58,808 bases of DNA, taken from assembly GCA_949293165.1 (NCBI GenBank), contig CASFCW010000004.1:1-58808 (forward strand), read 5' to 3'. A model generated the notes under the pieces. The model did no database searches. It was not told the DNA's origin and saw only the letters and a program-made list of their open reading frames with translations. The first letter of the stretch is position 1; each line of letters begins with the position of its first letter. The stretch comes from an uncultured bacterium. GTDB lineage: Bacteria > Bacillota > Clostridia > Oscillospirales > Oscillospiraceae. This document shows, piece by piece, positions 1-58,808 of the stretch. The position numbers and the translations under genes were made by a program.

Positions 1-291
1 TTTCCCAGGTACACGCCCCCGGAAATGACGGGATTTCATGTTATTCCGTCGCCTGCGGGCGCCGGAACTCCTTGCAGGAGGGCTTTTTTGACAAGCTGAG
101 TGGACCCGCCGAAGCGGGTCCACTTTTGTTTCGACAGAAATTTTACGCAGCCGGGCAAGCAACTTGCGGGGAAGCGGGATTGCATTCCAAATCTCTTGCA
201 GGAGAAAGGGAACTCCTCTTGCGTAGGACATGCCCATTTTCTGTAAAATTCTCCACGCGCAGCCGCATAAAGTTCTTTGCCAAGCTTTCTT
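1..291. other. Intergenic stretch with no gene seen
   Basis: No convincing coding frame was found here. It holds two plus-strand hairpins that probably end a gene lying before the window. One is a short CTCC/GGAG stem at 68-80 followed by six T at 84-89; the stronger one is at 100-131 and is listed separately. TTGCAGGAG occurs twice, near 72 and 203. A 7-bp hairpin at 284-301 overlaps the galM stop codon and could be a weak terminator for galM, although its T-run is poor. Confidence 0.5.
100..131 (+). terminator. Rho-independent terminator of an upstream plus-strand gene
   Basis: A perfect 10-bp stem (GTGGACCCGC with GCGGGTCCAC) closes on the tetraloop CGAA and is followed by TTTTGTTT. The U-run direction assigns it to the plus strand, so a gene left of the window probably ends here. 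Confidence 0.75.
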
Positions 292-1332
292 TCAAGAAAG
301 CGGGGAGAAGGTGAAGCGGGTTTCGTGGCGGTAGGGGTGCTCCGGCGTCAGAATAGGGGAGGGGAAATGGGGATGGTTGACCCCGTCGGGGTAGAACTGG
401 GTTTCCAGGCAGAAGGCGTGCCTGGGGCCATAAAGGGCGCCGTCCTTGCCGGGCAGTCCCTCAGGGACATAATTGGCGGTGTACAGCTGCACACCGGGCA
501 TGGTCGTTTCCACAGACAGCACAATGCCCGTTTTCTCCGACCAGGCACGGGCCGCGGGACGCAGAATACCGGGCTGACCATCCACACACCAGTTGTGGTC
601 ATAGCCCCGGCCCTGAATCAGCTGGGAGAAGGGCGCGTCAATCCTGGCGCCGATGGGGGTGGGGGAAAGGAAGTCCATGGGCGTCCCCTCCACAGGGGCA
701 ATCTCTCCGGTGGGGATGGAGGTCTCGTCGGTGGGGGTATAGGTGTGGGCCATCAGCTGCAAGACCTGGTCCAGCACAGGGCCGCTGCCGTGTCCCGCCA
801 GATTAAAGTAGCTGTGGTTGGTCAGGTTGCACAGGGTGGTCTGGTCGGTCTCCGCCTCATAGGCGATGGACAGGGCATTCCCTGCCAGCCGGTAGGTGAC
901 CCGGACGTCCAGGCTTCCCGGATAGCCCTCCTCGCCGCTGGGGCTGTGAAGGGCCAGCGTTACATGCTCCTGGGAGCGGGAGTCAATGTTCCAGACCTGG
1001 AAGCTGAACCCGCCGGGCCCCCCATGCAGGTGATTGGGGCCGTTGTTCACCGCCAGAGCGTAGTCCTGCCCATCCAAGGAAAACCGGCCGCCGGCGATGC
1101 GGTTGGCGCAGCGGCCCACCAGGGCGCCCAGATAGCAGTCCTGCGCCAGGTAACCATCCAAAGACGGGCAGCCCAGCACCACATCCACCGCCTTTCCCTG
1201 GCGGTCAGGGACCTGCAAGGACTGAAGAATCCCGCCGAAGGTAAGCACCCGGCAGGCCAGCGTCCCATTGGACAGGGAAATGGCCTCCACAGGCCGGCCC
1301 TGATAGACGCCGAAGGAGCAGTCACGCAGCAT
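292..1332 (-). CDS. galM: Aldose 1-epimerase (galactose mutarotase)
   Basis: Interconverts the alpha and beta anomers of galactose in the cytoplasm and so supplies alpha-D-galactose to GalK. The 346-residue product has the usual family length. Visible signatures are GRCANRIAGG, the NHSYFNLAG segment with the catalytic histidine, and FCLETQFYPD with the catalytic glutamate. I chose the ATG at 1332 because AGAGGAGG lies 8 nt before it; the frame stays open to 1401 without a ribosome site. It is divergent from galK-galE-galT and shares the 223-bp control region with it. Family assignment is firm; substrate preference for galactose is inferred from the neighbours. Confidence 0.95.
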   Translation of the reverse strand: MLRDCSFGVYQGRPVEAISLSNGTLACRVLTFGGILQSLQVPDRQGKAVDVVLGCPSLDGYLAQDCYLGALVGRCANRIAGGRFSLDGQDYALAVNNGPNHLHGGPGGFSFQVWNIDSRSQEHVTLALHSPSGEEGYPGSLDVRVTYRLAGNALSIAYEAETDQTTLCNLTNHSYFNLAGHGSGPVLDQVLQLMAHTYTPTDETSIPTGEIAPVEGTPMDFLSPTPIGARIDAPFSQLIQGRGYDHNWCVDGQPGILRPAARAWSEKTGIVLSVETTMPGVQLYTANYVPEGLPGKDGALYGPRHAFCLETQFYPDGVNHPHFPSPILTPEHPYRHETRFTFSPLS

Positions 1333-1372
1333 AAAATCAACCTCCTCTTTTAAAAGCATACTGCATGACACC

Positions 1373-1401
1373 AGTGTATCGGAAAGAAGTCCGGCAGGCA
1401 A
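1373..1401 (-). promoter_or_regulatory. Putative galM promoter
   Basis: On the minus strand TTGCCT (1396-1401) is separated by 17 nt from TACACT (1373-1378). Each box matches four of six consensus bases. It would start transcription about 35 nt upstream of the galM ATG. It is the best match in the interval but only moderate. Confidence 0.45.
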
Positions 1402-1447
1402 GTATCAGCTAAGAAATTTTTGGGAAAATCAATAATTTTCCTGCCGG
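1391..1447. repeat. Nested inverted repeats between galM and galK promoters
   Basis: CCGGCAGG at 1391-1398 is the exact inverse of CCTGCCGG at 1440-1447. Inside the pair, GAAAAT (1424-1429) and ATTTTC (1435-1440) form a second inverted repeat with a 5-nt centre. The outer left arm overlaps the proposed galM -35 box, and the outer right arm ends 6 nt before the galK -35 box. The position suggests an operator for a regulator acting on both directions; no regulator gene is adjacent. Confidence 0.45.
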
Positions 1448-1453
1448 CCTTCG

Positions 1454-1482
1454 TTGAAGTTACAGCAGGATTATGATACAAT
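1454..1482 (+). promoter_or_regulatory. Promoter of the galK-galE-galT operon
   Basis: TTGAAG (1454-1459), 17-nt spacer, TACAAT (1477-1482). The spacing is optimal and both boxes are close to consensus. The leader to the galK ATG is about 65 nt. Confidence 0.75.
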
Positions 1483-1555
1483 GATCCAGTACATTGTGGG
1501 CTTTGGCGGCAGACCGTCCGAAGCCGAATCAGGAGAAAGAAGAGGTGACGATGCT

Positions 1556-2851
1556 ATGAGTTCCTGTCAGGAGCTTTTGCGCCGCCTACAGGCGGGAGAG
1601 GGGGATCAGGTGCTGACCGGGCTGTACGCTCTGGACGGCAGCCAGGCGTCCCTGGAGAAGGGCCGCGCCCGTGCCGTGGGTGTGGTACAGGCATTTATGA
1701 AATCCTATGGCCAGCGGGAGCAGGCCGCCCTGTTCAGCGGGCCGGGCCGCACGGAAATCGGCGGCAACCATACCGACCACCAGCATGGCCGTGTGCTGTG
1801 CGCCAGCGTGGACCTGGACATGCTGGCCTGCGCTGCCCCCAACGGCAGCCGGATGGTCAAGGTCAAGTCCGAGGGCTACCCTGTCTTGTCGGTCAGCCTG
1901 GATCAGCTGGAGCCCAAGGAGGAGGAGAAGAACACCTCCGCCGCCCTGGTGCGGGGCGTGGCCGCCGGGCTGGCCAAGCTGGGCTACACCCTGGAGGGGG
2001 TGGATGTCTACATGACCTCCAATGTGCTGTCCGGTTCCGGGCTGTCCTCTTCGGCTGCCTATGAGATTCTGATGGGCAGTATCTTCAGCCACTTTTTCTG
2101 CGGCGGCGCGGTCACCCCGGTGGAAAATGCCAAGATCGGCCAGTATGCAGAAAACGTCTACTTCGGCAAGCCCTGCGGATTGATGGATCAGATGGGCTCC
2201 GCTGTAGGCGGCGCGGTGGCCATCGACTTTGCCGACCCGGCCCAGCCGGTGGTGAAGGCGGTAGATTACGATTTTACCCGCTCCGGCCATGCCCTGTGCA
2301 TTGTGGACACCGACTCCTGCCACGCCGACCTGACCGACGACTATGCCGACATCACCCGCGAGATGGGGGCGGTGGCCGCCTTCTTCGGCAAGCAGGTGCT
2401 GCGCGAGGTGGATGAGTCCCAGTTCTGGGCCCGTCTGCCTGAGGTCCGGAAGGCCTGCGGCGACCGGGCGGCTTTGCGCGCCATGCATTTCTTTGACGAC
2501 GACCGCCGGGCTGTGGAGGAAGCCCAGGCCCTGGAGGAGGGGGACTTTAACCGGTTCCTGTCCCTGGTAAACCAGTCCGGCCGTTCCTCCGACCTCCACC
2601 TGCAAAACGGCTGGTCTCCTGCCGACCCCAGCCAGCAGGCCATCCCTGTGGCGCTGGCCGTGGGCCAGCGGCTGCTGGACGGCGCGGGCGCCATCCGTGT
2701 CCACGGCGGCGGCTTTGCCGGCACCATCCAGGCCTTCGTCCCCAAGGAGAAGCTGGAAACCTTCCGGTCCGGCATGGAGGCCCTGTTGGGAGAAGGCCGG
2801 TGCCACGTGCTCTACATTCGCCCCCAGGGCGGCAGCATGATCTTTGCTTGA
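1556..2851 (+). CDS. galK: Galactokinase
   Basis: Phosphorylates alpha-D-galactose with ATP to galactose 1-phosphate, the entry step of the Leloir pathway. The 431-residue product is longer than the roughly 390-residue E. coli type, as in many Firmicutes. Motifs: galactokinase signature GRTEIGGNHTDHQ (residues 64-76), the GHMP-kinase phosphate loop GSGLSSSAA (160-168), the catalytic-Asp segment CGLMDQMG with D211, and a C-terminal HGGGFAGT motif. The ATG at 1556 is chosen because AGAGGTG precedes it by 8 nt; the open frame begins earlier, over the promoter. It is the first gene of galK-galE-galT. Confidence 0.96.
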   Translation: MSSCQELLRRLQAGEGDQVLTGLYALDGSQASLEKGRARAVGVVQAFMKSYGQREQAALFSGPGRTEIGGNHTDHQHGRVLCASVDLDMLACAAPNGSRMVKVKSEGYPVLSVSLDQLEPKEEEKNTSAALVRGVAAGLAKLGYTLEGVDVYMTSNVLSGSGLSSSAAYEILMGSIFSHFFCGGAVTPVENAKIGQYAENVYFGKPCGLMDQMGSAVGGAVAIDFADPAQPVVKAVDYDFTRSGHALCIVDTDSCHADLTDDYADITREMGAVAAFFGKQVLREVDESQFWARLPEVRKACGDRAALRAMHFFDDDRRAVEEAQALEEGDFNRFLSLVNQSGRSSDLHLQNGWSPADPSQQAIPVALAVGQRLLDGAGAIRVHGGGFAGTIQAFVPKEKLETFRSGMEALLGEGRCHVLYIRPQGGSMIFA

Positions 2852-2894
2852 CCATTTTAAAATCACCTGAATTCAGGAAAGGACGGAACATTGT

Positions 2895-3878
2895 ATGGCT
2901 ATTTTAGTGCTGGGCGGGGCCGGCTACATCGGCTCCCATACCGTGTATGAGCTCATCGCCGCCGGACGGGACGTAGTGGTGGCGGATAACCTGCTCACCG
3001 GCTTCCGGGCCGCGGTTCATCCCCAGGCCCGCTTTTACGAGGCGGACATCCGGGATCGTCAGGCGATGGACCAGATTTTTGAGCGGGAGGAGATTGAAGG
3101 CGTCATCCACTTCGCCGCGTCCTCCCAGGTAGGCGAGTCCATGTCCAACCCGCTGAAGTATTACGAAAATAACCTCTGGGGCACCACCTGCCTGCTGCAG
3201 TCCATGGTGGCCCACGGGGTGGATAAGATCGTGTTCTCCTCCACTGCCGCGACCTACGGCGAGCCGGAGCGGGTGCCCATCCTGGAGACTGACCCCACCC
3301 ATCCCACCAACTGCTATGGCGAGACCAAGCTGGCTATGGAGACCATGATGGGCTGGACCCAGCGGGCGCATGGCCTGCGGTATGTGGCCCTGCGGTACTT
3401 CAACGCCTGCGGCGCCCATCCCTCCGGCGCCATCGGCGAGGCCCACAACCCTGAAACCCACCTGATCCCCCTTATCCTCCAGGTGCCCAACGGCCAGCGG
3501 GATCACATCTCCATTTTCGGCGAGGACTATCCCACCAAGGACGGTACCTGCGTCCGGGACTACATCCATGTCTCCGACCTGGCCCAGGCCCACATCCTGG
3601 CCCTGGACTACCTGCTCAAGGGCGGGGAGAGCAATGTGTTCAACCTGGGCAACGGCGTGGGCTTCACAGTGAAGGAGGTCATTGACGTGGCCCGGAAGGT
3701 CACCGGTCATCCCATTCCCGCCGAGGTCAGCCCCCGCCGGGCCGGCGATCCCGCCCAGCTGGTGGCCTCCTCTGAGAAGGCGCGCACCGTCCTGGGCTGG
3801 AAGCCCCAGTACGCTGATCTGGAGACCATTGTCTCCTCCGCCTGGGATTGGCACAAGGCCCATCCCAACGGCTATTGA
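2895..3878 (+). CDS. galE: UDP-glucose 4-epimerase
   Basis: NAD-dependent cytoplasmic epimerase interconverting UDP-galactose and UDP-glucose. The 327-residue extended short-chain dehydrogenase fold shows the Rossmann motif GGAGYIGSHT (7-16), FSSTAATYG with the active-site Ser/Thr, and the catalytic pair Y141 and K145 in CYGETK. The ATG at 2895 follows an AGGAAAGGA ribosome site. It sits 43 nt after galK and 17 nt before galT, so all three are co-transcribed. A second role in supplying UDP-galactose for surface polysaccharide is possible but not shown here. Confidence 0.96.
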   Translation: MAILVLGGAGYIGSHTVYELIAAGRDVVVADNLLTGFRAAVHPQARFYEADIRDRQAMDQIFEREEIEGVIHFAASSQVGESMSNPLKYYENNLWGTTCLLQSMVAHGVDKIVFSSTAATYGEPERVPILETDPTHPTNCYGETKLAMETMMGWTQRAHGLRYVALRYFNACGAHPSGAIGEAHNPETHLIPLILQVPNGQRDHISIFGEDYPTKDGTCVRDYIHVSDLAQAHILALDYLLKGGESNVFNLGNGVGFTVKEVIDVARKVTGHPIPAEVSPRRAGDPAQLVASSEKARTVLGWKPQYADLETIVSSAWDWHKAHPNGY

Positions 3879-3895
3879 GGAAGGGGAGAGGACAT

Positions 3896-5383
3896 ATGGA
3901 CGAGGCCATTTCCAAGCTGATTACCTACGCCATCCGCACCGGCCTGATTGAGGAGCGGGAGCGGCTTTGGGCCATCAACGCTGTTTTGGAGGTGCTGGAG
4001 CTGGACAGCTACCAGGACCCCGGCCAGGAGTGGGGGGAGATCTCCCTGCCCCAGGTGCTGGACACCCTGATGGACGACGCGTATGCCCGGGGCGTACTGA
4101 AGGAGAATACGGTCACCTACCGGGACCTGTTCGACACCAAGATTATGGGCCGGCTGACGCCCCGTCCCGCCCAGGTCATCGACCGGTTCCAGGCCCTGTA
4201 TCAGGAAAGCCCCGCCGCGGCCACCGACTGGTACTATGCCTTCTCCCAGGATACCAACTATATCCGCCGGGACCGCATTGCCAAGGACGTGCAGTGGAAA
4301 GCGGACACGGAGTATGGCCAGCTGGACGTGACCATTAACCTGTCCAAGCCGGAGAAGGACCCCAAGGCCATCGCCGCGGCCCGGAATCTGCCCGCTTCCG
4401 CCTATCCCCGGTGCGCCCTGTGCGCGGAGAACGAGGGCTATGCCGGGCGGCTGAACCATCCCGCCCGCCAGAACCACCGGGTTGTGCCTATTACCATCAA
4501 CGGCTCCCCCTGGTTTTTGCAGTATTCCCCCTATGTGTATTACAACGAACACTGCATCTGCTTCAACCGGGAGCACACCCCCATGAAGATCGACCGGGCC
4601 TGCTTCGGCAAGCTGTTGGACTTCGTGGGCCAGTTCCCCCACTACTTTGTGGGCTCCAATGCCGACCTGCCCATCGTGGGCGGCTCCATCCTGGCCCATG
4701 ACCATTTCCAGGGCGGCCGGTATACCTTCGCCATGGAAAAGGCCCCTGTAGAGACGCCCTTCACCTTCCCCGGCTATGAGGATGTGCAGGCCGGCATCGT
4801 CCGCTGGCCCATGTCGGTGGTGCGTCTCACCTGCGGCGACCCCCAGCGCCTGATCGACCTGGCGGACAAGATCCTGTTGTCCTGGCGGGGCTACACCGAT
4901 GAGAGCGCCGTGATCTACGCCGAGACGGACGGGGAGCCCCACAACACCATCACCCCCATTGCCCGCCGCCGTGGGGAGGACTACGAGCTGGACCTGGTAC
5001 TGCGGAATAACCTGACCACGGAGGAATACCCCCTGGGCCTGTACCATCCCCATCAGGAACTGCACCACATCAAGAAGGAGAACATCGGCCTGATTGAGGT
5101 GATGGGCCTGGCGGTGCTGCCCGCCCGCCTGAAGGAGGAGCTGGCCGCCGTGGCGGAGGCCCTGGCGGAGGGGAAGGACCTGGATGCCGACCCCCTCACC
5201 CAGTCCCATGCCCAGTGGGCCAGAGACTTTGCCGGGAAGCATACCATCACCCGGGAAAACGCTTTGGACGTGGTCTATCAGGAGACCGGCGCCGTCTTTG
5301 CCCAGGTGCTGGAGCACGCCGGAGTGTATAAGCGCACGCCGGAGGGGAAGGAAGCCTTCCTGCGCTTCCTCAAGCAAGTATAA
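3896..5383 (+). CDS. galT: UDP-glucose-hexose-1-phosphate uridylyltransferase (long Firmicute type)
   Basis: Transfers UMP from UDP-glucose to galactose 1-phosphate, giving UDP-galactose and glucose 1-phosphate. At 495 residues it belongs to the long GalT class typical of Firmicutes, not the roughly 350-residue E. coli class. The nucleotidyl-histidine motif is H268-D269-H270-F-Q272 in ILAHDHFQGG. CALCAENEGYAGR around residue 173 is a second typical block. Translation is placed at the ATG at 3896 after GGGGAGAGG; the open frame runs back into galE. It is the last gene of the operon, followed by a terminator. Confidence 0.95.
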   Translation: MDEAISKLITYAIRTGLIEERERLWAINAVLEVLELDSYQDPGQEWGEISLPQVLDTLMDDAYARGVLKENTVTYRDLFDTKIMGRLTPRPAQVIDRFQALYQESPAAATDWYYAFSQDTNYIRRDRIAKDVQWKADTEYGQLDVTINLSKPEKDPKAIAAARNLPASAYPRCALCAENEGYAGRLNHPARQNHRVVPITINGSPWFLQYSPYVYYNEHCICFNREHTPMKIDRACFGKLLDFVGQFPHYFVGSNADLPIVGGSILAHDHFQGGRYTFAMEKAPVETPFTFPGYEDVQAGIVRWPMSVVRLTCGDPQRLIDLADKILLSWRGYTDESAVIYAETDGEPHNTITPIARRRGEDYELDLVLRNNLTTEEYPLGLYHPHQELHHIKKENIGLIEVMGLAVLPARLKEELAAVAEALAEGKDLDADPLTQSHAQWARDFAGKHTITRENALDVVYQETGAVFAQVLEHAGVYKRTPEGKEAFLRFLKQV

Positions 5384-5395
5384 TTCCTTTACAGA

Positions 5396-5429
5396 AAACG
5401 GCTGTCCCGGTTGGGGCGGCCGTTTTTTT
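5396..5429 (+). terminator. Terminator of the gal operon
   Basis: AAACGGC (5396-5402) pairs with GCCGTTT (5419-5425) and runs into a seven-T tract (5423-5429). It lies 12 nt after the galT stop. Confidence 0.8.
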
Positions 5430-5455
5430 GTATCTGGCGGCCCGGCGGGTAGGAT

Positions 5456-5484
5456 TTGCTTTTTCCGGGAAAGTCCGTTATAAT
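5456..5484 (+). promoter_or_regulatory. Promoter of the cobalamin operon
   Basis: TTGCTT (5456-5461), 17-nt spacer, perfect TATAAT (5479-5484). The predicted start is near 5491, which leaves a leader of only about 27 nt before the cbiA start codon. Confidence 0.75.
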
Positions 5485-5517
5485 ATAAAATGTTGAATTT
5501 TGGACGGAAGGATGGGA

Positions 5518-6906
5518 ATGCCTATGACTGAGCGGATCACCCTGCCCCGGCTGATGGTGGCCGCCCCAGCCAGCGGCAGCGGGAAAACCATCCTGACCTG
5601 CGCTCTGCTCCGGGCCGCCCAGCGCCGGGGGCTGGAGCCCTGCGCCTTCAAGTGCGGGCCGGACTACATCGACCCCATGTTTCACCGCCAGGTGCTGGGC
5701 CTGCCCAGCCGAAACCTGGATCTGTTCCTCTCCACGCCGGAGCAGGTTCTCAGGCAGATGGCTGCGGGCGGGAGAGGCCGGGGCCTGGGGGTGATTGAGG
5801 GGGTTATGGGCCTGTATGACGGGGTGGGGGCTACCCATCGCTCCAGCAGCTGGCATCTGGCCCAGGTCACCAGCACCCCGGTTGTGCTGGTGGTGGAGCC
5901 CAAAGGCGCCGCCCTCACCCTGGCGGCACAGCTGAAGGGCCTGGCGGACTTCCGCAATCCCAGCCAGATCCAGGCGGTTGTGCTCAACGGATGTTCGGTC
6001 CATGCCGCCGACTACTACGCCTCCATGATCGAGGGGGAGACCGGCCTGCCGGTGGTGGGCCATTTGCCCCGGTTGGAGGACTGCACCCTGTCCAGCCGCC
6101 ACCTGGGCCTGCTGCTGCCGGAGGAAATTGCCGGGCTGGAGGAGAAGATAGACCGGCTGGCCGACCGCCTGGAGCAGGGGGTGGATGTGCCCCGCCTGCT
6201 GGCCCTGGCCCGCTCCGCTCCCGACTGGTGGGCGGAAGGTTCCGTCCCCGTTTCTCCCGCCCAGGATGCCCCGGTGGTGGCGGTGGCCCGGGATGAGGCC
6301 TTCTGCTTTTATTATCAGGCCAATTTGGAGGCCCTGGAGGCACAGGGCTTGAGGCTGGCAGCATTCAGCCCTTTGCAGGACCCGTGCCTCCCATCAGAGG
6401 CCTGCGGCCTGTATCTGGGCGGCGGCTACCCGGAGCTCCACGCCGCTGCCCTCAGTGGGAACCAGACCATGCTGGAATCCCTGCGCCGGGCCATCCGGGA
6501 CGGTCTGCCCACCTTGGCGGAATGTGGCGGCTTCCTCTATCTTCAGCAGACCTTGGAGGACAGCCAGGGCCGTTCCTGGCCCATGGCCGGGGTGCTGGAT
6601 GGGGCGGGGGTGAAAACCTCCGGCCTGAGGCGCTTCGGCTACATCACGCTGACCGCGGAGGAGGACACCCCCTACCTGAAGGCAGGGGAGCAGGCTGCCG
6701 CCCACGAGTTCCATCGCTGGGACTCCACCTGCTGCGGTTCTGCCGTCCGGGCGGTTCGCCCAGGCAACGGAAAATCCTGGCGCTGCATGACCTGGAAAGG
6801 GAATTTACTTGCCGGGTTTCCGCACCTGTATTACCCGTCTCAGCCCAAACTTACCCAGCGGTTTGCCAGGGCCTGTACCCAGTATAAGGAGAATCACGCG
6901 CAATGA
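5518..6906 (+). CDS. cbiA: Cobyrinate a,c-diamide synthase
   Basis: ATP- and glutamine-dependent amidation of the a and c acetate side chains of cobyrinic acid. The product is about 462 residues. The N-terminal dethiobiotin-synthetase-like domain carries the P-loop APASGSGKT and the CGPDYIDPMFH block. The C-terminal class-I glutamine amidotransferase domain has the nucleophilic Cys in LAECGGFLYL and a late His in GFPHLYYPSQP. The ATG at 5518 lies 6 nt after GGAAGG; ATGs at 5512 and 5524 are alternatives. It is the first gene of the operon and its stop overlaps cobT by ATGA. No upstream corrin-ring genes are in the window, so the cell either makes cobyrinate elsewhere or salvages corrinoids. 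Confidence 0.93.
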   Translation: MPMTERITLPRLMVAAPASGSGKTILTCALLRAAQRRGLEPCAFKCGPDYIDPMFHRQVLGLPSRNLDLFLSTPEQVLRQMAAGGRGRGLGVIEGVMGLYDGVGATHRSSSWHLAQVTSTPVVLVVEPKGAALTLAAQLKGLADFRNPSQIQAVVLNGCSVHAADYYASMIEGETGLPVVGHLPRLEDCTLSSRHLGLLLPEEIAGLEEKIDRLADRLEQGVDVPRLLALARSAPDWWAEGSVPVSPAQDAPVVAVARDEAFCFYYQANLEALEAQGLRLAAFSPLQDPCLPSEACGLYLGGGYPELHAAALSGNQTMLESLRRAIRDGLPTLAECGGFLYLQQTLEDSQGRSWPMAGVLDGAGVKTSGLRRFGYITLTAEEDTPYLKAGEQAAAHEFHRWDSTCCGSAVRAVRPGNGKSWRCMTWKGNLLAGFPHLYYPSQPKLTQRFARACTQYKENHAQ

Positions 6907-7997
6907 AACCGATGAACATGTCCCGATTGATCGCATCTATTGCCCCCGCCGACCTGAACGCAATGGAGCAGGCCCGCCGCCACTGGGACGGCATAGCCAA
7001 ACCCATCGGCGGCCTGGGGCGTTTGGAGGAGCTGCTGGTGGCCGTCGCCGGCGCCCAAGGCACCCCGATAGTGCGGCTTGAGCGCAAGGCGGTGGCCGTC
7101 TTTTGCGCCGACAACGGCGTGGTGGAGGAGGGAGTGACCCAGACAGGGCAGGAGGTAACCTTGGCGGTGGCCCGGGCCATGGGGGCCGGGGAGTCCTCAG
7201 TCTGCCGGATGGCCCAGGTGGCCGGAGCCACAGTGACCCCTGTGGATGTGGGGATGGCCGCCCATCCGCCCATTCCCGGCCTGCTGGAACGCAGTGTCTG
7301 TCCTGGAGGGACGGGCAATATTGCCCGGGGCCCAGCCATGACCCGCGAACAATGCACCGCGGCGCTGTTTACCGGCGTGCGTGTAGCGGAGGAGCTGATT
7401 GTCAAGGGCGCCCAGGTACTGGCCGCGGGGGAAATGGGCATAGGAAACACCACCACCGCTGCCGCCGTAACCTGCGCGCTGCTGAACCGTGACCCGGAGG
7501 AGCTGGTGGGTCGGGGCGCCGGCCTATCCGACCGGGGATTGGAAAAAAAGCGGGAGACGGTGGCGCTGGCGCTGTCTGTAAACCGGCCGAATGCGGCCGA
7601 CCCTATAGATGTGCTTTGCAAGGTAGGTGGATTCGATATCGCAGCCATGACCGGCTTTTATCTGGGCGCCGCCCGGAACAATGTGCCGGTGATATTGGAT
7701 GGAGCCATCTCCTGTGCCGCCGCCCTGCTGGCGGCGCGGCTCTCTTCCCGGGCCAAAAAGGCTATGCTGCCCAGCCATCTGCCGTCGGAGCCCTGCGGCC
7801 CTCTGCTGCTGGAGGCGCTGGGGCTGGACCCCATCCTCCATGGGGACTTCCGGCTGGGGGAGGGCACCGGTGCGGTGGCTTTGATGCCCCTGCTGGATAT
7901 GGCCTCCGCCATCTATCACTCCATGGCCTCCTTTGACGGCCTGGGCATCGAGGCCTATCGGCCTGACGGCAGCCCGGTAGGGGGGATGAACCATTGA
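6903..7997 (+). CDS. cobT: Nicotinate-nucleotide-dimethylbenzimidazole phosphoribosyltransferase
   Basis: Activates the lower-ligand base by transferring phosphoribose from nicotinate mononucleotide, giving alpha-ribazole phosphate or an analogue. The 364-residue product shows EMGIGNTTTAAAVT in the substrate loop and FRLGEGTGAVAL, which contains the catalytic glutamate. The start overlaps the cbiA stop (ATGA), indicating translational coupling. Many clostridial homologues use bases other than dimethylbenzimidazole; the sequence alone does not reveal which base is used here. Confidence 0.95.
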   Translation: MKPMNMSRLIASIAPADLNAMEQARRHWDGIAKPIGGLGRLEELLVAVAGAQGTPIVRLERKAVAVFCADNGVVEEGVTQTGQEVTLAVARAMGAGESSVCRMAQVAGATVTPVDVGMAAHPPIPGLLERSVCPGGTGNIARGPAMTREQCTAALFTGVRVAEELIVKGAQVLAAGEMGIGNTTTAAAVTCALLNRDPEELVGRGAGLSDRGLEKKRETVALALSVNRPNAADPIDVLCKVGGFDIAAMTGFYLGAARNNVPVILDGAISCAAALLAARLSSRAKKAMLPSHLPSEPCGPLLLEALGLDPILHGDFRLGEGTGAVALMPLLDMASAIYHSMASFDGLGIEAYRPDGSPVGGMNH

Positions 7998-8524
7998 CCG
8001 CACTGGTGTTCGGCGGTTCCGGCTCCGGGAAAAGTGCTTATGGGGAGGCGCTGGCCCAATCCCTGGCCGACTCCGGCCCCCTGGTCTATCTGGCTACAAT
8101 GGAACCGGCGGGCAGGGAGGCAGAGGGGCGTATCGCCCGTCATCGGGCCCAACGGGCGGGAAAGGGTTTTTTTACGATAGAGCGCGGCCGTGACCTGGGC
8201 GCCTGCCCCATCCCGGAGGGGGCCACCGTGCTGCTGGAGGATCTGGGCAACTGGGCGGCCAACGAGCTGTTTGCCTCCCCCCATACCAGCGGGGAGGATG
8301 CATGGAAGAAAATGAGAGACGGACTGAAGCTCTTAATGTGTAAAGCAAGAAACCTTGTCGTTATTAGTGTGGACATCAGCCGGGATGGCGGGACCTACCC
8401 GCCGGAGACGGAGCAGTATCTGTCCCTGTTGGCCGCCCTGCATAGGGACCTGGGCGCCTGGTGCGAGCAGGTGACGGAGGTGGTGTGCGGCATCCCGGTG
8501 ACCTGGAAGGGGGCGGCGGTATGA
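7994..8524 (+). CDS. cobU: CobU-type adenosylcobinamide kinase / guanylyltransferase with divergent C-terminus
   Basis: CobU phosphorylates adenosylcobinamide and then transfers GMP to it. This 176-residue protein keeps the N-terminal P-loop FGGSGSGKS and RIARHRAQR, where the His matches the guanylylated histidine region of the family. It also keeps LLEDLGNWAANELF in the middle. The usual C-terminal NEVG-GIVP block is replaced by DISRDGGTYPPETEQY; the ending VCGIPVTWKG is family-like. Translation probably starts at TTG 7994, overlapping the cobT stop as TTGA, with GGGGGGA upstream. A second short CobU-like gene at 9282 carries the missing block, so the two may cooperate (inference). Confidence 0.82.
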   Translation: MTALVFGGSGSGKSAYGEALAQSLADSGPLVYLATMEPAGREAEGRIARHRAQRAGKGFFTIERGRDLGACPIPEGATVLLEDLGNWAANELFASPHTSGEDAWKKMRDGLKLLMCKARNLVVISVDISRDGGTYPPETEQYLSLLAALHRDLGAWCEQVTEVVCGIPVTWKGAAV

Positions 8525-9285
8525 AGGTGGCTCGGGCGGTGGCGATGGCCTTTGCCCTTTATTCCCATATCCCTATGCCCAGGGTGGATTGGGAGAGCGA
8601 CAGCCGCCGGCTGACGCTGTATGCCTTCCCTTTGGTGGGGCTGGCGGTGGGCGGCTCCATGGCCTTGTGGTGGCATATCTGTTATGTATTTTCCCTTCAC
8701 AGCATCCTATGTGCCACGGGTTTGACCGTCTTACCTCTGCTGGTTACCGGCGGCATCCACATGGATGGCTACTGCGATGTGTGGGACGCCCGTTCCTCCC
8801 AGGGCAGCCGGGAAAAGAAGCTGGAAATATTAAAGGACCCACATATCGGCGCCTTTGGGGTGCTCCATTGTGCGGTGTATCTCCTGGTTACCCTGGCGCT
8901 GTGGGGCCAGACGGCGGCGGGGCCTGCCCCGGTGCTTCCCCTGCTGGCGGTGCCCGTGGCGGCCAGGGCCCTGTCTGCCTGTGGGGCGCTGTTTCTGCCC
9001 AACGCCAGAGGCTCCGGCCTGCTGGCCCAGGTCACTGGATGGAGAGGCGGCCGTTTTTCCCTCCTGATCCTGGCCCTGGTCTGTTTGCTGGGGCTGGGCT
9101 GGTTCAGTCCGGCGTACCTGTGGGTGGCCGTTGGGGCCGCCCTGGCCTGCGGGGACAGCCTGCGGGTGTGCCTCCGGGAGTTTGGGGGTACGACAGGGGA
9201 TCTGAATGGGTGGTTTTTGCAGCGGTGCGAGCTGGCCTGCCTGGCCGGGCTGGCGCTGGCCCGGTGGTTGGAGGGATGGCGATGA
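8521..9285 (+). CDS. cobS: Adenosylcobinamide-GDP ribazoletransferase (cobalamin synthase)
   Basis: Integral membrane enzyme that joins adenosylcobinamide-GDP to alpha-ribazole (phosphate), the last assembly step of cobalamin. It has 254 residues with several hydrophobic helices. The conserved early loop reads GIHMDGYCDVWDA and is followed by KKLEILKDPHIGAFG, both diagnostic for CobS. The ATG at 8521 overlaps the cobU stop (ATGA) and its own stop overlaps the next gene in the same way. It probably works at the membrane with CbiB, encoded three genes downstream. Confidence 0.94.
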   Translation: MKVARAVAMAFALYSHIPMPRVDWESDSRRLTLYAFPLVGLAVGGSMALWWHICYVFSLHSILCATGLTVLPLLVTGGIHMDGYCDVWDARSSQGSREKKLEILKDPHIGAFGVLHCAVYLLVTLALWGQTAAGPAPVLPLLAVPVAARALSACGALFLPNARGSGLLAQVTGWRGGRFSLLILALVCLLGLGWFSPAYLWVAVGAALACGDSLRVCLREFGGTTGDLNGWFLQRCELACLAGLALARWLEGWR

Positions 9286-9608
9286 TACTGGTAATCGGCG
9301 GTGCGGGAAGCGGAAAGCGGGATTTTGTCACCCGGGAACTGGGCTACCCGCCGGAGGCCATGACCCGCGGGAAGCTGGGGGAGACCCCGGTGGTATACGG
9401 GCTGGAGGAGATGAACCCCCTGCCGTCGGCGGAGGACTGCGCCCAGGCGGCGGTAATCATCTGCCGGGAGGTGGGCTGCGGCGTCATCCCCATGGATGGG
9501 GAGGAGCGGCTGCGCCGGGAGGCGGTGGGCCGCCTGGGCTGCCGCCTGGCCCAGCAGGCAGAGGCGGTATACCGGGTCTCCTGCGGCCTGAGTATGCGAT
9601 TGAAGTAA
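9282..9608 (+). CDS. Short CobU-like protein (108 residues)
   Basis: This small protein joins the two ends of a CobU fold and lacks the middle. Residues 1-10 give a P-loop-like MILVIGGAGSGK followed by Arg, where Ser or Thr is expected. Residues about 62-108 match the CobU C-terminus: REVGCGVIPMDGEERLR, then GRLGCRLAQQAEAVYRVSCG and a final LK. The histidine region that accepts GMP is absent. Its ATG overlaps the cobS stop. It complements exactly the part missing from the 7994 CobU, which suggests a partner or regulatory subunit; a decaying duplicate is the alternative. No function is proven. Confidence 0.7.
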   Translation: MILVIGGAGSGKRDFVTRELGYPPEAMTRGKLGETPVVYGLEEMNPLPSAEDCAQAAVIICREVGCGVIPMDGEERLRREAVGRLGCRLAQQAEAVYRVSCGLSMRLK

Positions 9609-9623
9609 TTAGGAGAGAGACGG

Positions 9624-10202
9624 ATGGAATTGATTTTGATTCGCCACGGCACCACGCCGGGCAATGAATGCAGGCGGTATGTGGGGACGGAGGATCAGCC
9701 CCTTTCCCAGTCCGGCGCCCAGCTGGCCCGGAGCCGCCGGGAGGCCATGCCTGCGGTGGACGCTCTTTGGGTGTCCCCCATGCTGCGCTGCCGCCAGACG
9801 GCTGAGCTGCTGTTTCCCGACATGGAGCAGCACCAGGTACCCCAGCTCCGGGAGTGCAACTTTGGGGACTTTGAGGGAAAAACCTGGGAGGAGCTGAAGG
9901 ACAACCCCCTGTATCAGGCCTGGATGGGGGGCGACCGCACCATCACCCTGCCCGGCGGGGAATCCATGCCCGGCTTTTTTGCGCGGTGCCGCCAAGGAGT
10001 GGAGGAGGTTGTGGCCCAGGCCAAGGCCATGGGGATCAGCCGGGGGGCGGTGGTCGCCCACGGCGGCGTCTGGATGGCGGCTATGGAGGGCTTTGGCCGT
10101 CCGGAAAAGGACTTTTACCAGTGGCTGCTGCCCAACTGCGGGGGCTACCGGGTGCGGGTGGAGGAAGCCCCTTTGGCCCTCACCCTTTTGGAGACCATCT
10201 GA
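9624..10202 (+). CDS. cobC: Histidine phosphatase family protein, probable alpha-ribazole phosphatase
   Basis: Cytoplasmic phosphoglycerate-mutase-fold phosphatase. In this operon it most likely removes the phosphate from alpha-ribazole 5-phosphate or adenosylcobalamin 5-phosphate. The 192-residue product starts MELILIRHGTT, with the phosphate-accepting His in RHG. The second catalytic region is VVAHGGVW. ECNFGDFEGKTW is the usual acidic block. AGGAGAGA sits 6 nt before the ATG. The family is broad, so the substrate is inferred from context. Confidence 0.85.
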   Translation: MELILIRHGTTPGNECRRYVGTEDQPLSQSGAQLARSRREAMPAVDALWVSPMLRCRQTAELLFPDMEQHQVPQLRECNFGDFEGKTWEELKDNPLYQAWMGGDRTITLPGGESMPGFFARCRQGVEEVVAQAKAMGISRGAVVAHGGVWMAAMEGFGRPEKDFYQWLLPNCGGYRVRVEEAPLALTLLETI

Positions 10203-10206
10203 GGGG

Positions 10207-11190
10207 ATGGAGCGATGCTTTTTTGTGCTGCTGCCCGCCGTGGTGCTGGACTGGGTGGTGGGAGACCCCCACTGGATGCCCCATCCTGTACGGTGGATGG
10301 GCGGGGTCATTGCCTGGCTGGAGCAGGTGCTGCGAAAGCGCTTTCCCCCGACCCCCGGCGGGGAGCGTGCCGCCGGCTGCCTGCTGGTTCTGGCGGTGGG
10401 GCTGCTGTTCCCACTGGCGGGCTGGGCGCTGCTGACCCTGTGTGCGAGGGTGTCACCCGTACTTGCATGGGGGGTGGAGGTGTGGTTTACCGGCCAGCTG
10501 CTGGCCGCCCGCGCCCTGCAAAAGGAGAGCATGGCGGTGTATTTCCCGCTGCGGACGGGGGATCTGGCTGGGGCGCGGCACGCCGTTTCCAGAATCGTGG
10601 GCCGGGACACCGACGCCTTGGACGAGGCGGGGGTGACCCGGGCCGCAGTGGAGACAGTGGCGGAAAACACCTCCGACGGGGTGATCGCCCCCATGCTGTA
10701 TCTGGCGCTGGGAGGGCTGCCCCTGGGCCTGCTGTATAAGGCGGTAAACACCATGGACTCCATGGTAGGCTACCGCAGCCGGCGATACCGGTATTTCGGC
10801 ACGGCTGCCGCCCGTCTGGACGACCTGCTCAACCTGATCCCCGCCCGGCTGTCCGGGCTTTTCCTGTGCCTGGCGGCGGCTATCTTGCCCGGCTGCTCCG
10901 GCCGCGGAGCCTGGCGCGTCTTTCGTCGGGACCGCCTGCGGCACAAGTCCCCCAACTCCGCCCATACAGAGGCCGCCTGCGCCGGCGCCCTGGGGGTCCG
11001 TCTGGCGGGGGACGGGGTGTATTTCGGTCAGGTGGTCAAAAAACCGTTTATCGGCGACCCCATTCGTCCTGTGGAGGCTGAGGATATCCCCCGGGCCTGC
11101 CGCCTGATGTATGTCACGCAGATACTTACCCTGCTGCTCCTGCTGGGCGGCGGGGCGGTTATCTTGTTTTTGGAAGGGAGGCCTCTATGA
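10207..11190 (+). CDS. cbiB: Adenosylcobinamide-phosphate synthase
   Basis: Membrane protein that attaches (R)-1-aminopropan-2-ol phosphate, made by CobD, to adenosylcobyric acid. It has 327 residues and several hydrophobic segments. Family motifs: LDWVVGDPHWMPHPVRWMG near the N-terminus, ENTSDGVIAPMLY, NTMDSMVGYR, and DRLRHKSPNSAHTEAACAG. It starts 4 nt after cobC and its stop overlaps cobD (ATGA). The direct pairing with cobD makes functional sense because CobD makes its substrate. Confidence 0.94.
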   Translation: MERCFFVLLPAVVLDWVVGDPHWMPHPVRWMGGVIAWLEQVLRKRFPPTPGGERAAGCLLVLAVGLLFPLAGWALLTLCARVSPVLAWGVEVWFTGQLLAARALQKESMAVYFPLRTGDLAGARHAVSRIVGRDTDALDEAGVTRAAVETVAENTSDGVIAPMLYLALGGLPLGLLYKAVNTMDSMVGYRSRRYRYFGTAAARLDDLLNLIPARLSGLFLCLAAAILPGCSGRGAWRVFRRDRLRHKSPNSAHTEAACAGALGVRLAGDGVYFGQVVKKPFIGDPIRPVEAEDIPRACRLMYVTQILTLLLLLGGGAVILFLEGRPL

Positions 11191-12095
11191 AGCAGGATGC
11201 CCACGGCGGGGATATTTACGGCTTGAACCGGATTCCCCTGGACTTTTCCATCAGCCTGAATCCCAGGGGGATGCCTCCGGAGGCGGCCCAGGCGGCACGG
11301 GAGGCCGTGTCTCTGTGCGCCCGCTATCCAGACCCCCAATGCCGGGCGCTGGCCCAGGCGGCAGCCCGGCGGGACGGGGTGCCGGAGGGGTGGATGGTGT
11401 GGGGAAACGGAGCCTCCGATCTGATTCAGCGATTGGTCTTTGCAATGAAGCCATGTAAAGCCTTAATCCTTGCACCCACCTTTTCCCAGTACCGTTCCGC
11501 GCTGGCGCTGGTGGGCCACAACGGCTGCGGGGCGCTGGAACGATGCCGGGCAGTGGGGGCGGTGCTGGCGGTGGACCAGTGCTTCCTGGAGCTGACCGGG
11601 GCCGATCCCCACCGACTGACCGCTGAGCTGGCGGGGGGTGGGCTGTGCCTCATCCGGGCGCTGACCAAAAGCTATGCCATGGCCGGTCTGCGCCTGGGCT
11701 ACCTGCTGTGCGCCGACCCCGGCCTGTCCGCGGCGGTGGCGGCCCTGTCTCCGCCCTGGCCGGTGTCCATTCCCGCCCAGGCGGCGGGGGAGGCGGCGCT
11801 GGCCCTCTGCCCCCGGTGGCCGGAGGAGAGCCTGCCCCTGATCCAGGGGGAGCGGGCCAGGCTTCAGGCCGGATTAGAGGAGCTGGGCCTGTGGGTCTGC
11901 CCCAGCCAGGCCAACTACCTCCTGTTTAGCGGCCCGGTGGGGCTGGACGAGGCCCTGCTCCGGGAGGATAACATCCTCCTGCGCTCCTGCGCCAATTTCT
12001 CCGGCCTGGGGCCTGGCTGGTACCGGGCGGCGGTGCGGGAGCCGGAGGAAAATGCTCTGCTGCTGGCCGCATTGGCCCGGCAGATGGGGGGATGA
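11187..12095 (+). CDS. cobD: CobD-type threonine-phosphate decarboxylase with internal deletion
   Basis: CobD is a PLP enzyme that decarboxylates L-threonine O-3-phosphate to aminopropanol phosphate for CbiB. The product is only 302 residues, against about 360 for the family. It retains the PLP Asp (D130), the Schiff-base lysine K161 in [15 protein letters not shown], and the C-terminal [15 protein letters not shown] block. The D130-K161 distance of 31 is as in well-known CobD proteins. After [13 protein letters not shown] the chain jumps straight to [11 protein letters not shown]. About 50 residues, including the cofactor-contacting NPNNPTG motif, are missing without a frameshift. It may be impaired or the deletion may be a sequencing or assembly artefact. 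Confidence 0.8.
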
Positions 12096-12099
12096 GAAG

Positions 12100-13575
12100 A
12101 TGGCGGCGAAAACGATTATGATTCAGGGCACCATGTCCAACGCAGGGAAAAGCGTGCTTACCGCCGGCCTTTGCCGGATTTTCCGTCAGGACGGGTACAC
12201 CGTCGCCCCTTTTAAAAGCCAGAACATGGCGCTGAACAGCTTCATTACCCGGGAGGGCCTGGAGATGGGCCGGGCCCAGGTGATGCAGGCGGAGGCGGCG
12301 GGGATTGAGCCCACGGTGGATATGAACCCCATTCTGCTCAAACCCACCAGTGATATGGGCAGCCAGGTGATCGTTCAGGGGGAGGTACAGGGCTGCCAGA
12401 GCGCCCGGGCGTATTTTGCCCAAAAACGGGCGCTGGTTCCCCGGATCATGGACAGCTTCAACCGGCTGTCCAGTCAGTACGACATCATTGTGATTGAGGG
12501 GGCGGGCAGCCCGGCGGAGATCAATTTGAAGGCGGATGACATCGTAAACATGGGCATGGCACGGCTGGCCCAGGCCCCGGTGCTGCTGGCCGGCGACATC
12601 GACCGGGGCGGGGTGTTCGCCTCCCTGTACGGCACGGTGGCTCTGCTGGAGCCGGAGGAGCGGGCCATGGTGAAGGGCACCATCATCAATAAGTTCCGGG
12701 GGGACGTGGAAATCCTCCGGCCGGGGCTGACCATGCTGGAGGAGCTGACACAAATCCCGGTGCTGGGGGTCGTGCCCTGGCTGGAGGTGGATCTGGACGA
12801 CGAGGACAGCCTGTCCCAGCGATTTTCCGCCCGGCGGGAAGGGGCGGTGCTGGACGTGGCGGTGATCCACCTGCCCCGGATCTCCAACTTTACGGACTTT
12901 CATGCGTTGGAACGGCACCCAGCCATGGGGGTGCGGTATGTGGACCGTCCCCACCAGCTTGGATCGCCTCACCTGGTCATCCTGCCCGGCACCAAAAATA
13001 CCATGGCAGACCTGGCGTGGCTGCGGCAAAGCGGTCTGGAGACCGCCATCCTCAAGCTGGCTGCCGGCGGTGTGCCGGTGGTGGGGATATGCGGGGGCTA
13101 CCAGATGCTGGGCCGCACCCTGTCCGACCCGGAAGGGGTGGAGGGAGGCGGCCGGATGGCCGGAATGGGCCTGCTCCCCGTGGATACCCGGTTCCGCAGC
13201 GGCAAAACCCGCACCCGGTATTGCGGGCCGGTGCCCACCCTGGAGGGGCTGTTCGCCCCGCTGTCCGGCTGTCCGGCGGAAGGGTACGAAATCCATATGG
13301 GGGACAGCGGGGAGCAGGCCCTGTTTACCGCCTGCGGGCCTGTGGTGGGTACCTATCTCCACGGGGTATTCGACCGGCCGGAGGTGCAGCAGCGCCTCAC
13401 CCAGCTGCTGCTGGGCCGCTGGGGCTTGGAATGGGCCGGGGAACAGCCCGCAGAGGACCCCATGGCCTATAAAAACCGTCAGTACGATTTGCTGGCCCGC
13501 CATCTCCGCCGCAGCCTGGATCTGGAACGTATCTACCAAATTCTGGACCACGGGCTGTCCGACCGGGAGAAATAA
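12100..13575 (+). CDS. cobQ: Cobyric acid synthase
   Basis: Amidates the b, d, e and g side chains of adenosylcobyrinate a,c-diamide using glutamine and ATP. It has 491 residues. The N-terminal ATPase domain shows [11 protein letters not shown] (P-loop) and [12 protein letters not shown]. The C-terminal glutamine amidotransferase domain has [12 protein letters not shown] with the nucleophilic Cys, and a late catalytic His in GTYLHGVFD. The ATG at 12100 is 4 nt past the cobD stop; upstream open frame lies inside cobD. It is the last gene of the cobalamin operon; no strong terminator was seen after it. Confidence 0.96.
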
Positions 13576-13616
13576 GGGGAAAACCGTCTCTCTTTCCTGA
13601 ATTTTCCCTGAAAATC

Positions 13617-13645
13617 TTGTGTGGGGAGAAAAAATGTGCTAAAAT
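13617..13645 (+). promoter_or_regulatory. Promoter of the ddl-murF-prfA housekeeping operon
   Basis: TTGTGT (13617-13622), 17-nt spacer, TAAAAT (13640-13645) with a TGC extension of the -10. A second A/T-rich TATAAA lies at 13658-13663. It is in the 126-bp gap between cobQ and ddl. Confidence 0.6.
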
Positions 13646-13701
13646 CAATGGCCAGCGTATAAAATGAAAAAACAATATCCTTTGACGAGGTGTATGATAC
13701 C

Positions 13702-14745
13702 ATGAAAATTGTGGTGCTGGCGGGCGGACTCAGCCCGGAACGAAATGTATCTCTTTCCTCCGGGGCCATGGTGTGCCAGGCTCTGCGGGACCGGGGGCAT
13801 CAGGTGGCCCTGGTGGATCTGTTCTTCGGCATGGAGGGGCGGGAGGGTGACCCCTATCAGGCCCCCATTCCGCCCTCCTTCCAGAAGGTCAGCCCCCAGG
13901 CCCCGGATCTGGAGCAGGTGCGCTCCAGCCGAATGGACCGCAGCCCGTCTATGATTGGGCCCGGGGTGGAGGAGCTGTGCCGGGGCGCGGATGTGGTCTA
14001 CCTGGCCCTTCACGGGACCTGCGGCGAGGATGGCCGGATTCAGGCCATGCTGGATCTGCTGGGCGTGCCCTACACCGGCTCCGGCTGCCTGGCCTCCGCC
14101 ATCGCCATGGACAAGGACCTGACCAAGCGGATGGTGGAGCGGCAGGTGCTCACCCCCCGGTGGGAGACGGTCACCGTCACCCGGGACAATCTGGAGCAGC
14201 TGCTGGAGGAAACCCAGCTGCCTGTGGTGGTCAAGCCCATTGCCAGCGGCTCCTCCATCGGCGTCACCATTGCCCACACCCGGGAGGCCCTCCGCCGGGG
14301 CCTGGAGGAGAGCATCCGTCTGGGCGGCCGCACGGTGCTGGAGCAGTACATCAAGGGACGGGAGATCCAGGTGGCCGTGCTCAACGGCAAGGCCCTGCCC
14401 TCCATTGAAATCATCCCCCAGGCGGAGTTTTATGACTATGAGAACAAGTACCAGCCCGGGGCTGCCCTGGAGGTTTGCCCCGCGCAGATCCCCCCGGAGT
14501 GGGAGCAGGCGGTGGGCCAGGCTGCCCTGAAGGTGTTTGAGCTGGTGGGCCTGTCGGTGTACGCCCGGGCGGACTTCATTGTGGACCCGGAGGGCAAGCC
14601 CTATTTCCTGGAGATCAACACCCTGCCCGGCATGACCCCCACCAGCCTGGTGCCCCAGGAGGCCGCCGCGGTGGGCATCTCCTACGGGGAGCTGTGCCAG
14701 ATCATTGTGGAATCCTCCCTGGAGGCAAGAAAGGAAGGCGTTTAA
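13702..14745 (+). CDS. ddl: D-alanine-D-alanine ligase
   Basis: ATP-grasp ligase producing the D-Ala-D-Ala dipeptide for peptidoglycan. The 347-residue product shows the N-terminal LAGGLSPERNVSLSSG block, LHGTCGEDG, TGSGCLASAIAMDK and the C-terminal metal-binding LEINTLPGMTP. The omega-loop reads EFYDYENKY; tyrosine there is the D-Ala-D-Ala signature, whereas D-lactate ligases of the vancomycin-resistance type have Phe. The ATG at 13702 is preferred; a GTG at 13690 overlaps the GAGG ribosome site. It is directly followed by murF, which uses its product. Confidence 0.94.
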   Translation: MKIVVLAGGLSPERNVSLSSGAMVCQALRDRGHQVALVDLFFGMEGREGDPYQAPIPPSFQKVSPQAPDLEQVRSSRMDRSPSMIGPGVEELCRGADVVYLALHGTCGEDGRIQAMLDLLGVPYTGSGCLASAIAMDKDLTKRMVERQVLTPRWETVTVTRDNLEQLLEETQLPVVVKPIASGSSIGVTIAHTREALRRGLEESIRLGGRTVLEQYIKGREIQVAVLNGKALPSIEIIPQAEFYDYENKYQPGAALEVCPAQIPPEWEQAVGQAALKVFELVGLSVYARADFIVDPEGKPYFLEINTLPGMTPTSLVPQEAAAVGISYGELCQIIVESSLEARKEGV

Positions 14746-14749
14746 GGCT

Positions 14750-16147
14750 ATGGAAGCCATTTCGGTTGGGGAACTGCTCGCGGCGGTAAAGGGCACCCTG
14801 CTGGGGCCCTGGGACGACCTGGAAAGCCAGGTATGCCGGGTGGACACAGACAGCCGGGACATCCACCCCGGCTCCCTGTTCATCCCCCTGGTTGGGGACC
14901 GGTTTGACGGCCACGCCTATATTAACGCCGCCCTGGACGGAGGCGCCGCAGGCTGCTTTACGGCTCGGGAGCGGGAGAGCTACCGCCCAGACAAGTTCTA
15001 TATCAAGGTGGACAATACCCAGCGGGCCCTGCGGGACCTGGCGGCCTGGTATAAAAACCGCTTTTCCGTTTCCTGCGTGGGTGTGACGGGCAGCGTGGGC
15101 AAGACCACCGCCAAGGATATGATTGCCGCCGTGCTGAGTGTAAAGTACACCGTCCTGAAAACGGAGGGCAACTTCAATAACAATATCGGCCTGCCCCTGA
15201 CGCTGCTGCGTCTGGACCGCAGCCATCAGATTGCCGTGTTGGAGATGGGGATGGACCGCCCCGGTGAGATTGACTACCTGGGGGACATCGTCCGCCCGGA
15301 GGTAGGGGTTATCACCAACATCGGCGACGCCCACATCGAGCGCCTGGGCAGCCGGGAGAACATTTTCAAGGCCAAGTGCGAGCTGCTGCCCCATATCCGG
15401 AAGGAAAAGGGTCTGGTGGTGCTCAACGGGGACGACCCCATGCTGTCCACCTTACGGGGGAACACCCCGGTGCCCGCCGTGTTCTGCGGCACAGGTGATG
15501 GGCTGGACTATCAGGCCCAGGTGACCGGCGGGGACGGCGTGGGCCACATCCACTGCCAGGTACGCACCCCCGCCGCCTCCGGAGCGGTGCAGATCCCCGC
15601 TCTGGGGGAGCACATGGTGTATCCCACCCTGATCGCTGCCGCGGTTGGGGAGCATTTCGGCCTGACCTGGGAGGAAATCTGCACAGGCATCTCCCGCTTT
15701 GTGCCCACCCGGATGCGGATGAACGTGGTGCAGCGGGCCGATGGGATCACCATTCTGGACGACACCTACAACGCCAACCCCCAATCCATGCGTGCCGCCA
15801 TTCAGGTGCTGGCCGACGCCCCAAGCGCCCGGAAAATTGCGGTGTTGGGGGATATGTTTGAGCTGGGCCCCTATGCCCCCGCCCTCCACGGCGGGGTTGG
15901 TGAGTGCCTGGGCAAGGAAGGGATCGACTGCCTGGTGGCGGTGGGCCCCCTGTCCCAGGAGACCGCCAAGAGCGCCCGCGCCTCCGGCGTGGCCCAGGTG
16001 TACCACTGTGCCGATAAGGAGGCTGCCGCCCAGGTGTTGCCCCAGGTGATCCAGGCCGGCAGCACCATCCTGGTAAAGGCGTCCCGCGGGATGGAGATGG
16101 AACGGCTGGTCTCCGTTTTGATGGAGCTGACCCGGGAGGCGGAATAA
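14750..16147 (+). CDS. murF: UDP-N-acetylmuramoyl-tripeptide-D-alanyl-D-alanine ligase
   Basis: Cytoplasmic Mur ligase that adds the Ddl-made D-Ala-D-Ala to UDP-MurNAc-tripeptide. The 465-residue protein has the Mur ATP loop TGSVGKTT (113-120), the NFNNNIGLPLTLL segment, an ALEMGM-like EMGMDRPGEI block, and LDDTYNANPQSM in the C-terminal half. The start at 14750 lies 4 nt after the ddl stop, with AAGGAAGG upstream. Product and substrate proteins are therefore made from adjacent genes. Confidence 0.95.
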   Translation: MEAISVGELLAAVKGTLLGPWDDLESQVCRVDTDSRDIHPGSLFIPLVGDRFDGHAYINAALDGGAAGCFTARERESYRPDKFYIKVDNTQRALRDLAAWYKNRFSVSCVGVTGSVGKTTAKDMIAAVLSVKYTVLKTEGNFNNNIGLPLTLLRLDRSHQIAVLEMGMDRPGEIDYLGDIVRPEVGVITNIGDAHIERLGSRENIFKAKCELLPHIRKEKGLVVLNGDDPMLSTLRGNTPVPAVFCGTGDGLDYQAQVTGGDGVGHIHCQVRTPAASGAVQIPALGEHMVYPTLIAAAVGEHFGLTWEEICTGISRFVPTRMRMNVVQRADGITILDDTYNANPQSMRAAIQVLADAPSARKIAVLGDMFELGPYAPALHGGVGECLGKEGIDCLVAVGPLSQETAKSARASGVAQVYHCADKEAAAQVLPQVIQAGSTILVKASRGMEMERLVSVLMELTREAE

Positions 16148-16174
16148 GCCGGAACACAACAGAGGAGAGAGAGT

Positions 16175-18091
16175 ATGATTGACATCTCGGTATCCAACCT
16201 GGTAAAGGAATTCGAGGTTGGCAGCAGAATCCTGGACGGCCTCTCCTTCCAGGTGGATAGCGGGGAGCGGGTGGGGCTGCTGGGTCCCAACGGCTGCGGA
16301 AAAACCACCCTGCTGCGGATTTTGACCGGCGCGGTGGACTGGGATGAGGGGGAGGTGGTGCTGGCCCCCGGCAAGCGGCTGGGCCTGATCTCCCAGATTC
16401 CCGTCTATCCCGCCGGTTTTACGGTGGAGGACGTGCTGGACACCGCCTTCCAGCCCATCCGCCAGATGGAGGCGGAGCTGAGCCGCCTGGCCCAGGAGAT
16501 GGGGGAGGGGAGCGACCCGGCGCTGATGGCCCGGTATGACAAGCTCACCGCCGCCTATGAGGCCGCCGGAGGCTACGATACCGACACCCAGGTAAACAAG
16601 GTATGCAACGGCCTGTCCATCCCCCAGGCCATGCGGGAGCAGCTGTTTGACTCCCTGTCCGGCGGGGAAAAGACCCGGGTGAACCTGGCCAGGCTGATTT
16701 TGGAGGACACGGACATCCTCCTGCTGGATGAGCCCACCAACCATCTGGATCTCCGGGCCACGGAATGGTTGGAGGAGTATCTGGGCAGATTTAAGGGGAC
16801 GGTGCTCACCGTCTCCCATGACCGGTACTTCCTGGACAAGGTGGTGGATCGGATCATCGAGATCAACCACGGCCAGGCGGAGTTTTATTCCGGCAACTAC
16901 ACCTTCTATGCCGTGGAGAAGGAGCAGCGGTACCTTACCCAGCTGAAGCAGTACGAGAAGGAGCAGGCCAAGATCCAGCAGCTGGAGGCCACCGCCCGGG
17001 TCATGCACCAGCGGGGCACCGAGCGGATGCACAAACAGGCCTTCGCCATGGAAAAGCGCATTGAGCGTATCCGCCAGACCCAGCGGCCCACCGGCCGCAG
17101 CCGCTCGATCCAGGTACACTTTGGAGAGCGGGAGTTCAGGGGGGACGAGGTGCTGTCTATCAAGGGCCTGACCAAGTCCTTCGGCAGCCGCACCCTTTTT
17201 TCCCGCCTGGGGGTCGAGGTGGCCGGCGGGGAGCGGATTGCCCTCATCGGCGACAACGGCAGCGGCAAGACCACCCTGCTGAAAATCCTCCTGGGGGAGG
17301 AGCAGGCAGACGAAGGGAAAATCCGGATGGGGCCGACTGTAAAGGTTGGCTACCTGCCACAGCATGTCCACTTCAGCCACCCGGAGCGCAACCTGGTGGA
17401 CACGTTGATTTACGAGCTGGACTGCTCCGCGCAAACCGCCCGCAACCGTCTGGGCTCCTTCCAGTTCCGGGGGGAGGATGTGCTCAAGCCGGTGTCCGCC
17501 CTGTCCGGCGGGGAGCAGAGCCGCCTGCGGCTGTGCATGCTGATGGATGAGAAAATCAACCTTCTGGTGCTGGACGAGCCCACCAACCACCTGGACATCC
17601 AAAGCCGGGAATGGATTGAGGAGGCGGTGGAGGAGTACGAGGGCAACCTGCTGTTCGTCTCCCACGACCGGTATTTTATTGACCGCTTCGCCAGCCGCAT
17701 CTGGCTGATGGAGGACGGTGCCATCACTGATTTTCAGGGTACCTACCAGGAGTTCCAGGCTGCCCGGGCCAAGGGGGCTGCCGGACGGCTGATTTCCCAG
17801 CCTCCCGCCCCTGTTCAGCCCCCCCAGCCCAGCCAGCCGGAGAAAAAGGACAAGCCCAAGCGTGCCGGCGGTACCAAAAATCTGGAAAAGGACCTGGCGG
17901 CAGCTGAGCGGGCGGTGGCCAGGTGCGAGGAGCAGATGGAGCGGCTGGACGGGCAGATCCAGGAGAGTGCCTCCGATTATGTGAAGCTCCAGGAGCTGTA
18001 TGAGGAGAAACAGAGGCTGGAGGAGGAACTCCAGGCCCTTTACGACCGCTGGGAGACCCTGTCCGCCCAGCTGGAGGAGGCGAGAGGATGA
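16175..18091 (+). CDS. ABC-F family ATP-binding protein
   Basis: Soluble protein with two tandem ABC ATPase domains and no membrane segment, the layout of ABC-F ribosome-associated factors. Domain 1 has Walker A GPNGCGKT (37-44), LSGGEKTRVNLARLIL and LLLDEPTNHLD. Domain 2 has IGDNGSGKTTLL and LSGGEQSRLRLCMLM. The interdomain linker is rich in charged helix (about 245-310). The last 80 residues are a Lys/Glu-rich coiled coil after a Pro-rich hinge. Length 638. ABC-F proteins relieve ribosome stalling or give ribosome-protection antibiotic resistance; nothing here shows resistance, and the housekeeping operon favours a translation-quality role. Confidence 0.93.
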   Translation: MIDISVSNLVKEFEVGSRILDGLSFQVDSGERVGLLGPNGCGKTTLLRILTGAVDWDEGEVVLAPGKRLGLISQIPVYPAGFTVEDVLDTAFQPIRQMEAELSRLAQEMGEGSDPALMARYDKLTAAYEAAGGYDTDTQVNKVCNGLSIPQAMREQLFDSLSGGEKTRVNLARLILEDTDILLLDEPTNHLDLRATEWLEEYLGRFKGTVLTVSHDRYFLDKVVDRIIEINHGQAEFYSGNYTFYAVEKEQRYLTQLKQYEKEQAKIQQLEATARVMHQRGTERMHKQAFAMEKRIERIRQTQRPTGRSRSIQVHFGEREFRGDEVLSIKGLTKSFGSRTLFSRLGVEVAGGERIALIGDNGSGKTTLLKILLGEEQADEGKIRMGPTVKVGYLPQHVHFSHPERNLVDTLIYELDCSAQTARNRLGSFQFRGEDVLKPVSALSGGEQSRLRLCMLMDEKINLLVLDEPTNHLDIQSREWIEEAVEEYEGNLLFVSHDRYFIDRFASRIWLMEDGAITDFQGTYQEFQAARAKGAAGRLISQPPAPVQPPQPSQPEKKDKPKRAGGTKNLEKDLAAAERAVARCEEQMERLDGQIQESASDYVKLQELYEEKQRLEEELQALYDRWETLSAQLEEARG

Positions 18092-18714
18092 CAAAACTGG
18101 AGGTAGCCAGCTACAAGGGCAATCGGAAACCCCTGTGGCTCAAGGCCCTGATCGCCCTGATTGCGGCGGGTATTTTGGCCTTTGCCGCTCTGGCCGGGGC
18201 AGTGGCCCTTGGGGCCCGGGATCAGGTGGCCGGTAATCCCAAGGTCATGATTATCCTGGGCTGCCAGGTGATGGACAGCGGGCCGTCCCAGCTGCTGCGG
18301 GACCGCCTGGACGAGGCCCTGGCCTATCTGGAGCAATCGCCGGATATGACGGTGGTGGTGTCCGGCAGCCAGGGCTCCAACGAGCCTGCCACCGAGGCCA
18401 GCGTTATGGCCGATTACCTCATGGATCACGGAGTGGCGGAGGATGCCATCCTGCTGGAGGAGGATTCCCACAACACCGATGAAAACCTCCGCTTTTCCAT
18501 GGCGGTGCTGTTGGAGGAGGGAGTGGACCTGTCCGACGGGGTGGTGGTGGTGTCCAATGGCTTCCACCTGACCCGTGCCAGGCTGCTGGCGGGCCGTGCC
18601 GGCTTTGAGGAGGTATCCACCCTGGCCGCGCCCACCACCCACCTGCCTTCGGCCCTCTACATGTATGTCCGGGAGCCGCTGGCCCTGGCCAAATCCCTGG
18701 TATTTGACCGCTGA
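18088..18714 (+). CDS. ElyC/SanA/YdcF family membrane-anchored protein (DUF218)
   Basis: A 208-residue protein with one N-terminal membrane helix (about 18-45) and an extracytoplasmic DUF218 domain. The domain begins KVMIILGCQVM and continues with DRLDEALAYLE, VVSGSQGSNEPATEASVMADYL and VVVSNGFHLTRA. Family members have been linked to envelope integrity and vancomycin sensitivity in enterobacteria; the reaction is not settled. Its ATG overlaps the stop of the ABC-F gene. The setting beside ddl and murF fits an envelope role (inference). Confidence 0.85.
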   Translation: MTKLEVASYKGNRKPLWLKALIALIAAGILAFAALAGAVALGARDQVAGNPKVMIILGCQVMDSGPSQLLRDRLDEALAYLEQSPDMTVVVSGSQGSNEPATEASVMADYLMDHGVAEDAILLEEDSHNTDENLRFSMAVLLEEGVDLSDGVVVVSNGFHLTRARLLAGRAGFEEVSTLAAPTTHLPSALYMYVREPLALAKSLVFDR

Positions 18715-18735
18715 CGCGAAGAAAGGAGACGGGAA

Positions 18736-19800
18736 ATGCTGGATAAGCTGCGGGCCGTGGAGGCCCGGTACAGCCAGATCGAGGCCCGGCTGGCCGTGCC
18801 GGAGACCTATGACGACCCTGCCCTGGCCGCCCGTCTGAACAAGGAGCAGACGGAGCTGGCCCCCCTGGTGGAGACCTACCGTCTCTACCTCGGCACCCTG
18901 GAGCAGCGGGAGCAGGCCCAGGCCCTGCTGAGCGACCCGGAGATGAAGGAGCTGGCCCAGGAGGAATTTCTGACAGCCAAGGAGCGGCTGGCAGAGCTGG
19001 AGGGGCAGCTGCGTTTGCTGCTGCTGCCCAAGGACCCCAACGACGGGAAAAACGTCATCGTGGAGATCCGGGCCGGCGTGGGCGGGGAGGAGGCGGCCCT
19101 GTTTGCCCACTCCCTGTTCCGGATGTATTCCATGTACGCCGAGCGCAGCCGCTGGCATACGGAGATTGACAGCATCAGCGAAACGGAGCTGGGTGGGATA
19201 AAGGAAATTTCCTTTACAATAGAAGGGGATGGCGCCTATTCCCGCCTGAAGTATGAAAGCGGCGTCCACCGGGTGCAGCGGGTGCCGGAAACCGAGTCCG
19301 GCGGACGGGTGCACACCTCCACCGCCACGGTGGCGGTGCTGCCGGAGATGGAGGCGGTGGATGTGGAGCTCAACCCCGCCGATGTGGAGATGCAGGTTTT
19401 CCGCTCCTCCGGGGCAGGCGGCCAGCACGTGAACAAAACCTCCTCGGCGGTGCGTCTGATCCACCGGCCAACGGGTATGGTGGTGGAGTGCCAGCAGGAG
19501 AGGAGCCAATTTCAGAACCGGGATAAGGCCATGCGGATTTTGGCTTCCCGTTTGTACGAGGCGGAGCAGGAGAAGCGGGCCGGAGAACGGACCGCCCAGC
19601 GCCGCAGCCAGGTGGGCACCGGCATGCGCAATGAGCGCATCCGCACCTACAATTTCCCCCAGGGCCGGGTTACCGATCATAGAATTGGCTTGACCTTATA
19701 CAAAATAGATACTATCATGAACGGTGAGCTCAATGAGATCATCGACGCCCTGAGCACCGCCGACCATGCGGAGCGCCTGAAGGCGGAGCAGGGCGAATAA
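18736..19800 (+). CDS. prfA: Peptide chain release factor 1
   Basis: Recognises UAA and UAG stop codons and triggers peptide release. The 354-residue product contains the peptidyl-tRNA hydrolysis motif GGQ at 228-230 within SSGAGGQHVNKTSS. The anticodon-like tripeptide of RF1 type is P184-E185-T186 (PxT). An SPF-type motif of RF2 is absent. AAAGGAGA precedes the ATG. No prmC methyltransferase gene is adjacent in this window, although in many bacteria it lies next to prfA. Confidence 0.97.
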   Translation: MLDKLRAVEARYSQIEARLAVPETYDDPALAARLNKEQTELAPLVETYRLYLGTLEQREQAQALLSDPEMKELAQEEFLTAKERLAELEGQLRLLLLPKDPNDGKNVIVEIRAGVGGEEAALFAHSLFRMYSMYAERSRWHTEIDSISETELGGIKEISFTIEGDGAYSRLKYESGVHRVQRVPETESGGRVHTSTATVAVLPEMEAVDVELNPADVEMQVFRSSGAGGQHVNKTSSAVRLIHRPTGMVVECQQERSQFQNRDKAMRILASRLYEAEQEKRAGERTAQRRSQVGTGMRNERIRTYNFPQGRVTDHRIGLTLYKIDTIMNGELNEIIDALSTADHAERLKAEQGE

Positions 19801-19818
19801 GCAGACAGGAGCGGAACA

Positions 19819-20076
19819 ATGGATCTTTATATTCACTATCAGCAGCTGCCCCAGGATCTGTCCCTGGCCGACCTGGTGGGGGAACTGAATGAGGTGCTGG
19901 AGGATAACGGCGCCGTGTGCGGCGGCCAGGAGGGCCGTCTGGACCTGGATTTGGAGGACGAGAACGTCAACCCCAAGTACGCCCAGATTGCCGTGAAATC
20001 CTATCTCCAGCGCCGGGGCTTTGCCAGGGAGACCATGATTGAGATTGGCGGTATGGAGATCGGCATTTACGAGTGA
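19819..20076 (+). CDS. Uncharacterised 85-residue acidic protein
   Basis: I do not recognise this protein. It begins MDLYIHYQQLPQDLSL, is acidic in its middle (DLDLEDENVN), has one Cys, and ends with GGMEIGIYE. There is no signal peptide or membrane helix, so it should be cytosolic. AGGAG lies 7 nt before the ATG, spacing to prfA is 18 nt and to the HAD gene 7 nt. Good translation signals and conserved-looking operon placement make it a real gene. Its position between a release factor and general metabolism genes gives no clear function. Confidence 0.75.
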   Translation: MDLYIHYQQLPQDLSLADLVGELNEVLEDNGAVCGGQEGRLDLDLEDENVNPKYAQIAVKSYLQRRGFARETMIEIGGMEIGIYE

Positions 20077-20083
20077 GGCAGCC

Positions 20084-20755
20084 ATGTATACCCATGTGAT
20101 ATTTGATTTGGACGGCACCCTGTTGAACACCCTGCAGGACCTGGCCCGGGCAGGCAACCACGTCTGCGCCCTCCACGGCTGGCCGGAGCATCCGGTGGAA
20201 GCCTACAAGACCATGGTGGGCAACGGGGCGGCCAAGCTGGTGGAGCGTTTCGCCCCCGCAGGCACCCCCCGGGAGACGCTGGCCCAGGCCCTGGAGGAGT
20301 TTTCCGTCTGGTACGACCGGCACAAGGAGGACACCACCGCCCCCTATGTCGGTCTGCCCCAGCTCATTGCCCGGCTGAACCGGGCGGGGGTGGGGACGGC
20401 GGTGCTGTCCAACAAGCCGGACTTTATGGCCGGCCCAGTGGTGGAGCGGTACTACCCCGGCCTGTTCCCTGTGGTACAGGGGGCGGTGGACGGACTGCCC
20501 ATCAAGCCCGATCCCGCCCTGGCATTCCGGCTGATGGAGCGGATGGGCGCCAGGAGGGAGACTACCCTGTTTGTGGGGGACAGCGACGTAGACATGGCTA
20601 CCGCCCGGGCTGCCGGGCTGGATGGCTGCGGCGTGCTGTGGGGCTTCCGTACCCGGCAGGAGCTGGAGGAGGCGGGAGCCCTCTGGCTGGCTGAAACCCC
20701 GGAGGAGCTGGAACAGCTGATCCTGGGGGAGCGGACAAAGGAGGGAACGGTGTGA
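20084..20755 (+). CDS. HAD-family phosphatase, phosphoglycolate-phosphatase-like
   Basis: A 223-residue HAD superfamily hydrolase with a cap domain. Motif I is IFDLDGTLLNT with the nucleophilic Asp; motif II is TAVLSNKP; motif III Lys and motif IV Asp lie in GLPIKPDP and FVGDSDVDMATA. The likely substrate is 2-phosphoglycolate or another small phosphate ester. The ATG at 20084 is chosen because earlier in-frame codons lie within the 85-aa gene. Its stop overlaps the next start as GTGA. Confidence 0.85.
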   Translation: MYTHVIFDLDGTLLNTLQDLARAGNHVCALHGWPEHPVEAYKTMVGNGAAKLVERFAPAGTPRETLAQALEEFSVWYDRHKEDTTAPYVGLPQLIARLNRAGVGTAVLSNKPDFMAGPVVERYYPGLFPVVQGAVDGLPIKPDPALAFRLMERMGARRETTLFVGDSDVDMATARAAGLDGCGVLWGFRTRQELEEAGALWLAETPEELEQLILGERTKEGTV

Positions 20756-21765
20756 ACACCCTGCATTTAAGCCGGGAGGAGACTGACCGGGCGGCAGAGC
20801 TGCTGCGGCAGGGGGGGCTGGTGGGTATCCCCACGGAAACGGTATACGGCCTGGGGGCGAACGGCCTGGACGGGGAGGCAGTGAGCCGGATATTTGCCGC
20901 CAAGGGCCGCCCACAGGACAATCCCCTGATCCTGCATATTCCCGGCCCTCAATGGTTGGAACGGTACTGCCGGGATATCCCGCCCGCGGCCTACCGTCTG
21001 GCGGAGGCCTTTTGGCCTGGGCCGCTGACCATGATCCTGCCCCGGAAGCCCATGGTCCCCGACGCGGTGACGGCGGGGCTGGACACCGTGGGTATGCGCT
21101 GCCCCTCCCATCCCGTGTGCCGGGCCATTCTGCTGGCGGCGGACGTGCCGGTGGCCGCCCCCTCGGGCAACACCTCCGGACGGCCCAGCCCCACCACGGC
21201 GGCGGACATGGCCGAGGACATGGATGGAAAGATTGACGCCATTGTGGATGGCGGCCCCTGCTCGGTGGGGGTAGAGTCCACCATTGTGGACCTCACCTGC
21301 ACGCCGCCCCGGCTGCTGCGCCCCGGCGGGGTCACTTTGGAGCAGCTGGAGCAGGTGCTGGGCCAGGTGGCGGTGGACCCGGCGGTAACCCGCCTGATGG
21401 GGGAGGGGGAACGGCCCCGTGCCCCCGGGATGAAGTACCGCCACTACGCGCCAAAGGCCCCGGTTACGGTGGTAGCCGGAGCGGGGGAGGCCAGCGCGGC
21501 CTATATCGCCGCCCACGCCGCCCCCGGGGACGGGGTGATCTGCTTTGACGAGTTTGCTCCCCAGTTCCCCCACCAGGTCGTCCGCACCGTAGGGCCCGCC
21601 AGGGACACGGAGGAACAGGCCAGACATATTTTTCAGGCCCTTCGGGCCTTTGACCACACCCAGGCACCGGCCATCTGGGCCCAGTGTCCCGATTCCAGGG
21701 GACTGGGACTGGCGGTGGCCAACCGGCTGAACAAGGCGGCCGGCTTCCAGATTATTTCGGTGTGA
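20752..21765 (+). CDS. sua5: L-threonylcarbamoyladenylate synthase (Sua5/YwlC type)
   Basis: Makes threonylcarbamoyl-AMP from threonine, bicarbonate and ATP for the universal t6A37 tRNA modification. It has 337 residues. The YrdC-type domain shows GGLVGIPTETVYGLG, AAKGRPQDNPL and PSGNTSGRPSPT. The extra C-terminal Sua5 domain, after the linker APGMKYRHYAPKAP, distinguishes it from the shorter TsaC. The GTG start overlaps the HAD stop (GTGA). It belongs with the other translation genes of this operon. Confidence 0.94.
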   Translation: MNTLHLSREETDRAAELLRQGGLVGIPTETVYGLGANGLDGEAVSRIFAAKGRPQDNPLILHIPGPQWLERYCRDIPPAAYRLAEAFWPGPLTMILPRKPMVPDAVTAGLDTVGMRCPSHPVCRAILLAADVPVAAPSGNTSGRPSPTTAADMAEDMDGKIDAIVDGGPCSVGVESTIVDLTCTPPRLLRPGGVTLEQLEQVLGQVAVDPAVTRLMGEGERPRAPGMKYRHYAPKAPVTVVAGAGEASAAYIAAHAAPGDGVICFDEFAPQFPHQVVRTVGPARDTEEQARHIFQALRAFDHTQAPAIWAQCPDSRGLGLAVANRLNKAAGFQIISV

Positions 21766-21788
21766 GAAAACAGGATAGGATGAGGAAT

Positions 21789-22139
21789 ATGGATATTCAA
21801 ATCAAGGATAAGGTAGCCGTCGTGACCCCCACCCATACGGTGATGGACGGGGAAAGCGCCCTGGAGCTGATCCATGCGGTGCGGTATCAAACCGGCTGCC
21901 ACGCTATGGTGCTCCGCCGGGAGGCGCTGAACCCCGACATGTTCCGCCTGTCCAGCGGGGTGGCGGAAAAGCTGATTAAGCCCTTTGTGGACGAGCAGAT
22001 GCGCCTGGTGGTGGTGGGCGATTTCTACGACTGCTACCAGACCAACATGGGCACCTTCCTCTTTGGCTGCAACCGGAGCAAGAAAGTCGGCTTCTGGGAC
22101 ACGGAGGAGGAGGGCATCGCCTGGCTCAACCGGACCTGA
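21789..22139 (+). CDS. DUF4180 domain protein
   Basis: A 116-residue cytosolic protein resembling DUF4180. Recognisable positions are ALELIHAVRYQTGCHAMVL, FRLSSGVAEKLIKPFVDEQ, LVVVGDF and a final EEEGIAWL. The function of the family is unknown. The ATG at 21789 lies just after ATGAGGA; an alternative ATG is at 21780. It sits 23 nt after sua5 and 3 nt before coaE, so it is co-transcribed with essential genes. Confidence 0.75.
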   Translation: MDIQIKDKVAVVTPTHTVMDGESALELIHAVRYQTGCHAMVLRREALNPDMFRLSSGVAEKLIKPFVDEQMRLVVVGDFYDCYQTNMGTFLFGCNRSKKVGFWDTEEEGIAWLNRT

Positions 22140-22142
22140 GCC

Positions 22143-22763
22143 ATGGTGGTGATTGGAATTACCGGCCCCACCGGCGCGGGCAAGACCACCGCGCTGGAGG
22201 TGATCCGCCGCCGGGGCGGCGTGGTGCTGGACGGGGACGCGGTGTACCACCGCCTGCTCCGGGAGGATGCCGGCCTGCGCCGGGACCTGGAGGCCCGCTT
22301 CGGGGACTTGACCGGGGCCGACGGGGGGATTGACCGGAAGAAGCTGGGGGCGCAGGTGTTTGCCGACCCGGCGGCGCTGGCTGACCTGAACGCCATCGCC
22401 TATCCCAGGATTGTGGCGGCGGTGGAGGAGGAGATCGCCCGTGCCTGTGCCGCCGGATACCCGCTGGCCGCCATCGACGCGGTGGGCCTGGTAGAGAGCG
22501 GCCTGATCCGCCTGTGCGGGGCTACCCTTGCGGTCACCGCCCCCGCCGCCGTGCGGGTGAGGCGGATCATGGCCCGGGAGGGGATTCCGGAGTCCTACGC
22601 CTGGGCCAGGGTCAAGGCCCAGCCGGAGGACGAATTTTACGCCCGGCACTGTACCGTGCTGTTGGTCAACGACTGCGCCGGCCCGGAGGAATTCCAGCTC
22701 CGGGTGGAGGAGACGCTGGATCAACTGATGAAGGAAGAAGGAGGTCATTTCCATGAATCGTGA
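22143..22763 (+). CDS. coaE: Dephospho-CoA kinase
   Basis: Phosphorylates the ribose 3-hydroxyl of dephospho-CoA, the last step of CoA synthesis. The 206-residue P-loop kinase has GITGPTGAGKTTALEV, the DGDAVYHRLL block that follows the P-loop, GGIDRKKLGAQVF, and RVRRIMAREGI in the lid. It starts 3 nt after the DUF4180 gene and its 3-prime end overlaps the next gene by 11 bp. Confidence 0.94.
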   Translation: MVVIGITGPTGAGKTTALEVIRRRGGVVLDGDAVYHRLLREDAGLRRDLEARFGDLTGADGGIDRKKLGAQVFADPAALADLNAIAYPRIVAAVEEEIARACAAGYPLAAIDAVGLVESGLIRLCGATLAVTAPAAVRVRRIMAREGIPESYAWARVKAQPEDEFYARHCTVLLVNDCAGPEEFQLRVEETLDQLMKEEGGHFHES

Positions 22764-24168
22764 AACACAGTCCAACCAGGGAGACGAGCTGAGAAAGGCC
22801 CTTTGCTACACCAAGAAAAACGGCTACGACCTGCTGCAGCCCGGGGAGGAGAAGGCCATGGAGTCCTACTGCCAGGGCTACAAATCCTTCCTGGACGGGG
22901 GCAAGACGGAGCGGGAATGCGCCGACCGTACCGTGGCCCTGGCGGAGGCCGCCGGGTTCCGCCCCTACCAGAGGGGCATGGCCCTCAAGCCCGGAGACAA
23001 GGTATACCACGTCAACCGGAGCAAGGCGGTCATGCTGGCGGTAATCGGCCAGCAGGGCTTGGACCAGGGCGTGAACATCGGCGCGGCCCACATTGACGCC
23101 CCCCGCCTGGACCTGAAGCAGAATCCCCTGTATGAGGCGGACGAGCTGGCTTTTCTGAAAACCCACTACTACGGCGGTATCCGCAAGTATCAGTGGGTGG
23201 CCATCCCCCTGGAGCTCCACGGCGTGGTGGTACTCACTGACGGCACTGTGGTGCGGGTGTCCATCGGCGACGGGGAGGGGGACCCCATCTTCACCATTGA
23301 CGACCTGCTGCCCCACTTGGGCGCTGAGCAGTCGAAAAAGCCCCTTGGGGAGGCCATTCCCGGCGAAAACCTGAACATCCTGGTGGGCAGCCGCCCCATC
23401 GGGGAGGACGAGGGCAGCGACCGGGTGAAGCTCACCGCCCTGGAGCTGCTGAACCGGAAGTACGGCATTGTGGAGGAGGATTTTGTCTCCGCCGAGCTCA
23501 GCGCCGTGCCCGCCTTCCCCGCCCGGGACGTGGGCTTTGACCGCTCCCTCATCGGCGCCTATGGCCAGGATGACCGGGTGTGCGGCTACGCTGTGCTGGC
23601 GGCCATCCTCCAGCTGGAGTCCCCCCGGCGTACCGCCGTCTGCATGCTGGCGGACAAGGAGGAGATTGGCTCCGAAGGGGTGACCGGCATGCAGTCGGCT
23701 GCCTTTGACACCTTCATGGAGGACCTTTGCGCCGGCCAGGGGGTGGACCTGCGGGTGTGCTATGAGCACTCCTTCTGCCTGTCCACCGACGTGACGGCGG
23801 CCTATGACCCCAACTTTGCCGACGTGTTTGAAAAGCGCAACAGCTCTTTGGTGAACTACGGCATCGGCATCTGCAAGTACACCGGCTCCCGGGGCAAGTC
23901 CGGCGCCTCCGACGCCTCCGCCGAGGTGGTGGCCCGGGTGCGCCGCTGCCTGAATCAGGCGGGCGTGGTGTGGCAGACAGCGGAGCTGGGCAAGGTGGAC
24001 GCCGGCGGCGGCGGCACCGTGGCCATGTATATGGCCAAGCGGAACATCGACACTCTGGACGCCGGGGTGCCTGTGCTGTCCATGCACGCCCCCTTCGAGA
24101 CGGTGGGCAAGCTGGACTGCTACATGACCTTCAAGGCCATGAAGGCCATTTACGAGGCCACTGTCTGA
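22753..24168 (+). CDS. M18 family aminopeptidase
   Basis: Zinc aminopeptidase of family M18 (aspartyl-aminopeptidase or aminopeptidase I type), 471 residues and cytosolic. Metal and catalytic regions are recognisable: AAHIDAPRLDLKQ, DKEEIGSEGVTGMQ with the catalytic Glu pair, SLVNYGIGICKYTGSRGK, and the late MHAPFETVGKLD. A strong AGGAGG-type ribosome site lies inside the coaE end. It closes the ddl-to-M18 operon, followed by a strong terminator. It likely trims peptides during protein turnover. Confidence 0.93.
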   Translation: MNRETQSNQGDELRKALCYTKKNGYDLLQPGEEKAMESYCQGYKSFLDGGKTERECADRTVALAEAAGFRPYQRGMALKPGDKVYHVNRSKAVMLAVIGQQGLDQGVNIGAAHIDAPRLDLKQNPLYEADELAFLKTHYYGGIRKYQWVAIPLELHGVVVLTDGTVVRVSIGDGEGDPIFTIDDLLPHLGAEQSKKPLGEAIPGENLNILVGSRPIGEDEGSDRVKLTALELLNRKYGIVEEDFVSAELSAVPAFPARDVGFDRSLIGAYGQDDRVCGYAVLAAILQLESPRRTAVCMLADKEEIGSEGVTGMQSAAFDTFMEDLCAGQGVDLRVCYEHSFCLSTDVTAAYDPNFADVFEKRNSSLVNYGIGICKYTGSRGKSGASDASAEVVARVRRCLNQAGVVWQTAELGKVDAGGGGTVAMYMAKRNIDTLDAGVPVLSMHAPFETVGKLDCYMTFKAMKAIYEATV

Positions 24169-24179
24169 GCGCAACGGAA

Positions 24180-24220
24180 ATCGGGGCGGGGAGAAGCTGT
24201 TTCTCCCCGCCCCGATTTTT
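24180..24220 (+). terminator. Terminator of the housekeeping operon
   Basis: A perfect 16-bp GC-rich stem (24180-24195 with 24201-24216) closes on a GCTGT loop and ends in five T. It lies 11 nt after the M18 stop codon. Confidence 0.92.
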
Positions 24221-24297
24221 GTATTCATATCCGATATTCTGCGTAAACCCGTAAAAACAGGCGCATGCTAAGGAAAATGAAAGGAAGTGCGCCTATT

Positions 24298-25011
24298 ATG
24301 GAAGAAACGCAAACTGCCGCCGGCGGCCAGGAGCAAAACCCTGCCGCCGAAAATATTCTGGAGTTCGGCTCCTCCCTGATCCGGACCGGGCGGGGCACCA
24401 TCCACGTGCTCACCATTGTGGGCCAGATTGAGGGCCACCAGATGCTGCCCCCAAGCACCAAAAGCACCAAGTATGAGCACGTGATGCCCCTGCTGGCCAT
24501 GGTGGAGGAGAGCGACCAGGTGGACGGCCTGCTGGTGCTGCTGAACACGGTGGGGGGCGACATCGAGGCAGGCCTGGCCATCGCGGAGCTGATCGCCGGT
24601 ATGTCCAAGCCCACTGTATCCCTGGTGCTGGGGGGCGGCCACTCCATCGGGGTGCCTTTGGCGGTGTCCACCAAGCGCTCCTTCATCGCCCCATCCGCCG
24701 CCATGACCATCCATCCGGTGCGGCTCAACGGCCTGGTAATCGGGGTACCCCAGACCTTTTACTATTTTGAGCGGGTGCAGGAGCGGATCATCCAGTTTGT
24801 CACCGCCAACAGCAATATCAAGCGGGATGTGTTTACCAAGATGATGCTGCAAACAGGGGAGCTGGCCGCCGATGTGGGCAGCGTGATCTATGGGGAGGAG
24901 GCGGTGGAGCTGGGCCTGATTGACGAAATTGGCTCCCTTTCCGCCGCGCTGGCGTACCTCCATGCCATGATCGCCCAAAGGCGGGAGGGAAAGCCGGGGG
25001 ACGGGCGATAA
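24298..25011 (+). CDS. tepA: TepA-like ClpP-family serine protease
   Basis: A 237-residue member of the ClpP/crotonase fold. VLLNTVGGDIEAGLAIAELI, LVLGGGHSIGVPLAVS with the catalytic Ser, and MTIHPVR with the catalytic His are visible. It is longer than ClpP at the C-terminus. In Bacillus the TepA (YmfB) gene is likewise close to spoIIIE, which supports orthology. TepA was linked to early steps of protein export. The ATG at 24298 lies downstream of AAAGGAAG; ATGs at 24265 and 24277 are alternatives. Confidence 0.87.
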   Translation: MEETQTAAGGQEQNPAAENILEFGSSLIRTGRGTIHVLTIVGQIEGHQMLPPSTKSTKYEHVMPLLAMVEESDQVDGLLVLLNTVGGDIEAGLAIAELIAGMSKPTVSLVLGGGHSIGVPLAVSTKRSFIAPSAAMTIHPVRLNGLVIGVPQTFYYFERVQERIIQFVTANSNIKRDVFTKMMLQTGELAADVGSVIYGEEAVELGLIDEIGSLSAALAYLHAMIAQRREGKPGDGR

Positions 25012-25032
25012 GACCGGCTGCGGGAAAAGGGC

Positions 25033-25062
25033 TTGTTCTGCGGGGCAGGAATGTGGTATGAT
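25033..25062 (+). promoter_or_regulatory. Putative ftsK promoter
   Basis: TTGTTC (25033-25038), 18-nt spacer, TATGAT (25057-25062) preceded by a TGG extension. It lies just beyond the tepA stop and 40 nt before ftsK. Confidence 0.6.
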
Positions 25063-25101
25063 AGGATGAGTGAAAATTCCACGGGAAAGGACCGTTGATC
25101 C

Positions 25102-27849
25102 ATGGCAGCCACACAAAAGAAAACCGGCACGCGGCAGTCTGCCGCCAAGACCGCCCCAAAGAAAAAGGCGACCTCCAGCCGGGGAGGGAGCAGAACAGCG
25201 GCGAAGCAGCCCAAGTCCGCGCCCCGCCCGGTACGGCGGGAGGCGGGCGCCTTCCTGTGCCTGCTGCTGGCCATCTTTGCCGCCTTCGGCTGCTTCCACA
25301 TCCAGGCCATTTTCATCGACTGGTTTACCGGGCTGGGGAAGGGGCTGATGGGCCGCGGCTTTTGGCTGCTGCCCCTGGCCCTGCTCCAGGCCAGCTATGT
25401 GCTGGCCTTTCACCGGGGCCGTCCGGTGCGCCTGCGGGTGACCTGCGCTTTGCTGCTGCCGGTGCTGCTGTCGGCCATCCTCCACAGCGTCACGGGGGAG
25501 CCGCTGCCCTGGAACCTGGAGCTGATCCCCACCCTGTGGAAGCAGGGGCAGGACATGGCGGGCGGCGGCGTGCTGTCCGGGCTGCTGGCCCAGGCGCTGG
25601 TCCAGACCGTCAGCCGGGCCGGCGCGGTGGTAATTTTTGTCCTTGGCACCGCCCTGGCCATTCTGGGCACCGTCAACCGCAGCATCACCGACGTGGTGGA
25701 CTGGCTGAGCAACCGCCCTGCATATGAGTACCAGCCCAAGGAACCCAGAGAGCCCAAGGAGCGGCCCGCCCACCTGGAGGCGGAGCATCAAAAGGCCGCC
25801 AGACAGCACAGCGCCGACATCGACATTCCGGTGGAGGACGGCCCGCTGGTGGGCAAGCAGCGCCAGACAGAGGAGTCCGCCTTCCAGCATAAGGAGAAAA
25901 AGAGCTTTTTCGACCGGGTGGCCCGGGTGCCCTCTCCCGACCGGCTTCTCACCGGCGGGAAGGAGCCTGAGCCTGCCTCCGAGGCGGAGCCGCCTGTCCC
26001 CCAGAAGGAGGCGGAAGCGCCCGCGCCCCAAGCCACTGCCGTGTCTGCGGCGGCAGCGGCGGCCGTGGCGCCCGCACCCCAGCCGGAGGCCCAGACCCAG
26101 CCAGGGCCTGGGGTCCAGATGCCCCAGCCCCCTGCCCATCCCATGCCGGAGATCCACCGGGAGCCTGCCGTACCCAAGAACCGGGACGATGGGGAGGAGG
26201 CCCGGCAGGCCGCCCAGGAGGTGGCCCAGGACATCCAGGCCGGTATGGAGCAGGGCACTGCCCCCTACCAGTACCCGCCCCTGTCCCTGCTGAAGGAGGG
26301 CGGCCGGGAGCTTGGAGGGGAGGCACTGGTGGAGCTCAACGCCAACAAGCAGCGGCTCAGCGACACCATCCGCTCCTTCGGCATCGACGCCAACATCGTC
26401 AACGTCACCCGGGGGCCGTCGGTCACCCGGTATGAATTGGAGCTGGACCAGGGGGTGCGGCTGAACAAGCTGACCAACCTGTCCGACGACATTGCCCTGG
26501 CCCTGGGGGCCACAGGGGTACGCATTGCCCCCATCCCCAACAAGATTTCCATGGTGGGCATTGAGGTGCCCAACAAGCTGGTGGCCCCGGTGAATATCCA
26601 CACGGTGCTCAGCTCCAAGGAGTTCCAGGAAAGCCCGTCCAAGGTGTCCTTTGCCGTGGGCAAGGACATCGGCGGCCGGTGCATCGTGGGCAATATCGCC
26701 AAGCTGCCCCATCTGCTCATCGCCGGCACCACCGGCTCCGGTAAGTCGGTGTGCACCAACTCCCTGATTATCTCCCTGCTGTACAAGGCCAGCCCGGAGG
26801 AGGTCCGCCTGATTATGGTGGACCCCAAGATGGTGGAGCTGGGCATCTACAACGGCATTCCCCATCTGCTGATCCCGGTGGTCACCGACCCCAAAAAGGC
26901 GGCCGGCGCCCTACAGTGGGCGGTGACGGAGATGATGAAGCGCTACCGCACCTTCTCTGAGGTGGGCGTCCGGGATCTGGCGTCCTATAACGAGAAGGCC
27001 CGGGCCACCGAGGGGATTGAGACTATGCCCCAGGTGGTGGTGGTAATCGACGAGCTGGCCGACCTGATGCTGGTGGCGGCCAAGGAGGTGGAGGAATCCA
27101 TCTGCCGGGTGGCCCAGATGGGCCGTGCCTCCGGCATGCACCTGATTATCGCCACTCAGCGGCCCTCCGCCGACGTGATTACCGGCCTGATGAAGGCCAA
27201 CATTCCCAGCCGCATTGCCTTTGCCGTGGCCTCCGCCATGGAGTCCCGGATCATTTTGGACACCCAGGGCGCGGAGAAGCTGGTGGGCCGGGGCGACATG
27301 CTGTACGCCCCCCTTGGCGCGGGCAAGCCCACCCGGGTGCAGGGCTGCCTGATTTCCGACCAGGAGGTGGCCGCCGTGGTGGACTTCGTCAAGCGCAACA
27401 GCGGCGACGCCCAGTACGACGACCAGGTCATGCAGGAGATTGAGCAGCACGCCGCTGAGAAGGAGAAAAGCGGCAAGGGCGTGGGCGGGACCAACCCCGC
27501 CGCCGCCGACGGTGAGGAATACGACGAGCTCATCAACGCCGCCATCGAGGTTGTGCTGGAAACCGGCCAGGCCTCCGTGTCCATGCTCCAGCGGCGGCTG
27601 AAACTGGGCTATGCCCGGGCCGCCCGTCTGGTGGACCAGATGGAGGAGCGGGGCGTGGTGGGGCCCTTCGAGGGGTCCAAGGCCAGGCAGCTGCTGATTA
27701 CCAAGGAGCAATGGCAGGAGATCCAGTACCGCCAAGGCGTCGCCCCCGCCCCCCAGCCCACTTCCATCCCGGAACAGCCGGTGCAGGAGGACGCCCCGCC
27801 CTTCGACGTGGAGGATGCCCTGGATCGGGCGGAGGAGGACAGCCTGTAA
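25102..27849 (+). CDS. ftsK: DNA translocase FtsK/SpoIIIE
   Basis: Septal DNA pump that moves chromosome arms across the division or sporulation septum. It has 915 residues. A Lys/Ala-rich cytosolic start is followed by four membrane helices (about 48-75, 87-105, 110-130, 160-190). A long Pro/Ala/Glu-rich linker (about 210-400) precedes the RecA-like motor. Walker A is GTTGSGKS (542-549) and Walker B ends D650-E651. The C-terminal winged-helix gamma domain (about 810-875), which reads DNA polarity signals, is present. In a spore-former it may serve both FtsK and SpoIIIE roles. It also suits the nearby Xer gene and dif-like site, since FtsK activates XerCD in many bacteria. Confidence 0.95.
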   Translation: MAATQKKTGTRQSAAKTAPKKKATSSRGGSRTAAKQPKSAPRPVRREAGAFLCLLLAIFAAFGCFHIQAIFIDWFTGLGKGLMGRGFWLLPLALLQASYVLAFHRGRPVRLRVTCALLLPVLLSAILHSVTGEPLPWNLELIPTLWKQGQDMAGGGVLSGLLAQALVQTVSRAGAVVIFVLGTALAILGTVNRSITDVVDWLSNRPAYEYQPKEPREPKERPAHLEAEHQKAARQHSADIDIPVEDGPLVGKQRQTEESAFQHKEKKSFFDRVARVPSPDRLLTGGKEPEPASEAEPPVPQKEAEAPAPQATAVSAAAAAAVAPAPQPEAQTQPGPGVQMPQPPAHPMPEIHREPAVPKNRDDGEEARQAAQEVAQDIQAGMEQGTAPYQYPPLSLLKEGGRELGGEALVELNANKQRLSDTIRSFGIDANIVNVTRGPSVTRYELELDQGVRLNKLTNLSDDIALALGATGVRIAPIPNKISMVGIEVPNKLVAPVNIHTVLSSKEFQESPSKVSFAVGKDIGGRCIVGNIAKLPHLLIAGTTGSGKSVCTNSLIISLLYKASPEEVRLIMVDPKMVELGIYNGIPHLLIPVVTDPKKAAGALQWAVTEMMKRYRTFSEVGVRDLASYNEKARATEGIETMPQVVVVIDELADLMLVAAKEVEESICRVAQMGRASGMHLIIATQRPSADVITGLMKANIPSRIAFAVASAMESRIILDTQGAEKLVGRGDMLYAPLGAGKPTRVQGCLISDQEVAAVVDFVKRNSGDAQYDDQVMQEIEQHAAEKEKSGKGVGGTNPAAADGEEYDELINAAIEVVLETGQASVSMLQRRLKLGYARAARLVDQMEERGVVGPFEGSKARQLLITKEQWQEIQYRQGVAPAPQPTSIPEQPVQEDAPPFDVEDALDRAEEDSL

Positions 27850-27902
27850 CCGTTCCCCATCCCCTTCTTCTGTCATAGGATGAGGGGAAAGGGGAGAGGC
27901 AC

Positions 27903-28397
27903 ATGGAACGATGGGTTCCCTATAACCGGCGGGCCGCGGTGGCCTATGCCCACCGCTGGGCCTTTGGCCGCAATCCTGAATTTTATAGCTTTAACGAACT
28001 GGGAGGCGACTGTACCAACTTCGCCTCCCAGTGCCTTTACGCCGGTACCGGCGTGATGAATTTCACCCCCGACCTGGGCTGGTACTACCGTTCCGGCAGT
28101 GATAAGGCCCCGGCCTGGACGGGGGTACCCTACTTCTACAACTTCCTTACCCGTTCCTGGGGCGGCCCGGGACCGGTGGGGGAGGAGGCGCCCCTGGCCA
28201 TGCTGGAGCCGGGGGACTTCGTCCAGCTGCGCTTTTCCGGCAGCAAGGTATACGGCCACACCCCCATTGTGGTGGCGGTGCGAAACGGCAGGATTCTGGT
28301 GGCCGCTCACAGCCAGGACGCGGACTACCGGCCGCTGAGCACCTATTCCTATGTCCAGGCCAGAGGCATCCATATCCTGGGCGCCAGGGAGATGTAA
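27903..28397 (+). CDS. Papain-like amidase domain protein (Amidase_6 type)
   Basis: A 164-residue single-domain protein. The catalytic Cys is C37 in NELGGDCTNFASQCL, and the His is H119 in VYGHTPIVVAV. These match the putative amidase domain found in many Firmicute spore or cell-wall proteins. No signal peptide is seen, so it is cytosolic, non-classically exported, or acts in a spore compartment. AAGGGGAGAGG precedes the ATG, 53 nt after ftsK. It ends the plus-strand run at a bidirectional terminator. Confidence 0.82.
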   Translation: MERWVPYNRRAAVAYAHRWAFGRNPEFYSFNELGGDCTNFASQCLYAGTGVMNFTPDLGWYYRSGSDKAPAWTGVPYFYNFLTRSWGGPGPVGEEAPLAMLEPGDFVQLRFSGSKVYGHTPIVVAVRNGRILVAAHSQDADYRPLSTYSYVQARGIHILGAREM

Positions 28398-28437
28398 AAA
28401 CAGCGGGAGCCCCGTGTTTCAGGGGCTCCCGCTGTTT
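28398..28437. terminator. Bidirectional terminator between convergent genes
   Basis: A perfect 16-bp stem (28398-28413 with 28422-28437) with an 8-nt loop begins right after the amidase stop. AAA on the left and TTT on the right let it serve the plus-strand amidase gene and the minus-strand YbaK-like gene ending at 28444. Confidence 0.85.
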
Positions 28438-28443
28438 GCCTTG

Positions 28444-28917
28444 TTATTCCTGCCAGCCCTTGCACACATCTACCCATCCGGCGCTGTGAGCGTAGGTCTC
28501 CAGCTCCTGACAGGTCAGCTCGATGGCGGAATTCCCGCTGCCCGCGGCGGGGAATACCGTGTCGAACCGGCGGAGGGATTCGTCCAGATAGGTAGACACC
28601 CCATCCGGATTGGCAAAGGGACACACCCCTCCCACCTGATGCCCGGTCATAGGCTCCACCAGCTCCCCGGGGAGCATCTTGGCCTTGGTATGGAAGAAGG
28701 AACGATACTTGGCGTTGTCAATTTTCGCGTCGCCGGCAGCCACGATCAGCACGCAGCTGTCATCCACCAGGAAGGACAGGGTTTTGGCGATGCGGGCGGG
28801 GATCACGCCCACCGCCTGGGCGGCCAGCTCCACCGTGGCGCTGGAGACGGGGAACTCCAAAATATCCCCTTCCCGGCCCAGGGGGCGGAAGTAGTCCCGC
28901 ACACGGGTGATGGACAT
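28444..28917 (-). CDS. YbaK/EbsC-type aminoacyl-tRNA deacylase
   Basis: A 157-residue protein of the YbaK/ProX editing family, which hydrolyses mischarged Cys- or Ala-tRNA-Pro. Visible positions: GVIPARIAKTLSFLV, AAGDAKIDNAKYR with the conserved Lys, GGVCPFANPDGV and PAAGSGNSAIELT. The gene is separated by 3 nt from the thioesterase gene upstream, so the two are co-transcribed. Which tRNA it edits cannot be read from the sequence. Confidence 0.85.
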   Translation of the reverse strand: MSITRVRDYFRPLGREGDILEFPVSSATVELAAQAVGVIPARIAKTLSFLVDDSCVLIVAAGDAKIDNAKYRSFFHTKAKMLPGELVEPMTGHQVGGVCPFANPDGVSTYLDESLRRFDTVFPAAGSGNSAIELTCQELETYAHSAGWVDVCKGWQE

Positions 28918-28920
28918 GCC

Positions 28921-29313
28921 TCAGCCCTCCAGCTTCCGGGCGGTTTTGGCCAGGAACCGGTCGTCGGAGATGATGAACCGCTCATGGACGCCCTTTCCAA
29001 TGGGGCCCTTCTCGTCATATGCCGTCACCTCAAAGACGATCCGCTTCCCGTCCACCTGGGTGACCACGCTCTCCGCCCACACCTTGATGCCGACGGGGGA
29101 GGCGGAGTCGTGGGTGATGTCCAGCTTGGTGCCTACGGTACTCTCGCCGGGCTGGAGATAGGGGGCCAGGGACGTCCAGGCCGCCTTCTCCATCAGGGCG
29201 GTCATAAAGGGGGTGGCAAAGACCGGCAGCGTGCCGGAGCCGGCAGCCTGGGCGGTATTGTGCTGGCTGACCACATCCTGGGCCAGACCTTTGATTCCTA
29301 CAGTAATGGACAT
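28921..29313 (-). CDS. Thioesterase family protein (FlK-like hot-dog fold)
   Basis: A 130-residue protein resembling the fluoroacetyl-CoA thioesterase FlK branch. It shows VFATPFMTALMEKAAW, the GTKLDITHDSASPVG block, and GVHERFIISDDRFL at the end. In Clostridia such proteins are common and probably act on acyl-CoA pools; the substrate is unknown here. AAAGGAG precedes the ATG. It is paired with the YbaK-like gene downstream. Confidence 0.8.
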   Translation of the reverse strand: MSITVGIKGLAQDVVSQHNTAQAAGSGTLPVFATPFMTALMEKAAWTSLAPYLQPGESTVGTKLDITHDSASPVGIKVWAESVVTQVDGKRIVFEVTAYDEKGPIGKGVHERFIISDDRFLAKTARKLEG

Positions 29314-29412
29314 GACGCATTCTCCTTTGTCTATGGATCACCCACACAGGGCGCGAGGTCATTGTACCCCAACGGGAGAAAAAAATCCACCTCAATTTTC
29401 CTCCTGTCCGGT

Positions 29413-30156
29413 TCAGGACAGGGCGGTGACAAACTCGCTTTTCACGTAACCGATGAGCGACCCGTAACGCACCAGGTACCAGCCGCCCTCCTTGTTGATT
29501 AAGGTCAGCGGCGCACCATCGGGGGCCTGGGCCAGGATGGAGGCGGTCAGGCTGGGCCGGGAGCGGACATTCAGCACCCCCCAGGACACATCCACCTGCC
29601 CCGGTCTTGGATTGTAGGTGGTGAAGAATGGGATGTCAAAATAGTCGGTGAGGGACAGCACCAGATTCCGGGCGATGGCGTCCAGATTGTTCTGCACCCA
29701 CATGGCGTCATCCCGGTTATCGTGGTAGCCCAACTCCAAAAAGACGGCGGGCGCCCGGACCAGGCGTACCTCCCCAATGGTGGTGGTGGAGCGGGTGCTC
29801 ACCAGGCTGGGGATGGGATAGACGGAGGTCAGGTTGTTGGCAAAGATGGTGGCCGCCCGCTGCCCCTTGGCGCTGCCGGGGTAATAAAAGACGATGACGC
29901 CCCGCACCTCCCCGTACCGGCCCTCCGGCGCGGCGTTGGAGTGGAGGGCCAGATGGAGATCGTAATTGCCCCGGTTGGAGGCCACAATGGAGGACGCGGC
30001 AGTCATGTCCGGCTTGTTCCGGGTGTACCGGATACCGGAGGCGTTCAGATAGGGCACCATCCTGTCGGCCAGCAGGTTCATGTACTGCTCCTCGGTGCCG
30101 CCGGTGACATAATAGTTGTTCTCCTGTGTGGAGGGGGAGAGATAGATGATGGGCAT
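29413..30156 (-). CDS. N-acetylmuramoyl-L-alanine amidase with SH3 domain
   Basis: A 247-residue Amidase_3 domain (1-175) followed by a bacterial SH3 domain (about 185-245, VDVSWGVLNVRSRPSLTAS). Later zinc and catalytic regions are present: TEEQYMN with Glu, LALHSNAAP with His, and LELGYHDN with the catalytic Glu. The canonical first motif DPGHGG is replaced by YLSPSTQENN, as in a clostridial subgroup. No signal peptide is evident, which suggests release during mother-cell lysis or germination. AGGAGG precedes the ATG. Confidence 0.85.
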   Translation of the reverse strand: MPIIYLSPSTQENNYYVTGGTEEQYMNLLADRMVPYLNASGIRYTRNKPDMTAASSIVASNRGNYDLHLALHSNAAPEGRYGEVRGVIVFYYPGSAKGQRAATIFANNLTSVYPIPSLVSTRSTTTIGEVRLVRAPAVFLELGYHDNRDDAMWVQNNLDAIARNLVLSLTDYFDIPFFTTYNPRPGQVDVSWGVLNVRSRPSLTASILAQAPDGAPLTLINKEGGWYLVRYGSLIGYVKSEFVTALS

Positions 30157-30200
30157 AGGGCAATACCTCCTTTTTTGCCATCCTATGCCACACTGTCCTT

Positions 30201-31766
30201 TCAGGTGACCATACAGGCCAGCTCCGCCCGGGTCACCGGGGCGTTGGGACGGAAGGTACCGTCTGGGTAGCCGGAGATCATCCCCAGGGCAGACAGACGG
30301 CGAATCGCCTCATAGGCCCAGTGGGTTTTGGGCACGTCAGGGAAGGCGGCGGGTTCTTGGGTGCTTTCGTCCTGGGTATGCACCCAGGCCAGCATGGCGG
30401 AGGCCTCCGCCCGGGTCACCGGCCGGTCCGGGTCATACAGATCCAGGCTGATGCCGGCCACCAGCCTGGCAGACCAGGCCGCGGATATGTACCCTTCCGC
30501 CCAGTGTCCCTCCACATCCCGAAACGGGGTCTCCTTGTCCAAGGGCTCCAGCCCCATCAGGCGGCACAGCACCACCGCCGCTTCCCCCCGGGTCACCAGC
30601 GCCTCCGGTGCAAAGGAGACATCCGATTTCCCCGCCATAACGCCATTTAAAGCGGCGGACAGGACGCTGTGCATAGCCCAGTGCCCTTGGACGTCGGCAA
30701 AGGGGCGGCCGTTGAGCCACAGGGCGTAGTAGTCCCAGGTGTCGGCGCTCTCCTGGCCCAGGCACCAGCTGCCCGCCCCCAGAAGGCCATATTCCTCCAC
30801 CAGGACCAGGCGCTGCTTCTTCGCCCCCTGGTCCTCGTACCAGATGGTATAGGTTCCGGCAGGGAGGAGGGAGCCGCCCAAAACCGGCTTCTGGTCCAAC
30901 GGGCCAACCGTCAGGGTCACCTTAGCCGATCCGCTCGCCTGGTCCCGCTCCACCTGGCAGGGGTAGTCGGCCATCAGGCTCTGGATCTGCACCTCTGTGA
31001 TGCCCCGGCCCTTGATTGCGCTGTCCCCCTGGCCCCAGATCCGGCCGAAGAAGGGGAGACCCAGCACCACCTGGTCAGGGGATACATACCGCAGGGCATA
31101 GCGGATGGACTGTTCCACAAAGGTCTGACTGGCCACCGGCCCGGCTGAGCCGCCCTTGTAGTGCTCGTCATAGGTCATGAGCATGAGATAGTCCGCCCAC
31201 TGGCCCAGCCCGGCGTAGTCGTAGGAGCCGTGCCAGCCCTGGGTGATGCCGTAGGGGTTGGCAGCCACCGCCACGGCCACCACCTTCTCCTGGGGGATTT
31301 TCTGCCGCAGCAGACGGACAAAATCGGTGTACGCGTCCCGGTGGAGGTGGGTCACGTTTTCAATATCCACGTGAATCCCGTCCAGGTCATAGCGCGCCAC
31401 CGCGTCGGCAATGTCCTGGGCCAGGCGCTGCCGGTTTTCCAGGGCGCGGACGCCCTTTTCCCGATCCCAGTGGTTGCTGAGAAAGGGGACGACGGACACC
31501 CCCTGGCGGTGCATCTCCGAGACGAAGGAGGTGATGCCCAGGTCGTTCAGGTCCAGGCTCCCATCGGAATGGAGATTGAAGTAGTTGGGGGACACCTCTC
31601 CAAACGCCCCGCCGGTCTGGCCAATGAGCTGGGTATAAGAGGAGGGGGTTCCGGTGTAGAGATAGGTCATACTAAAACGACTGCCCGCGGCAGATGGAAA
31701 AACCAGTGCCGCGGACAGTAGCACAGCCCCGCAGAGGGCCGCGGATTGTCGGATGCGAATATTCAT
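30201..31766 (-). CDS. Secreted glycoside hydrolase family 18 protein with SLH domains
   Basis: A 521-residue exported protein. Residues 1-28 form a signal peptide. The GH18 barrel (about 30-340) carries the catalytic motif DGIHVDIE at 129-136 with Glu136 as acid. WADYLMLMTYDEH is the second typical block. Three SLH repeats (about 345-521; FADVQGHWA, FRDVEGHWAEGYI, FPDVPKTHWAYEAI) should tie it to cell-wall polymers. GH18 proteins of this sort act as N-acetylglucosaminidases, including spore-cortex enzymes such as YaaH. The ATG at 31766 follows AAGGAG; a longer open frame lacks a ribosome site. Confidence 0.9.
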   Translation of the reverse strand: MNIRIRQSAALCGAVLLSAALVFPSAAGSRFSMTYLYTGTPSSYTQLIGQTGGAFGEVSPNYFNLHSDGSLDLNDLGITSFVSEMHRQGVSVVPFLSNHWDREKGVRALENRQRLAQDIADAVARYDLDGIHVDIENVTHLHRDAYTDFVRLLRQKIPQEKVVAVAVAANPYGITQGWHGSYDYAGLGQWADYLMLMTYDEHYKGGSAGPVASQTFVEQSIRYALRYVSPDQVVLGLPFFGRIWGQGDSAIKGRGITEVQIQSLMADYPCQVERDQASGSAKVTLTVGPLDQKPVLGGSLLPAGTYTIWYEDQGAKKQRLVLVEEYGLLGAGSWCLGQESADTWDYYALWLNGRPFADVQGHWAMHSVLSAALNGVMAGKSDVSFAPEALVTRGEAAVVLCRLMGLEPLDKETPFRDVEGHWAEGYISAAWSARLVAGISLDLYDPDRPVTRAEASAMLAWVHTQDESTQEPAAFPDVPKTHWAYEAIRRLSALGMISGYPDGTFRPNAPVTRAELACMVT

Positions 31767-31812
31767 ACTGGGTAACTCCTTGTTGTAGTAGGGGAGAAGG
31801 CTCCCCAGTCCC

Positions 31813-31840
31813 AGTATACAGGCCGGCGGCCTGATGGCAA
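31813..31840 (-). promoter_or_regulatory. Putative promoter of the GH18-SLH gene
   Basis: On the minus strand TTGCCA (31835-31840) is followed after 16 nt by TATACT (31813-31818). It falls in the 110-bp gap after sdaAA. A GGGGAG/CTCCCC hairpin lies in the leader. Confidence 0.5.
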
Positions 31841-31876
31841 GGCAAAATATCTTCCAGTTTCCCAGCAAATGGGCTC

Positions 31877-32749
31877 TCAGGAACCGAATACCTGCTCTTT
31901 CAGACGCAGGCCGGTGGGGGTGACGGCCAGCCCGCCCTGGGCGGTCTCCTTCAAAGAAGGCGCCATGGCGTCCCCTACGGCGGCCATCGCCTGGATGCAC
32001 TCATCCACAGGGATTTTGCTCTCCACCCCGGCCAGCGCCATGTCGGCGGCAGCAAAGGCGATGGCCACGCCGCCGGCGTTGCGCTTGATGCAGGGGATTT
32101 CCACCAGCCCCGCCACAGGGTCACAGACCAGGCCCATCTGGTTTTTCAAGGCCATGGCGCAGGCATGGGCCGCCTGGGCCGGGGTGCCCCCCTTCAGCTC
32201 CACCAGCGCGGCGGCGGCCATGGCGGCGGCGGAGCCGCACTCCGCCTGGCAGCCCCCCTGGGCCCCGGCAATACAGGCGTTTTGGGCGATGACCATACCG
32301 ATTGCCCCGGCGGTGACCAACGCCATAACAGCCTCCCTCTCACCGCACAGGCCCTCCTCCAGCATAGAAACCACCGTTCCCGGCAAAATTCCACAGGAGC
32401 CGGCGGTGGGGGCGGCCACCACCTTGCCCATGGCGGCGTTGTATTCCGCCACAGCCACAGCCCGGGCGATGGAGCGGGTAAGGAAGGAGCCGGACAGGCC
32501 GCCGTTTTGGGCGTAGTCCATCAATTTGGCGGCGTCGCCCCCAGTAAGCCCGGAGGTGGAGCGCAGCGCCGGGTCCATCCCCGCCTGCACCGCCTGGCGC
32601 ATCACCCGCAGGCGGTGAGCCATGCGGTTGTAGACCTCCTCCTGTGGCAGCTCCATCTGCTGGGCCTGGTCTGCCAGCACCACAGCGGAAATGGGTTTTC
32701 CCTGCTCCTCCGCCTCCTGGCAGAGGGCGGAAACAGACGTGTATTCCAT
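31877..32749 (-). CDS. sdaAA: L-serine dehydratase, alpha subunit
   Basis: Iron-sulfur-dependent deamination of L-serine to pyruvate and ammonia, as the catalytic subunit of the two-chain Firmicute enzyme. The 290-residue chain shows LTGGDAAKLMDY, APTAGSCGILPG with a cluster Cys, CIAGAQGGCQAECGSA, and DPVAGLVEIPCIKRNA. Three cluster cysteines are in place. It follows sdaAB by 12 nt in one unit. No PLP site exists, consistent with the Fe-S type. Confidence 0.95.
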   Translation of the reverse strand: MEYTSVSALCQEAEEQGKPISAVVLADQAQQMELPQEEVYNRMAHRLRVMRQAVQAGMDPALRSTSGLTGGDAAKLMDYAQNGGLSGSFLTRSIARAVAVAEYNAAMGKVVAAPTAGSCGILPGTVVSMLEEGLCGEREAVMALVTAGAIGMVIAQNACIAGAQGGCQAECGSAAAMAAAALVELKGGTPAQAAHACAMALKNQMGLVCDPVAGLVEIPCIKRNAGGVAIAFAAADMALAGVESKIPVDECIQAMAAVGDAMAPSLKETAQGGLAVTPTGLRLKEQVFGS

Positions 32750-32761
32750 CTCATTCTCCTC

Positions 32762-33421
32762 CTAAATGGCCCGGATCAGCACCACATTGATAACATTGGG
32801 CAAAATCCGCAGGCTGGCAATCAGGGCGTCGGACACATCCCCGTCCACCTCAATGGTCATCAGCGCCTCGCCGCCCCGTCTGGGGCGGGAGAGGCGGAAA
32901 TTGCCGATATTGACCTCAGAATATGCCATGAAATTGGTCACCGCGGCGATGGTGCCCGGCTTGTCGTAGTGGAGCACCAGCAGGGTGTTGTACTGGCCGG
33001 TGAAGGAGACCGACATGCCGTTTAGCTCGGTGATGAGGATATTTCCGCCCCCCACTGAGGCGCCCTGGATCACTGCCTCCCCTCCGGAAGCCCCAGTAAC
33101 GGCGATCCGGGCAGTGTTGGGATGGGCGCCGGGAATGTCCTGCCGGCGGAACGTCACCTCCAGACCGCGCTGTCGGGCCAGCTCCAGGGAGGAGCGGATG
33201 CCCTCGTCGTCGGAGTGCAGCCCCATAATCCCGGCTACCAGCGCCTTGTCCGTGCCGTGGCCCCGGTAGGTCTGGGCAAAGGAGCCGGAAAGGCAGATCT
33301 CCGCCCGGACGGCGGGCTCGCCAAGGATCTTCCAGGCCACACGGCCCAGACGCACCGCCCCCGCCGTGTGGGAACTGGATGGGCCGATCATCACCGGCCC
33401 GATGATATCAAATACATTCAT
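32762..33421 (-). CDS. sdaAB: L-serine dehydratase, beta subunit
   Basis: The partner of SdaAA. The 219-residue chain starts MNVFDIIGPVMIGPSSSHTAGA, the family hallmark, and contains GHGTDKALVAGIMG. Its C-terminal third (about 145-219) is an ACT domain (LHYDKPGTIAAVTNFM), often used for serine sensing. It is the promoter-proximal gene of sdaAB-sdaAA. AGGAGG precedes the ATG. Confidence 0.95.
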   Translation of the reverse strand: MNVFDIIGPVMIGPSSSHTAGAVRLGRVAWKILGEPAVRAEICLSGSFAQTYRGHGTDKALVAGIMGLHSDDEGIRSSLELARQRGLEVTFRRQDIPGAHPNTARIAVTGASGGEAVIQGASVGGGNILITELNGMSVSFTGQYNTLLVLHYDKPGTIAAVTNFMAYSEVNIGNFRLSRPRRGGEALMTIEVDGDVSDALIASLRILPNVINVVLIRAI

Positions 33422-33459
33422 GTCCGTCCTCCTGTCATGAGGTTTGGTGGCTTTTCTAC

Positions 33460-33489
33460 AGTTTACCCCATGGGGAATCCCCCCGTCAA
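33460..33489 (-). promoter_or_regulatory. Promoter of sdaAB-sdaAA
   Basis: On the minus strand TTGACG (33484-33489), 18 nt, TAAACT (33460-33465). It is back to back with the radA promoter. Confidence 0.55.
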
Positions 33490-33525
33490 TGCCGTTTCGG
33501 CAGCGGGCGCTGGATTCCTCCCGCC

Positions 33526-33554
33526 TTTACTTTTCCCGGAAAATCTGCTACAAT
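33526..33554 (+). promoter_or_regulatory. Promoter of radA
   Basis: TTTACT (33526-33531), 17 nt, TACAAT (33549-33554) with a TGC extension. The ribosome site GGGGAGG follows at 33576-33582. Confidence 0.6.
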
Positions 33555-33591
33555 GAGGGCCATCGACAAAAGCAGGGGAGGATTCTGTCCT

Positions 33592-34962
33592 GTGAAGGCA
33601 AAAACACTGTTTTATTGTACGGAATGCGGGGGAGAGACCCCCAAATGGCAGGGGAGGTGCCCCGCCTGCGGAGCTTGGAACACCATTGTGGAGCGCCCCG
33701 CGGAACGTGTGGTGAAAAAAAGCCCGTCGGCCAGCCGCGGAAGCGCCCTGTCCGTGCCGGTCAAGCTGCCCAAGGCCATGGCCCAGGTGGAGACTACCGA
33801 TGAGCTGCGCTTCTCCACCGGCATGGGGGAGCTGGACCGGGTGCTGGGCGGCGGCGCCGTGCGCGGTTCTTTGGTGCTGGTGGGCGGCGCCCCCGGCATC
33901 GGCAAATCCACCCTGATGCTCCAAATCTGCGACCAGCTGTGCCGGTTTGCCACGGTACTGTATGTCTCCGGCGAGGAGTCGGAGCGGCAGATCAAGCTGC
34001 GGGCAGAACGGCTGAAGGTGAAAGGGGAGGGGCTGCACCTGCTGTCCGAAACCAACCTGGACAACATGCTGGACGCGGTGCACTCCCTGAATCCCGATGT
34101 ACTTATCGTGGATTCCATCCAAACCCTATATCATGGGGACGTGGCCTCCGCCCCGGGCAGCATCAGCCAGGTGAAGGAATGCACCATGGCGCTGATGCAG
34201 CTGGCAAAAGGGGAGGGTCTGACCGTTTTTGTCATCGGCCATGTAAATAAGGAAGGGTCCATCGCCGGCCCCAAGGTTTTGGAGCATATGGTCGACTGCG
34301 TTCTCTACTTTGAGGGGGAGCGGCAGATGGCTTACCGCATCCTCCGGGCAGCCAAGAACCGGTTTGGCGCCACCAATGAGATCGGCGTGTTCGAGATGGG
34401 AGACGACGGCCTGGCGGAGGTGCCCAACCCGTCGGAGGCGCTGCTGGCCGGACGGCCTGAGGGCGCGCCCGGTACCTGCGTCACCTGTGTGATGGAGGGA
34501 ATCCGGCCGGTGCTGGCGGAGATTCAGGCCCTGGTGGTGCCCAGCAGCCTGGGCAATCCCAGGCGGGTAAGCAACGGCTTTGATTATAACCGGGCCATGC
34601 TGCTGCTGGCGGTGCTGGAAAAGCGGGGCGGGCTGATGCTGGGTGGCTGCGACGCCTACCTGAACGTCATCGGCGGCCTGTCCCTGGACGAGCCGGCGGC
34701 TGATCTGGCTACGGTGATGGCCCTGGCATCCAGCTTCCGGGATAAGCCGGTGCCCGCCGACCTGGCAGCCATCGGAGAGGTGGGCCTGACGGGGGAGCTG
34801 CGGGCGGTCAACGCCCTGGGCCAGCGTCTGTCGGAGGTCCGCCGCCTGGGCTTTACCAAGTGTTTGATCCCCAAGCGGGTTCAGGGCAAGCTCACCGAAC
34901 CGCAAGGCCTGGAGCTGATCCGGGTGTCCAATATCCGGGAGGCACTGGCGGCCCTGTTGTAA
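33592..34962 (+). CDS. radA: DNA repair protein RadA
   Basis: RecA-like ATPase that promotes branch migration of recombination intermediates. It has 456 residues from a GTG at 33592, placed 9 nt after GGGGAGG; an ATG at 33553 lies on the promoter -10 box. The N-terminal zinc finger uses C9, C12, C23 and C26. Walker A is GAPGIGKST (99-107). The RadA-specific KNRFG motif is present in AAKNRFGATNEIG. The C-terminal third is the Lon-like domain (GGLSLDEPAADLA). The next gene on the strand is a Xer recombinase, so recombination functions cluster here. Confidence 0.96.
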   Translation: MKAKTLFYCTECGGETPKWQGRCPACGAWNTIVERPAERVVKKSPSASRGSALSVPVKLPKAMAQVETTDELRFSTGMGELDRVLGGGAVRGSLVLVGGAPGIGKSTLMLQICDQLCRFATVLYVSGEESERQIKLRAERLKVKGEGLHLLSETNLDNMLDAVHSLNPDVLIVDSIQTLYHGDVASAPGSISQVKECTMALMQLAKGEGLTVFVIGHVNKEGSIAGPKVLEHMVDCVLYFEGERQMAYRILRAAKNRFGATNEIGVFEMGDDGLAEVPNPSEALLAGRPEGAPGTCVTCVMEGIRPVLAEIQALVVPSSLGNPRRVSNGFDYNRAMLLLAVLEKRGGLMLGGCDAYLNVIGGLSLDEPAADLATVMALASSFRDKPVPADLAAIGEVGLTGELRAVNALGQRLSEVRRLGFTKCLIPKRVQGKLTEPQGLELIRVSNIREALAALL

Positions 34963-35242
34963 CGACTGGAAGGTCCGTTTTTGATTCCGGCACTCAGAGT
35001 CAAAATCCGTGTTCCATCAGGACACGGACAGAATACGAGCGCCCGGCCGGGGAAGGGCCCGGCCAAGCAGGAGAGAAAGGAGATCCGCGCCCCGGAGGGC
35101 CCCTGTCTGGCTCATGGATGCAAGTCAACAAAATAAAAATTTTGTTGACTTGGAGGGAGGCAAAAACCGCCTGTACCCCGGTTTTGCCCCTGTCCGGGCC
35201 TTCCGCGGCCCCAACCGGCCTCCGGCGCCAAGCCTGAATATC
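34963..35242. other. 280-bp intergenic region rich in inverted repeats
   Basis: Between radA and the recombinase there is no convincing short gene. It holds a 7-bp hairpin (TCCGTGT at 35006-35012 with ACACGGA at 35022-35028), a GGCCGGG/CCCGGCC hairpin near 35044-35064, and the AT-rich dif-like palindrome at 35123-35150. The open recombinase frame extends back to 35009 but has no ribosome site and no family similarity before 35243. Confidence 0.5.
35123..35150. other. Candidate dif site (Xer recombination site)
   Basis: Two perfectly inverted 11-bp arms, AGTCAACAAAA (35123-35133) and TTTTGTTGACT (35140-35150), flank a 6-bp centre TAAAAA (35134-35139). The 11-6-11 layout and AT-rich centre are those of bacterial dif sites. 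The right arm agrees at 8 of 11 positions with the B. subtilis XerD half-site TTATGTAAACT; the left arm agrees poorly with the XerC half-site. The palindrome extends one more base on each side. There is no U-run after it, so it is not a terminator. It lies 92 bp before a Xer gene, as dif lies beside xerS in streptococci. An operator is the main alternative. Confidence 0.55.
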
Positions 35243-36268
35243 ATGTCTGATTATCGCACTGACGCACCGCCCATACTCCGGGACTTCCTGGTTTATCACC
35301 AGGCCATTCAGGGACATTCCCGGCGCACGGTGGACGAATATTACCTGGATCTGCGGAATTTTTTCCGCTATCTTAAGCAGGAAAAGCACCGCGTCCCAGC
35401 CAACACGCCTTTGGAGCAAATCCCCATTGACGACGTGGATTTGGAGCTTATCGCCTCTGTAACCCTCAGCGATGTCTATTCCTACATGAACTACCTGTCC
35501 CGGGACCGGGCCGTCCATCCCAACAGCCCCGACGGCCATTACGGCCTGGCGCCTGCCGCCCGGGCCCGCAAGGTGGCCGCCATCCGATCCTTTTATAAGT
35601 ACCTCACCAACAAGGCCAAGGTTTTACCGGAAAATCCAATGCAGGACCTGGACTCGCCCAGGCTGAAAAAGACCTTGCCAAGGTATCTGGATCTGGAAGA
35701 AAGCGAAACCCTTTTGGACGCTGTGGACGGTTCCAATCAGGCCCGGGATTACTGCATTTTGACCCTGTTTCTCAATTGCGGGCTGCGTATTTCCGAGCTG
35801 GTGGGCTTAAATGTAACGGATGTTCGAGGAAATCAGCTTCGGGTACTGGGCAAGGGCAACAAGGAGCGGATGCTGTTTCTCAACGACGCCTGCCTGGACG
35901 CCCTGGAGGACTGGATGACCGAGCGGAATGCCTTGACCTTGGTGGATGAAAACGCCCTGTTCGTCACGCCCAAATACCGCAAACGGATTACCCGGGCGGC
36001 GGTACACAAGCTGGTGAAAAAGCACCTGTCCGCCGCCGGGCTGGACAGCAGCAAGTACTCCTCCCATAAGCTGCGGCATACAGCCGCCACCTTGATGCTG
36101 CAAAACGGCGTGGACGTCCGCACGCTGCAGGAGGTGCTGGGCCACGACCACCTGAATACCACCCAGATTTATACCCATGTAGACAACGAGGATCTCCGCA
36201 TTGCCGCCAAAGCCAACCCGCTGGGACGGAGAAAACGGCAGAAAAATGAAAAAAAGGAAGAGAAATGA
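35243..36268 (+). CDS. Xer-type tyrosine recombinase
   Basis: Site-specific recombinase of 341 residues. The SAM-like core-binding domain covers about 8-125 and the catalytic domain about 145-325. Active-site residues are all present: R182 (GLRISEL), H275 and R278 (HKLRHT), H301 (LGHDH) and the nucleophile Y310 (TTQIYTHV). The tail is Lys/Glu-rich. The length and lack of phage neighbours favour a chromosomal XerC-like enzyme over an integrase. I place the start at ATG 35243, where family similarity begins, although the ribosome site is weak. A separate XerD is encoded at 51055-51960, so the pair may form XerCD. Confidence 0.9.
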   Translation: MSDYRTDAPPILRDFLVYHQAIQGHSRRTVDEYYLDLRNFFRYLKQEKHRVPANTPLEQIPIDDVDLELIASVTLSDVYSYMNYLSRDRAVHPNSPDGHYGLAPAARARKVAAIRSFYKYLTNKAKVLPENPMQDLDSPRLKKTLPRYLDLEESETLLDAVDGSNQARDYCILTLFLNCGLRISELVGLNVTDVRGNQLRVLGKGNKERMLFLNDACLDALEDWMTERNALTLVDENALFVTPKYRKRITRAAVHKLVKKHLSAAGLDSSKYSSHKLRHTAATLMLQNGVDVRTLQEVLGHDHLNTTQIYTHVDNEDLRIAAKANPLGRRKRQKNEKKEEK

Positions 36269-36277
36269 GGCTTTGAT

Positions 36278-36643
36278 ATGATGGAAACTGTGATGCTGAT
36301 CCTGGTGTTCCTGGTACCGGCGGTGCTGCTGCTGCTGGGTCTTTTGTGGCGTATTCGTCCCCCGGAGATGCACTCCTCCTCTCCCCTCGCCTACCGCACG
36401 GCCCTGTCCACCAGCAGCCGGGACGCCTGGGACACCGCCCACAGGCAGTGCTCCTCCCTCTGGGTTCGGATGGGCCTGATCCTGCTGGTACTGCTGGGCG
36501 CCATGGTGGCCCTGGCAGATCGGGAGACCTATGAGAGCTTTCTCATCTGGCTGTTTATCGGGGAAATGCTGCTGTTTTGCTGTACTGCTTTCCTGGTGGA
36601 TATGACCTTGAAGGCCAAATTTGACGGGAAAGAGAACAAGTAA
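36278..36643 (+). CDS. Small SdpI-like membrane protein
   Basis: A 121-residue protein with three predicted membrane helices (about 4-25, 63-82, 87-108). The loop LAYRTALSTSSRDAWDTAHR resembles the GxRT-W-A region of the SdpI/YfhL family, whose founding member gives immunity to the SdpC toxin in Bacillus. It starts 9 nt after the recombinase stop and is probably co-transcribed. No toxin gene is adjacent, so an immunity role is only a possibility. Confidence 0.6.
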   Translation: MMETVMLILVFLVPAVLLLLGLLWRIRPPEMHSSSPLAYRTALSTSSRDAWDTAHRQCSSLWVRMGLILLVLLGAMVALADRETYESFLIWLFIGEMLLFCCTAFLVDMTLKAKFDGKENK

Positions 36644-36648
36644 ACCTC

Positions 36649-36680
36649 AAAAGGCTGCGCCTATATGGGCGCAGCCTTTT
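36649..36680. terminator. Bidirectional terminator between convergent genes
   Basis: A 13-bp perfect stem (AAAAGGCTGCGCC with GGCGCAGCCTTTT) and a 6-nt loop lie between the plus-strand gene ending at 36643 and the minus-strand gene ending at 36685. A and T runs on both sides suit both directions. Confidence 0.85.
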
Positions 36681-36684
36681 TCTC

Positions 36685-37332
36685 TTAATCCAGCCGGAGA
36701 TCCATGATTTTATAGACAAGAAACAAGCCCGCCACGGCGCAAAGCGCCGCCGGAACGGGGACGGTAACCATAGGCTGCCGCAACAAGATGCCGGCGCAGA
36801 GCAGCGTAAACAGAACCAAAAAGAGCACAATCCATGGCCCCTTGCTTCCCTCTGTGGAAAAGGAGCGCCGGCAGATCCAGTAAACCACGCCGCAGGCGGT
36901 GAGCAAAATACCTGCGCCGGAAATCAGCTGTCCCATGGTCAAGGTGAGCTCCGTCCACCCCCCTGTGCGCAGCACCCCTTCCAGAACACCAAACCCAACC
37001 CATATGGCCATTAAAATGACCGCGGCCAACATCCCGTCCCGGAGCATACACAGCAGGCTTTCCCACCTGGGCATGGGCGGAAGCTCCGCAATGACACTGT
37101 CGCAAAACGCTTTGGGGTCCGGCCCAATGACGGATTGCGCGGGCTCTCCCCGCGCCTCGGCATCCAGCAGCATTTGTGTCATATCACGCCGCACCTGCTC
37201 CTGGTCCCAGGTGCTGATCCGAGACCCTCGCAGATACACCACCAAATCGGTCAACAGCTTCCGCCCGTCTGCACTGAGGGCCTCCTCCGCCCGGTTATTC
37301 TCCTCCAGAAGCAATTTCGTTTTCTCACGCAT
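36685..37332 (-). CDS. PadR-linked membrane protein with helical N-terminal domain
   Basis: A 215-residue protein. Residues 1-85 are a charged helical domain (LVVYLRGSRISTWDQEQVRR, then a GPDPKAFCDSVIAELPP block) resembling the DUF1048/HAAS domains found beside PadR regulators. Four membrane helices follow (about 98-118, 130-153, 163-182, 187-208). Its ATG overlaps the padR end by 8 bp, so the two are translationally coupled. Such membrane proteins are thought to work with the PadR repressor in envelope stress responses; the mechanism is not known. Confidence 0.65.
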   Translation of the reverse strand: MREKTKLLLEENNRAEEALSADGRKLLTDLVVYLRGSRISTWDQEQVRRDMTQMLLDAEARGEPAQSVIGPDPKAFCDSVIAELPPMPRWESLLCMLRDGMLAAVILMAIWVGFGVLEGVLRTGGWTELTLTMGQLISGAGILLTACGVVYWICRRSFSTEGSKGPWIVLFLVLFTLLCAGILLRQPMVTVPVPAALCAVAGLFLVYKIMDLRLD

Positions 37333-37663
37333 GGAGATCTCCTCCTGTCATTTTAAGCAGTTCATCCACCGCTTTTGTAAGTTCCTGATAATGCCGGAAA
37401 AATGCAGCCAGCTCTTGTTGTCCCAAGTCCGTCAGCGCATAATATTTTCGCTGGGGCCCCTCCGGTGAGGCTCGGAAGCTGGCGGTGATAGAACCCCGCT
37501 TTTCCAGCCGCAGCAGCAGCGGGTATATGGTGCCCTCCGGCACTTTGCCAAATCCATACTGCTCCAGCCTTTGCGAGATTTCATATCCATACCGCTCCTC
37601 CTGGCGAAGGATTGCCAATACACAGCCCTCCAGCGTACCCTTGAGCATCTGAGATGGAATCAA
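37325..37663 (-). CDS. PadR family transcriptional regulator
   Basis: A 112-residue winged-helix repressor. The core reads LEGCVLAILRQEERYGYEI, then VPEGTIYPLLLRLEKRGS and GPQRKYYALTDLG, the classic PadR wing. Translation probably starts at TTG 37663, 7 nt after GGAGG; ATG 37648 is an alternative. The inverted repeats around its own promoter suggest autoregulation. It is followed by its membrane partner. Confidence 0.92.
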   Translation of the reverse strand: MIPSQMLKGTLEGCVLAILRQEERYGYEISQRLEQYGFGKVPEGTIYPLLLRLEKRGSITASFRASPEGPQRKYYALTDLGQQELAAFFRHYQELTKAVDELLKMTGGDLHA

Positions 37664-37676
37664 TGTATCACCTCCA

Positions 37677-37737
37677 CTATCTTGCTTTGCAAGGTAGGTG
37701 TTTACTATATTGTATTGCAAGATAGCTGCCTTGTCAA
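37677..37737 (-). promoter_or_regulatory. padR promoter with probable autoregulatory operators
   Basis: On the minus strand a consensus TTGACA (37732-37737) is separated by 17 nt from TACAAT (37709-37714). TATCTTGCAA lies within the spacer. Downstream of the start, CTATCTTGC (37677-37685) and GCAAGGTAG (37689-37697) form an 8-of-9 inverted repeat with a TTT centre. The same half-site therefore occurs over the promoter and before the ribosome site, as expected for a PadR operator. Confidence 0.7.
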
Positions 37738-37771
37738 CCCCCTTCTTCCCATCCGTTTATAAACAGCAAAG

Positions 37772-37815
37772 CGCCCCACCTGTTATCCAGTAAATACTGT
37801 CTAACAAGTGGGGCG
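37772..37815 (-). terminator. Probable terminator after the DUF362 gene
   Basis: A 14-bp stem with one mismatch (CGCCCCACCTGTTA at 37772-37785 with TAACAAGTGGGGCG at 37802-37815) lies 20 nt beyond the stop of the minus-strand gene. The T-run on the minus strand is interrupted (CTTTGCTGTTT), so strength is uncertain. Confidence 0.5.
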
Positions 37816-37834
37816 TTCTGTCCAGAGGCCGCCT

Positions 37835-38959
37835 TTACACCCGGATCAGCTCATAGGAACGGGTGCCCAGGCCGATCTTCTCGGCGTGCTCCAGGCAGCT
37901 CTTCCAGTCGGATTCCGGGGTAGTGTTTTTAAAGTGATCGTGGTGGTCACAGAAATCATGGGCGTGCATCTTGTCGTCCAGCATGCTTCCCGGGACAGGC
38001 TGCTGGCGCAGGCAGGCGTCGGCACAGGCCTGGTCCAGCGCCACCGGGTCAAAAGAGGCAAACATACCCACATCGGGGAGAATCGCCATATCGTTCTCCC
38101 CGTGGCAGTCGCAGTAGGGGGAGATGTCGATGACCAGGCTGATGTGGAAGTGGGGCCGTCCGTCCACCACCGCCTTGGCATACTCCGCCATCTTCTTGTT
38201 CAGCATCTCGATGGCCGCGTCATTCCTGGCGGCGATGGCGTCCATGGGACAGGCGGCGATACACCGGCCGCAGCCCACGCACTTGCTCTGGTCGATCTGG
38301 GCCTTGCCGTTGTCCGCCAGGGAGATGGCCTCCTGGGCGCACTGCTTGAAGCACTGGCGGCAGGCAACGCACTTGTCCTGATTCACCGTGGGCTTACCCG
38401 CCACATGCTGCTCCATCTTGCCCCGGCGGCTGCCGCAGCCCATGCCGATGTTCTTGATGGCGCCGCCGAAGCCCGTCATCTCATGGCCCTTGAAGTGGTT
38501 CAGGCTGATGAAGATTTCCGCATCCATCACCGCCCGGCCGATTTTGGCCTTGGTCACATACTCGCCCCCCGCCACGGGCACCTCCACATCGTCCAGGCCC
38601 CGCAGGCCATCAGCGATGATAACATGGCACCCGGTGGAGAAGGGGGAAAATCCGTTTTCATAGGCGCTGTCCATGTGCTCCAGGGCGTTTTTCCGCCGCC
38701 CGGGGTACAGGGTATTGCAGTCGGTGAGGAAAGGCAGCCCGCCCAGCTCCTTGACCACATCGGCCACCCGCTTGGCGTAGTTGGGCCGCAGGAAGGTAAG
38801 GTTGCCCGGCTCGCCGAAGTGGATTTTGATGGCGGTCATCTTGTGCTGGAAATCAATGGTCTCGACTCCCGCGGCCCGGATGAGCTTCTCCAGCTTGTCC
38901 AGCTGGCTGGTACCGATTTTGGTGCGCAGGTCGGTAAAATAGACTTTGGAAGGTTCCAT
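37835..38959 (-). CDS. DUF362 protein with two 4Fe-4S ferredoxin motifs
   Basis: A 374-residue cytosolic protein. The DUF362 region (about 1-190) includes KIHFGEPGN, LTDCNTLYPGRR and NHFKGHEMTGFGGAIKN. Two ferredoxin-type clusters follow (CVACRQCFKQCAQE and CVGCGRCIAACPM). A Cys/His-rich C-terminus (HAHDFCDHHDHF) may bind metal. DUF362 proteins are widespread in anaerobes and their reaction is unknown. The ATG at 38959 has AAAGGAA 10 nt upstream. It is the last gene of the murD-to-DUF362 run. Confidence 0.88.
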   Translation of the reverse strand: MEPSKVYFTDLRTKIGTSQLDKLEKLIRAAGVETIDFQHKMTAIKIHFGEPGNLTFLRPNYAKRVADVVKELGGLPFLTDCNTLYPGRRKNALEHMDSAYENGFSPFSTGCHVIIADGLRGLDDVEVPVAGGEYVTKAKIGRAVMDAEIFISLNHFKGHEMTGFGGAIKNIGMGCGSRRGKMEQHVAGKPTVNQDKCVACRQCFKQCAQEAISLADNGKAQIDQSKCVGCGRCIAACPMDAIAARNDAAIEMLNKKMAEYAKAVVDGRPHFHISLVIDISPYCDCHGENDMAILPDVGMFASFDPVALDQACADACLRQQPVPGSMLDDKMHAHDFCDHHDHFKNTTPESDWKSCLEHAEKIGLGTRSYELIRV

Positions 38960-38989
38960 ATCACACAATTCCTTTCTCTTTCGGTCTTG

Positions 38990-39943
38990 TCAGAAGCGTT
39001 GAAACACCATGCCCCGCTTGCTCTCCAAAACGCCGGGCACAATGGCGAAGCAGGAGCCCACCACGATCAGGCAGATCCCCAGCAGCATATTCAGGGGGAT
39101 GGATTCCCCATGGACCGCCCATGCCAGGATGGGGGACAAGGCGGGCTTGAAGAAGTACACCAGGGACACCACACTGGCAGGCTGGTACTCCATGGCCATG
39201 AAGTAGGCGCAGAAGCCCAGGCCGGCCACGCCGGCAGATACGTACAGCACGAAGGGCAGGTTTTCCAGGGTGTAGCCCGCCACAATGGGGATGTTGGCGA
39301 AGTTGGGCAGCCCCGCCTGGATGATGGCGTCGGCCACCGGTGGGATATGGGTCAGCAGGATCAGCAGCAGCATAATCATGCTGCCGAAAAAGGAGCCGAA
39401 GCAGGTCACCACCGGCCCTCCCAGCTCCGCCACCTTCCGCTTCCCCATCACGCCGTAGAAGGAAAACAGCACCGTGGCCGTCAGGATCAGCACCACGCCC
39501 AGCACATTCAGCTTAGTCTCCAGGGGATTGATAATGGCAATGGTGCCCAGCACCTCCAACACCAGGGCGGCGATATGCCGGCCCCGAACCGGCTCCCCCA
39601 GAATCAGGAAGGCCAGGAAGGTGACAAACACAGGGTTGCAGCTGAACAGCACGGCCACCACCGCGGAGTCCAGATAGGCCACCGACAGCTGGTACATAGG
39701 CATACAGATGGCAATGCCGATCAAGCCCAGGAAGGCAAAGTACCCCATGGTTTTCCCGTCCAGCCGCTTGCCTCTTTTTTTCAGCGTGCTGACAGCCATG
39801 GGCAGCAGCACCAAAAAGCCCAGGAAAAACCGGGTAAAGGTCAGCTGAATGGGATTGATCTGCCCGGCAATAAACTTCAGCACCACCTCGAAGGTGCCGA
39901 AAAAGAACAACGCAATGGCAATATAGCCGTAGCCGCGATTCAA
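38990..39943 (-). CDS. EamA/DMT family transporter
   Basis: A 317-residue inner-membrane protein with about ten hydrophobic helices, arranged as two EamA repeats (about 5-140 and 150-290). The first repeat ends NPVFVTFLAFLILGEPVRG, the usual end-of-repeat motif, and the second has VSLVYFFKPALSPILAWAV. Members export or import small metabolites; the substrate cannot be told from sequence. It lies 18 nt after ligA and 30 nt before the DUF362 gene. Confidence 0.9.
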   Translation of the reverse strand: MNRGYGYIAIALFFFGTFEVVLKFIAGQINPIQLTFTRFFLGFLVLLPMAVSTLKKRGKRLDGKTMGYFAFLGLIGIAICMPMYQLSVAYLDSAVVAVLFSCNPVFVTFLAFLILGEPVRGRHIAALVLEVLGTIAIINPLETKLNVLGVVLILTATVLFSFYGVMGKRKVAELGGPVVTCFGSFFGSMIMLLLILLTHIPPVADAIIQAGLPNFANIPIVAGYTLENLPFVLYVSAGVAGLGFCAYFMAMEYQPASVVSLVYFFKPALSPILAWAVHGESIPLNMLLGICLIVVGSCFAIVPGVLESKRGMVFQRF

Positions 39944-39961
39944 AGCCCTCTCCCCTTTCTC

Positions 39962-41953
<1,992 letters not shown>

Positions 41954-42661
41954 TCAGCCTGAGGCGGACGGCCAGCAGACATCGGGCACCTGGCCCACGA
42001 TTACCGTTTCCGCCACGCAGAGGCTGGTACGGCTGACCGTCTCCACCGCCCCGCCAGGCAGCATCAGGGTGACGGGCACCGTCACCTCCAGATCAATCTC
42101 GTGCAGCGTCTGGTTGACGCCGGCGGAGGAGAACTGGCTGGTAAATTCCGCGTTTACCGACCCCACCGTCATAGCGTGGACTTTCAGGGACGGGCCCAGC
42201 CCCCACAGGATATCAAAATCCAGCAGGCTGCACAGGGGGATCTGGATTTGTGAGACGTCTATCCCTTCCAGCACCTCCAGCACCGCCTCAATCAGCCTGG
42301 CCCGCAGGCGGTTCATGCCGGCAATGTCCGTTGTCAGGGAATTGATGGCGCCATCCTCGTCCCGGTGGATCCGGACGAAGGTCTGGTAGCCCGCCCCCTC
42401 CTGCTCCATGGTGTCCAGTACACAGGTCTCAATCACCGCGGCCAGCATCTGCTCCGCCTGGGCCTGGGCCACGGTCACCACCATAGGGCGCAGCCGCGCT
42501 TCCAGCACAGCGGTGCACCCCGCAGCCACCGTCAAGGCGATGAGCAGGGTAACCGCGGCGGCCGCCAGCGGGCCCCGCCTCCCCGCCCGCTTTCCGCCGG
42601 ACAGACGGGAGCGGGCCATCTCCCGGCGGAACCGCCGGTATGTCCGTTTGGCTGATTTCAC
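41954..42661 (-). CDS. yunB: Sporulation protein YunB
   Basis: A 235-residue protein with an Arg-rich cytosolic start, one membrane helix (about 31-52) and an extracytoplasmic domain. Recognisable blocks: AQAEQMLAAVIETCV, IHRDEDGAINSLTTDIAGMN, IQIPLCSLLDFDILWGLGP and HEIDLEVTVPVTLMLPGG. In Bacillus YunB is mother-cell expressed and needed for efficient spore formation. Finding it in a row with murD and ligA is unusual, and supports the view that the host makes spores. Confidence 0.88.
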   Translation of the reverse strand: MKSAKRTYRRFRREMARSRLSGGKRAGRRGPLAAAAVTLLIALTVAAGCTAVLEARLRPMVVTVAQAQAEQMLAAVIETCVLDTMEQEGAGYQTFVRIHRDEDGAINSLTTDIAGMNRLRARLIEAVLEVLEGIDVSQIQIPLCSLLDFDILWGLGPSLKVHAMTVGSVNAEFTSQFSSAGVNQTLHEIDLEVTVPVTLMLPGGAVETVSRTSLCVAETVIVGQVPDVCWPSASG

Positions 42662-42705
42662 GCGCCCACCCCCTCGGCAACAGCCTATGTGGGGGGCGGC
42701 TTGGC

Positions 42706-43956
42706 CTATGCCTGGCCGATGAGCTGCTGCACCGCCAGCAGAACGCCCAGCATGCCTGACTCGAAGGTCAGGCCGCCCTGGAGATACACGGTGTAAGGGG
42801 GCCGCATGGGCGCATCGGCAGACAGCTCAATGGAAGCGCCCTGAATAAAGGCCCCCGCCGCCATAATCACGGGGCAGTCGTACCCCGGCATGTCCCAGGG
42901 CTCCGGGGTCACGTAGGAGTCCACCGGCGCGCCCATCTGGATGCCGCGGCAGAAGCGCTTCAGCGCCTCCGGCTCCTTCATATGGATCATCTGGATGATG
43001 TCATGGCGCACCGCGCTGGAAACGGGCTCCGTCTCATAGCCCAGCAGCTCCATCACACGCGCTGCAAACACAGCCGTTTTTACCGCCTGGGCCACCGTGT
43101 GGGGCGCCAGAAACAGGCCCTGATACAGCAAACGGTTATTGCCCAGGGAGCTGCCGCATTCCCCGCCGATTCCAGGCACCGTCAGACGCATGGCCGCGCC
43201 CTCCACCAGATCCCGCCGCCCGGCGATATAGCCGCCGGTAGGGGCCAGGCCTCCGCCGGGATTTTTAATCAGCGAGCCTACCACCAGGTCAGCCCCCACA
43301 TGGGTAGGCTCCAGGGTCTCCACAAATTCTCCGTAGCAGTTGTCTACCAGGATGGCCACGTTGGGATTGGCCTGCTTGATCACCCGGCACATCTCCCCGA
43401 TCTCCTCAACAGACAGGGACGCCCGGGTGGAGTAGCCTTTGGAACGCTGGATCAGCACCACCTTCACCCTGGGGTCGGCGGCCGCTTTGGCCATCCCCTC
43501 CAGGTCCGGCTTATTGTCAAGCAATTCTACTTGACGGTATTCCACGCCGTAGTCTTTCAGGGAGCCGTGCCCCTTGTCCACCGCGCCGATAACACCCAGC
43601 AGGGTGTCGTATGGGGCTCCCACAGCGGACACCAGCACATCCCCGGCCTTCAGCGCCCCATACAGGGCGCAGGCAATGGCGTGGGTGCCGTTGACAAACT
43701 GGATGCGGACCAGGGCGGCCTCCGTACCAAACAGCTGGGCATAAATCTCCTCCAGCTTGTCCCGGCCCAGGTCGTCGTAGCCATAGCCGGTGGTGCCGGC
43801 AAAATAGGCCTCGGCCACCCGGTGGTCCTGAAAGGCCTCCAGCACCCGGGCGGAATTCTGCTGGGCGATTTCATCAATGCGGGCAAACTGCTCCGCCAGC
43901 TCCTCCCGGGCCTGGCGGCCCAGGGCATAAACCTGTTTGCTGATCTGTAAACTCAT
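42706..43956 (-). CDS. Methionine gamma-lyase / aluminium resistance family PLP protein (YnbB type)
   Basis: A 416-residue fold-type-I PLP enzyme of the family annotated as aluminium resistance protein or methionine gamma-lyase-like. FAGTTGYGYDDLGRDKLEEI, RIQFVNGTHAIACALYGAL and VDNCYGEFVETLEPTHVGAD are family blocks. The Schiff-base lysine is in DLVVGSLIKNPGGG. In Bacillus the ynbB gene sits near glnR; here it follows three peptidase genes. Its true substrate is unclear; release of sulfur amino-acid products from peptides is a guess from context. Confidence 0.88.
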   Translation of the reverse strand: MSLQISKQVYALGRQAREELAEQFARIDEIAQQNSARVLEAFQDHRVAEAYFAGTTGYGYDDLGRDKLEEIYAQLFGTEAALVRIQFVNGTHAIACALYGALKAGDVLVSAVGAPYDTLLGVIGAVDKGHGSLKDYGVEYRQVELLDNKPDLEGMAKAAADPRVKVVLIQRSKGYSTRASLSVEEIGEMCRVIKQANPNVAILVDNCYGEFVETLEPTHVGADLVVGSLIKNPGGGLAPTGGYIAGRRDLVEGAAMRLTVPGIGGECGSSLGNNRLLYQGLFLAPHTVAQAVKTAVFAARVMELLGYETEPVSSAVRHDIIQMIHMKEPEALKRFCRGIQMGAPVDSYVTPEPWDMPGYDCPVIMAAGAFIQGASIELSADAPMRPPYTVYLQGGLTFESGMLGVLLAVQQLIGQA

Positions 43957-43983
43957 TTCACGTTACACTTTCTCTTTTGTATT

Positions 43984-44991
43984 TTATCCCTCAACAGGGG
44001 GCAGTTTCCCGGCAACAAAGGCGGACAGCAGCTGCCGGCAGGCACGAACATCCTTCCAGCTGGCCATCTCCACCGGCGTATGGATATACCGGCATGGGAC
44101 AGACACGCCGCCGGTGAGCACGCCCAGGCGGGTGGTGTGGACGGCGCCGGCGTCGGTGCCGCCGCCCCGCATAATGTCCATCTGGAATGGGATTTCCCGC
44201 TCCTGGGCCAGCTGTTTCAGCCGCTCCACCACCGCCGTGTGGCAGATGACGGAGCGATCCATTACCTTGATGGACGCTCCCCCGCCCAGGCGGGCGGTCC
44301 CGTACCGCTGGGAGCCGGGCGTGTCCCCCACATCGGTGACATCCACCGCCAGGGCGTAATCCGGGTCAATCCCCCAGGCCGCTGTCTTGGCCCCGCGGGT
44401 ACCCACCTCCTCCTGGGCGGTAAACACCAGATAGAGGTCGTTGGGGCAGTCCGTCAGTCCGGCCAGCACCTGCAGCAGGATGGCGCAGGAAATCCGGTTG
44501 TCCAGGTAGGGGGAGACAATCTTATCCCCGTTTTGGCTGCACGGGGTATCATAGACGGCGGTATCCCCCAAGGACACCATGGAGAGGGCCTCCTCCCGGC
44601 TGCCCGCACCCAGATCCAGGTAGCAATTTTGCAGCTTGACCTTTTCCTCGTCGCCCTTCTCTTCCCGGGCAATTACGCCCCGCACCCCGCCGCGGAAACG
44701 CACGGGGGTATAAAGCATCTCCTGGGGCGCGATGCCGCCCAGCGTGCCGAAGCGGACAAAGCCCTCCTTCTCCACGTGGGTGACCACCAGGCCGATGGAG
44801 TCCATATGGGCGCACAGCATCACCCGCGGCCCTTCCCCCCTTTTGTGGACGATCAGGTTCCCCATGGCGTCGACGGTGATTTCATCGGCGTAGGGGCGGG
44901 CCGCCTCCTCTATGACCGCGCGGATGCCCGCCTCATCCCCCGAAGGGCCGTGGGCAGCCACCAGCGTTTCCAGCAGATTGATCTCTTCCAT
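43984..44991 (-). CDS. M42 family metallopeptidase (first paralogue)
   Basis: A 335-residue cytosolic di-zinc aminopeptidase of the TET type. Ligands and catalytic residues are complete: LCAHMD (His), YLDNR (Asp), TAQEEVGTR (general base and ligand Glu), VDVTDVGD (Asp) and YIHTPVE (His). AGAGGAA lies 6 nt before the ATG at 44991. It is the last of three M42 genes read in tandem, 13 nt after the second. Different paralogues usually differ in side-chain preference, which may be why three are kept. Confidence 0.92.
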   Translation of the reverse strand: MEEINLLETLVAAHGPSGDEAGIRAVIEEAARPYADEITVDAMGNLIVHKRGEGPRVMLCAHMDSIGLVVTHVEKEGFVRFGTLGGIAPQEMLYTPVRFRGGVRGVIAREEKGDEEKVKLQNCYLDLGAGSREEALSMVSLGDTAVYDTPCSQNGDKIVSPYLDNRISCAILLQVLAGLTDCPNDLYLVFTAQEEVGTRGAKTAAWGIDPDYALAVDVTDVGDTPGSQRYGTARLGGGASIKVMDRSVICHTAVVERLKQLAQEREIPFQMDIMRGGGTDAGAVHTTRLGVLTGGVSVPCRYIHTPVEMASWKDVRACRQLLSAFVAGKLPPVEG

Positions 44992-45004
44992 AGCAATTCC
45001 TCTC

Positions 45005-46036
45005 TTATTTCCAGGCGGGCGCCTTGGCCACTTCTGCCACAAACAGCCGCGTCAAGGCCAGCAGGTTGCGGAAATCCGCCGTGCTGCCCACACTGACAGG
45101 GGCGTGCAGATAGCGCACCGCTGCCGACAGTGCTGCCACCCGTACACCGGATTTGGTGCGCTGGATGGTGCGGGCGTCATTTCCGCCAGCCAGATATTCC
45201 TTGGTCTGCCAGGGGATGCCGTTCTCCTCCGCCAAGCGGCAGAGGGTGCGGTACAGCTCCCGGTCATAAATGGTGGCCCCATCCATATAGGAGATGACAG
45301 GCCCTTTGCCGGGGGCACACACCTGCCGGAAGGGCTCCACAGAGGGCAGGTCGGCGGCGGTAGTGGTTTCCAGCACCAGAGCAACCTCCGGCGCAACGGA
45401 GAAAGAGGCGGCAAAGGCCCCGCGGGTACCCACCTCCTCCTGGGCTGTGAACACAAAGGTCACATCCATGGGCAGCTCCTCCCGGAGCAGCTGGAGCATG
45501 ACCCAGCAGCCCACCCGGTCGTCGATGGCCTTGGCACGGAACATCCCGTCTCCAAAAAGCTCCGCCCGGGGGGCGAAGGCGCCATAGGTGCCCGGCTCCA
45601 CCAGAGCCAGGGCAGACTGGCGATCCCATGCGCCGATGTCCAGATAGAGGGATTCGGTTTTGGGGATTCGCTTCCGCTCCTCGGCGGACAGCATGTGTAC
45701 CGCCTTCATCCCCACCACAGCGGGGACACGATCCCGGCCCAGGAATACCTCCTTGCCCAGGGTCACCCGGCGGTCCACCCCGCCCACGAAGTCGAACTTC
45801 AAAAAGCCGTCGTCGCACACCCGGGTCACAATCAGCCCCACCTCATCCATGTGGGCGCACAGCATCAGCCGGTTGGGGGCGGACACCGCCCCCCGCTTGT
45901 GCACAATCAGGTTGCCCAGGGCGTCGGTACGGATGGAGTCGGCCCAGGGCCGGGCCTGTTCCGCCAGGTAGTCCCGCACCAGATCCTCGTCGCCGGACAC
46001 CCCATTTAGGGCGCATAGGGTTTTCAGTTCTTCCAC
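45005..46036 (-). CDS. M42 family metallopeptidase (second paralogue)
   Basis: A 343-residue M42 aminopeptidase. Metal-site blocks are LCAHMDEVG, AIDDR, TAQEEVGTRG and YLHAPVS. The position that is Asp in the neighbour (VDVT) is Glu here (LETTTAADLP), a variation seen within the family. Its start overlaps the upstream paralogue by 13 bp, which means coupled translation. It is diverged along its whole length from its neighbours, so the triplication is old. Confidence 0.92.
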   Translation of the reverse strand: MEELKTLCALNGVSGDEDLVRDYLAEQARPWADSIRTDALGNLIVHKRGAVSAPNRLMLCAHMDEVGLIVTRVCDDGFLKFDFVGGVDRRVTLGKEVFLGRDRVPAVVGMKAVHMLSAEERKRIPKTESLYLDIGAWDRQSALALVEPGTYGAFAPRAELFGDGMFRAKAIDDRVGCWVMLQLLREELPMDVTFVFTAQEEVGTRGAFAASFSVAPEVALVLETTTAADLPSVEPFRQVCAPGKGPVISYMDGATIYDRELYRTLCRLAEENGIPWQTKEYLAGGNDARTIQRTKSGVRVAALSAAVRYLHAPVSVGSTADFRNLLALTRLFVAEVAKAPAWK

Positions 46037-47067
46037 CGGGAGGCCTCCTTTCCAAAGCCGGAGACAAAGGCGGCCAACAGGCAGGCGGTCTGCTCCAGAT
46101 CCCGGCGGCTGACCGTCTCAACCGGCGTATGCATATACCGCAGGGGCAGGGACAGCACTGCCGTAGCCACCCCCTCCCGCAGAATTTGCAGGGGCCAGCC
46201 GTTGGTGCCGGAGGAGCCGGACATGACCTCGCGCTGGACGGGGATCTCCCCTTCCCGGGCCGTCCGCTCCATATAACGGGTCATCCAGGGGGTGCAGTTT
46301 GGCCCGATTCCGATGACAGGCCCCTTCCCCAGCGGGAAGGTCTGATCCTTGGATGCGTCCGGGGAGTCGCCGTGGGTGACATCCACCGCCACGCAGGCGT
46401 CCGGTGCAATGCCGTAGGCGGCGGTAATGGCCCCCGTGCTGTGGGTCTCCTCCTGGGTGCTGCCCAGCACATACAAATCCACATCCAGGGGGACATGCTT
46501 CAATCGCTCCAGCACGTCCAACAAAACGGCAAAGCAGGCCCTGTCATCCAGGGCCTTGCCGCAGAATAATTGATCCCCCAGAGGGAAGCAGCCGGCGCGG
46601 TACACCGCCGGCGTACCAACGGGAATCCGGGACAGGGCCTCCTCCTGGGACAGGCCCACATCCAGGTACAGCTCCTCCATGGGGATGGCCTTGTCATGAT
46701 CCTCCCGCTCCTGGATATGGGGGGGCAGGCAGGTCACCACACCGATGATGGGAGGCTGGGTGAGCAGCGTCAGCTCCCGGTCAGGCAGCATCCGCACATC
46801 CACGCCCCCCACCTGATTCAGGCGGAGAAAGCCATCCTCATGCCCGGTGACCAGGAACCCAATCTCATCCAGGTGGGCGTCCAGCAAAAGGGATGGCGCC
46901 CCCTGCTTCCCGCAGCGGCGCACCCCCACCACGCTGCCCATCCGGTCCACCCGGGCCTCGTCCACCAGGGGACGCAGCAGCTCCAGCGCCGCCTGGGCAG
47001 CCTGGCCCTCGTAGCCGCTGGGGCCGGACAGGCCGCACAGACGGCCCAACGTATTCTGGTAATCCAA
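46024..47067 (-). CDS. M42 family metallopeptidase (third paralogue)
   Basis: A 347-residue M42 aminopeptidase, the first of the three to be transcribed. Blocks: LDAHLDEIGF, ALDDRACF, GSTQEETHSTGA, VDVTHGDSP and RYMHTPVET. The catalytic segment QEETHSTG differs from QEEVGTRG of the other two. Translation starts at TTG 47067 after an AGGAGGCG site, 19 nt downstream of murD. Confidence 0.92.
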   Translation of the reverse strand: MDYQNTLGRLCGLSGPSGYEGQAAQAALELLRPLVDEARVDRMGSVVGVRRCGKQGAPSLLLDAHLDEIGFLVTGHEDGFLRLNQVGGVDVRMLPDRELTLLTQPPIIGVVTCLPPHIQEREDHDKAIPMEELYLDVGLSQEEALSRIPVGTPAVYRAGCFPLGDQLFCGKALDDRACFAVLLDVLERLKHVPLDVDLYVLGSTQEETHSTGAITAAYGIAPDACVAVDVTHGDSPDASKDQTFPLGKGPVIGIGPNCTPWMTRYMERTAREGEIPVQREVMSGSSGTNGWPLQILREGVATAVLSLPLRYMHTPVETVSRRDLEQTACLLAAFVSGFGKEASRWKN

Positions 47068-47086
47068 AATCCGGCGCCTCCTATGC

Positions 47087-48469
47087 TTACAGCTGCTGAA
47101 TCAGCTGTTTGAATACCTTGCCGCGCTCCATAAAGTTTTTGAACTGGTCAAAAGCGGCGCAGGCCGGGGACAGCACGACCACATCCCCCTGGCTGGCCAA
47201 ATCCCTGGCGGCCAGCACCGCGTGGGCCAGATCCTCCGTATCCTGTACCACCAGGCCGGACTGGGCGTAGCCGGGGGCCTGTTCCACCGCTTTGCGAATG
47301 GCGGGTGCGGTATTCCCGGTGAGCACCAGGGCCTTCACCTTGGCCACAATCTCCACGCCCAGCTGGTCGAAGGGAACCCCCTTGTCGTAGCCGCCGGCAA
47401 TGAGAATGATTTTCTGGGGGAAGGAGTCCAGGCAGGCCGTGGTGCGGGTGGGGCTGGTGCCGATGGAGTCGTTATAATAGCGTACCCCATTGACCTCCCG
47501 GACAAACTCAATCCGGTGCTCCACACCCTTGAACCGCTGGGCCACAGCCCGGACGCATTTGTCGGGCACCAGGCCGTCCACAGCGGCAATGGCCGCCATA
47601 TAGTTTTCGATATTGTGCTCGCCGGGGAGCTGAATCAGCTCCAGCGGCAGCACTTCCCGGCTGCCCTGCTGGTTGGTCAGCCAGATGGCGCCGTCCCGCA
47701 GGTAGACGCCCTCCTCCAACCGCTCCTTCCGGCTGAACCAGGTCACGGGGCAAACCGCCTCCTGGGCCAGCTGGCGGGTGATGGCGTTGTCATAATTGAG
47801 TACCAGGCGGTCCTCCGCTCCCTGGTGGAGGAAGATATTTTTCTTGGCCCGGATATACTCCTCCATGGTGTGGTGGTAATCCAGGTGGTTGGGGCTGAGA
47901 TTGGTAATCACCGCCACATGGGGGCTCTGCTCCATAGTCATCAGCTGGAAGGAGGACAGCTCCAGCACGGAGTAATCCTCCGAATCCATATCCGCCACGT
48001 CAGGCAGCAGGGGCTTGCCGATGTTGCCGCCCACATAGACGTTCTTCCCAGCCTCCTTCAAAAACTCGGAAATGATGGTGGTGGTGGTGGTCTTGCCGTC
48101 GCTGCCGGTGACGGCGATCAGGTGGCTTGGGCAGGTATGGAAGAACACCTCCATCTCAGAGCTGAGGGCGGAGCCATGGTCCACCGCCTCCGCCAGCTCC
48201 GGGGTGTTGGGGCTGAGACCGGGGGTGCGGAAAATTACGTCCTCATGGAGGTCCTGGAGATACCCCGCCCCCAGAATGGTGTGGGCGCCCAGGCTCTCCA
48301 GCTCCTGGACCTGCTCAGCCACCTTCTCCGGGCTGGCCTTGTCCCGCACCGTTACATCCACCCCGGCCCGGAGCAGCATTTTAATCAGCGGAACATTGCT
48401 GACGCCCATACCGATTACCGTTACAGAGCGTCCTTTCAACTCGTTCAAATATTCGTTAATGGTGGACAT
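47087..48469 (-). CDS. murD: UDP-N-acetylmuramoylalanine-D-glutamate ligase
   Basis: Adds D-glutamate to UDP-MurNAc-L-Ala in peptidoglycan synthesis. The 460-residue Mur ligase begins near VIGMGVSNVPLIKML, with the ATP loop TGSDGKTTTTTI, ITNLSPNHLDYHHTMEEY, EHNIENYMAA and YNDSIGTSPTRT. GGAAGGAG lies 10 nt before the ATG at 48469; an ATG at 48478 is too close to it. It heads the long minus-strand run, and a strong promoter precedes it. It is separated from the other mur genes (ddl, murF) found on the plus strand 32 kb away. Confidence 0.96.
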   Translation of the reverse strand: MSTINEYLNELKGRSVTVIGMGVSNVPLIKMLLRAGVDVTVRDKASPEKVAEQVQELESLGAHTILGAGYLQDLHEDVIFRTPGLSPNTPELAEAVDHGSALSSEMEVFFHTCPSHLIAVTGSDGKTTTTTIISEFLKEAGKNVYVGGNIGKPLLPDVADMDSEDYSVLELSSFQLMTMEQSPHVAVITNLSPNHLDYHHTMEEYIRAKKNIFLHQGAEDRLVLNYDNAITRQLAQEAVCPVTWFSRKERLEEGVYLRDGAIWLTNQQGSREVLPLELIQLPGEHNIENYMAAIAAVDGLVPDKCVRAVAQRFKGVEHRIEFVREVNGVRYYNDSIGTSPTRTTACLDSFPQKIILIAGGYDKGVPFDQLGVEIVAKVKALVLTGNTAPAIRKAVEQAPGYAQSGLVVQDTEDLAHAVLAARDLASQGDVVVLSPACAAFDQFKNFMERGKVFKQLIQQL

Positions 48470-48597
48470 AGAATCCATACTCCTTCCATCCAATCAAGTT
48501 CTGTCTGCCCAGCCGCGGCCCGAAGCTCAGCGTGGTATAATCGCCATCTTTTTCGGTTGCCCCGCCAGGGGCGAGAAAAAGGGCCTTAGAGCAAAGC

Positions 48598-48646
48598 ATA
48601 ATAACGGCTTTGCGGTTATTATACCATAGTGCGCCCACCTTTTCAA
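48598..48646 (-). promoter_or_regulatory. murD promoter overlapped by a palindrome
   Basis: On the minus strand TTGAAA (48641-48646), 17 nt, TATAAT (48618-48623) with a TGG extension. ATAATAAC (48598-48605) and GTTATTAT (48615-48622) form a perfect 8-bp inverted repeat covering the -10 and the start site. The leader to murD is about 140 nt. Confidence 0.75.
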
Positions 48647-48682
48647 TTGCAACTCATCTTTCCCGCAAACTTCCCCTGCGGC

Positions 48683-48713
48683 AAAAAACCGCCCCGGAAT
48701 CCCTCCGGGGCGG
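48683..48713 (-). terminator. Terminator of the binding-protein gene
   Basis: CCGCCCCGG (48689-48697) pairs with CCGGGGCGG (48705-48713). On the minus strand the stem is followed by six T (A at 48683-48688). It lies 27 nt past the stop of the 48741-49829 gene. Confidence 0.88.
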
Positions 48714-48740
48714 CGGAAAAGCTGCGGTTTACGGTCCGGC

Positions 48741-49829
48741 TCAGGGCAGCAGATCTACCCGGAGCAGCGAATCCAGCTGCTCATCGGTGAGGTCGCACTG
48801 CTTGAATTGAGAATAATAGTTGGCGGTCTCCTCCCTGATATCATAGCTCACCTGATCGGGATACAGAATGGAAGCGGCCCACAGCGCCTGGAGCGGGGTA
48901 TCGCCGCACAGACGGCCCCACCAGAAGCAGCCCTTGGGGATGCAGTAGATTTTTTCATTTTCCACCGCGCTGATCCCGCTCCACTCAGGGCTGTTGTAGA
49001 AGGCATCCCGAACCTCGGCGGCAGCGTCGCCGTCAATCATGATTACATCAGGATTGGTGGCCAGAATCTCCTCCGCGGAGACATCCTTCAGGCCCATGCC
49101 GCTGCCCAGCTGAGCGGTAGCCAGCTTGCCCCCTGCCATGGTGACCCACTCGTCGATGATGCTGTCGCCGCCACAGGTGGAATAAAGGCTGTCGGCGCTG
49201 GAACCCATGACATAGTAGACCACGGGCTTGTCCTCCTCCGCCACGTCCTTCAAATCGTTGGACAGCGTCTCTGTCACCCAATCAGTATAGTCTACCACCG
49301 CCTGGGCGCGCTCCATGTACTCCTCCCCCAGGATTTCACCCATAATCAGGGTGGACTGCTGGAACTTCTCATAGGTGTTGTACATCAGATTGACGGCATT
49401 CAGCCCGGCATTTTGCATCTCCTGGAACTTGTCGTCGTTGCTGACAATGACCAGGTCGGGGTTGAGCTTGAGCATCTCCTCTGCCGTGGCCTTGGAGTAA
49501 TCCTCCAGGCCGGCCATTTCCGGATCAACCAGCAGGCTCACTTCAGACACCGCCGCGGAATGGGCGGAGACCAGCTTGTCCGCTGCGCCCAGATTAAACA
49601 GGGCGTCGGTGGCGGCAGACCAGGTGTCCACAATGGAGTTGATCTCCACCGGCAGCGTCACCTCGTTGCCCGCCATATCCACAATGGTGTGGGTGCCGGC
49701 CTGTTCCTGGCTCCCCTGGGCGCTCTGGCTGGCGCTCCCATCCCCCTGGCTCTGGGAGGCGGCCGGCTCCCCCCCGCACCCTGCCAGAAGGGCAAGGCAA
49801 AGTCCGGCAAGCAGCAGTTCTTGTTTCAT
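48741..49829 (-). CDS. Substrate-binding lipoprotein of the corrinoid/iron-siderophore ABC class
   Basis: A 362-residue lipoprotein. The signal ends in LLAGC with lipidated C18, then a Ser/Gln-rich tether. The domain has the BtuF/FhuD-type signatures TIVDMAGNEVTLPVE, LKLNPDLVIVSND and LATNPDVIMIDGD; it is a helical-backbone binding protein. GGAAGGAG precedes the ATG. Permease and ATPase genes are absent on both sides, so it is an orphan that must dock to a transporter encoded elsewhere. Corrinoid, heme or siderophore are the candidate ligands. The DUF1847 gene lies 22 nt upstream and is co-transcribed. Confidence 0.88.
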   Translation of the reverse strand: MKQELLLAGLCLALLAGCGGEPAASQSQGDGSASQSAQGSQEQAGTHTIVDMAGNEVTLPVEINSIVDTWSAATDALFNLGAADKLVSAHSAAVSEVSLLVDPEMAGLEDYSKATAEEMLKLNPDLVIVSNDDKFQEMQNAGLNAVNLMYNTYEKFQQSTLIMGEILGEEYMERAQAVVDYTDWVTETLSNDLKDVAEEDKPVVYYVMGSSADSLYSTCGGDSIIDEWVTMAGGKLATAQLGSGMGLKDVSAEEILATNPDVIMIDGDAAAEVRDAFYNSPEWSGISAVENEKIYCIPKGCFWWGRLCGDTPLQALWAASILYPDQVSYDIREETANYYSQFKQCDLTDEQLDSLLRVDLLP

Positions 49830-49851
49830 GATTTGTTTCTCCTTCCTTCTC

Positions 49852-50490
49852 TTACGGTTCTATTTCACAAAGCGTCTGGCTCCATTCCATAGCAGCTTGG
49901 TCAGAGGGGTCCGACTGGTGCGGGAACAGCCGGTCCTTCAGCACCACCACGGTGACAGGCGCCTGGGAGTAGCGAAAAAACAGGCTGTCGTGTCCCACGC
50001 ACAGCCCCACCACAACATTGAAATCCGTCCCCTGCTCATTGAGGAACCGGGCCTGGCCAATGGGATTGCAGATGGCGCGCCTGGGCCGACCGGTCTCCCC
50101 CTGGGCGGGCGGGACAGGCAGGCCGTCAATCAGCTCCTCCGGGGAAAATCCCCCCAGCTTACAGCCTACTGACACGACCTCAAACCCGTGCTTTTCAAAA
50201 ACCTGCGCCACGGCAATCCCCTTTTTCAGCGCCCCGCTGCAATAGGCCACGCCTATTTTCCGGTACCCTCTCAGCCGGCAGAAATTCACCGCCTCAATGA
50301 TCCGGGGCATCCTGCCAAAGGATTGCTTCATACTCTCGATGGAGTCGGCGTAAAAGGCCTGGTTCTCCTCCAGATGGTAACAGCCGCAGTCTGCCTCCAC
50401 CCGTCCGGCGTCCCCCATGGGGCAATTTTCGGGCAGCCCGTCCCGCCGGCGCGTCTGGCAGACCTGGCTGGTACAATATGCACAATTCAA
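49852..50490 (-). CDS. DUF1847 cysteine-rich protein
   Basis: A 212-residue cytosolic protein. The N-terminus has metal-binding-like cysteines C3, C6, C11, C23, C35 and C37. Later blocks are RIIEAVNFCRLRGYRKIGVA, YCSGALKKG, CNPIGQARFLN and VGLCVGHDSLFF. This fits DUF1847, a family found in anaerobes and thought to bind metal; its role is unknown. The TTG start at 50490 has AGGTG upstream and a perfect -35 promoter. Pairing with a metal/corrinoid binding lipoprotein hints at metal or cofactor handling (inference). Confidence 0.8.
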   Translation of the reverse strand: MNCAYCTSQVCQTRRRDGLPENCPMGDAGRVEADCGCYHLEENQAFYADSIESMKQSFGRMPRIIEAVNFCRLRGYRKIGVAYCSGALKKGIAVAQVFEKHGFEVVSVGCKLGGFSPEELIDGLPVPPAQGETGRPRRAICNPIGQARFLNEQGTDFNVVVGLCVGHDSLFFRYSQAPVTVVVLKDRLFPHQSDPSDQAAMEWSQTLCEIEP

Positions 50491-50535
50491 CCCGTTTCAC
50501 CTGCGCTTTCTTACACAAATCGACAAGATGGGTCC

Positions 50536-50564
50536 ATTTTACGACGAGAGTGACCGTTTGTCAA
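50536..50564 (-). promoter_or_regulatory. Promoter of the DUF1847 / binding-protein unit
   Basis: On the minus strand TTGACA (50559-50564), 17 nt, TAAAAT (50536-50541). It is divergent from the rnpB promoter, with only 13 bp between the two -35 boxes. Confidence 0.75.
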
Positions 50565-50577
50565 GGCGATTCCCCAT

Positions 50578-50606
50578 TTGACAATCCCCGTATTATACGC
50601 TATTAT
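50578..50606 (+). promoter_or_regulatory. rnpB promoter
   Basis: Consensus TTGACA (50578-50583), 17 nt, TATTAT (50601-50606). The predicted start at about 50612 coincides with the 5-prime strand of RNase P helix P1. Confidence 0.85.
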
Positions 50607-50611
50607 GGATA

Positions 50612-50975
50612 GCGCAAGTAAGCTGGACAGCCGCGCAGGCGGGGCGAAAGGCCCGCATGTGAGGAAAGTCCGGGCTCCGCAGGGCAAGGATAACAGGTAA
50701 CACCTGCCGGGGGCGACCCTAGGAAAAGTGCAACAGAGATATACCGCCCGGCGCCGGCTTGCCGGCTTCGGGTAAGGGTGGAAAGGTGAGGTAAGAGCTC
50801 ACCCGACGGCGTGGAAGCGCCCGTCGCTGTAAACTCTATCCGGAGCAACGCCGTGGAGGGACATGCAGGTTGGCCCGACCGTCCCAGGGAGGCGGCTGGA
50901 GCGCGCTGGCGACGGCGCGTCGAGATAGATGGCTGTCTTAAAAGACAGAACCCGGCTTACAGGCTCACTTGCGCC
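50612..50975 (+). ncRNA. rnpB: RNase P RNA (bacterial type A-like)
   Basis: The catalytic RNA that trims the 5-prime ends of tRNA precursors. The universally conserved blocks are present: GAGGAAAGTCCGGGCTCC near 50661 and ACAGAACCCGGCTTAC near 50945, which form the P4 region. The two ends pair as helix P1, GCGCAAGT (50612-50619) with ACTTGCGC (50967-50974). Length is about 364 nt. The exact ends are inferred from the P1 pairing and promoter spacing. A hairpin with an eight-base stem and A/T tails follows. Confidence 0.95.
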
Positions 50976-50995
50976 AACGTTCGGCCTCGGCCGAT

Positions 50996-51027
50996 AAAAA
51001 AGGAGCGGCATATGCCGCTCCTTTTTT
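50996..51027. terminator. Bidirectional terminator between rnpB and xerD
   Basis: AAAAAAGGAGCGGCA (50996-51010) pairs with TGCCGCTCCTTTTTT (51013-51027). Six A and six T flank the GC stem, so it can stop rnpB (plus) and xerD (minus). Confidence 0.9.
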
Positions 51028-51054
51028 CTGTCTTTATACCGGAACACAGATCTT

Positions 51055-51960
51055 TTACGCCCTGGGGTGGGCCTTTAAGTAAACGTCCTTCAGCTTCTGA
51101 TTGACCAGGCGGGAATAAATCTGGGTGGAGGAGATGTCCGCATGGCCCAGCATCTCCTGGATGGCCCGCAGATCGGCGCCGTTTTCCAGCAGATGGGCCG
51201 CAAAGGAATGGCGCAGCGTGTGAGGGGTGATGTCCTTCTCAATCCCCGCCTTCTCCTGATAATGCTTAATCAGCTTCCAGAAGCCCTGGCGGCTCATCCG
51301 GTCCCCATTCATGTTGACAAACAGGGCCCGTTCCTCCTGTGAATCCACCAGCTGGGGGCGCACCCGATGGACATACTCCCCCAGGGCCCGCACCGCCGCG
51401 GGATACAGGGGGATGGACCGCTCCCGCCCCTTGCTGGCGCAGTGCAGCATGGACGCCGACAGGTTCAGATCCTCCACATCCAGCGCAATCAGCTCGCTGA
51501 CCCGGATGCCGGTGGCGTACAAAAGCTCCAGCATGGCCCGATCCCGGCAGCCCTTGGCATCGGTGCCCTGGGGCTGCTCCAGAAACAGCTCCACCTCCCG
51601 GCCGGTGAGCACCTGGGGCAGCCTGCGCTCCACCTTTACCGGGGTGATCCCCTTGGCCGGGTTGGACTCCACCACCCCAAGCTGAATCATGGCGTTATAG
51701 AAGGATTTGATGGACGCCACGCAGCGGGTTACCGTAGCGGCCGACTTTCCCCGGCCAGACAGACCGGAGATGTACTCCTCCACATCCTCCGGCTCCACGT
51801 GGGCCAGCTCAATCCCCCGGTCCTTCATGGCGCGGGAAAACTGCGTCATATCCCGCAGATAGGAGCTGACGGTGTTGGGGGAAGCCTTCTTCTCCTCCGT
51901 CAGGTATTCCTCATATAGATCCAGCCACTCCGTCACACCCACAACTCCCTTTTCCTTCAT
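51055..51960 (-). CDS. xerD: Tyrosine recombinase XerD
   Basis: Resolves chromosome dimers at dif, normally with XerC and FtsK. It has 301 residues from the ATG at 51960. Active-site residues: R153 (GIRVSEL), H247 and R250 (HTLRHS), H273 (LGHAD) and nucleophile Y282 (STQIYSRL). The N-terminal core-binding domain is EWLDLYEEYLTEEKKASPNT. A GTG at 51936 with GGGAG 8 nt upstream is an alternative start. It follows spoIIM by 2 nt; the spoIIM-xerD proximity is also known in Bacillus. Its site is likely the one proposed at 35123-35150. Confidence 0.94.
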   Translation of the reverse strand: MKEKGVVGVTEWLDLYEEYLTEEKKASPNTVSSYLRDMTQFSRAMKDRGIELAHVEPEDVEEYISGLSGRGKSAATVTRCVASIKSFYNAMIQLGVVESNPAKGITPVKVERRLPQVLTGREVELFLEQPQGTDAKGCRDRAMLELLYATGIRVSELIALDVEDLNLSASMLHCASKGRERSIPLYPAAVRALGEYVHRVRPQLVDSQEERALFVNMNGDRMSRQGFWKLIKHYQEKAGIEKDITPHTLRHSFAAHLLENGADLRAIQEMLGHADISSTQIYSRLVNQKLKDVYLKAHPRA

Positions 51961-51962
51961 CC

Positions 51963-52586
51963 TCACAACACAAACCCGGCAGCCGCCCCAATGAGGGCGG
52001 GCAGCGCCCAATACTCCAGCAGCACACACACCAGCAGCACCGCCCCACACATCAGCAATCCTGCCATAGCCCGCTTTCCCGGGCCGCTGCGCCGTCCGCG
52101 GCCGGGATCGGCCGACCGGGCCAGCCCTTCACAGGCGCGCTCCAAGCTGCCGGCGCCAGCCAGAAACAGGGCCGGCGCCCACAGGCAGGCCGGAACCCCG
52201 AACAGGAACCAGGCCGGCGCCAGCCCGGCCGGGCCAAACACCCGGCAGAACCCGCCTACCGAAAAGGCCAGGAGAAAGCCGCGCACCGCAAACAGCGCAG
52301 GGATGCCCACCGCCCCCAGGGCGGTCAGGCTGAGCAGCCCAATCCCAATCAGAAACCGGTACTGCTCCCAAAGCATGGACCACAGGCTGGGCGCAAGCGC
52401 CCCGTCCCGGGCCAGCTGGAGATACTGAATCAGGTAATCTGACAGCGCCTGAGCCGAGGCCTGGGGCATCAGCCCCGCCATACAGCCGCCCAGTATGCCG
52501 CCCAACAAAAAGGCCGCCCCCAGCACACACACTGTCCCCAGGGGAAAGCCGAATATGTCCCATTTCATCCCACGGCGCTCGGTCAT
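51963..52586 (-). CDS. spoIIM: Stage II sporulation protein M
   Basis: Membrane component of the SpoIIDMP peptidoglycan-remodelling machine that drives forespore engulfment. It has 207 residues and about five helices (18-40, 75-100, 105-125, 128-150, 180-205). Family features are FLLGGILGGCMAG near the start and ALGAVGIPALFAVRGFLLAF in the middle. The N-terminus is short and cytosolic. The ATG at 52586 follows GAGGTG. The homologue is shorter and more Arg/Gly-rich than the Bacillus protein. Together with xerD it forms one unit. Confidence 0.85.
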   Translation of the reverse strand: MTERRGMKWDIFGFPLGTVCVLGAAFLLGGILGGCMAGLMPQASAQALSDYLIQYLQLARDGALAPSLWSMLWEQYRFLIGIGLLSLTALGAVGIPALFAVRGFLLAFSVGGFCRVFGPAGLAPAWFLFGVPACLWAPALFLAGAGSLERACEGLARSADPGRGRRSGPGKRAMAGLLMCGAVLLVCVLLEYWALPALIGAAAGFVL

Positions 52587-52678
52587 CGCTGTCACCTCAC
52601 TGGTTCAGCCTATGACCGGAAGCCGGGAAATAGACGCCGGGGGCGGGAGTTGTATAGTCCCCGGGCCTGTCCATTCTT

Positions 52679-52707
52679 ACTATAGCGTGCTTTCCAAAAG
52701 TTCGCAA
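52679..52707 (-). promoter_or_regulatory. Possible spoIIM promoter
   Basis: On the minus strand TTGCGA (52702-52707), 17 nt, TATAGT (52679-52684). A sigma-E type site was not identified, though one would be expected if regulation follows Bacillus. Confidence 0.4.
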
Positions 52708-52806
52708 GGGGTTTTGTCGTCTTTTTCGATATTTTGTTTTACATCTCCAATTTTATGTAAATTGCGTTATGTCAATCCAGGAAACAGACGAAATGATTAG
52801 CAAAGA

Positions 52807-52853
52807 AAAATACCTGTAAATCACCAAAAAGAATGGTGATTTACAGGTATTTT
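52807..52853 (-). terminator. Terminator of the SCIFF maturase gene
   Basis: A perfect 20-bp stem (52807-52826 with 52834-52853) closes on a 7-nt loop. It lies 42 nt past the scfB stop. A/T flanks at both ends could allow bidirectional action. Another AT-rich inverted repeat, TTTACAT/ATGTAAA, lies at 52738-52761. Confidence 0.85.
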
Positions 52854-52895
52854 CTACGGAATATGCAACAGAATCAGATGATTCCAGTTTGTAGA

Positions 52896-54314
52896 TCAAT
52901 CCTCACAGCCGGAGCATTGATTGCACCCTGTATTATCGCGAGCGGAGGCCTCCTCCCCGCCCATACCGGCGGCAATGGCCTTCAGGGCGATGGCGCACTC
53001 CAGGCGCTTGCGCTCCATTTCGCAGGCCACCTCGTTGGACTGGCTGATGTCGCCGTTGACCAGCAGATTGGAAGCGGAGCAGCCGCCGCTGCAATAGAAC
53101 CGCGCCCAACACTCCCGGCAAGCGGGACGGGTATAGATATTCTGGTTGGCAAACTGGCCGGAGATCTCCATGTTGAAGGAGCCGTCGAACACACTGCCCA
53201 GGCGGTATTCCTCCTTCCCCACAAACTGGTGGCAGGGGTAAATGTCGCCGTCGGGGGTGATAGCCACATACTCACAACCGGCTCCGCAGCCCCGCAGGCG
53301 CTTGATGACGCAGGGGCCCTGGGCCAGATCCACGTTGAAGTGGAAGAAGTTGACGTCCTTCCGGCCCATCAGCTCCCGGGCCAGTTTTTCATACTCGGCC
53401 TCCACCTGGGGCAGATCCTCCTTTTTGATGGCAAAGGGGTCGTCCAGAGGGCCGCTGGCGGGCTCCACGGACACATGGCGGAAACCCAGGGAGGCCAGGT
53501 GGGTTACGTCCTGGGCAAAGTCCAGGTTCTCCCGGGTAAAGGTGCCCCGGACATAGTATTCCTTGCTGCCCCGCTGGGCCACCAGCTTCTGGAACTTGGG
53601 GACGATAACGTCATAGCTCCCCTGCCCGCCTGGGGTGGGCCGCATGTTGTCGTTGACCTGGGGCCGCCCATCCAGGGAGAGCACCACGTTGGACATCTCC
53701 CGATTGATGTAGTCGATGGTATCGTCATTGAGGAGCATGCCGTTGGTTGTAATGGTAAAGCGGAAAACCTTGTCATGCTCTTTTTCCAGGGAACGGGCAT
53801 AGGCCACCGTCTCCTTTACGGTGTCCAGCGCCATCAGAGGCTCCCCGCCGAAGAAGTCCACCTCAATATTCCGGCGCTTCCCGGACTTGGCTACCACCCA
53901 GTCGATGGCACGCTTGGCGGTCTCCCCATCCATTACCTTCCGGCCGGTGCCGAAGTCGCCGGTGGAGGCAAAGCAGTATTTGCACCGCAGGTTGCAGTCG
54001 TGGGACACGTGGAGGCACAGGGCCTTGACCACCGCCTGCTTGGGCAGCGCCATGGCGGCCTCAGGGTCCACGTAGCTGTCGTCGGAGAACAGCAGTCCCT
54101 GCTCCTGCAGGCCCCGCAGCTCCGCCCAGGCTTCTTCCACATCCTGGGCGGGGTACTGGCTCAGCTGATCCAGCACTTCCCGGGGGCACTGCTCCTCCAT
54201 AGGCTTGTCCAGAAGGGACAGCACGTCGTAGCTCAGCTTGTCCAGCACATGGACGGCGCCGCTGTTTACATCCGCCACCAGGCACTGCCCCAGGGCGGTA
54301 AAGGTATGTATCAT
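52896..54314 (-). CDS. scfB: Radical SAM maturase of the SCIFF ranthipeptide
   Basis: A radical-SAM/SPASM enzyme that links cysteine sulfur to carbon atoms in the SCIFF peptide (thioether bonds). The 472-residue protein has the SAM-cluster motif CNLRCKYC (in HVSHDCNLRCKYCFASTG), FFGGEPLM, and a Cys-rich SPASM region (CGAGCEYVAI, CHQF, ACRECWARFYCSGGC). The N-terminal about 90 residues resemble a peptide-recognition (RRE) domain. The ATG at 54314 follows AAGGAG. It lies 103 bp after its substrate gene, with a hairpin between. Confidence 0.96.
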   Translation of the reverse strand: MIHTFTALGQCLVADVNSGAVHVLDKLSYDVLSLLDKPMEEQCPREVLDQLSQYPAQDVEEAWAELRGLQEQGLLFSDDSYVDPEAAMALPKQAVVKALCLHVSHDCNLRCKYCFASTGDFGTGRKVMDGETAKRAIDWVVAKSGKRRNIEVDFFGGEPLMALDTVKETVAYARSLEKEHDKVFRFTITTNGMLLNDDTIDYINREMSNVVLSLDGRPQVNDNMRPTPGGQGSYDVIVPKFQKLVAQRGSKEYYVRGTFTRENLDFAQDVTHLASLGFRHVSVEPASGPLDDPFAIKKEDLPQVEAEYEKLARELMGRKDVNFFHFNVDLAQGPCVIKRLRGCGAGCEYVAITPDGDIYPCHQFVGKEEYRLGSVFDGSFNMEISGQFANQNIYTRPACRECWARFYCSGGCSASNLLVNGDISQSNEVACEMERKRLECAIALKAIAAGMGGEEASARDNTGCNQCSGCED

Positions 54315-54375
54315 ATCCAAAATCTCCTTTTCCTCCCCGTCTGTCCGTGGGTGGGGAGGGGTTATCAAGCATGAA

Positions 54376-54401
54376 AAAGGGCAGGCTGACACCTGCCCTT
54401 T
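54376..54401 (-). terminator. Partial terminator between scfA and scfB
   Basis: AAAGGGCAGG (54376-54385) pairs with CCTGCCCTTT (54392-54401). On the minus strand it ends in a T-run (A at 54374-54378). It separates the peptide gene from the enzyme gene, which would give an excess of peptide over enzyme. Confidence 0.8.
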
Positions 54402-54417
54402 CCCCATCAAAAACAGA

Positions 54418-54558
54418 TTACTGATTCTCGCACTTCTGGTTGGCCACGGTGCAGGAAGTCTTGCAAGCGGACTGGCAGGAAGTCTGGCACTCGCCGCAGC
54501 CGCCCTTGGCAGCGCTGGCCTTCAGAGTGGCGCCGTTCAAAGTCTGAATGTGTTTCAT
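54418..54558 (-). CDS. scfA: SCIFF ranthipeptide precursor (six cysteines in about 45 residues)
   Basis: A 46-residue precursor that starts MKHIQTLNGATLKASAAKGG (leader) and continues with six Cys at positions 21, 24, 28, 32, 36 and 43. The spacing CxxCxxxCxxxCxxxC is the SCIFF pattern. AGGAGGAG lies 6 nt before the ATG. The mature product of this clostridial family has been tied to signalling and physiology rather than a classical antibiotic role. The gene is too small for many annotation pipelines. Confidence 0.96.
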   Translation of the reverse strand: MKHIQTLNGATLKASAAKGGCGECQTSCQSACKTSCTVANQKCENQ

Positions 54559-54612
54559 GGGAATCTCCTCCTGTATTACTGCAAGTCCAAGGACTCGCAT
54601 ATGGTTTCGTTT

Positions 54613-54641
54613 ATTGTAGCATATCTTCACTCATATTTCAA
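54613..54641 (-). promoter_or_regulatory. Promoter of scfA
   Basis: On the minus strand TTGAAA (54636-54641), 17 nt, TACAAT (54613-54618) with a TGC extension. It starts just past the end of the TIGR04086 gene, so scfA-scfB has its own strong promoter. Confidence 0.75.
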
Positions 54642-54642
54642 T

Positions 54643-55065
54643 CTATCTTTTCCGTTTTTTTCTGGGCTTCCGGCCCAGGATACCTGCAACCCCGCCGCCG
54701 CAGCAGCAGGCCAGCAGAATGAGCAGGCTCTCCTGTGACAGGGCAGCCTCGTCATACAGCAGAAACCCCAGGGACAGCAGCAGCAGAAACAGGATCAGGC
54801 CAACCCCCGCCCCCACCGGCAGCGAGCCGCCTCCCAGGCCCCGCACCGCAAACAGGCCACCCAGCAGCCCGCCCAAAACACAGGCCGCCAGTACCACCTG
54901 CCACAGCCGGTCCTCCCCCAGGATTCCGCCGGCGGCGGGGATGGACGCGGCCAGCACCACCAGCACCGCTGTGCCCAGGGCCACCACGCCGCCCCGGATC
55001 AGCTCCCCCATCACACTCATCCAGGCCCTGCCTGTCTGTTCCGGTTTCTTCTCCCGCTTGCCCAT
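54643..55065 (-). CDS. TIGR04086 family membrane protein
   Basis: A 140-residue protein with four membrane helices (about 24-50, 58-76, 83-103, 110-130) between Lys/Arg-rich ends. Position between yajC and scfA is characteristic of the TIGR04086 family in Clostridia; its function is unknown. Its ribosome site GGGGAGG lies inside the right arm of a strong hairpin at 55073-55115. It may serve membrane topology or the SCIFF system; neither is shown. Confidence 0.75.
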   Translation of the reverse strand: MGKREKKPEQTGRAWMSVMGELIRGGVVALGTAVLVVLAASIPAAGGILGEDRLWQVVLAACVLGGLLGGLFAVRGLGGGSLPVGAGVGLILFLLLLSLGFLLYDEAALSQESLLILLACCCGGGVAGILGRKPRKKRKR

Positions 55066-55072
55066 AACAAAA

Positions 55073-55115
55073 CCTCCCCGCGGATTCCGTTTTCACGAAA
55101 TCCTATGCGGGGAGG
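55073..55115 (-). promoter_or_regulatory. Hairpin covering the ribosome site of the TIGR04086 gene
   Basis: CCTCCCCGC (55073-55081) pairs with GCGGGGAGG (55107-55115), with an inner GGATT/AATCC stem. On the minus strand the 3-prime arm is the GGGGAGG ribosome site, followed by TTTTGTT and the ATG. It lies 19 nt after yajC, so it could be an attenuator of the operon or a translational lock. Confidence 0.65.
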
Positions 55116-55134
55116 CGTCCATTCATACCTGATT

Positions 55135-55416
55135 TCAGCGGGCGGACTCGCTGGCGACCTCGCCCTTGCTGGACACGGCCCACTTGGTCAGCTCAATCCG
55201 CACCCGGTCAGCGCCGGACTCAATAACAACGGTGTTCTCCTTCACGGTGCAAACGGTGCCGGTAATGCCGCCGATGGTGGTGACCGTATCGCCCACAACC
55301 AGAGAATCCCGAAGATTCTGGGCCTCCTTCTTCCGCTTGTTCTCGGGGCGGATCATGAAGAAGTAGAGCATGGCGAACATGACTACGATCAACAAAATGC
55401 TGCTTAACCCTTCCAT
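55135..55416 (-). CDS. yajC: Preprotein translocase subunit YajC
   Basis: A 93-residue single-span membrane protein associated with SecDF. The helix is near 5-22 (LSSILLIVVMFAMLYFFMIR), followed by NKRKKEAQNLRDSLVVGDTV, TIGGITGTV and the short extracytoplasmic or cytosolic tail. GGAGGG precedes the ATG. In Clostridia yajC commonly follows tgt, as here. A strong promoter lies upstream. Confidence 0.93.
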   Translation of the reverse strand: MEGLSSILLIVVMFAMLYFFMIRPENKRKKEAQNLRDSLVVGDTVTTIGGITGTVCTVKENTVVIESGADRVRIELTKWAVSSKGEVASESAR

Positions 55417-55466
55417 AGCTGCTTGGTTCCCTCCAAAAGTTCTATAATTGGAAAATGCGCCCTTAT

Positions 55467-55495
55467 ATTATACCGATCATTCAATCATTTGACAA
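55467..55495 (-). promoter_or_regulatory. Promoter of yajC
   Basis: On the minus strand TTGTCA (55490-55495), 17 nt, perfect TATAAT (55467-55472). It lies in the 125-bp gap after tgt. Confidence 0.8.
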
Positions 55496-55541
55496 GGCTT
55501 TTTGGAAAATTTATTCCGTCTCCCGGAAATCCTTCCAGATT

Positions 55542-56678
55542 TCACCCCTGGGCAGGTCGGTCCAGCTTGCCGGAGCAGGCGGCCCGGAAGGCTTCAAAAG
55601 TACCTTCCTCCAGAGACTGGCGGATGCGGGCCATCAGCTGGTTATAAAAATGCAGGTTATGCAGCACCGCCAGGCGCATAGCCAGCATCTCCCCCGCCGT
55701 CAGCAGGTGGCGCAGGTACGCCCGGGAGAAGGAGCGGCAGGCCGGGCAGGTACAGGTGGCGTCGATGGGCCTGGGGTCCAGCTTGTATTTCTCATTTTTA
55801 ATGTTGATGGTGCCCTCCCAGGTATACAGCTTGCCGTGGCGGGCGTTCCGGGCGGGCATGACGCAGTCAAAAAAGTCCACGCCTCGGGCAACGGCCTCGA
55901 TGATGTTGGAGGGTGTGCCCACCCCCATGAGATAGCGGGGCTTCTCCCGGGGCATACAGGGCTCCACGATGTCAATCATCTCATACATCACCTGGGTGGG
56001 CTCCCCCACCGCCAGGCCGCCGATGGCAAAGCCGTCACAGTCCAGCCGGGCGATCTGCTCCATATGCCGCTGCCGGATGTCGCCGTAGGTCCCCCCCTGG
56101 TTGATGCCGAACAGCATCTGGCCTGGGTTGACGCAGTCCGGCAGGGCGTTAAGCCGCCGGTGCTCAGCCACGCACCGCTCCAGCCACCGGGTGGTTCGCT
56201 CCACCGAGCGCTCCACGTATTCCCGGGGGGACGGGTTTTCAATGCATTCGTCGAAGGCCATGGCGATGTCGCTGCCCAAATTGGACTGGATGGCCATGGA
56301 CTCCTCCGGCCCCATAAAGATCCGCCGTCCGTCGATGTGGGAGGCAAAGGTAACCCCCTCCTCCGTGATTTTCCGCAGGCCGGAGAGGGAAAACACCTGG
56401 AACCCGCCGCTGTCGGTGAGCATGGGGCCGTCCCAGTCCATGAACCGGTGCAGCCCGCCCAGCGCCTTGACCACCTGGTCTCCGGGGCGGAGATGGAGGT
56501 GGTAGGTGTTGGACAGCTCCACCTGGCAGCCGATCTCCTTCAGGTCGTGGGCGTCTACCGCCCCCTTGATGGCGCCCTGGGTGCCTACGTTCATAAAAAC
56601 GGGGGTCTGGACGGTGCCGTGGGGGCAGGTGAATTCCCCCCGCCTGGCACGTCCCTCCTGTTTGATGACTCGAAACAC
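55542..56678 (-). CDS. tgt: tRNA-guanine transglycosylase
   Basis: Swaps G34 of GU(N) anticodons for the queuosine precursor preQ1. The 378-residue TIM-barrel protein has the catalytic Asp region LTDSGGFQVFSL, AFDECIENPSPREY, GINQGGTYGDIR and IGGLAVGEP. The zinc site is CTCPAC with later His. It follows queA by 16 nt, which uses the Tgt product. Family length and motifs are complete. Confidence 0.97.
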   Translation of the reverse strand: MFRVIKQEGRARRGEFTCPHGTVQTPVFMNVGTQGAIKGAVDAHDLKEIGCQVELSNTYHLHLRPGDQVVKALGGLHRFMDWDGPMLTDSGGFQVFSLSGLRKITEEGVTFASHIDGRRIFMGPEESMAIQSNLGSDIAMAFDECIENPSPREYVERSVERTTRWLERCVAEHRRLNALPDCVNPGQMLFGINQGGTYGDIRQRHMEQIARLDCDGFAIGGLAVGEPTQVMYEMIDIVEPCMPREKPRYLMGVGTPSNIIEAVARGVDFFDCVMPARNARHGKLYTWEGTINIKNEKYKLDPRPIDATCTCPACRSFSRAYLRHLLTAGEMLAMRLAVLHNLHFYNQLMARIRQSLEEGTFEAFRAACSGKLDRPAQG

Positions 56679-56694
56679 AAAAAAACTCCTTCGT

Positions 56695-57720
56695 TCAGGT
56701 AATCAGCATGGCGTCGCCGAAGCTGAAAAAGCGGTACCGCTTTTCCACCGCCTCACGGTATGCGGCCAGCACATGCTCCCGCCCCGCCAAAGCGGACACC
56801 AGCATAATCAAGGTGGACTGGGGCAGATGGAAGTTGGTGATAAGCCCGTCCAGAACCTTGAATTTGTAGCCGGGATAGATGAATATGTTGGTCCAGCCGG
56901 CCGCCTGAGACATGGTGCCGTCCTCCGCGGCGAAGCTCTCCACCGTGCGGCAGGAGGTGGTGCCCACGCAGATGACCCGCCCTCCGCCGGCCTTGGTCTG
57001 GTTGATGATGTCCGCCGCCTCCTGGGAAATCTGGCAGTATTCCGAATGCATCTCATGGTCGGTGATCTCCTCCGCCTTTACCGGGCGGAAGGTGCCCAGG
57101 CCCACATGGAGGGTTACATAACACAGCTTCACCCCCATCTCCTGGATCTGGTTAAGCAGCTCCGGCGTGAAGTGCAGGCCGGCCGTCGGGGCAGCCGCCG
57201 AGCCGTTGATCTTGGAATAGACGGTCTGGTAGCGTTCATTGTCCTGAAGGGCCTCTTTGATATAGGGGGGCAGGGGCATTTTGCCCAGCTCCTCCAGCAC
57301 CTCCAGGAAAATCCCCTGGTAGTGGAACCGCACCAGGCGGTTTCCGCCGGATACCTCCCCCTCTACCGTGGCGGTGAGCTTTCCTTCCCCGAAGTACATC
57401 TCCGCCCCCGGTTTCAGCTTCCGGCCGGGGCGCACCAGGCACTCCCACACCCCGTCCCCCTTGTCGGTGAGCAGCAGCACCTCGCAGGCGCCGCCGCCGG
57501 GCAGCCGGTGACCGATGAGCCGGGCGGGCAGCACCCGGGAGTTATTCAGCACCAGGCAGTCCCCTGGGCGGAGAAACCGGGGCAGCTGATAAAAGTGGAA
57601 ATGCCCGGTCTCCCCGGTATTTTTGTCCAGGGTCAGCAGCCGGGAGGCGTCCCGCCGCTCCAGAGGGGTCTGGGCGATGAGTTCCTCCGGCAGTTCAAAA
57701 TCAAAATCCGCGGTTTTCAA
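56695..57720 (-). CDS. queA: S-adenosylmethionine:tRNA ribosyltransferase-isomerase
   Basis: Transfers the ribosyl group of SAM to preQ1 in tRNA, making epoxyqueuosine. The 341-residue protein starts [17 protein letters not shown]-like, the expected QueA start, at a TTG codon at 57720. GAGGAAG lies upstream. Other signatures are [29 protein letters not shown] and [16 protein letters not shown]. An ATG at 57747 lacks a ribosome site. A TGGTAAAAT extended -10 element near 57746-57754 could add a local promoter. Confidence 0.95.
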
Positions 57721-57743
57721 TGGTCTGACTTCCTCTCCCCCGG

Positions 57744-58517
57744 TCATTTTACCACAACGCCGGGATAGTAAAACGCAATAATCTCCTCATAGGAAAAGCC
57801 CAGCTCCACCATGGCGTAGGCGCCGTACTGGCTCATACCCAGCTGGTGTCCAAAGCCGGCGCCGTTGAGGGTATAGCGGTCGGCAGAGATTTCCACCGTG
57901 GTCCCCGCGGTGGTTCCGCCGCTGGAGCTGCCGGAGCCGGACACCGCCTCCACCTTCCCAGAGCCGGAAACGGCGTACAGATCCCCCGCGTCCACAGACG
58001 TAACGGTCCCTGTGCCGCTGATGACGCTGTAGCTGTCCTGCTGATCCAGGGGGCCGCTGCCGTTGATGCCCGGGGTCTCCTCGGCCTCCGCCCCCTCCCC
58101 CAGCGGGGCATTGACGGCGAAGCGGATGGAGGGGACGCCAAAGACGCTGCGGATGTTGGTGGGCTTAAAGGTGCTGCTCTGGCCGTTGGCGTAGTGGGCC
58201 ACAAGGACAATCACATTCCCCAGGTCGGAGTAGGTGACAGACAGGGATGTCACCGAAGTGCCCACGCCGTAGCCGTAGCTCTGTAGGCGGGCGGTCAGCT
58301 CCTGGGCGGTGTAATCGGTGCTCCAGGAGGAATAGGAGTTGCGGTCGGCAACCTCCTGCTCATAGGGGTCCTCCACCCCGCAAAGGTAGGGATAGGTGGT
58401 CAGGGAGGAGCCCCACACATTGGCCACGCTCTCGCTGGCGCCGCCGTGGCTGGAGGAGTAATAGGCCTCGATGATCTTCCCATTGTACCAGGCGTACTCC
58501 CCCGCCGTCTCATCCAC
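57744..58517 (-). pseudogene. SpoIID-type protein, N-terminal half missing
   Basis: The 257-codon open frame matches the C-terminal half of SpoIID/LytB peptidoglycan transglycosylases: YNGKIIEAYYSSSHGG, the ESVANVWGSS block, PYLCGVEDPYE and the final GAGFGHQLGMSQYGAY. The N-terminal SpoIID domain with the catalytic glutamate is absent. An in-frame TAG sits three codons upstream of GTG 58517, and the adjacent sequence does not continue the family in any frame. Insertion of a Ser/Gly-rich segment (VEAVSGSGSSSGGTT) is intact. In many Clostridia spoIID precedes queA, so this is a truncated resident gene. A promoter immediately upstream may still transcribe it. Confidence 0.8.
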
Positions 58518-58526
58518 GGCAGACTA

Positions 58527-58555
58527 ATTATATAGGCTCGGCCTTATAATTTCAA
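58527..58555 (-). promoter_or_regulatory. Promoter facing the spoIID remnant and queA-tgt
   Basis: On the minus strand TTGAAA (58550-58555), 17 nt, TATAAT (58527-58532). The start site would be about 3-6 nt from the GTG of the remnant, leaving no room for a ribosome site. Confidence 0.65.
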
Positions 58556-58706
58556 ACCCTTTAAGCGCTTTCCGCCAAGCGCCCCAATGGAAATTTATTA
58601 CAGCAGCAAATGGGACTTTATGCAAAACCTACAAATTATTAAAAACGTATTTGGTAAAATGGACGGGTAGGCGAAAGATTTTACGCATTTTGTGTGAATA
58701 ATAACA

Positions 58707-58734
58707 TTGTATTTTATGAATTTTTTGGTAAAAT
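58707..58734 (+). promoter_or_regulatory. Promoter of the last plus-strand gene
   Basis: TTGTAT (58707-58712), 16 nt, TAAAAT (58729-58734) with TGG extension. A second TTGGTAAAAT copy occurs at 58651-58660. The surrounding 270 bp are strikingly AT-rich compared with the rest of the window and hold no other gene that I can see. Confidence 0.6.
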
Positions 58735-58790
58735 CATTACATAAGGCCTTTAGGCCCGACTGTCAAATTTTTTATGGAGGAAAAAGTACA

Positions 58791-58808
58791 ATGAAGAAAC
58801 TGCTTGCA
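58791..58808 (+). CDS. Start of a plus-strand gene cut by the window end
   Basis: Only six codons are visible: ATG then Lys-Lys-Leu-Leu-Ala, which looks like the start of a signal peptide. GGAGG lies 8 nt upstream and a promoter precedes it. An exported protein or lipoprotein is likely; nothing more can be said. Confidence 0.6.

Follow-up and report, generated by a model that had tools for sequence, protein, structure and literature searches.

A 28-bp inverted repeat at positions 35123 to 35150 (+ strand) of the window, that is the complete stretch of 58,808 nucleotides analysed here, is very probably the dif site of this bacterium, and it is probable that the adjacent tyrosine recombinase Xer1 works this site alone on both arms. 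The assignment draws on the place of the site, its uniqueness, the switch in GC skew, the conservation, symmetry and co-variation of the arms, the asymmetry of the centre, the catalytic residues of Xer1 and the phage-type genes located beside the site in relatives. The general plan of dif sites, comprising 28 bp with two 11-bp arms around a 6-bp AT-rich centre, is present. The left arm AGTCAACAAAA (35123 to 35133, + strand) and the perfectly symmetric right arm TTTTGTTGACT (35140 to 35150, + strand) are predicted half-sites of Xer1, and the central region TAAAAA (35134 to 35139, + strand), in which the outer T and A pair and the inner 4 bp are asymmetric, would represent the overlap. The sequence-only reading had described inverted 11-bp arms with a 6-bp AT centre 92 bp before a Xer gene; its coordinates and sequence proved to be exact, with a dyad that is slightly longer, as T35134 pairs with A35139 inside the arms and A35122 with T35151 and C35121 with G35152 outside. 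Full pairing accordingly yields 14-bp arms (35121 to 35134 and 35139 to 35152) around the unpaired AAAA. The reported likeness of the right arm TTTTGTTGACT to the XerD half-site of classical dif, which we take to be TTATGTAAACT, was recovered at 8 of 11 positions. The upstream neighbour at 33553 to 34962 (+ strand) was verified as radA (TIGR00416; 603.7 bits, cut-off 403.05), and both Xer-type recombinases of the window were recovered, at 35243 to 36268 (+ strand) and 51055 to 51963 (- strand). When up to three mismatches were allowed, the site was unique in the window (mean of 0.00 matches in 100 shuffles) and matched a single place in the own genome of 2.19 Mb in 127 contigs, as is characteristic of a dif site with one copy per chromosome and as the earlier reading had proposed to check.

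The location at the replication terminus and at a switch in GC skew, which is likewise characteristic of dif and had been anticipated, was found with the exception of G185, a genome of two contigs in which gene and site lie approximately 20% from dnaA. In the single-contig congeners G030, G005 and G007 the site is located 50.8%, 55.1% and 48.9% of the way round from dnaA, and in G069, G138 and G167, which belong to three other families, the gene is located at 51.4%, 53.7% and 51.2%; thus, site or gene lies 49 to 55% round from dnaA in six single-contig relatives, of which G069 revealed no site near Xer1. The distance to dnaA is 0.95 Mb for the gene in G209 (both on the same contig of a 2.0-Mb genome) and 1.67 Mb for gene and site in G001 (seven contigs, 4.3-Mb genome), and in G170 and G176 the gene and dnaA are on separate contigs. 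The least-squares change point of the GC skew in the window was calculated at position 35161, 24 bp from the site centre at 35137. The respective distances are 24 bp in G005 and in G030, 35 bp in G001 and 27 bp in G027, so that for the window and four of the six congeners the change point comes to lie within 35 bases of the site. In G007 and G014 it is displaced by 2 kb and 7 kb, respectively. The congener stretches (20 to 92 kb), unlike the window, were picked around the site. The cumulative skew maximum lies 52 bp from the site in G014, 3 kb in G007 and 10 kb in G030.

Among 80 loci of named relatives, including Pseudoflavonifractor, Flavonifractor, Intestinimonas and Lawsonibacter, the skew falls across the site in 42 of the 43 that contain a single recognisable site with flanks of 4 kb. 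Since radA and xer1 flank the site in the same orientation, the switch is not an effect of gene orientation locally. The coarse skew of sampled blocks in G138 changes from +0.027 (1,425 to 1,445 kb) to -0.071 (1,449 to 1,469 kb) and then to +0.015 and -0.085, and the change point over the concatenated blocks is not at the site. The octamers GGGGGAGA (62:5) and GGGGAGAA (42:3) are biased to the leading strand of G005 and presumably resemble guide sequences of FtsK/SpoIIIE. All six octamers examined in the window change strand at the site, as exemplified by TGGGGGAG with 9:0 on the left and 0:7 on the right, and such a flip accompanies any skew switch; the octamers leading in G138 differ from those of G005.

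The gene xer1 (35243 to 36268, + strand) encodes a tyrosine recombinase of 341 amino acids according to the family PF00589 and the alignment with XerC and XerD of E. coli. The likely start is the ATG at 35243, 92 bp past the site, in a frame that runs across the site without a stop as far back as 35009, the start being set where the relatives begin to match. The residues R182, K204, H275, R278, H301 and Y310, which we take to be the six catalytic ones, are present according to this alignment and to the invariant columns over 30 Xer1 proteins. All 30 proteins match the XerC model (best E value 7.4e-74) as well as the same set of models, and Xer1 of the window scored below the curated cut-offs for XerC (220.9 versus 335.15), XerD (216.9 versus 329.6), XerA (NF040815; 198.5 versus 220) and XerS (153.9 versus 267). 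Xer1 is closer to the solved structure of XerD (1a0p; 1.4e-36) than to that of XerH (5jjv; 2.3e-21), with phmmer scores of 129.7 bits for XerD and 79.8 bits for 5jjv_A, and no XerH model was among the profile matches. A quick tree with 100 proteins, in which the E. coli branches are long and XerS, XerH and XerL are absent, placed the 72 Xer1 sequences in a single clade subtended by a long branch and separate from the XerD proteins and from E. coli XerC and XerD. The XerC model was matched at E<=1e-60 by 51 of 59 genomes of the class Clostridia, none of which exceeded the cut-off, and many genomes of the class carry both a Xer protein of approximately 300 amino acids and one of 320 to 370; Xer1-like proteins may therefore be distributed class-wide.

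Within the genus, 51 of 64 genomes, the own one included, match the site at up to three mismatches, and Xer1 is present in 58; the six congeners without Xer1 (65 to 88% complete) yielded no match to the site either. In all 51 matching genomes the site is located on the Xer1 contig, 23 to 130 bp upstream of xer1. Variant sites were detected beside Xer1 in six further congeners (G002, G025, G047, G053, G034 and G040), which together with the close matches provides 57 of the 58 Xer1-bearing congeners with a site; the remaining one, G054, showed none in the 2.0 kb examined. Accordingly, the expected conservation beside radA and xer was established for xer, radA having been identified in the window alone. 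At up to five mismatches the site was found in 63 of the 80 named loci, and of the 17 loci without it, L061 and L072 start within the gene. With a search pattern free of any pairing requirement, the arms are paired at 11 of 11 positions in 44 of the 51 congener sites and in 55 of the 63 named loci, which comprise four different fully paired arm types and share the centre TAAAAA in 57 cases. Of the 14 most distant named loci (49 to 55% identity), six contain a perfect 11-6-11 palindrome with other arms near Xer1, for instance ATTATACAAAA-TAAATA-TTTTGTATAAT and ATTTCGCTAAA-TAAAAA-TTTAGCGAAAT, one shows pairing at 9 of 11 positions and seven have no nearby palindrome; L085, one of the loci with no nearby site, contains a G+C-richer palindrome 2.8 kb downstream.

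The survey was extended to the order, where 141 of the 148 sampled genomes contained Xer1 (one match per genome, E<=1e-50), and 140 loci besides the window were examined, 136 of them with at least 200 bp of upstream sequence. A palindrome with at least 10 of 11 paired positions, a T....A centre and an AT value of at least 15 occurs within 700 bp upstream in 53 of these 136 genomes, against 0.1 predicted by first-order simulations. When the T....A and AT filters were dropped, control searches at spacings of 5 and 7 yielded 11 and 9 genomes, and a control search within the gene yielded 2. More than half of the order genomes examined revealed no such site near Xer1: the families f3, f4, f7, f12, f15, f16 and f18 contain the gene without such a site near it, as do nearly all genomes of f10; the main exceptions are f10, with a site in 1 of 18 genomes, f15 (0 of 17), f16 (0 of 16), f12 (0 of 3) and f4 (0 of 3), and no clear alternative motif conserved near Xer1 emerged in f10, f15 and f16. 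With a limit of 9 of 11 positions and a wider range, 63 genomes with 29 distinct arm pairs were obtained, at least two of which appear chance-like. Because these sites were selected for pairing, the arm pairing of 0.90 to 1.00 arises partly by construction; this selection does not explain the recurrence at the same place with different arms, nor the following two features of the 29 distinct sites. Pairing is at the background level from two bases outside the arms, and within the centre the inner four positions are paired in only 0.07 and 0.21 of the sites, compared with 0.44 and 0.37 expected. In several other families the location, the 11-6-11 layout and the mirror symmetry persist with other arm sequences, and the central 4 bp show less self-complementarity than expected by chance; a single protein thus seems to recognise the two arms, with the overlap defining the direction. 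Symmetric arms combined with an asymmetric centre are expected from the needs of a recombinase site, unlike what an operator or a hairpin would keep.

The retention of a canonical XerD counts against the action of a single enzyme, as a pure single-recombinase system would not need it. This second Xer protein of the window (51055 to 51963, - strand) exceeds the XerD equivalog cut-off (TIGR02225; 341.7 bits, cut-off 329.6) and is encoded 15 kb from Xer1; 59 of the 64 congeners contain a relative (E<=1e-60), which lies 13 to 37 kb from Xer1 in the three single-contig ones. It is therefore conceivable, although unlikely, that the site is worked by a pair, in which Xer1 would bind one arm and XerD, or a different Xer protein, the other, both reading the same half-site. 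The joint presence of the shorter and the longer Xer type in many genomes of the class fits such a pair, as does the resemblance of the arm TTTTGTTGAC to the XerD-linked repeat TTATGTNAAC. A second Xer1-like protein, 34 to 43% identical to Xer1, is furthermore encoded in G034 (C117, 2558 to 3496), G040 (C54, 12672 to 13613) and G043 (C117, 12645 to 13583), and no symmetric site was found beside these genes. The pair is opposed by the concerted change of the two arms in congeners, named loci and families, and by the finding that the arms vary within the genus (GGTCAAC, AGTCAAC, GGTAAAC, GTTCAAC) whereas the XerD-linked repeat stays TTATGTNAA. Moreover, Xer1 and XerD are 32% identical, and G034, a draft of 98% completeness, combines Xer1 and a site with 9 of 11 paired positions with the lack of any XerD at E<=1e-60, although its Xer1-like paralogue could be the partner.

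The XerD-linked element of the window is the tandem direct repeat TTATGTAAATTGCGTTATGTCAA (52753 to 52775, + strand), separated from the XerD gene by a gene at 51963 to 52595 (- strand) that is weakly SpoIIM-like (TIGR02831; 31.1 bits, far below the cut-off of 100.2). The tandem arrangement TTATGTNAA-N5-TTATGTNAA was detected with at most one mismatch in 58 of 64 congeners. Wherever repeat and XerD share a contig, as in 57 genomes, the repeat precedes XerD by 772 to 880 bp; in G061 the two are on separate contigs, and second matches in G006, G039 and G053 were excluded. The repeat is missing in six congeners, namely the five that lack XerD and G040, whose best XerD match is 47% identical. The repeats TTATGTNAAC, with a period of 14 bp, are embedded in a longer AT-rich element (GCAAG...TTTTGTCAATT...) in the window and in the loci L163 to L192, and presumably resemble the XerD half-site of B. 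subtilis dif. They were considered as the true dif and rejected, since they are not inverted and since their distance to the site amounts to approximately 10 to 67 kb in the window and in six congeners. At the B. subtilis terminus, SMC complexes are unloaded by XerD (PMC12322038). The XerD-linked repeat is discussed here as a candidate element for XerD-dependent SMC unloading or for regulation, and it could be a promoter element. Adjoining this element, the gene of a SCIFF peptide maturase (TIGR03974; 664 bits) is located at 52899 to 54311 (- strand). With arms that co-vary and a XerD that is linked to a separate direct-repeat element, the suspicion voiced in the sequence-only reading, namely that full symmetry points to an atypical division of labour between the two Xer proteins, gained support as an inference.

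A function of the palindrome as an operator, at which Xer1 or another regulator would control the transcription of xer1, appears very improbable. The palindromic structure, the position 23 to 130 bp upstream of xer1 in all 51 congeners with a close match and the position of some degenerate copies just upstream of other genes are consistent with it. However, the site is located 3' of xer1 in G176, G206 and G074 and 218 to 955 bp upstream in 11 of the 63 order genomes, a few perhaps by chance, it coincides with the skew switch, and its centre is less symmetric than chance, which makes an operator, listed in the earlier reading among the outcomes that would refute dif, unlikely; autoregulation of xer1 as a by-product of the site is possible. 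The degenerate copies amount to 11 extra places in 10 of 64 congeners. Five of the 11 places were examined as possible ends of integrated elements, and this reading was rejected; their neighbours are a helix-turn-helix gene in G007 and an AraC-like gene in G027, both named from reading the proteins, and the malic-enzyme-like gene of G005 and G043 and the CHC2-primase-like gene of G001 described below. The degenerate copy on contig C90 of G010 is part of a contig of 45,050 bases, and a viral record of likewise 45,050 bases contains the same 28 letters.

That the site is merely an attachment site kept by mobile elements such as filamentous phages, with no chromosomal function, is the least credible explanation, since it would account for the viral contigs with such sites and for the phage-type genes adjoining the site in four of them, but not for the congener site beside Xer1 near the skew switch or for its persistence across families with arms changing together. 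Exact 28-bp patterns with the arms of three families matched 13, 7 and 2 viral contigs, compared with 0 and 0 for two permuted palindromes; a first viral scan with a 24-base pattern had resulted in 0 matches, and a looser pattern, which hit 67 contigs, three of them with a T....A centre, was left out of the evidence. Of the 22 viral loci, some being short fragments, four have Xer1 beside the site; each of these four contains a gene for a rolling-circle Rep protein across the site from Xer1, at a distance of 0.1 to 1.5 kb. The Rep protein belongs to PF02486 in L496, L516 and L524 and is G2P-like in L518, and a Zot-family morphogenesis ATPase is encoded in L516, L518 and L524. Since Rep_trans proteins are found in conjugative elements too, L496 is weak if taken alone; it also contains a second recombinase-like frame. 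A motif search of the available DNA of the remaining 18 viral loci did not reveal a tyrosine recombinase. Groups of viral contigs have a centre in common, namely ACCT, ATGT or CTTG or the complement of one of these, and most of these centres differ from the chromosomal ones. In L518 (1 to 7103), a filamentous-phage-like element of 5.8 kb is located directly beside Xer1 between the intact site and a second, degenerate one, which is accompanied by approximately 90 bp of the same flank; this arrangement would be as expected for an element inserted at dif, with homologous recombination as an alternative origin of the repeated flank.

From the combined data we infer binding and cleavage of the site, the action of a single enzyme and control by FtsK. 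In the proposed dif system of Xer1, two Xer1 molecules would bind the identical half-sites, two sites would synapse as a chromosome dimer stretches across the septum, and Xer1 would cleave the DNA and exchange strands where the arms border the 6-bp centre, whose asymmetry would force the alignment of the sites and thereby the conversion of the dimer into two monomers. A translocase of the FtsK/SpoIIIE type, guided by skewed G-rich oligomers, would probably deliver the sites, and the canonical XerD encoded nearby would not be the partner and would have another role. The identification as chromosome dimer resolution site, originally proposed in the sequence-only reading, thus appears well supported by uniqueness, skew switch and conservation beside xer.

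Classical dif sites have unlike XerC and XerD arms, whereas the two arms are identical here. The classical sites of Firmicutes share with the present one the length of 28 bp, the AT-richness, the position at the shift point of the skew and the single copy per chromosome (PMC3025954). The XerD equivalog is present as described above, and an XerC equivalog was found neither in Xer1 nor in the 59 class genomes when judged by the cut-off. A better dif of the Firmicutes type elsewhere, which would have spoken against the earlier assignment, was sought and rejected, as the patterns gave little or no excess over the reversed control: 87 matches versus 64 in 6 genomes at up to three mismatches, some of the 87 representing the present site, and 123 versus 121 in 38 genomes at up to two mismatches, none of them exact. 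XerS/difSL of streptococci and lactococci is likewise a Firmicutes system with one recombinase and the site beside its gene, and difSL differs by its 31 bp, imperfect repeats and 11-bp centre (PMC5357621), and Xer1 by its low score for XerS. The same source attributes to XerH/difH of Campylobacter and Helicobacter a single recombinase near the site that is longer than XerC and XerD, as is Xer1, and AAAA next to the centre, with arms of 11 and 10 bp that are imperfect repeats instead of perfect ones (PMC5357621). The archaeal XerA/dif system is set apart by the XerA score of Xer1. XerL/dif of Legionellales has in common with the present system a single recombinase, a site near the terminus with long uninterrupted inverted repeats as arms (10 and 12 bp there) and a mobile element with a mimic of the site (PMC9765430). 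The same study locates dif and xerL of L. pneumophila more than 400 kb apart, whereas site and gene are adjacent here, and mentions no identified orthologues of XerC, XerD, XerS or XerH, whereas a canonical XerD is kept here (PMC9765430).

For this abundant group of intestinal bacteria, a description of the dimer resolution site and its enzyme was not found in the open-licence papers searched. We tentatively suggest that, after XerS, XerH, XerA and XerL, the Xer1 module might represent an undescribed class of single-recombinase Xer/dif systems that extends over many families within a large, gut-dwelling order of Clostridia, with recombinase and site co-evolving over many different arms, with XerD freed for its own direct repeat near the terminus, for example as SMC unloader, and with phages exploiting the module. 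As an equally tentative part of this suggestion, the private centres of some phages might allow these to separate their multimers while avoiding recombination with the host chromosome. The system provides a natural series of recombinase and half-site pairs that is useful for studying DNA recognition by Xer proteins and for orthogonal recombination tools. The two Xer proteins of one cell are apparently split onto two sites, which makes it testable whether the SMC unloading by XerD known from B. subtilis is possible without dimer resolution, and the site marks the ends of the replication arms and the place where some filamentous phages probably insert.

Several further occurrences of site-like sequences were recorded. 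In the viral contig L523 (3200 to 4734), a site is located approximately 0.5 kb from an FtsK/SpoIIIE-like gene (PF01580; 3.2e-41), whose product might activate the host recombinase. The contigs L495, L497, L499, L502, L503 and L506 are tailed-phage-like and carry a perfect 28-bp site with no recombinase detected by motif; terminase and portal genes were identified in L497, L499 and L506, the others showing similar frame sizes, and the site possibly serves the resolution of phage multimers. A degenerate copy of the palindrome is kept just upstream of a malic-enzyme-like gene, named from reading the protein, in G005 and G043 (L123, 2036, and L132, 10183). Finally, three different site-like palindromes are arranged in tandem on a 431-kb contig (C2) of G001 (L131, 9767 to 9883), between a gene of unknown family encoding 239 amino acids and a CHC2-primase-like gene, the primase domain of which was confirmed by family search.
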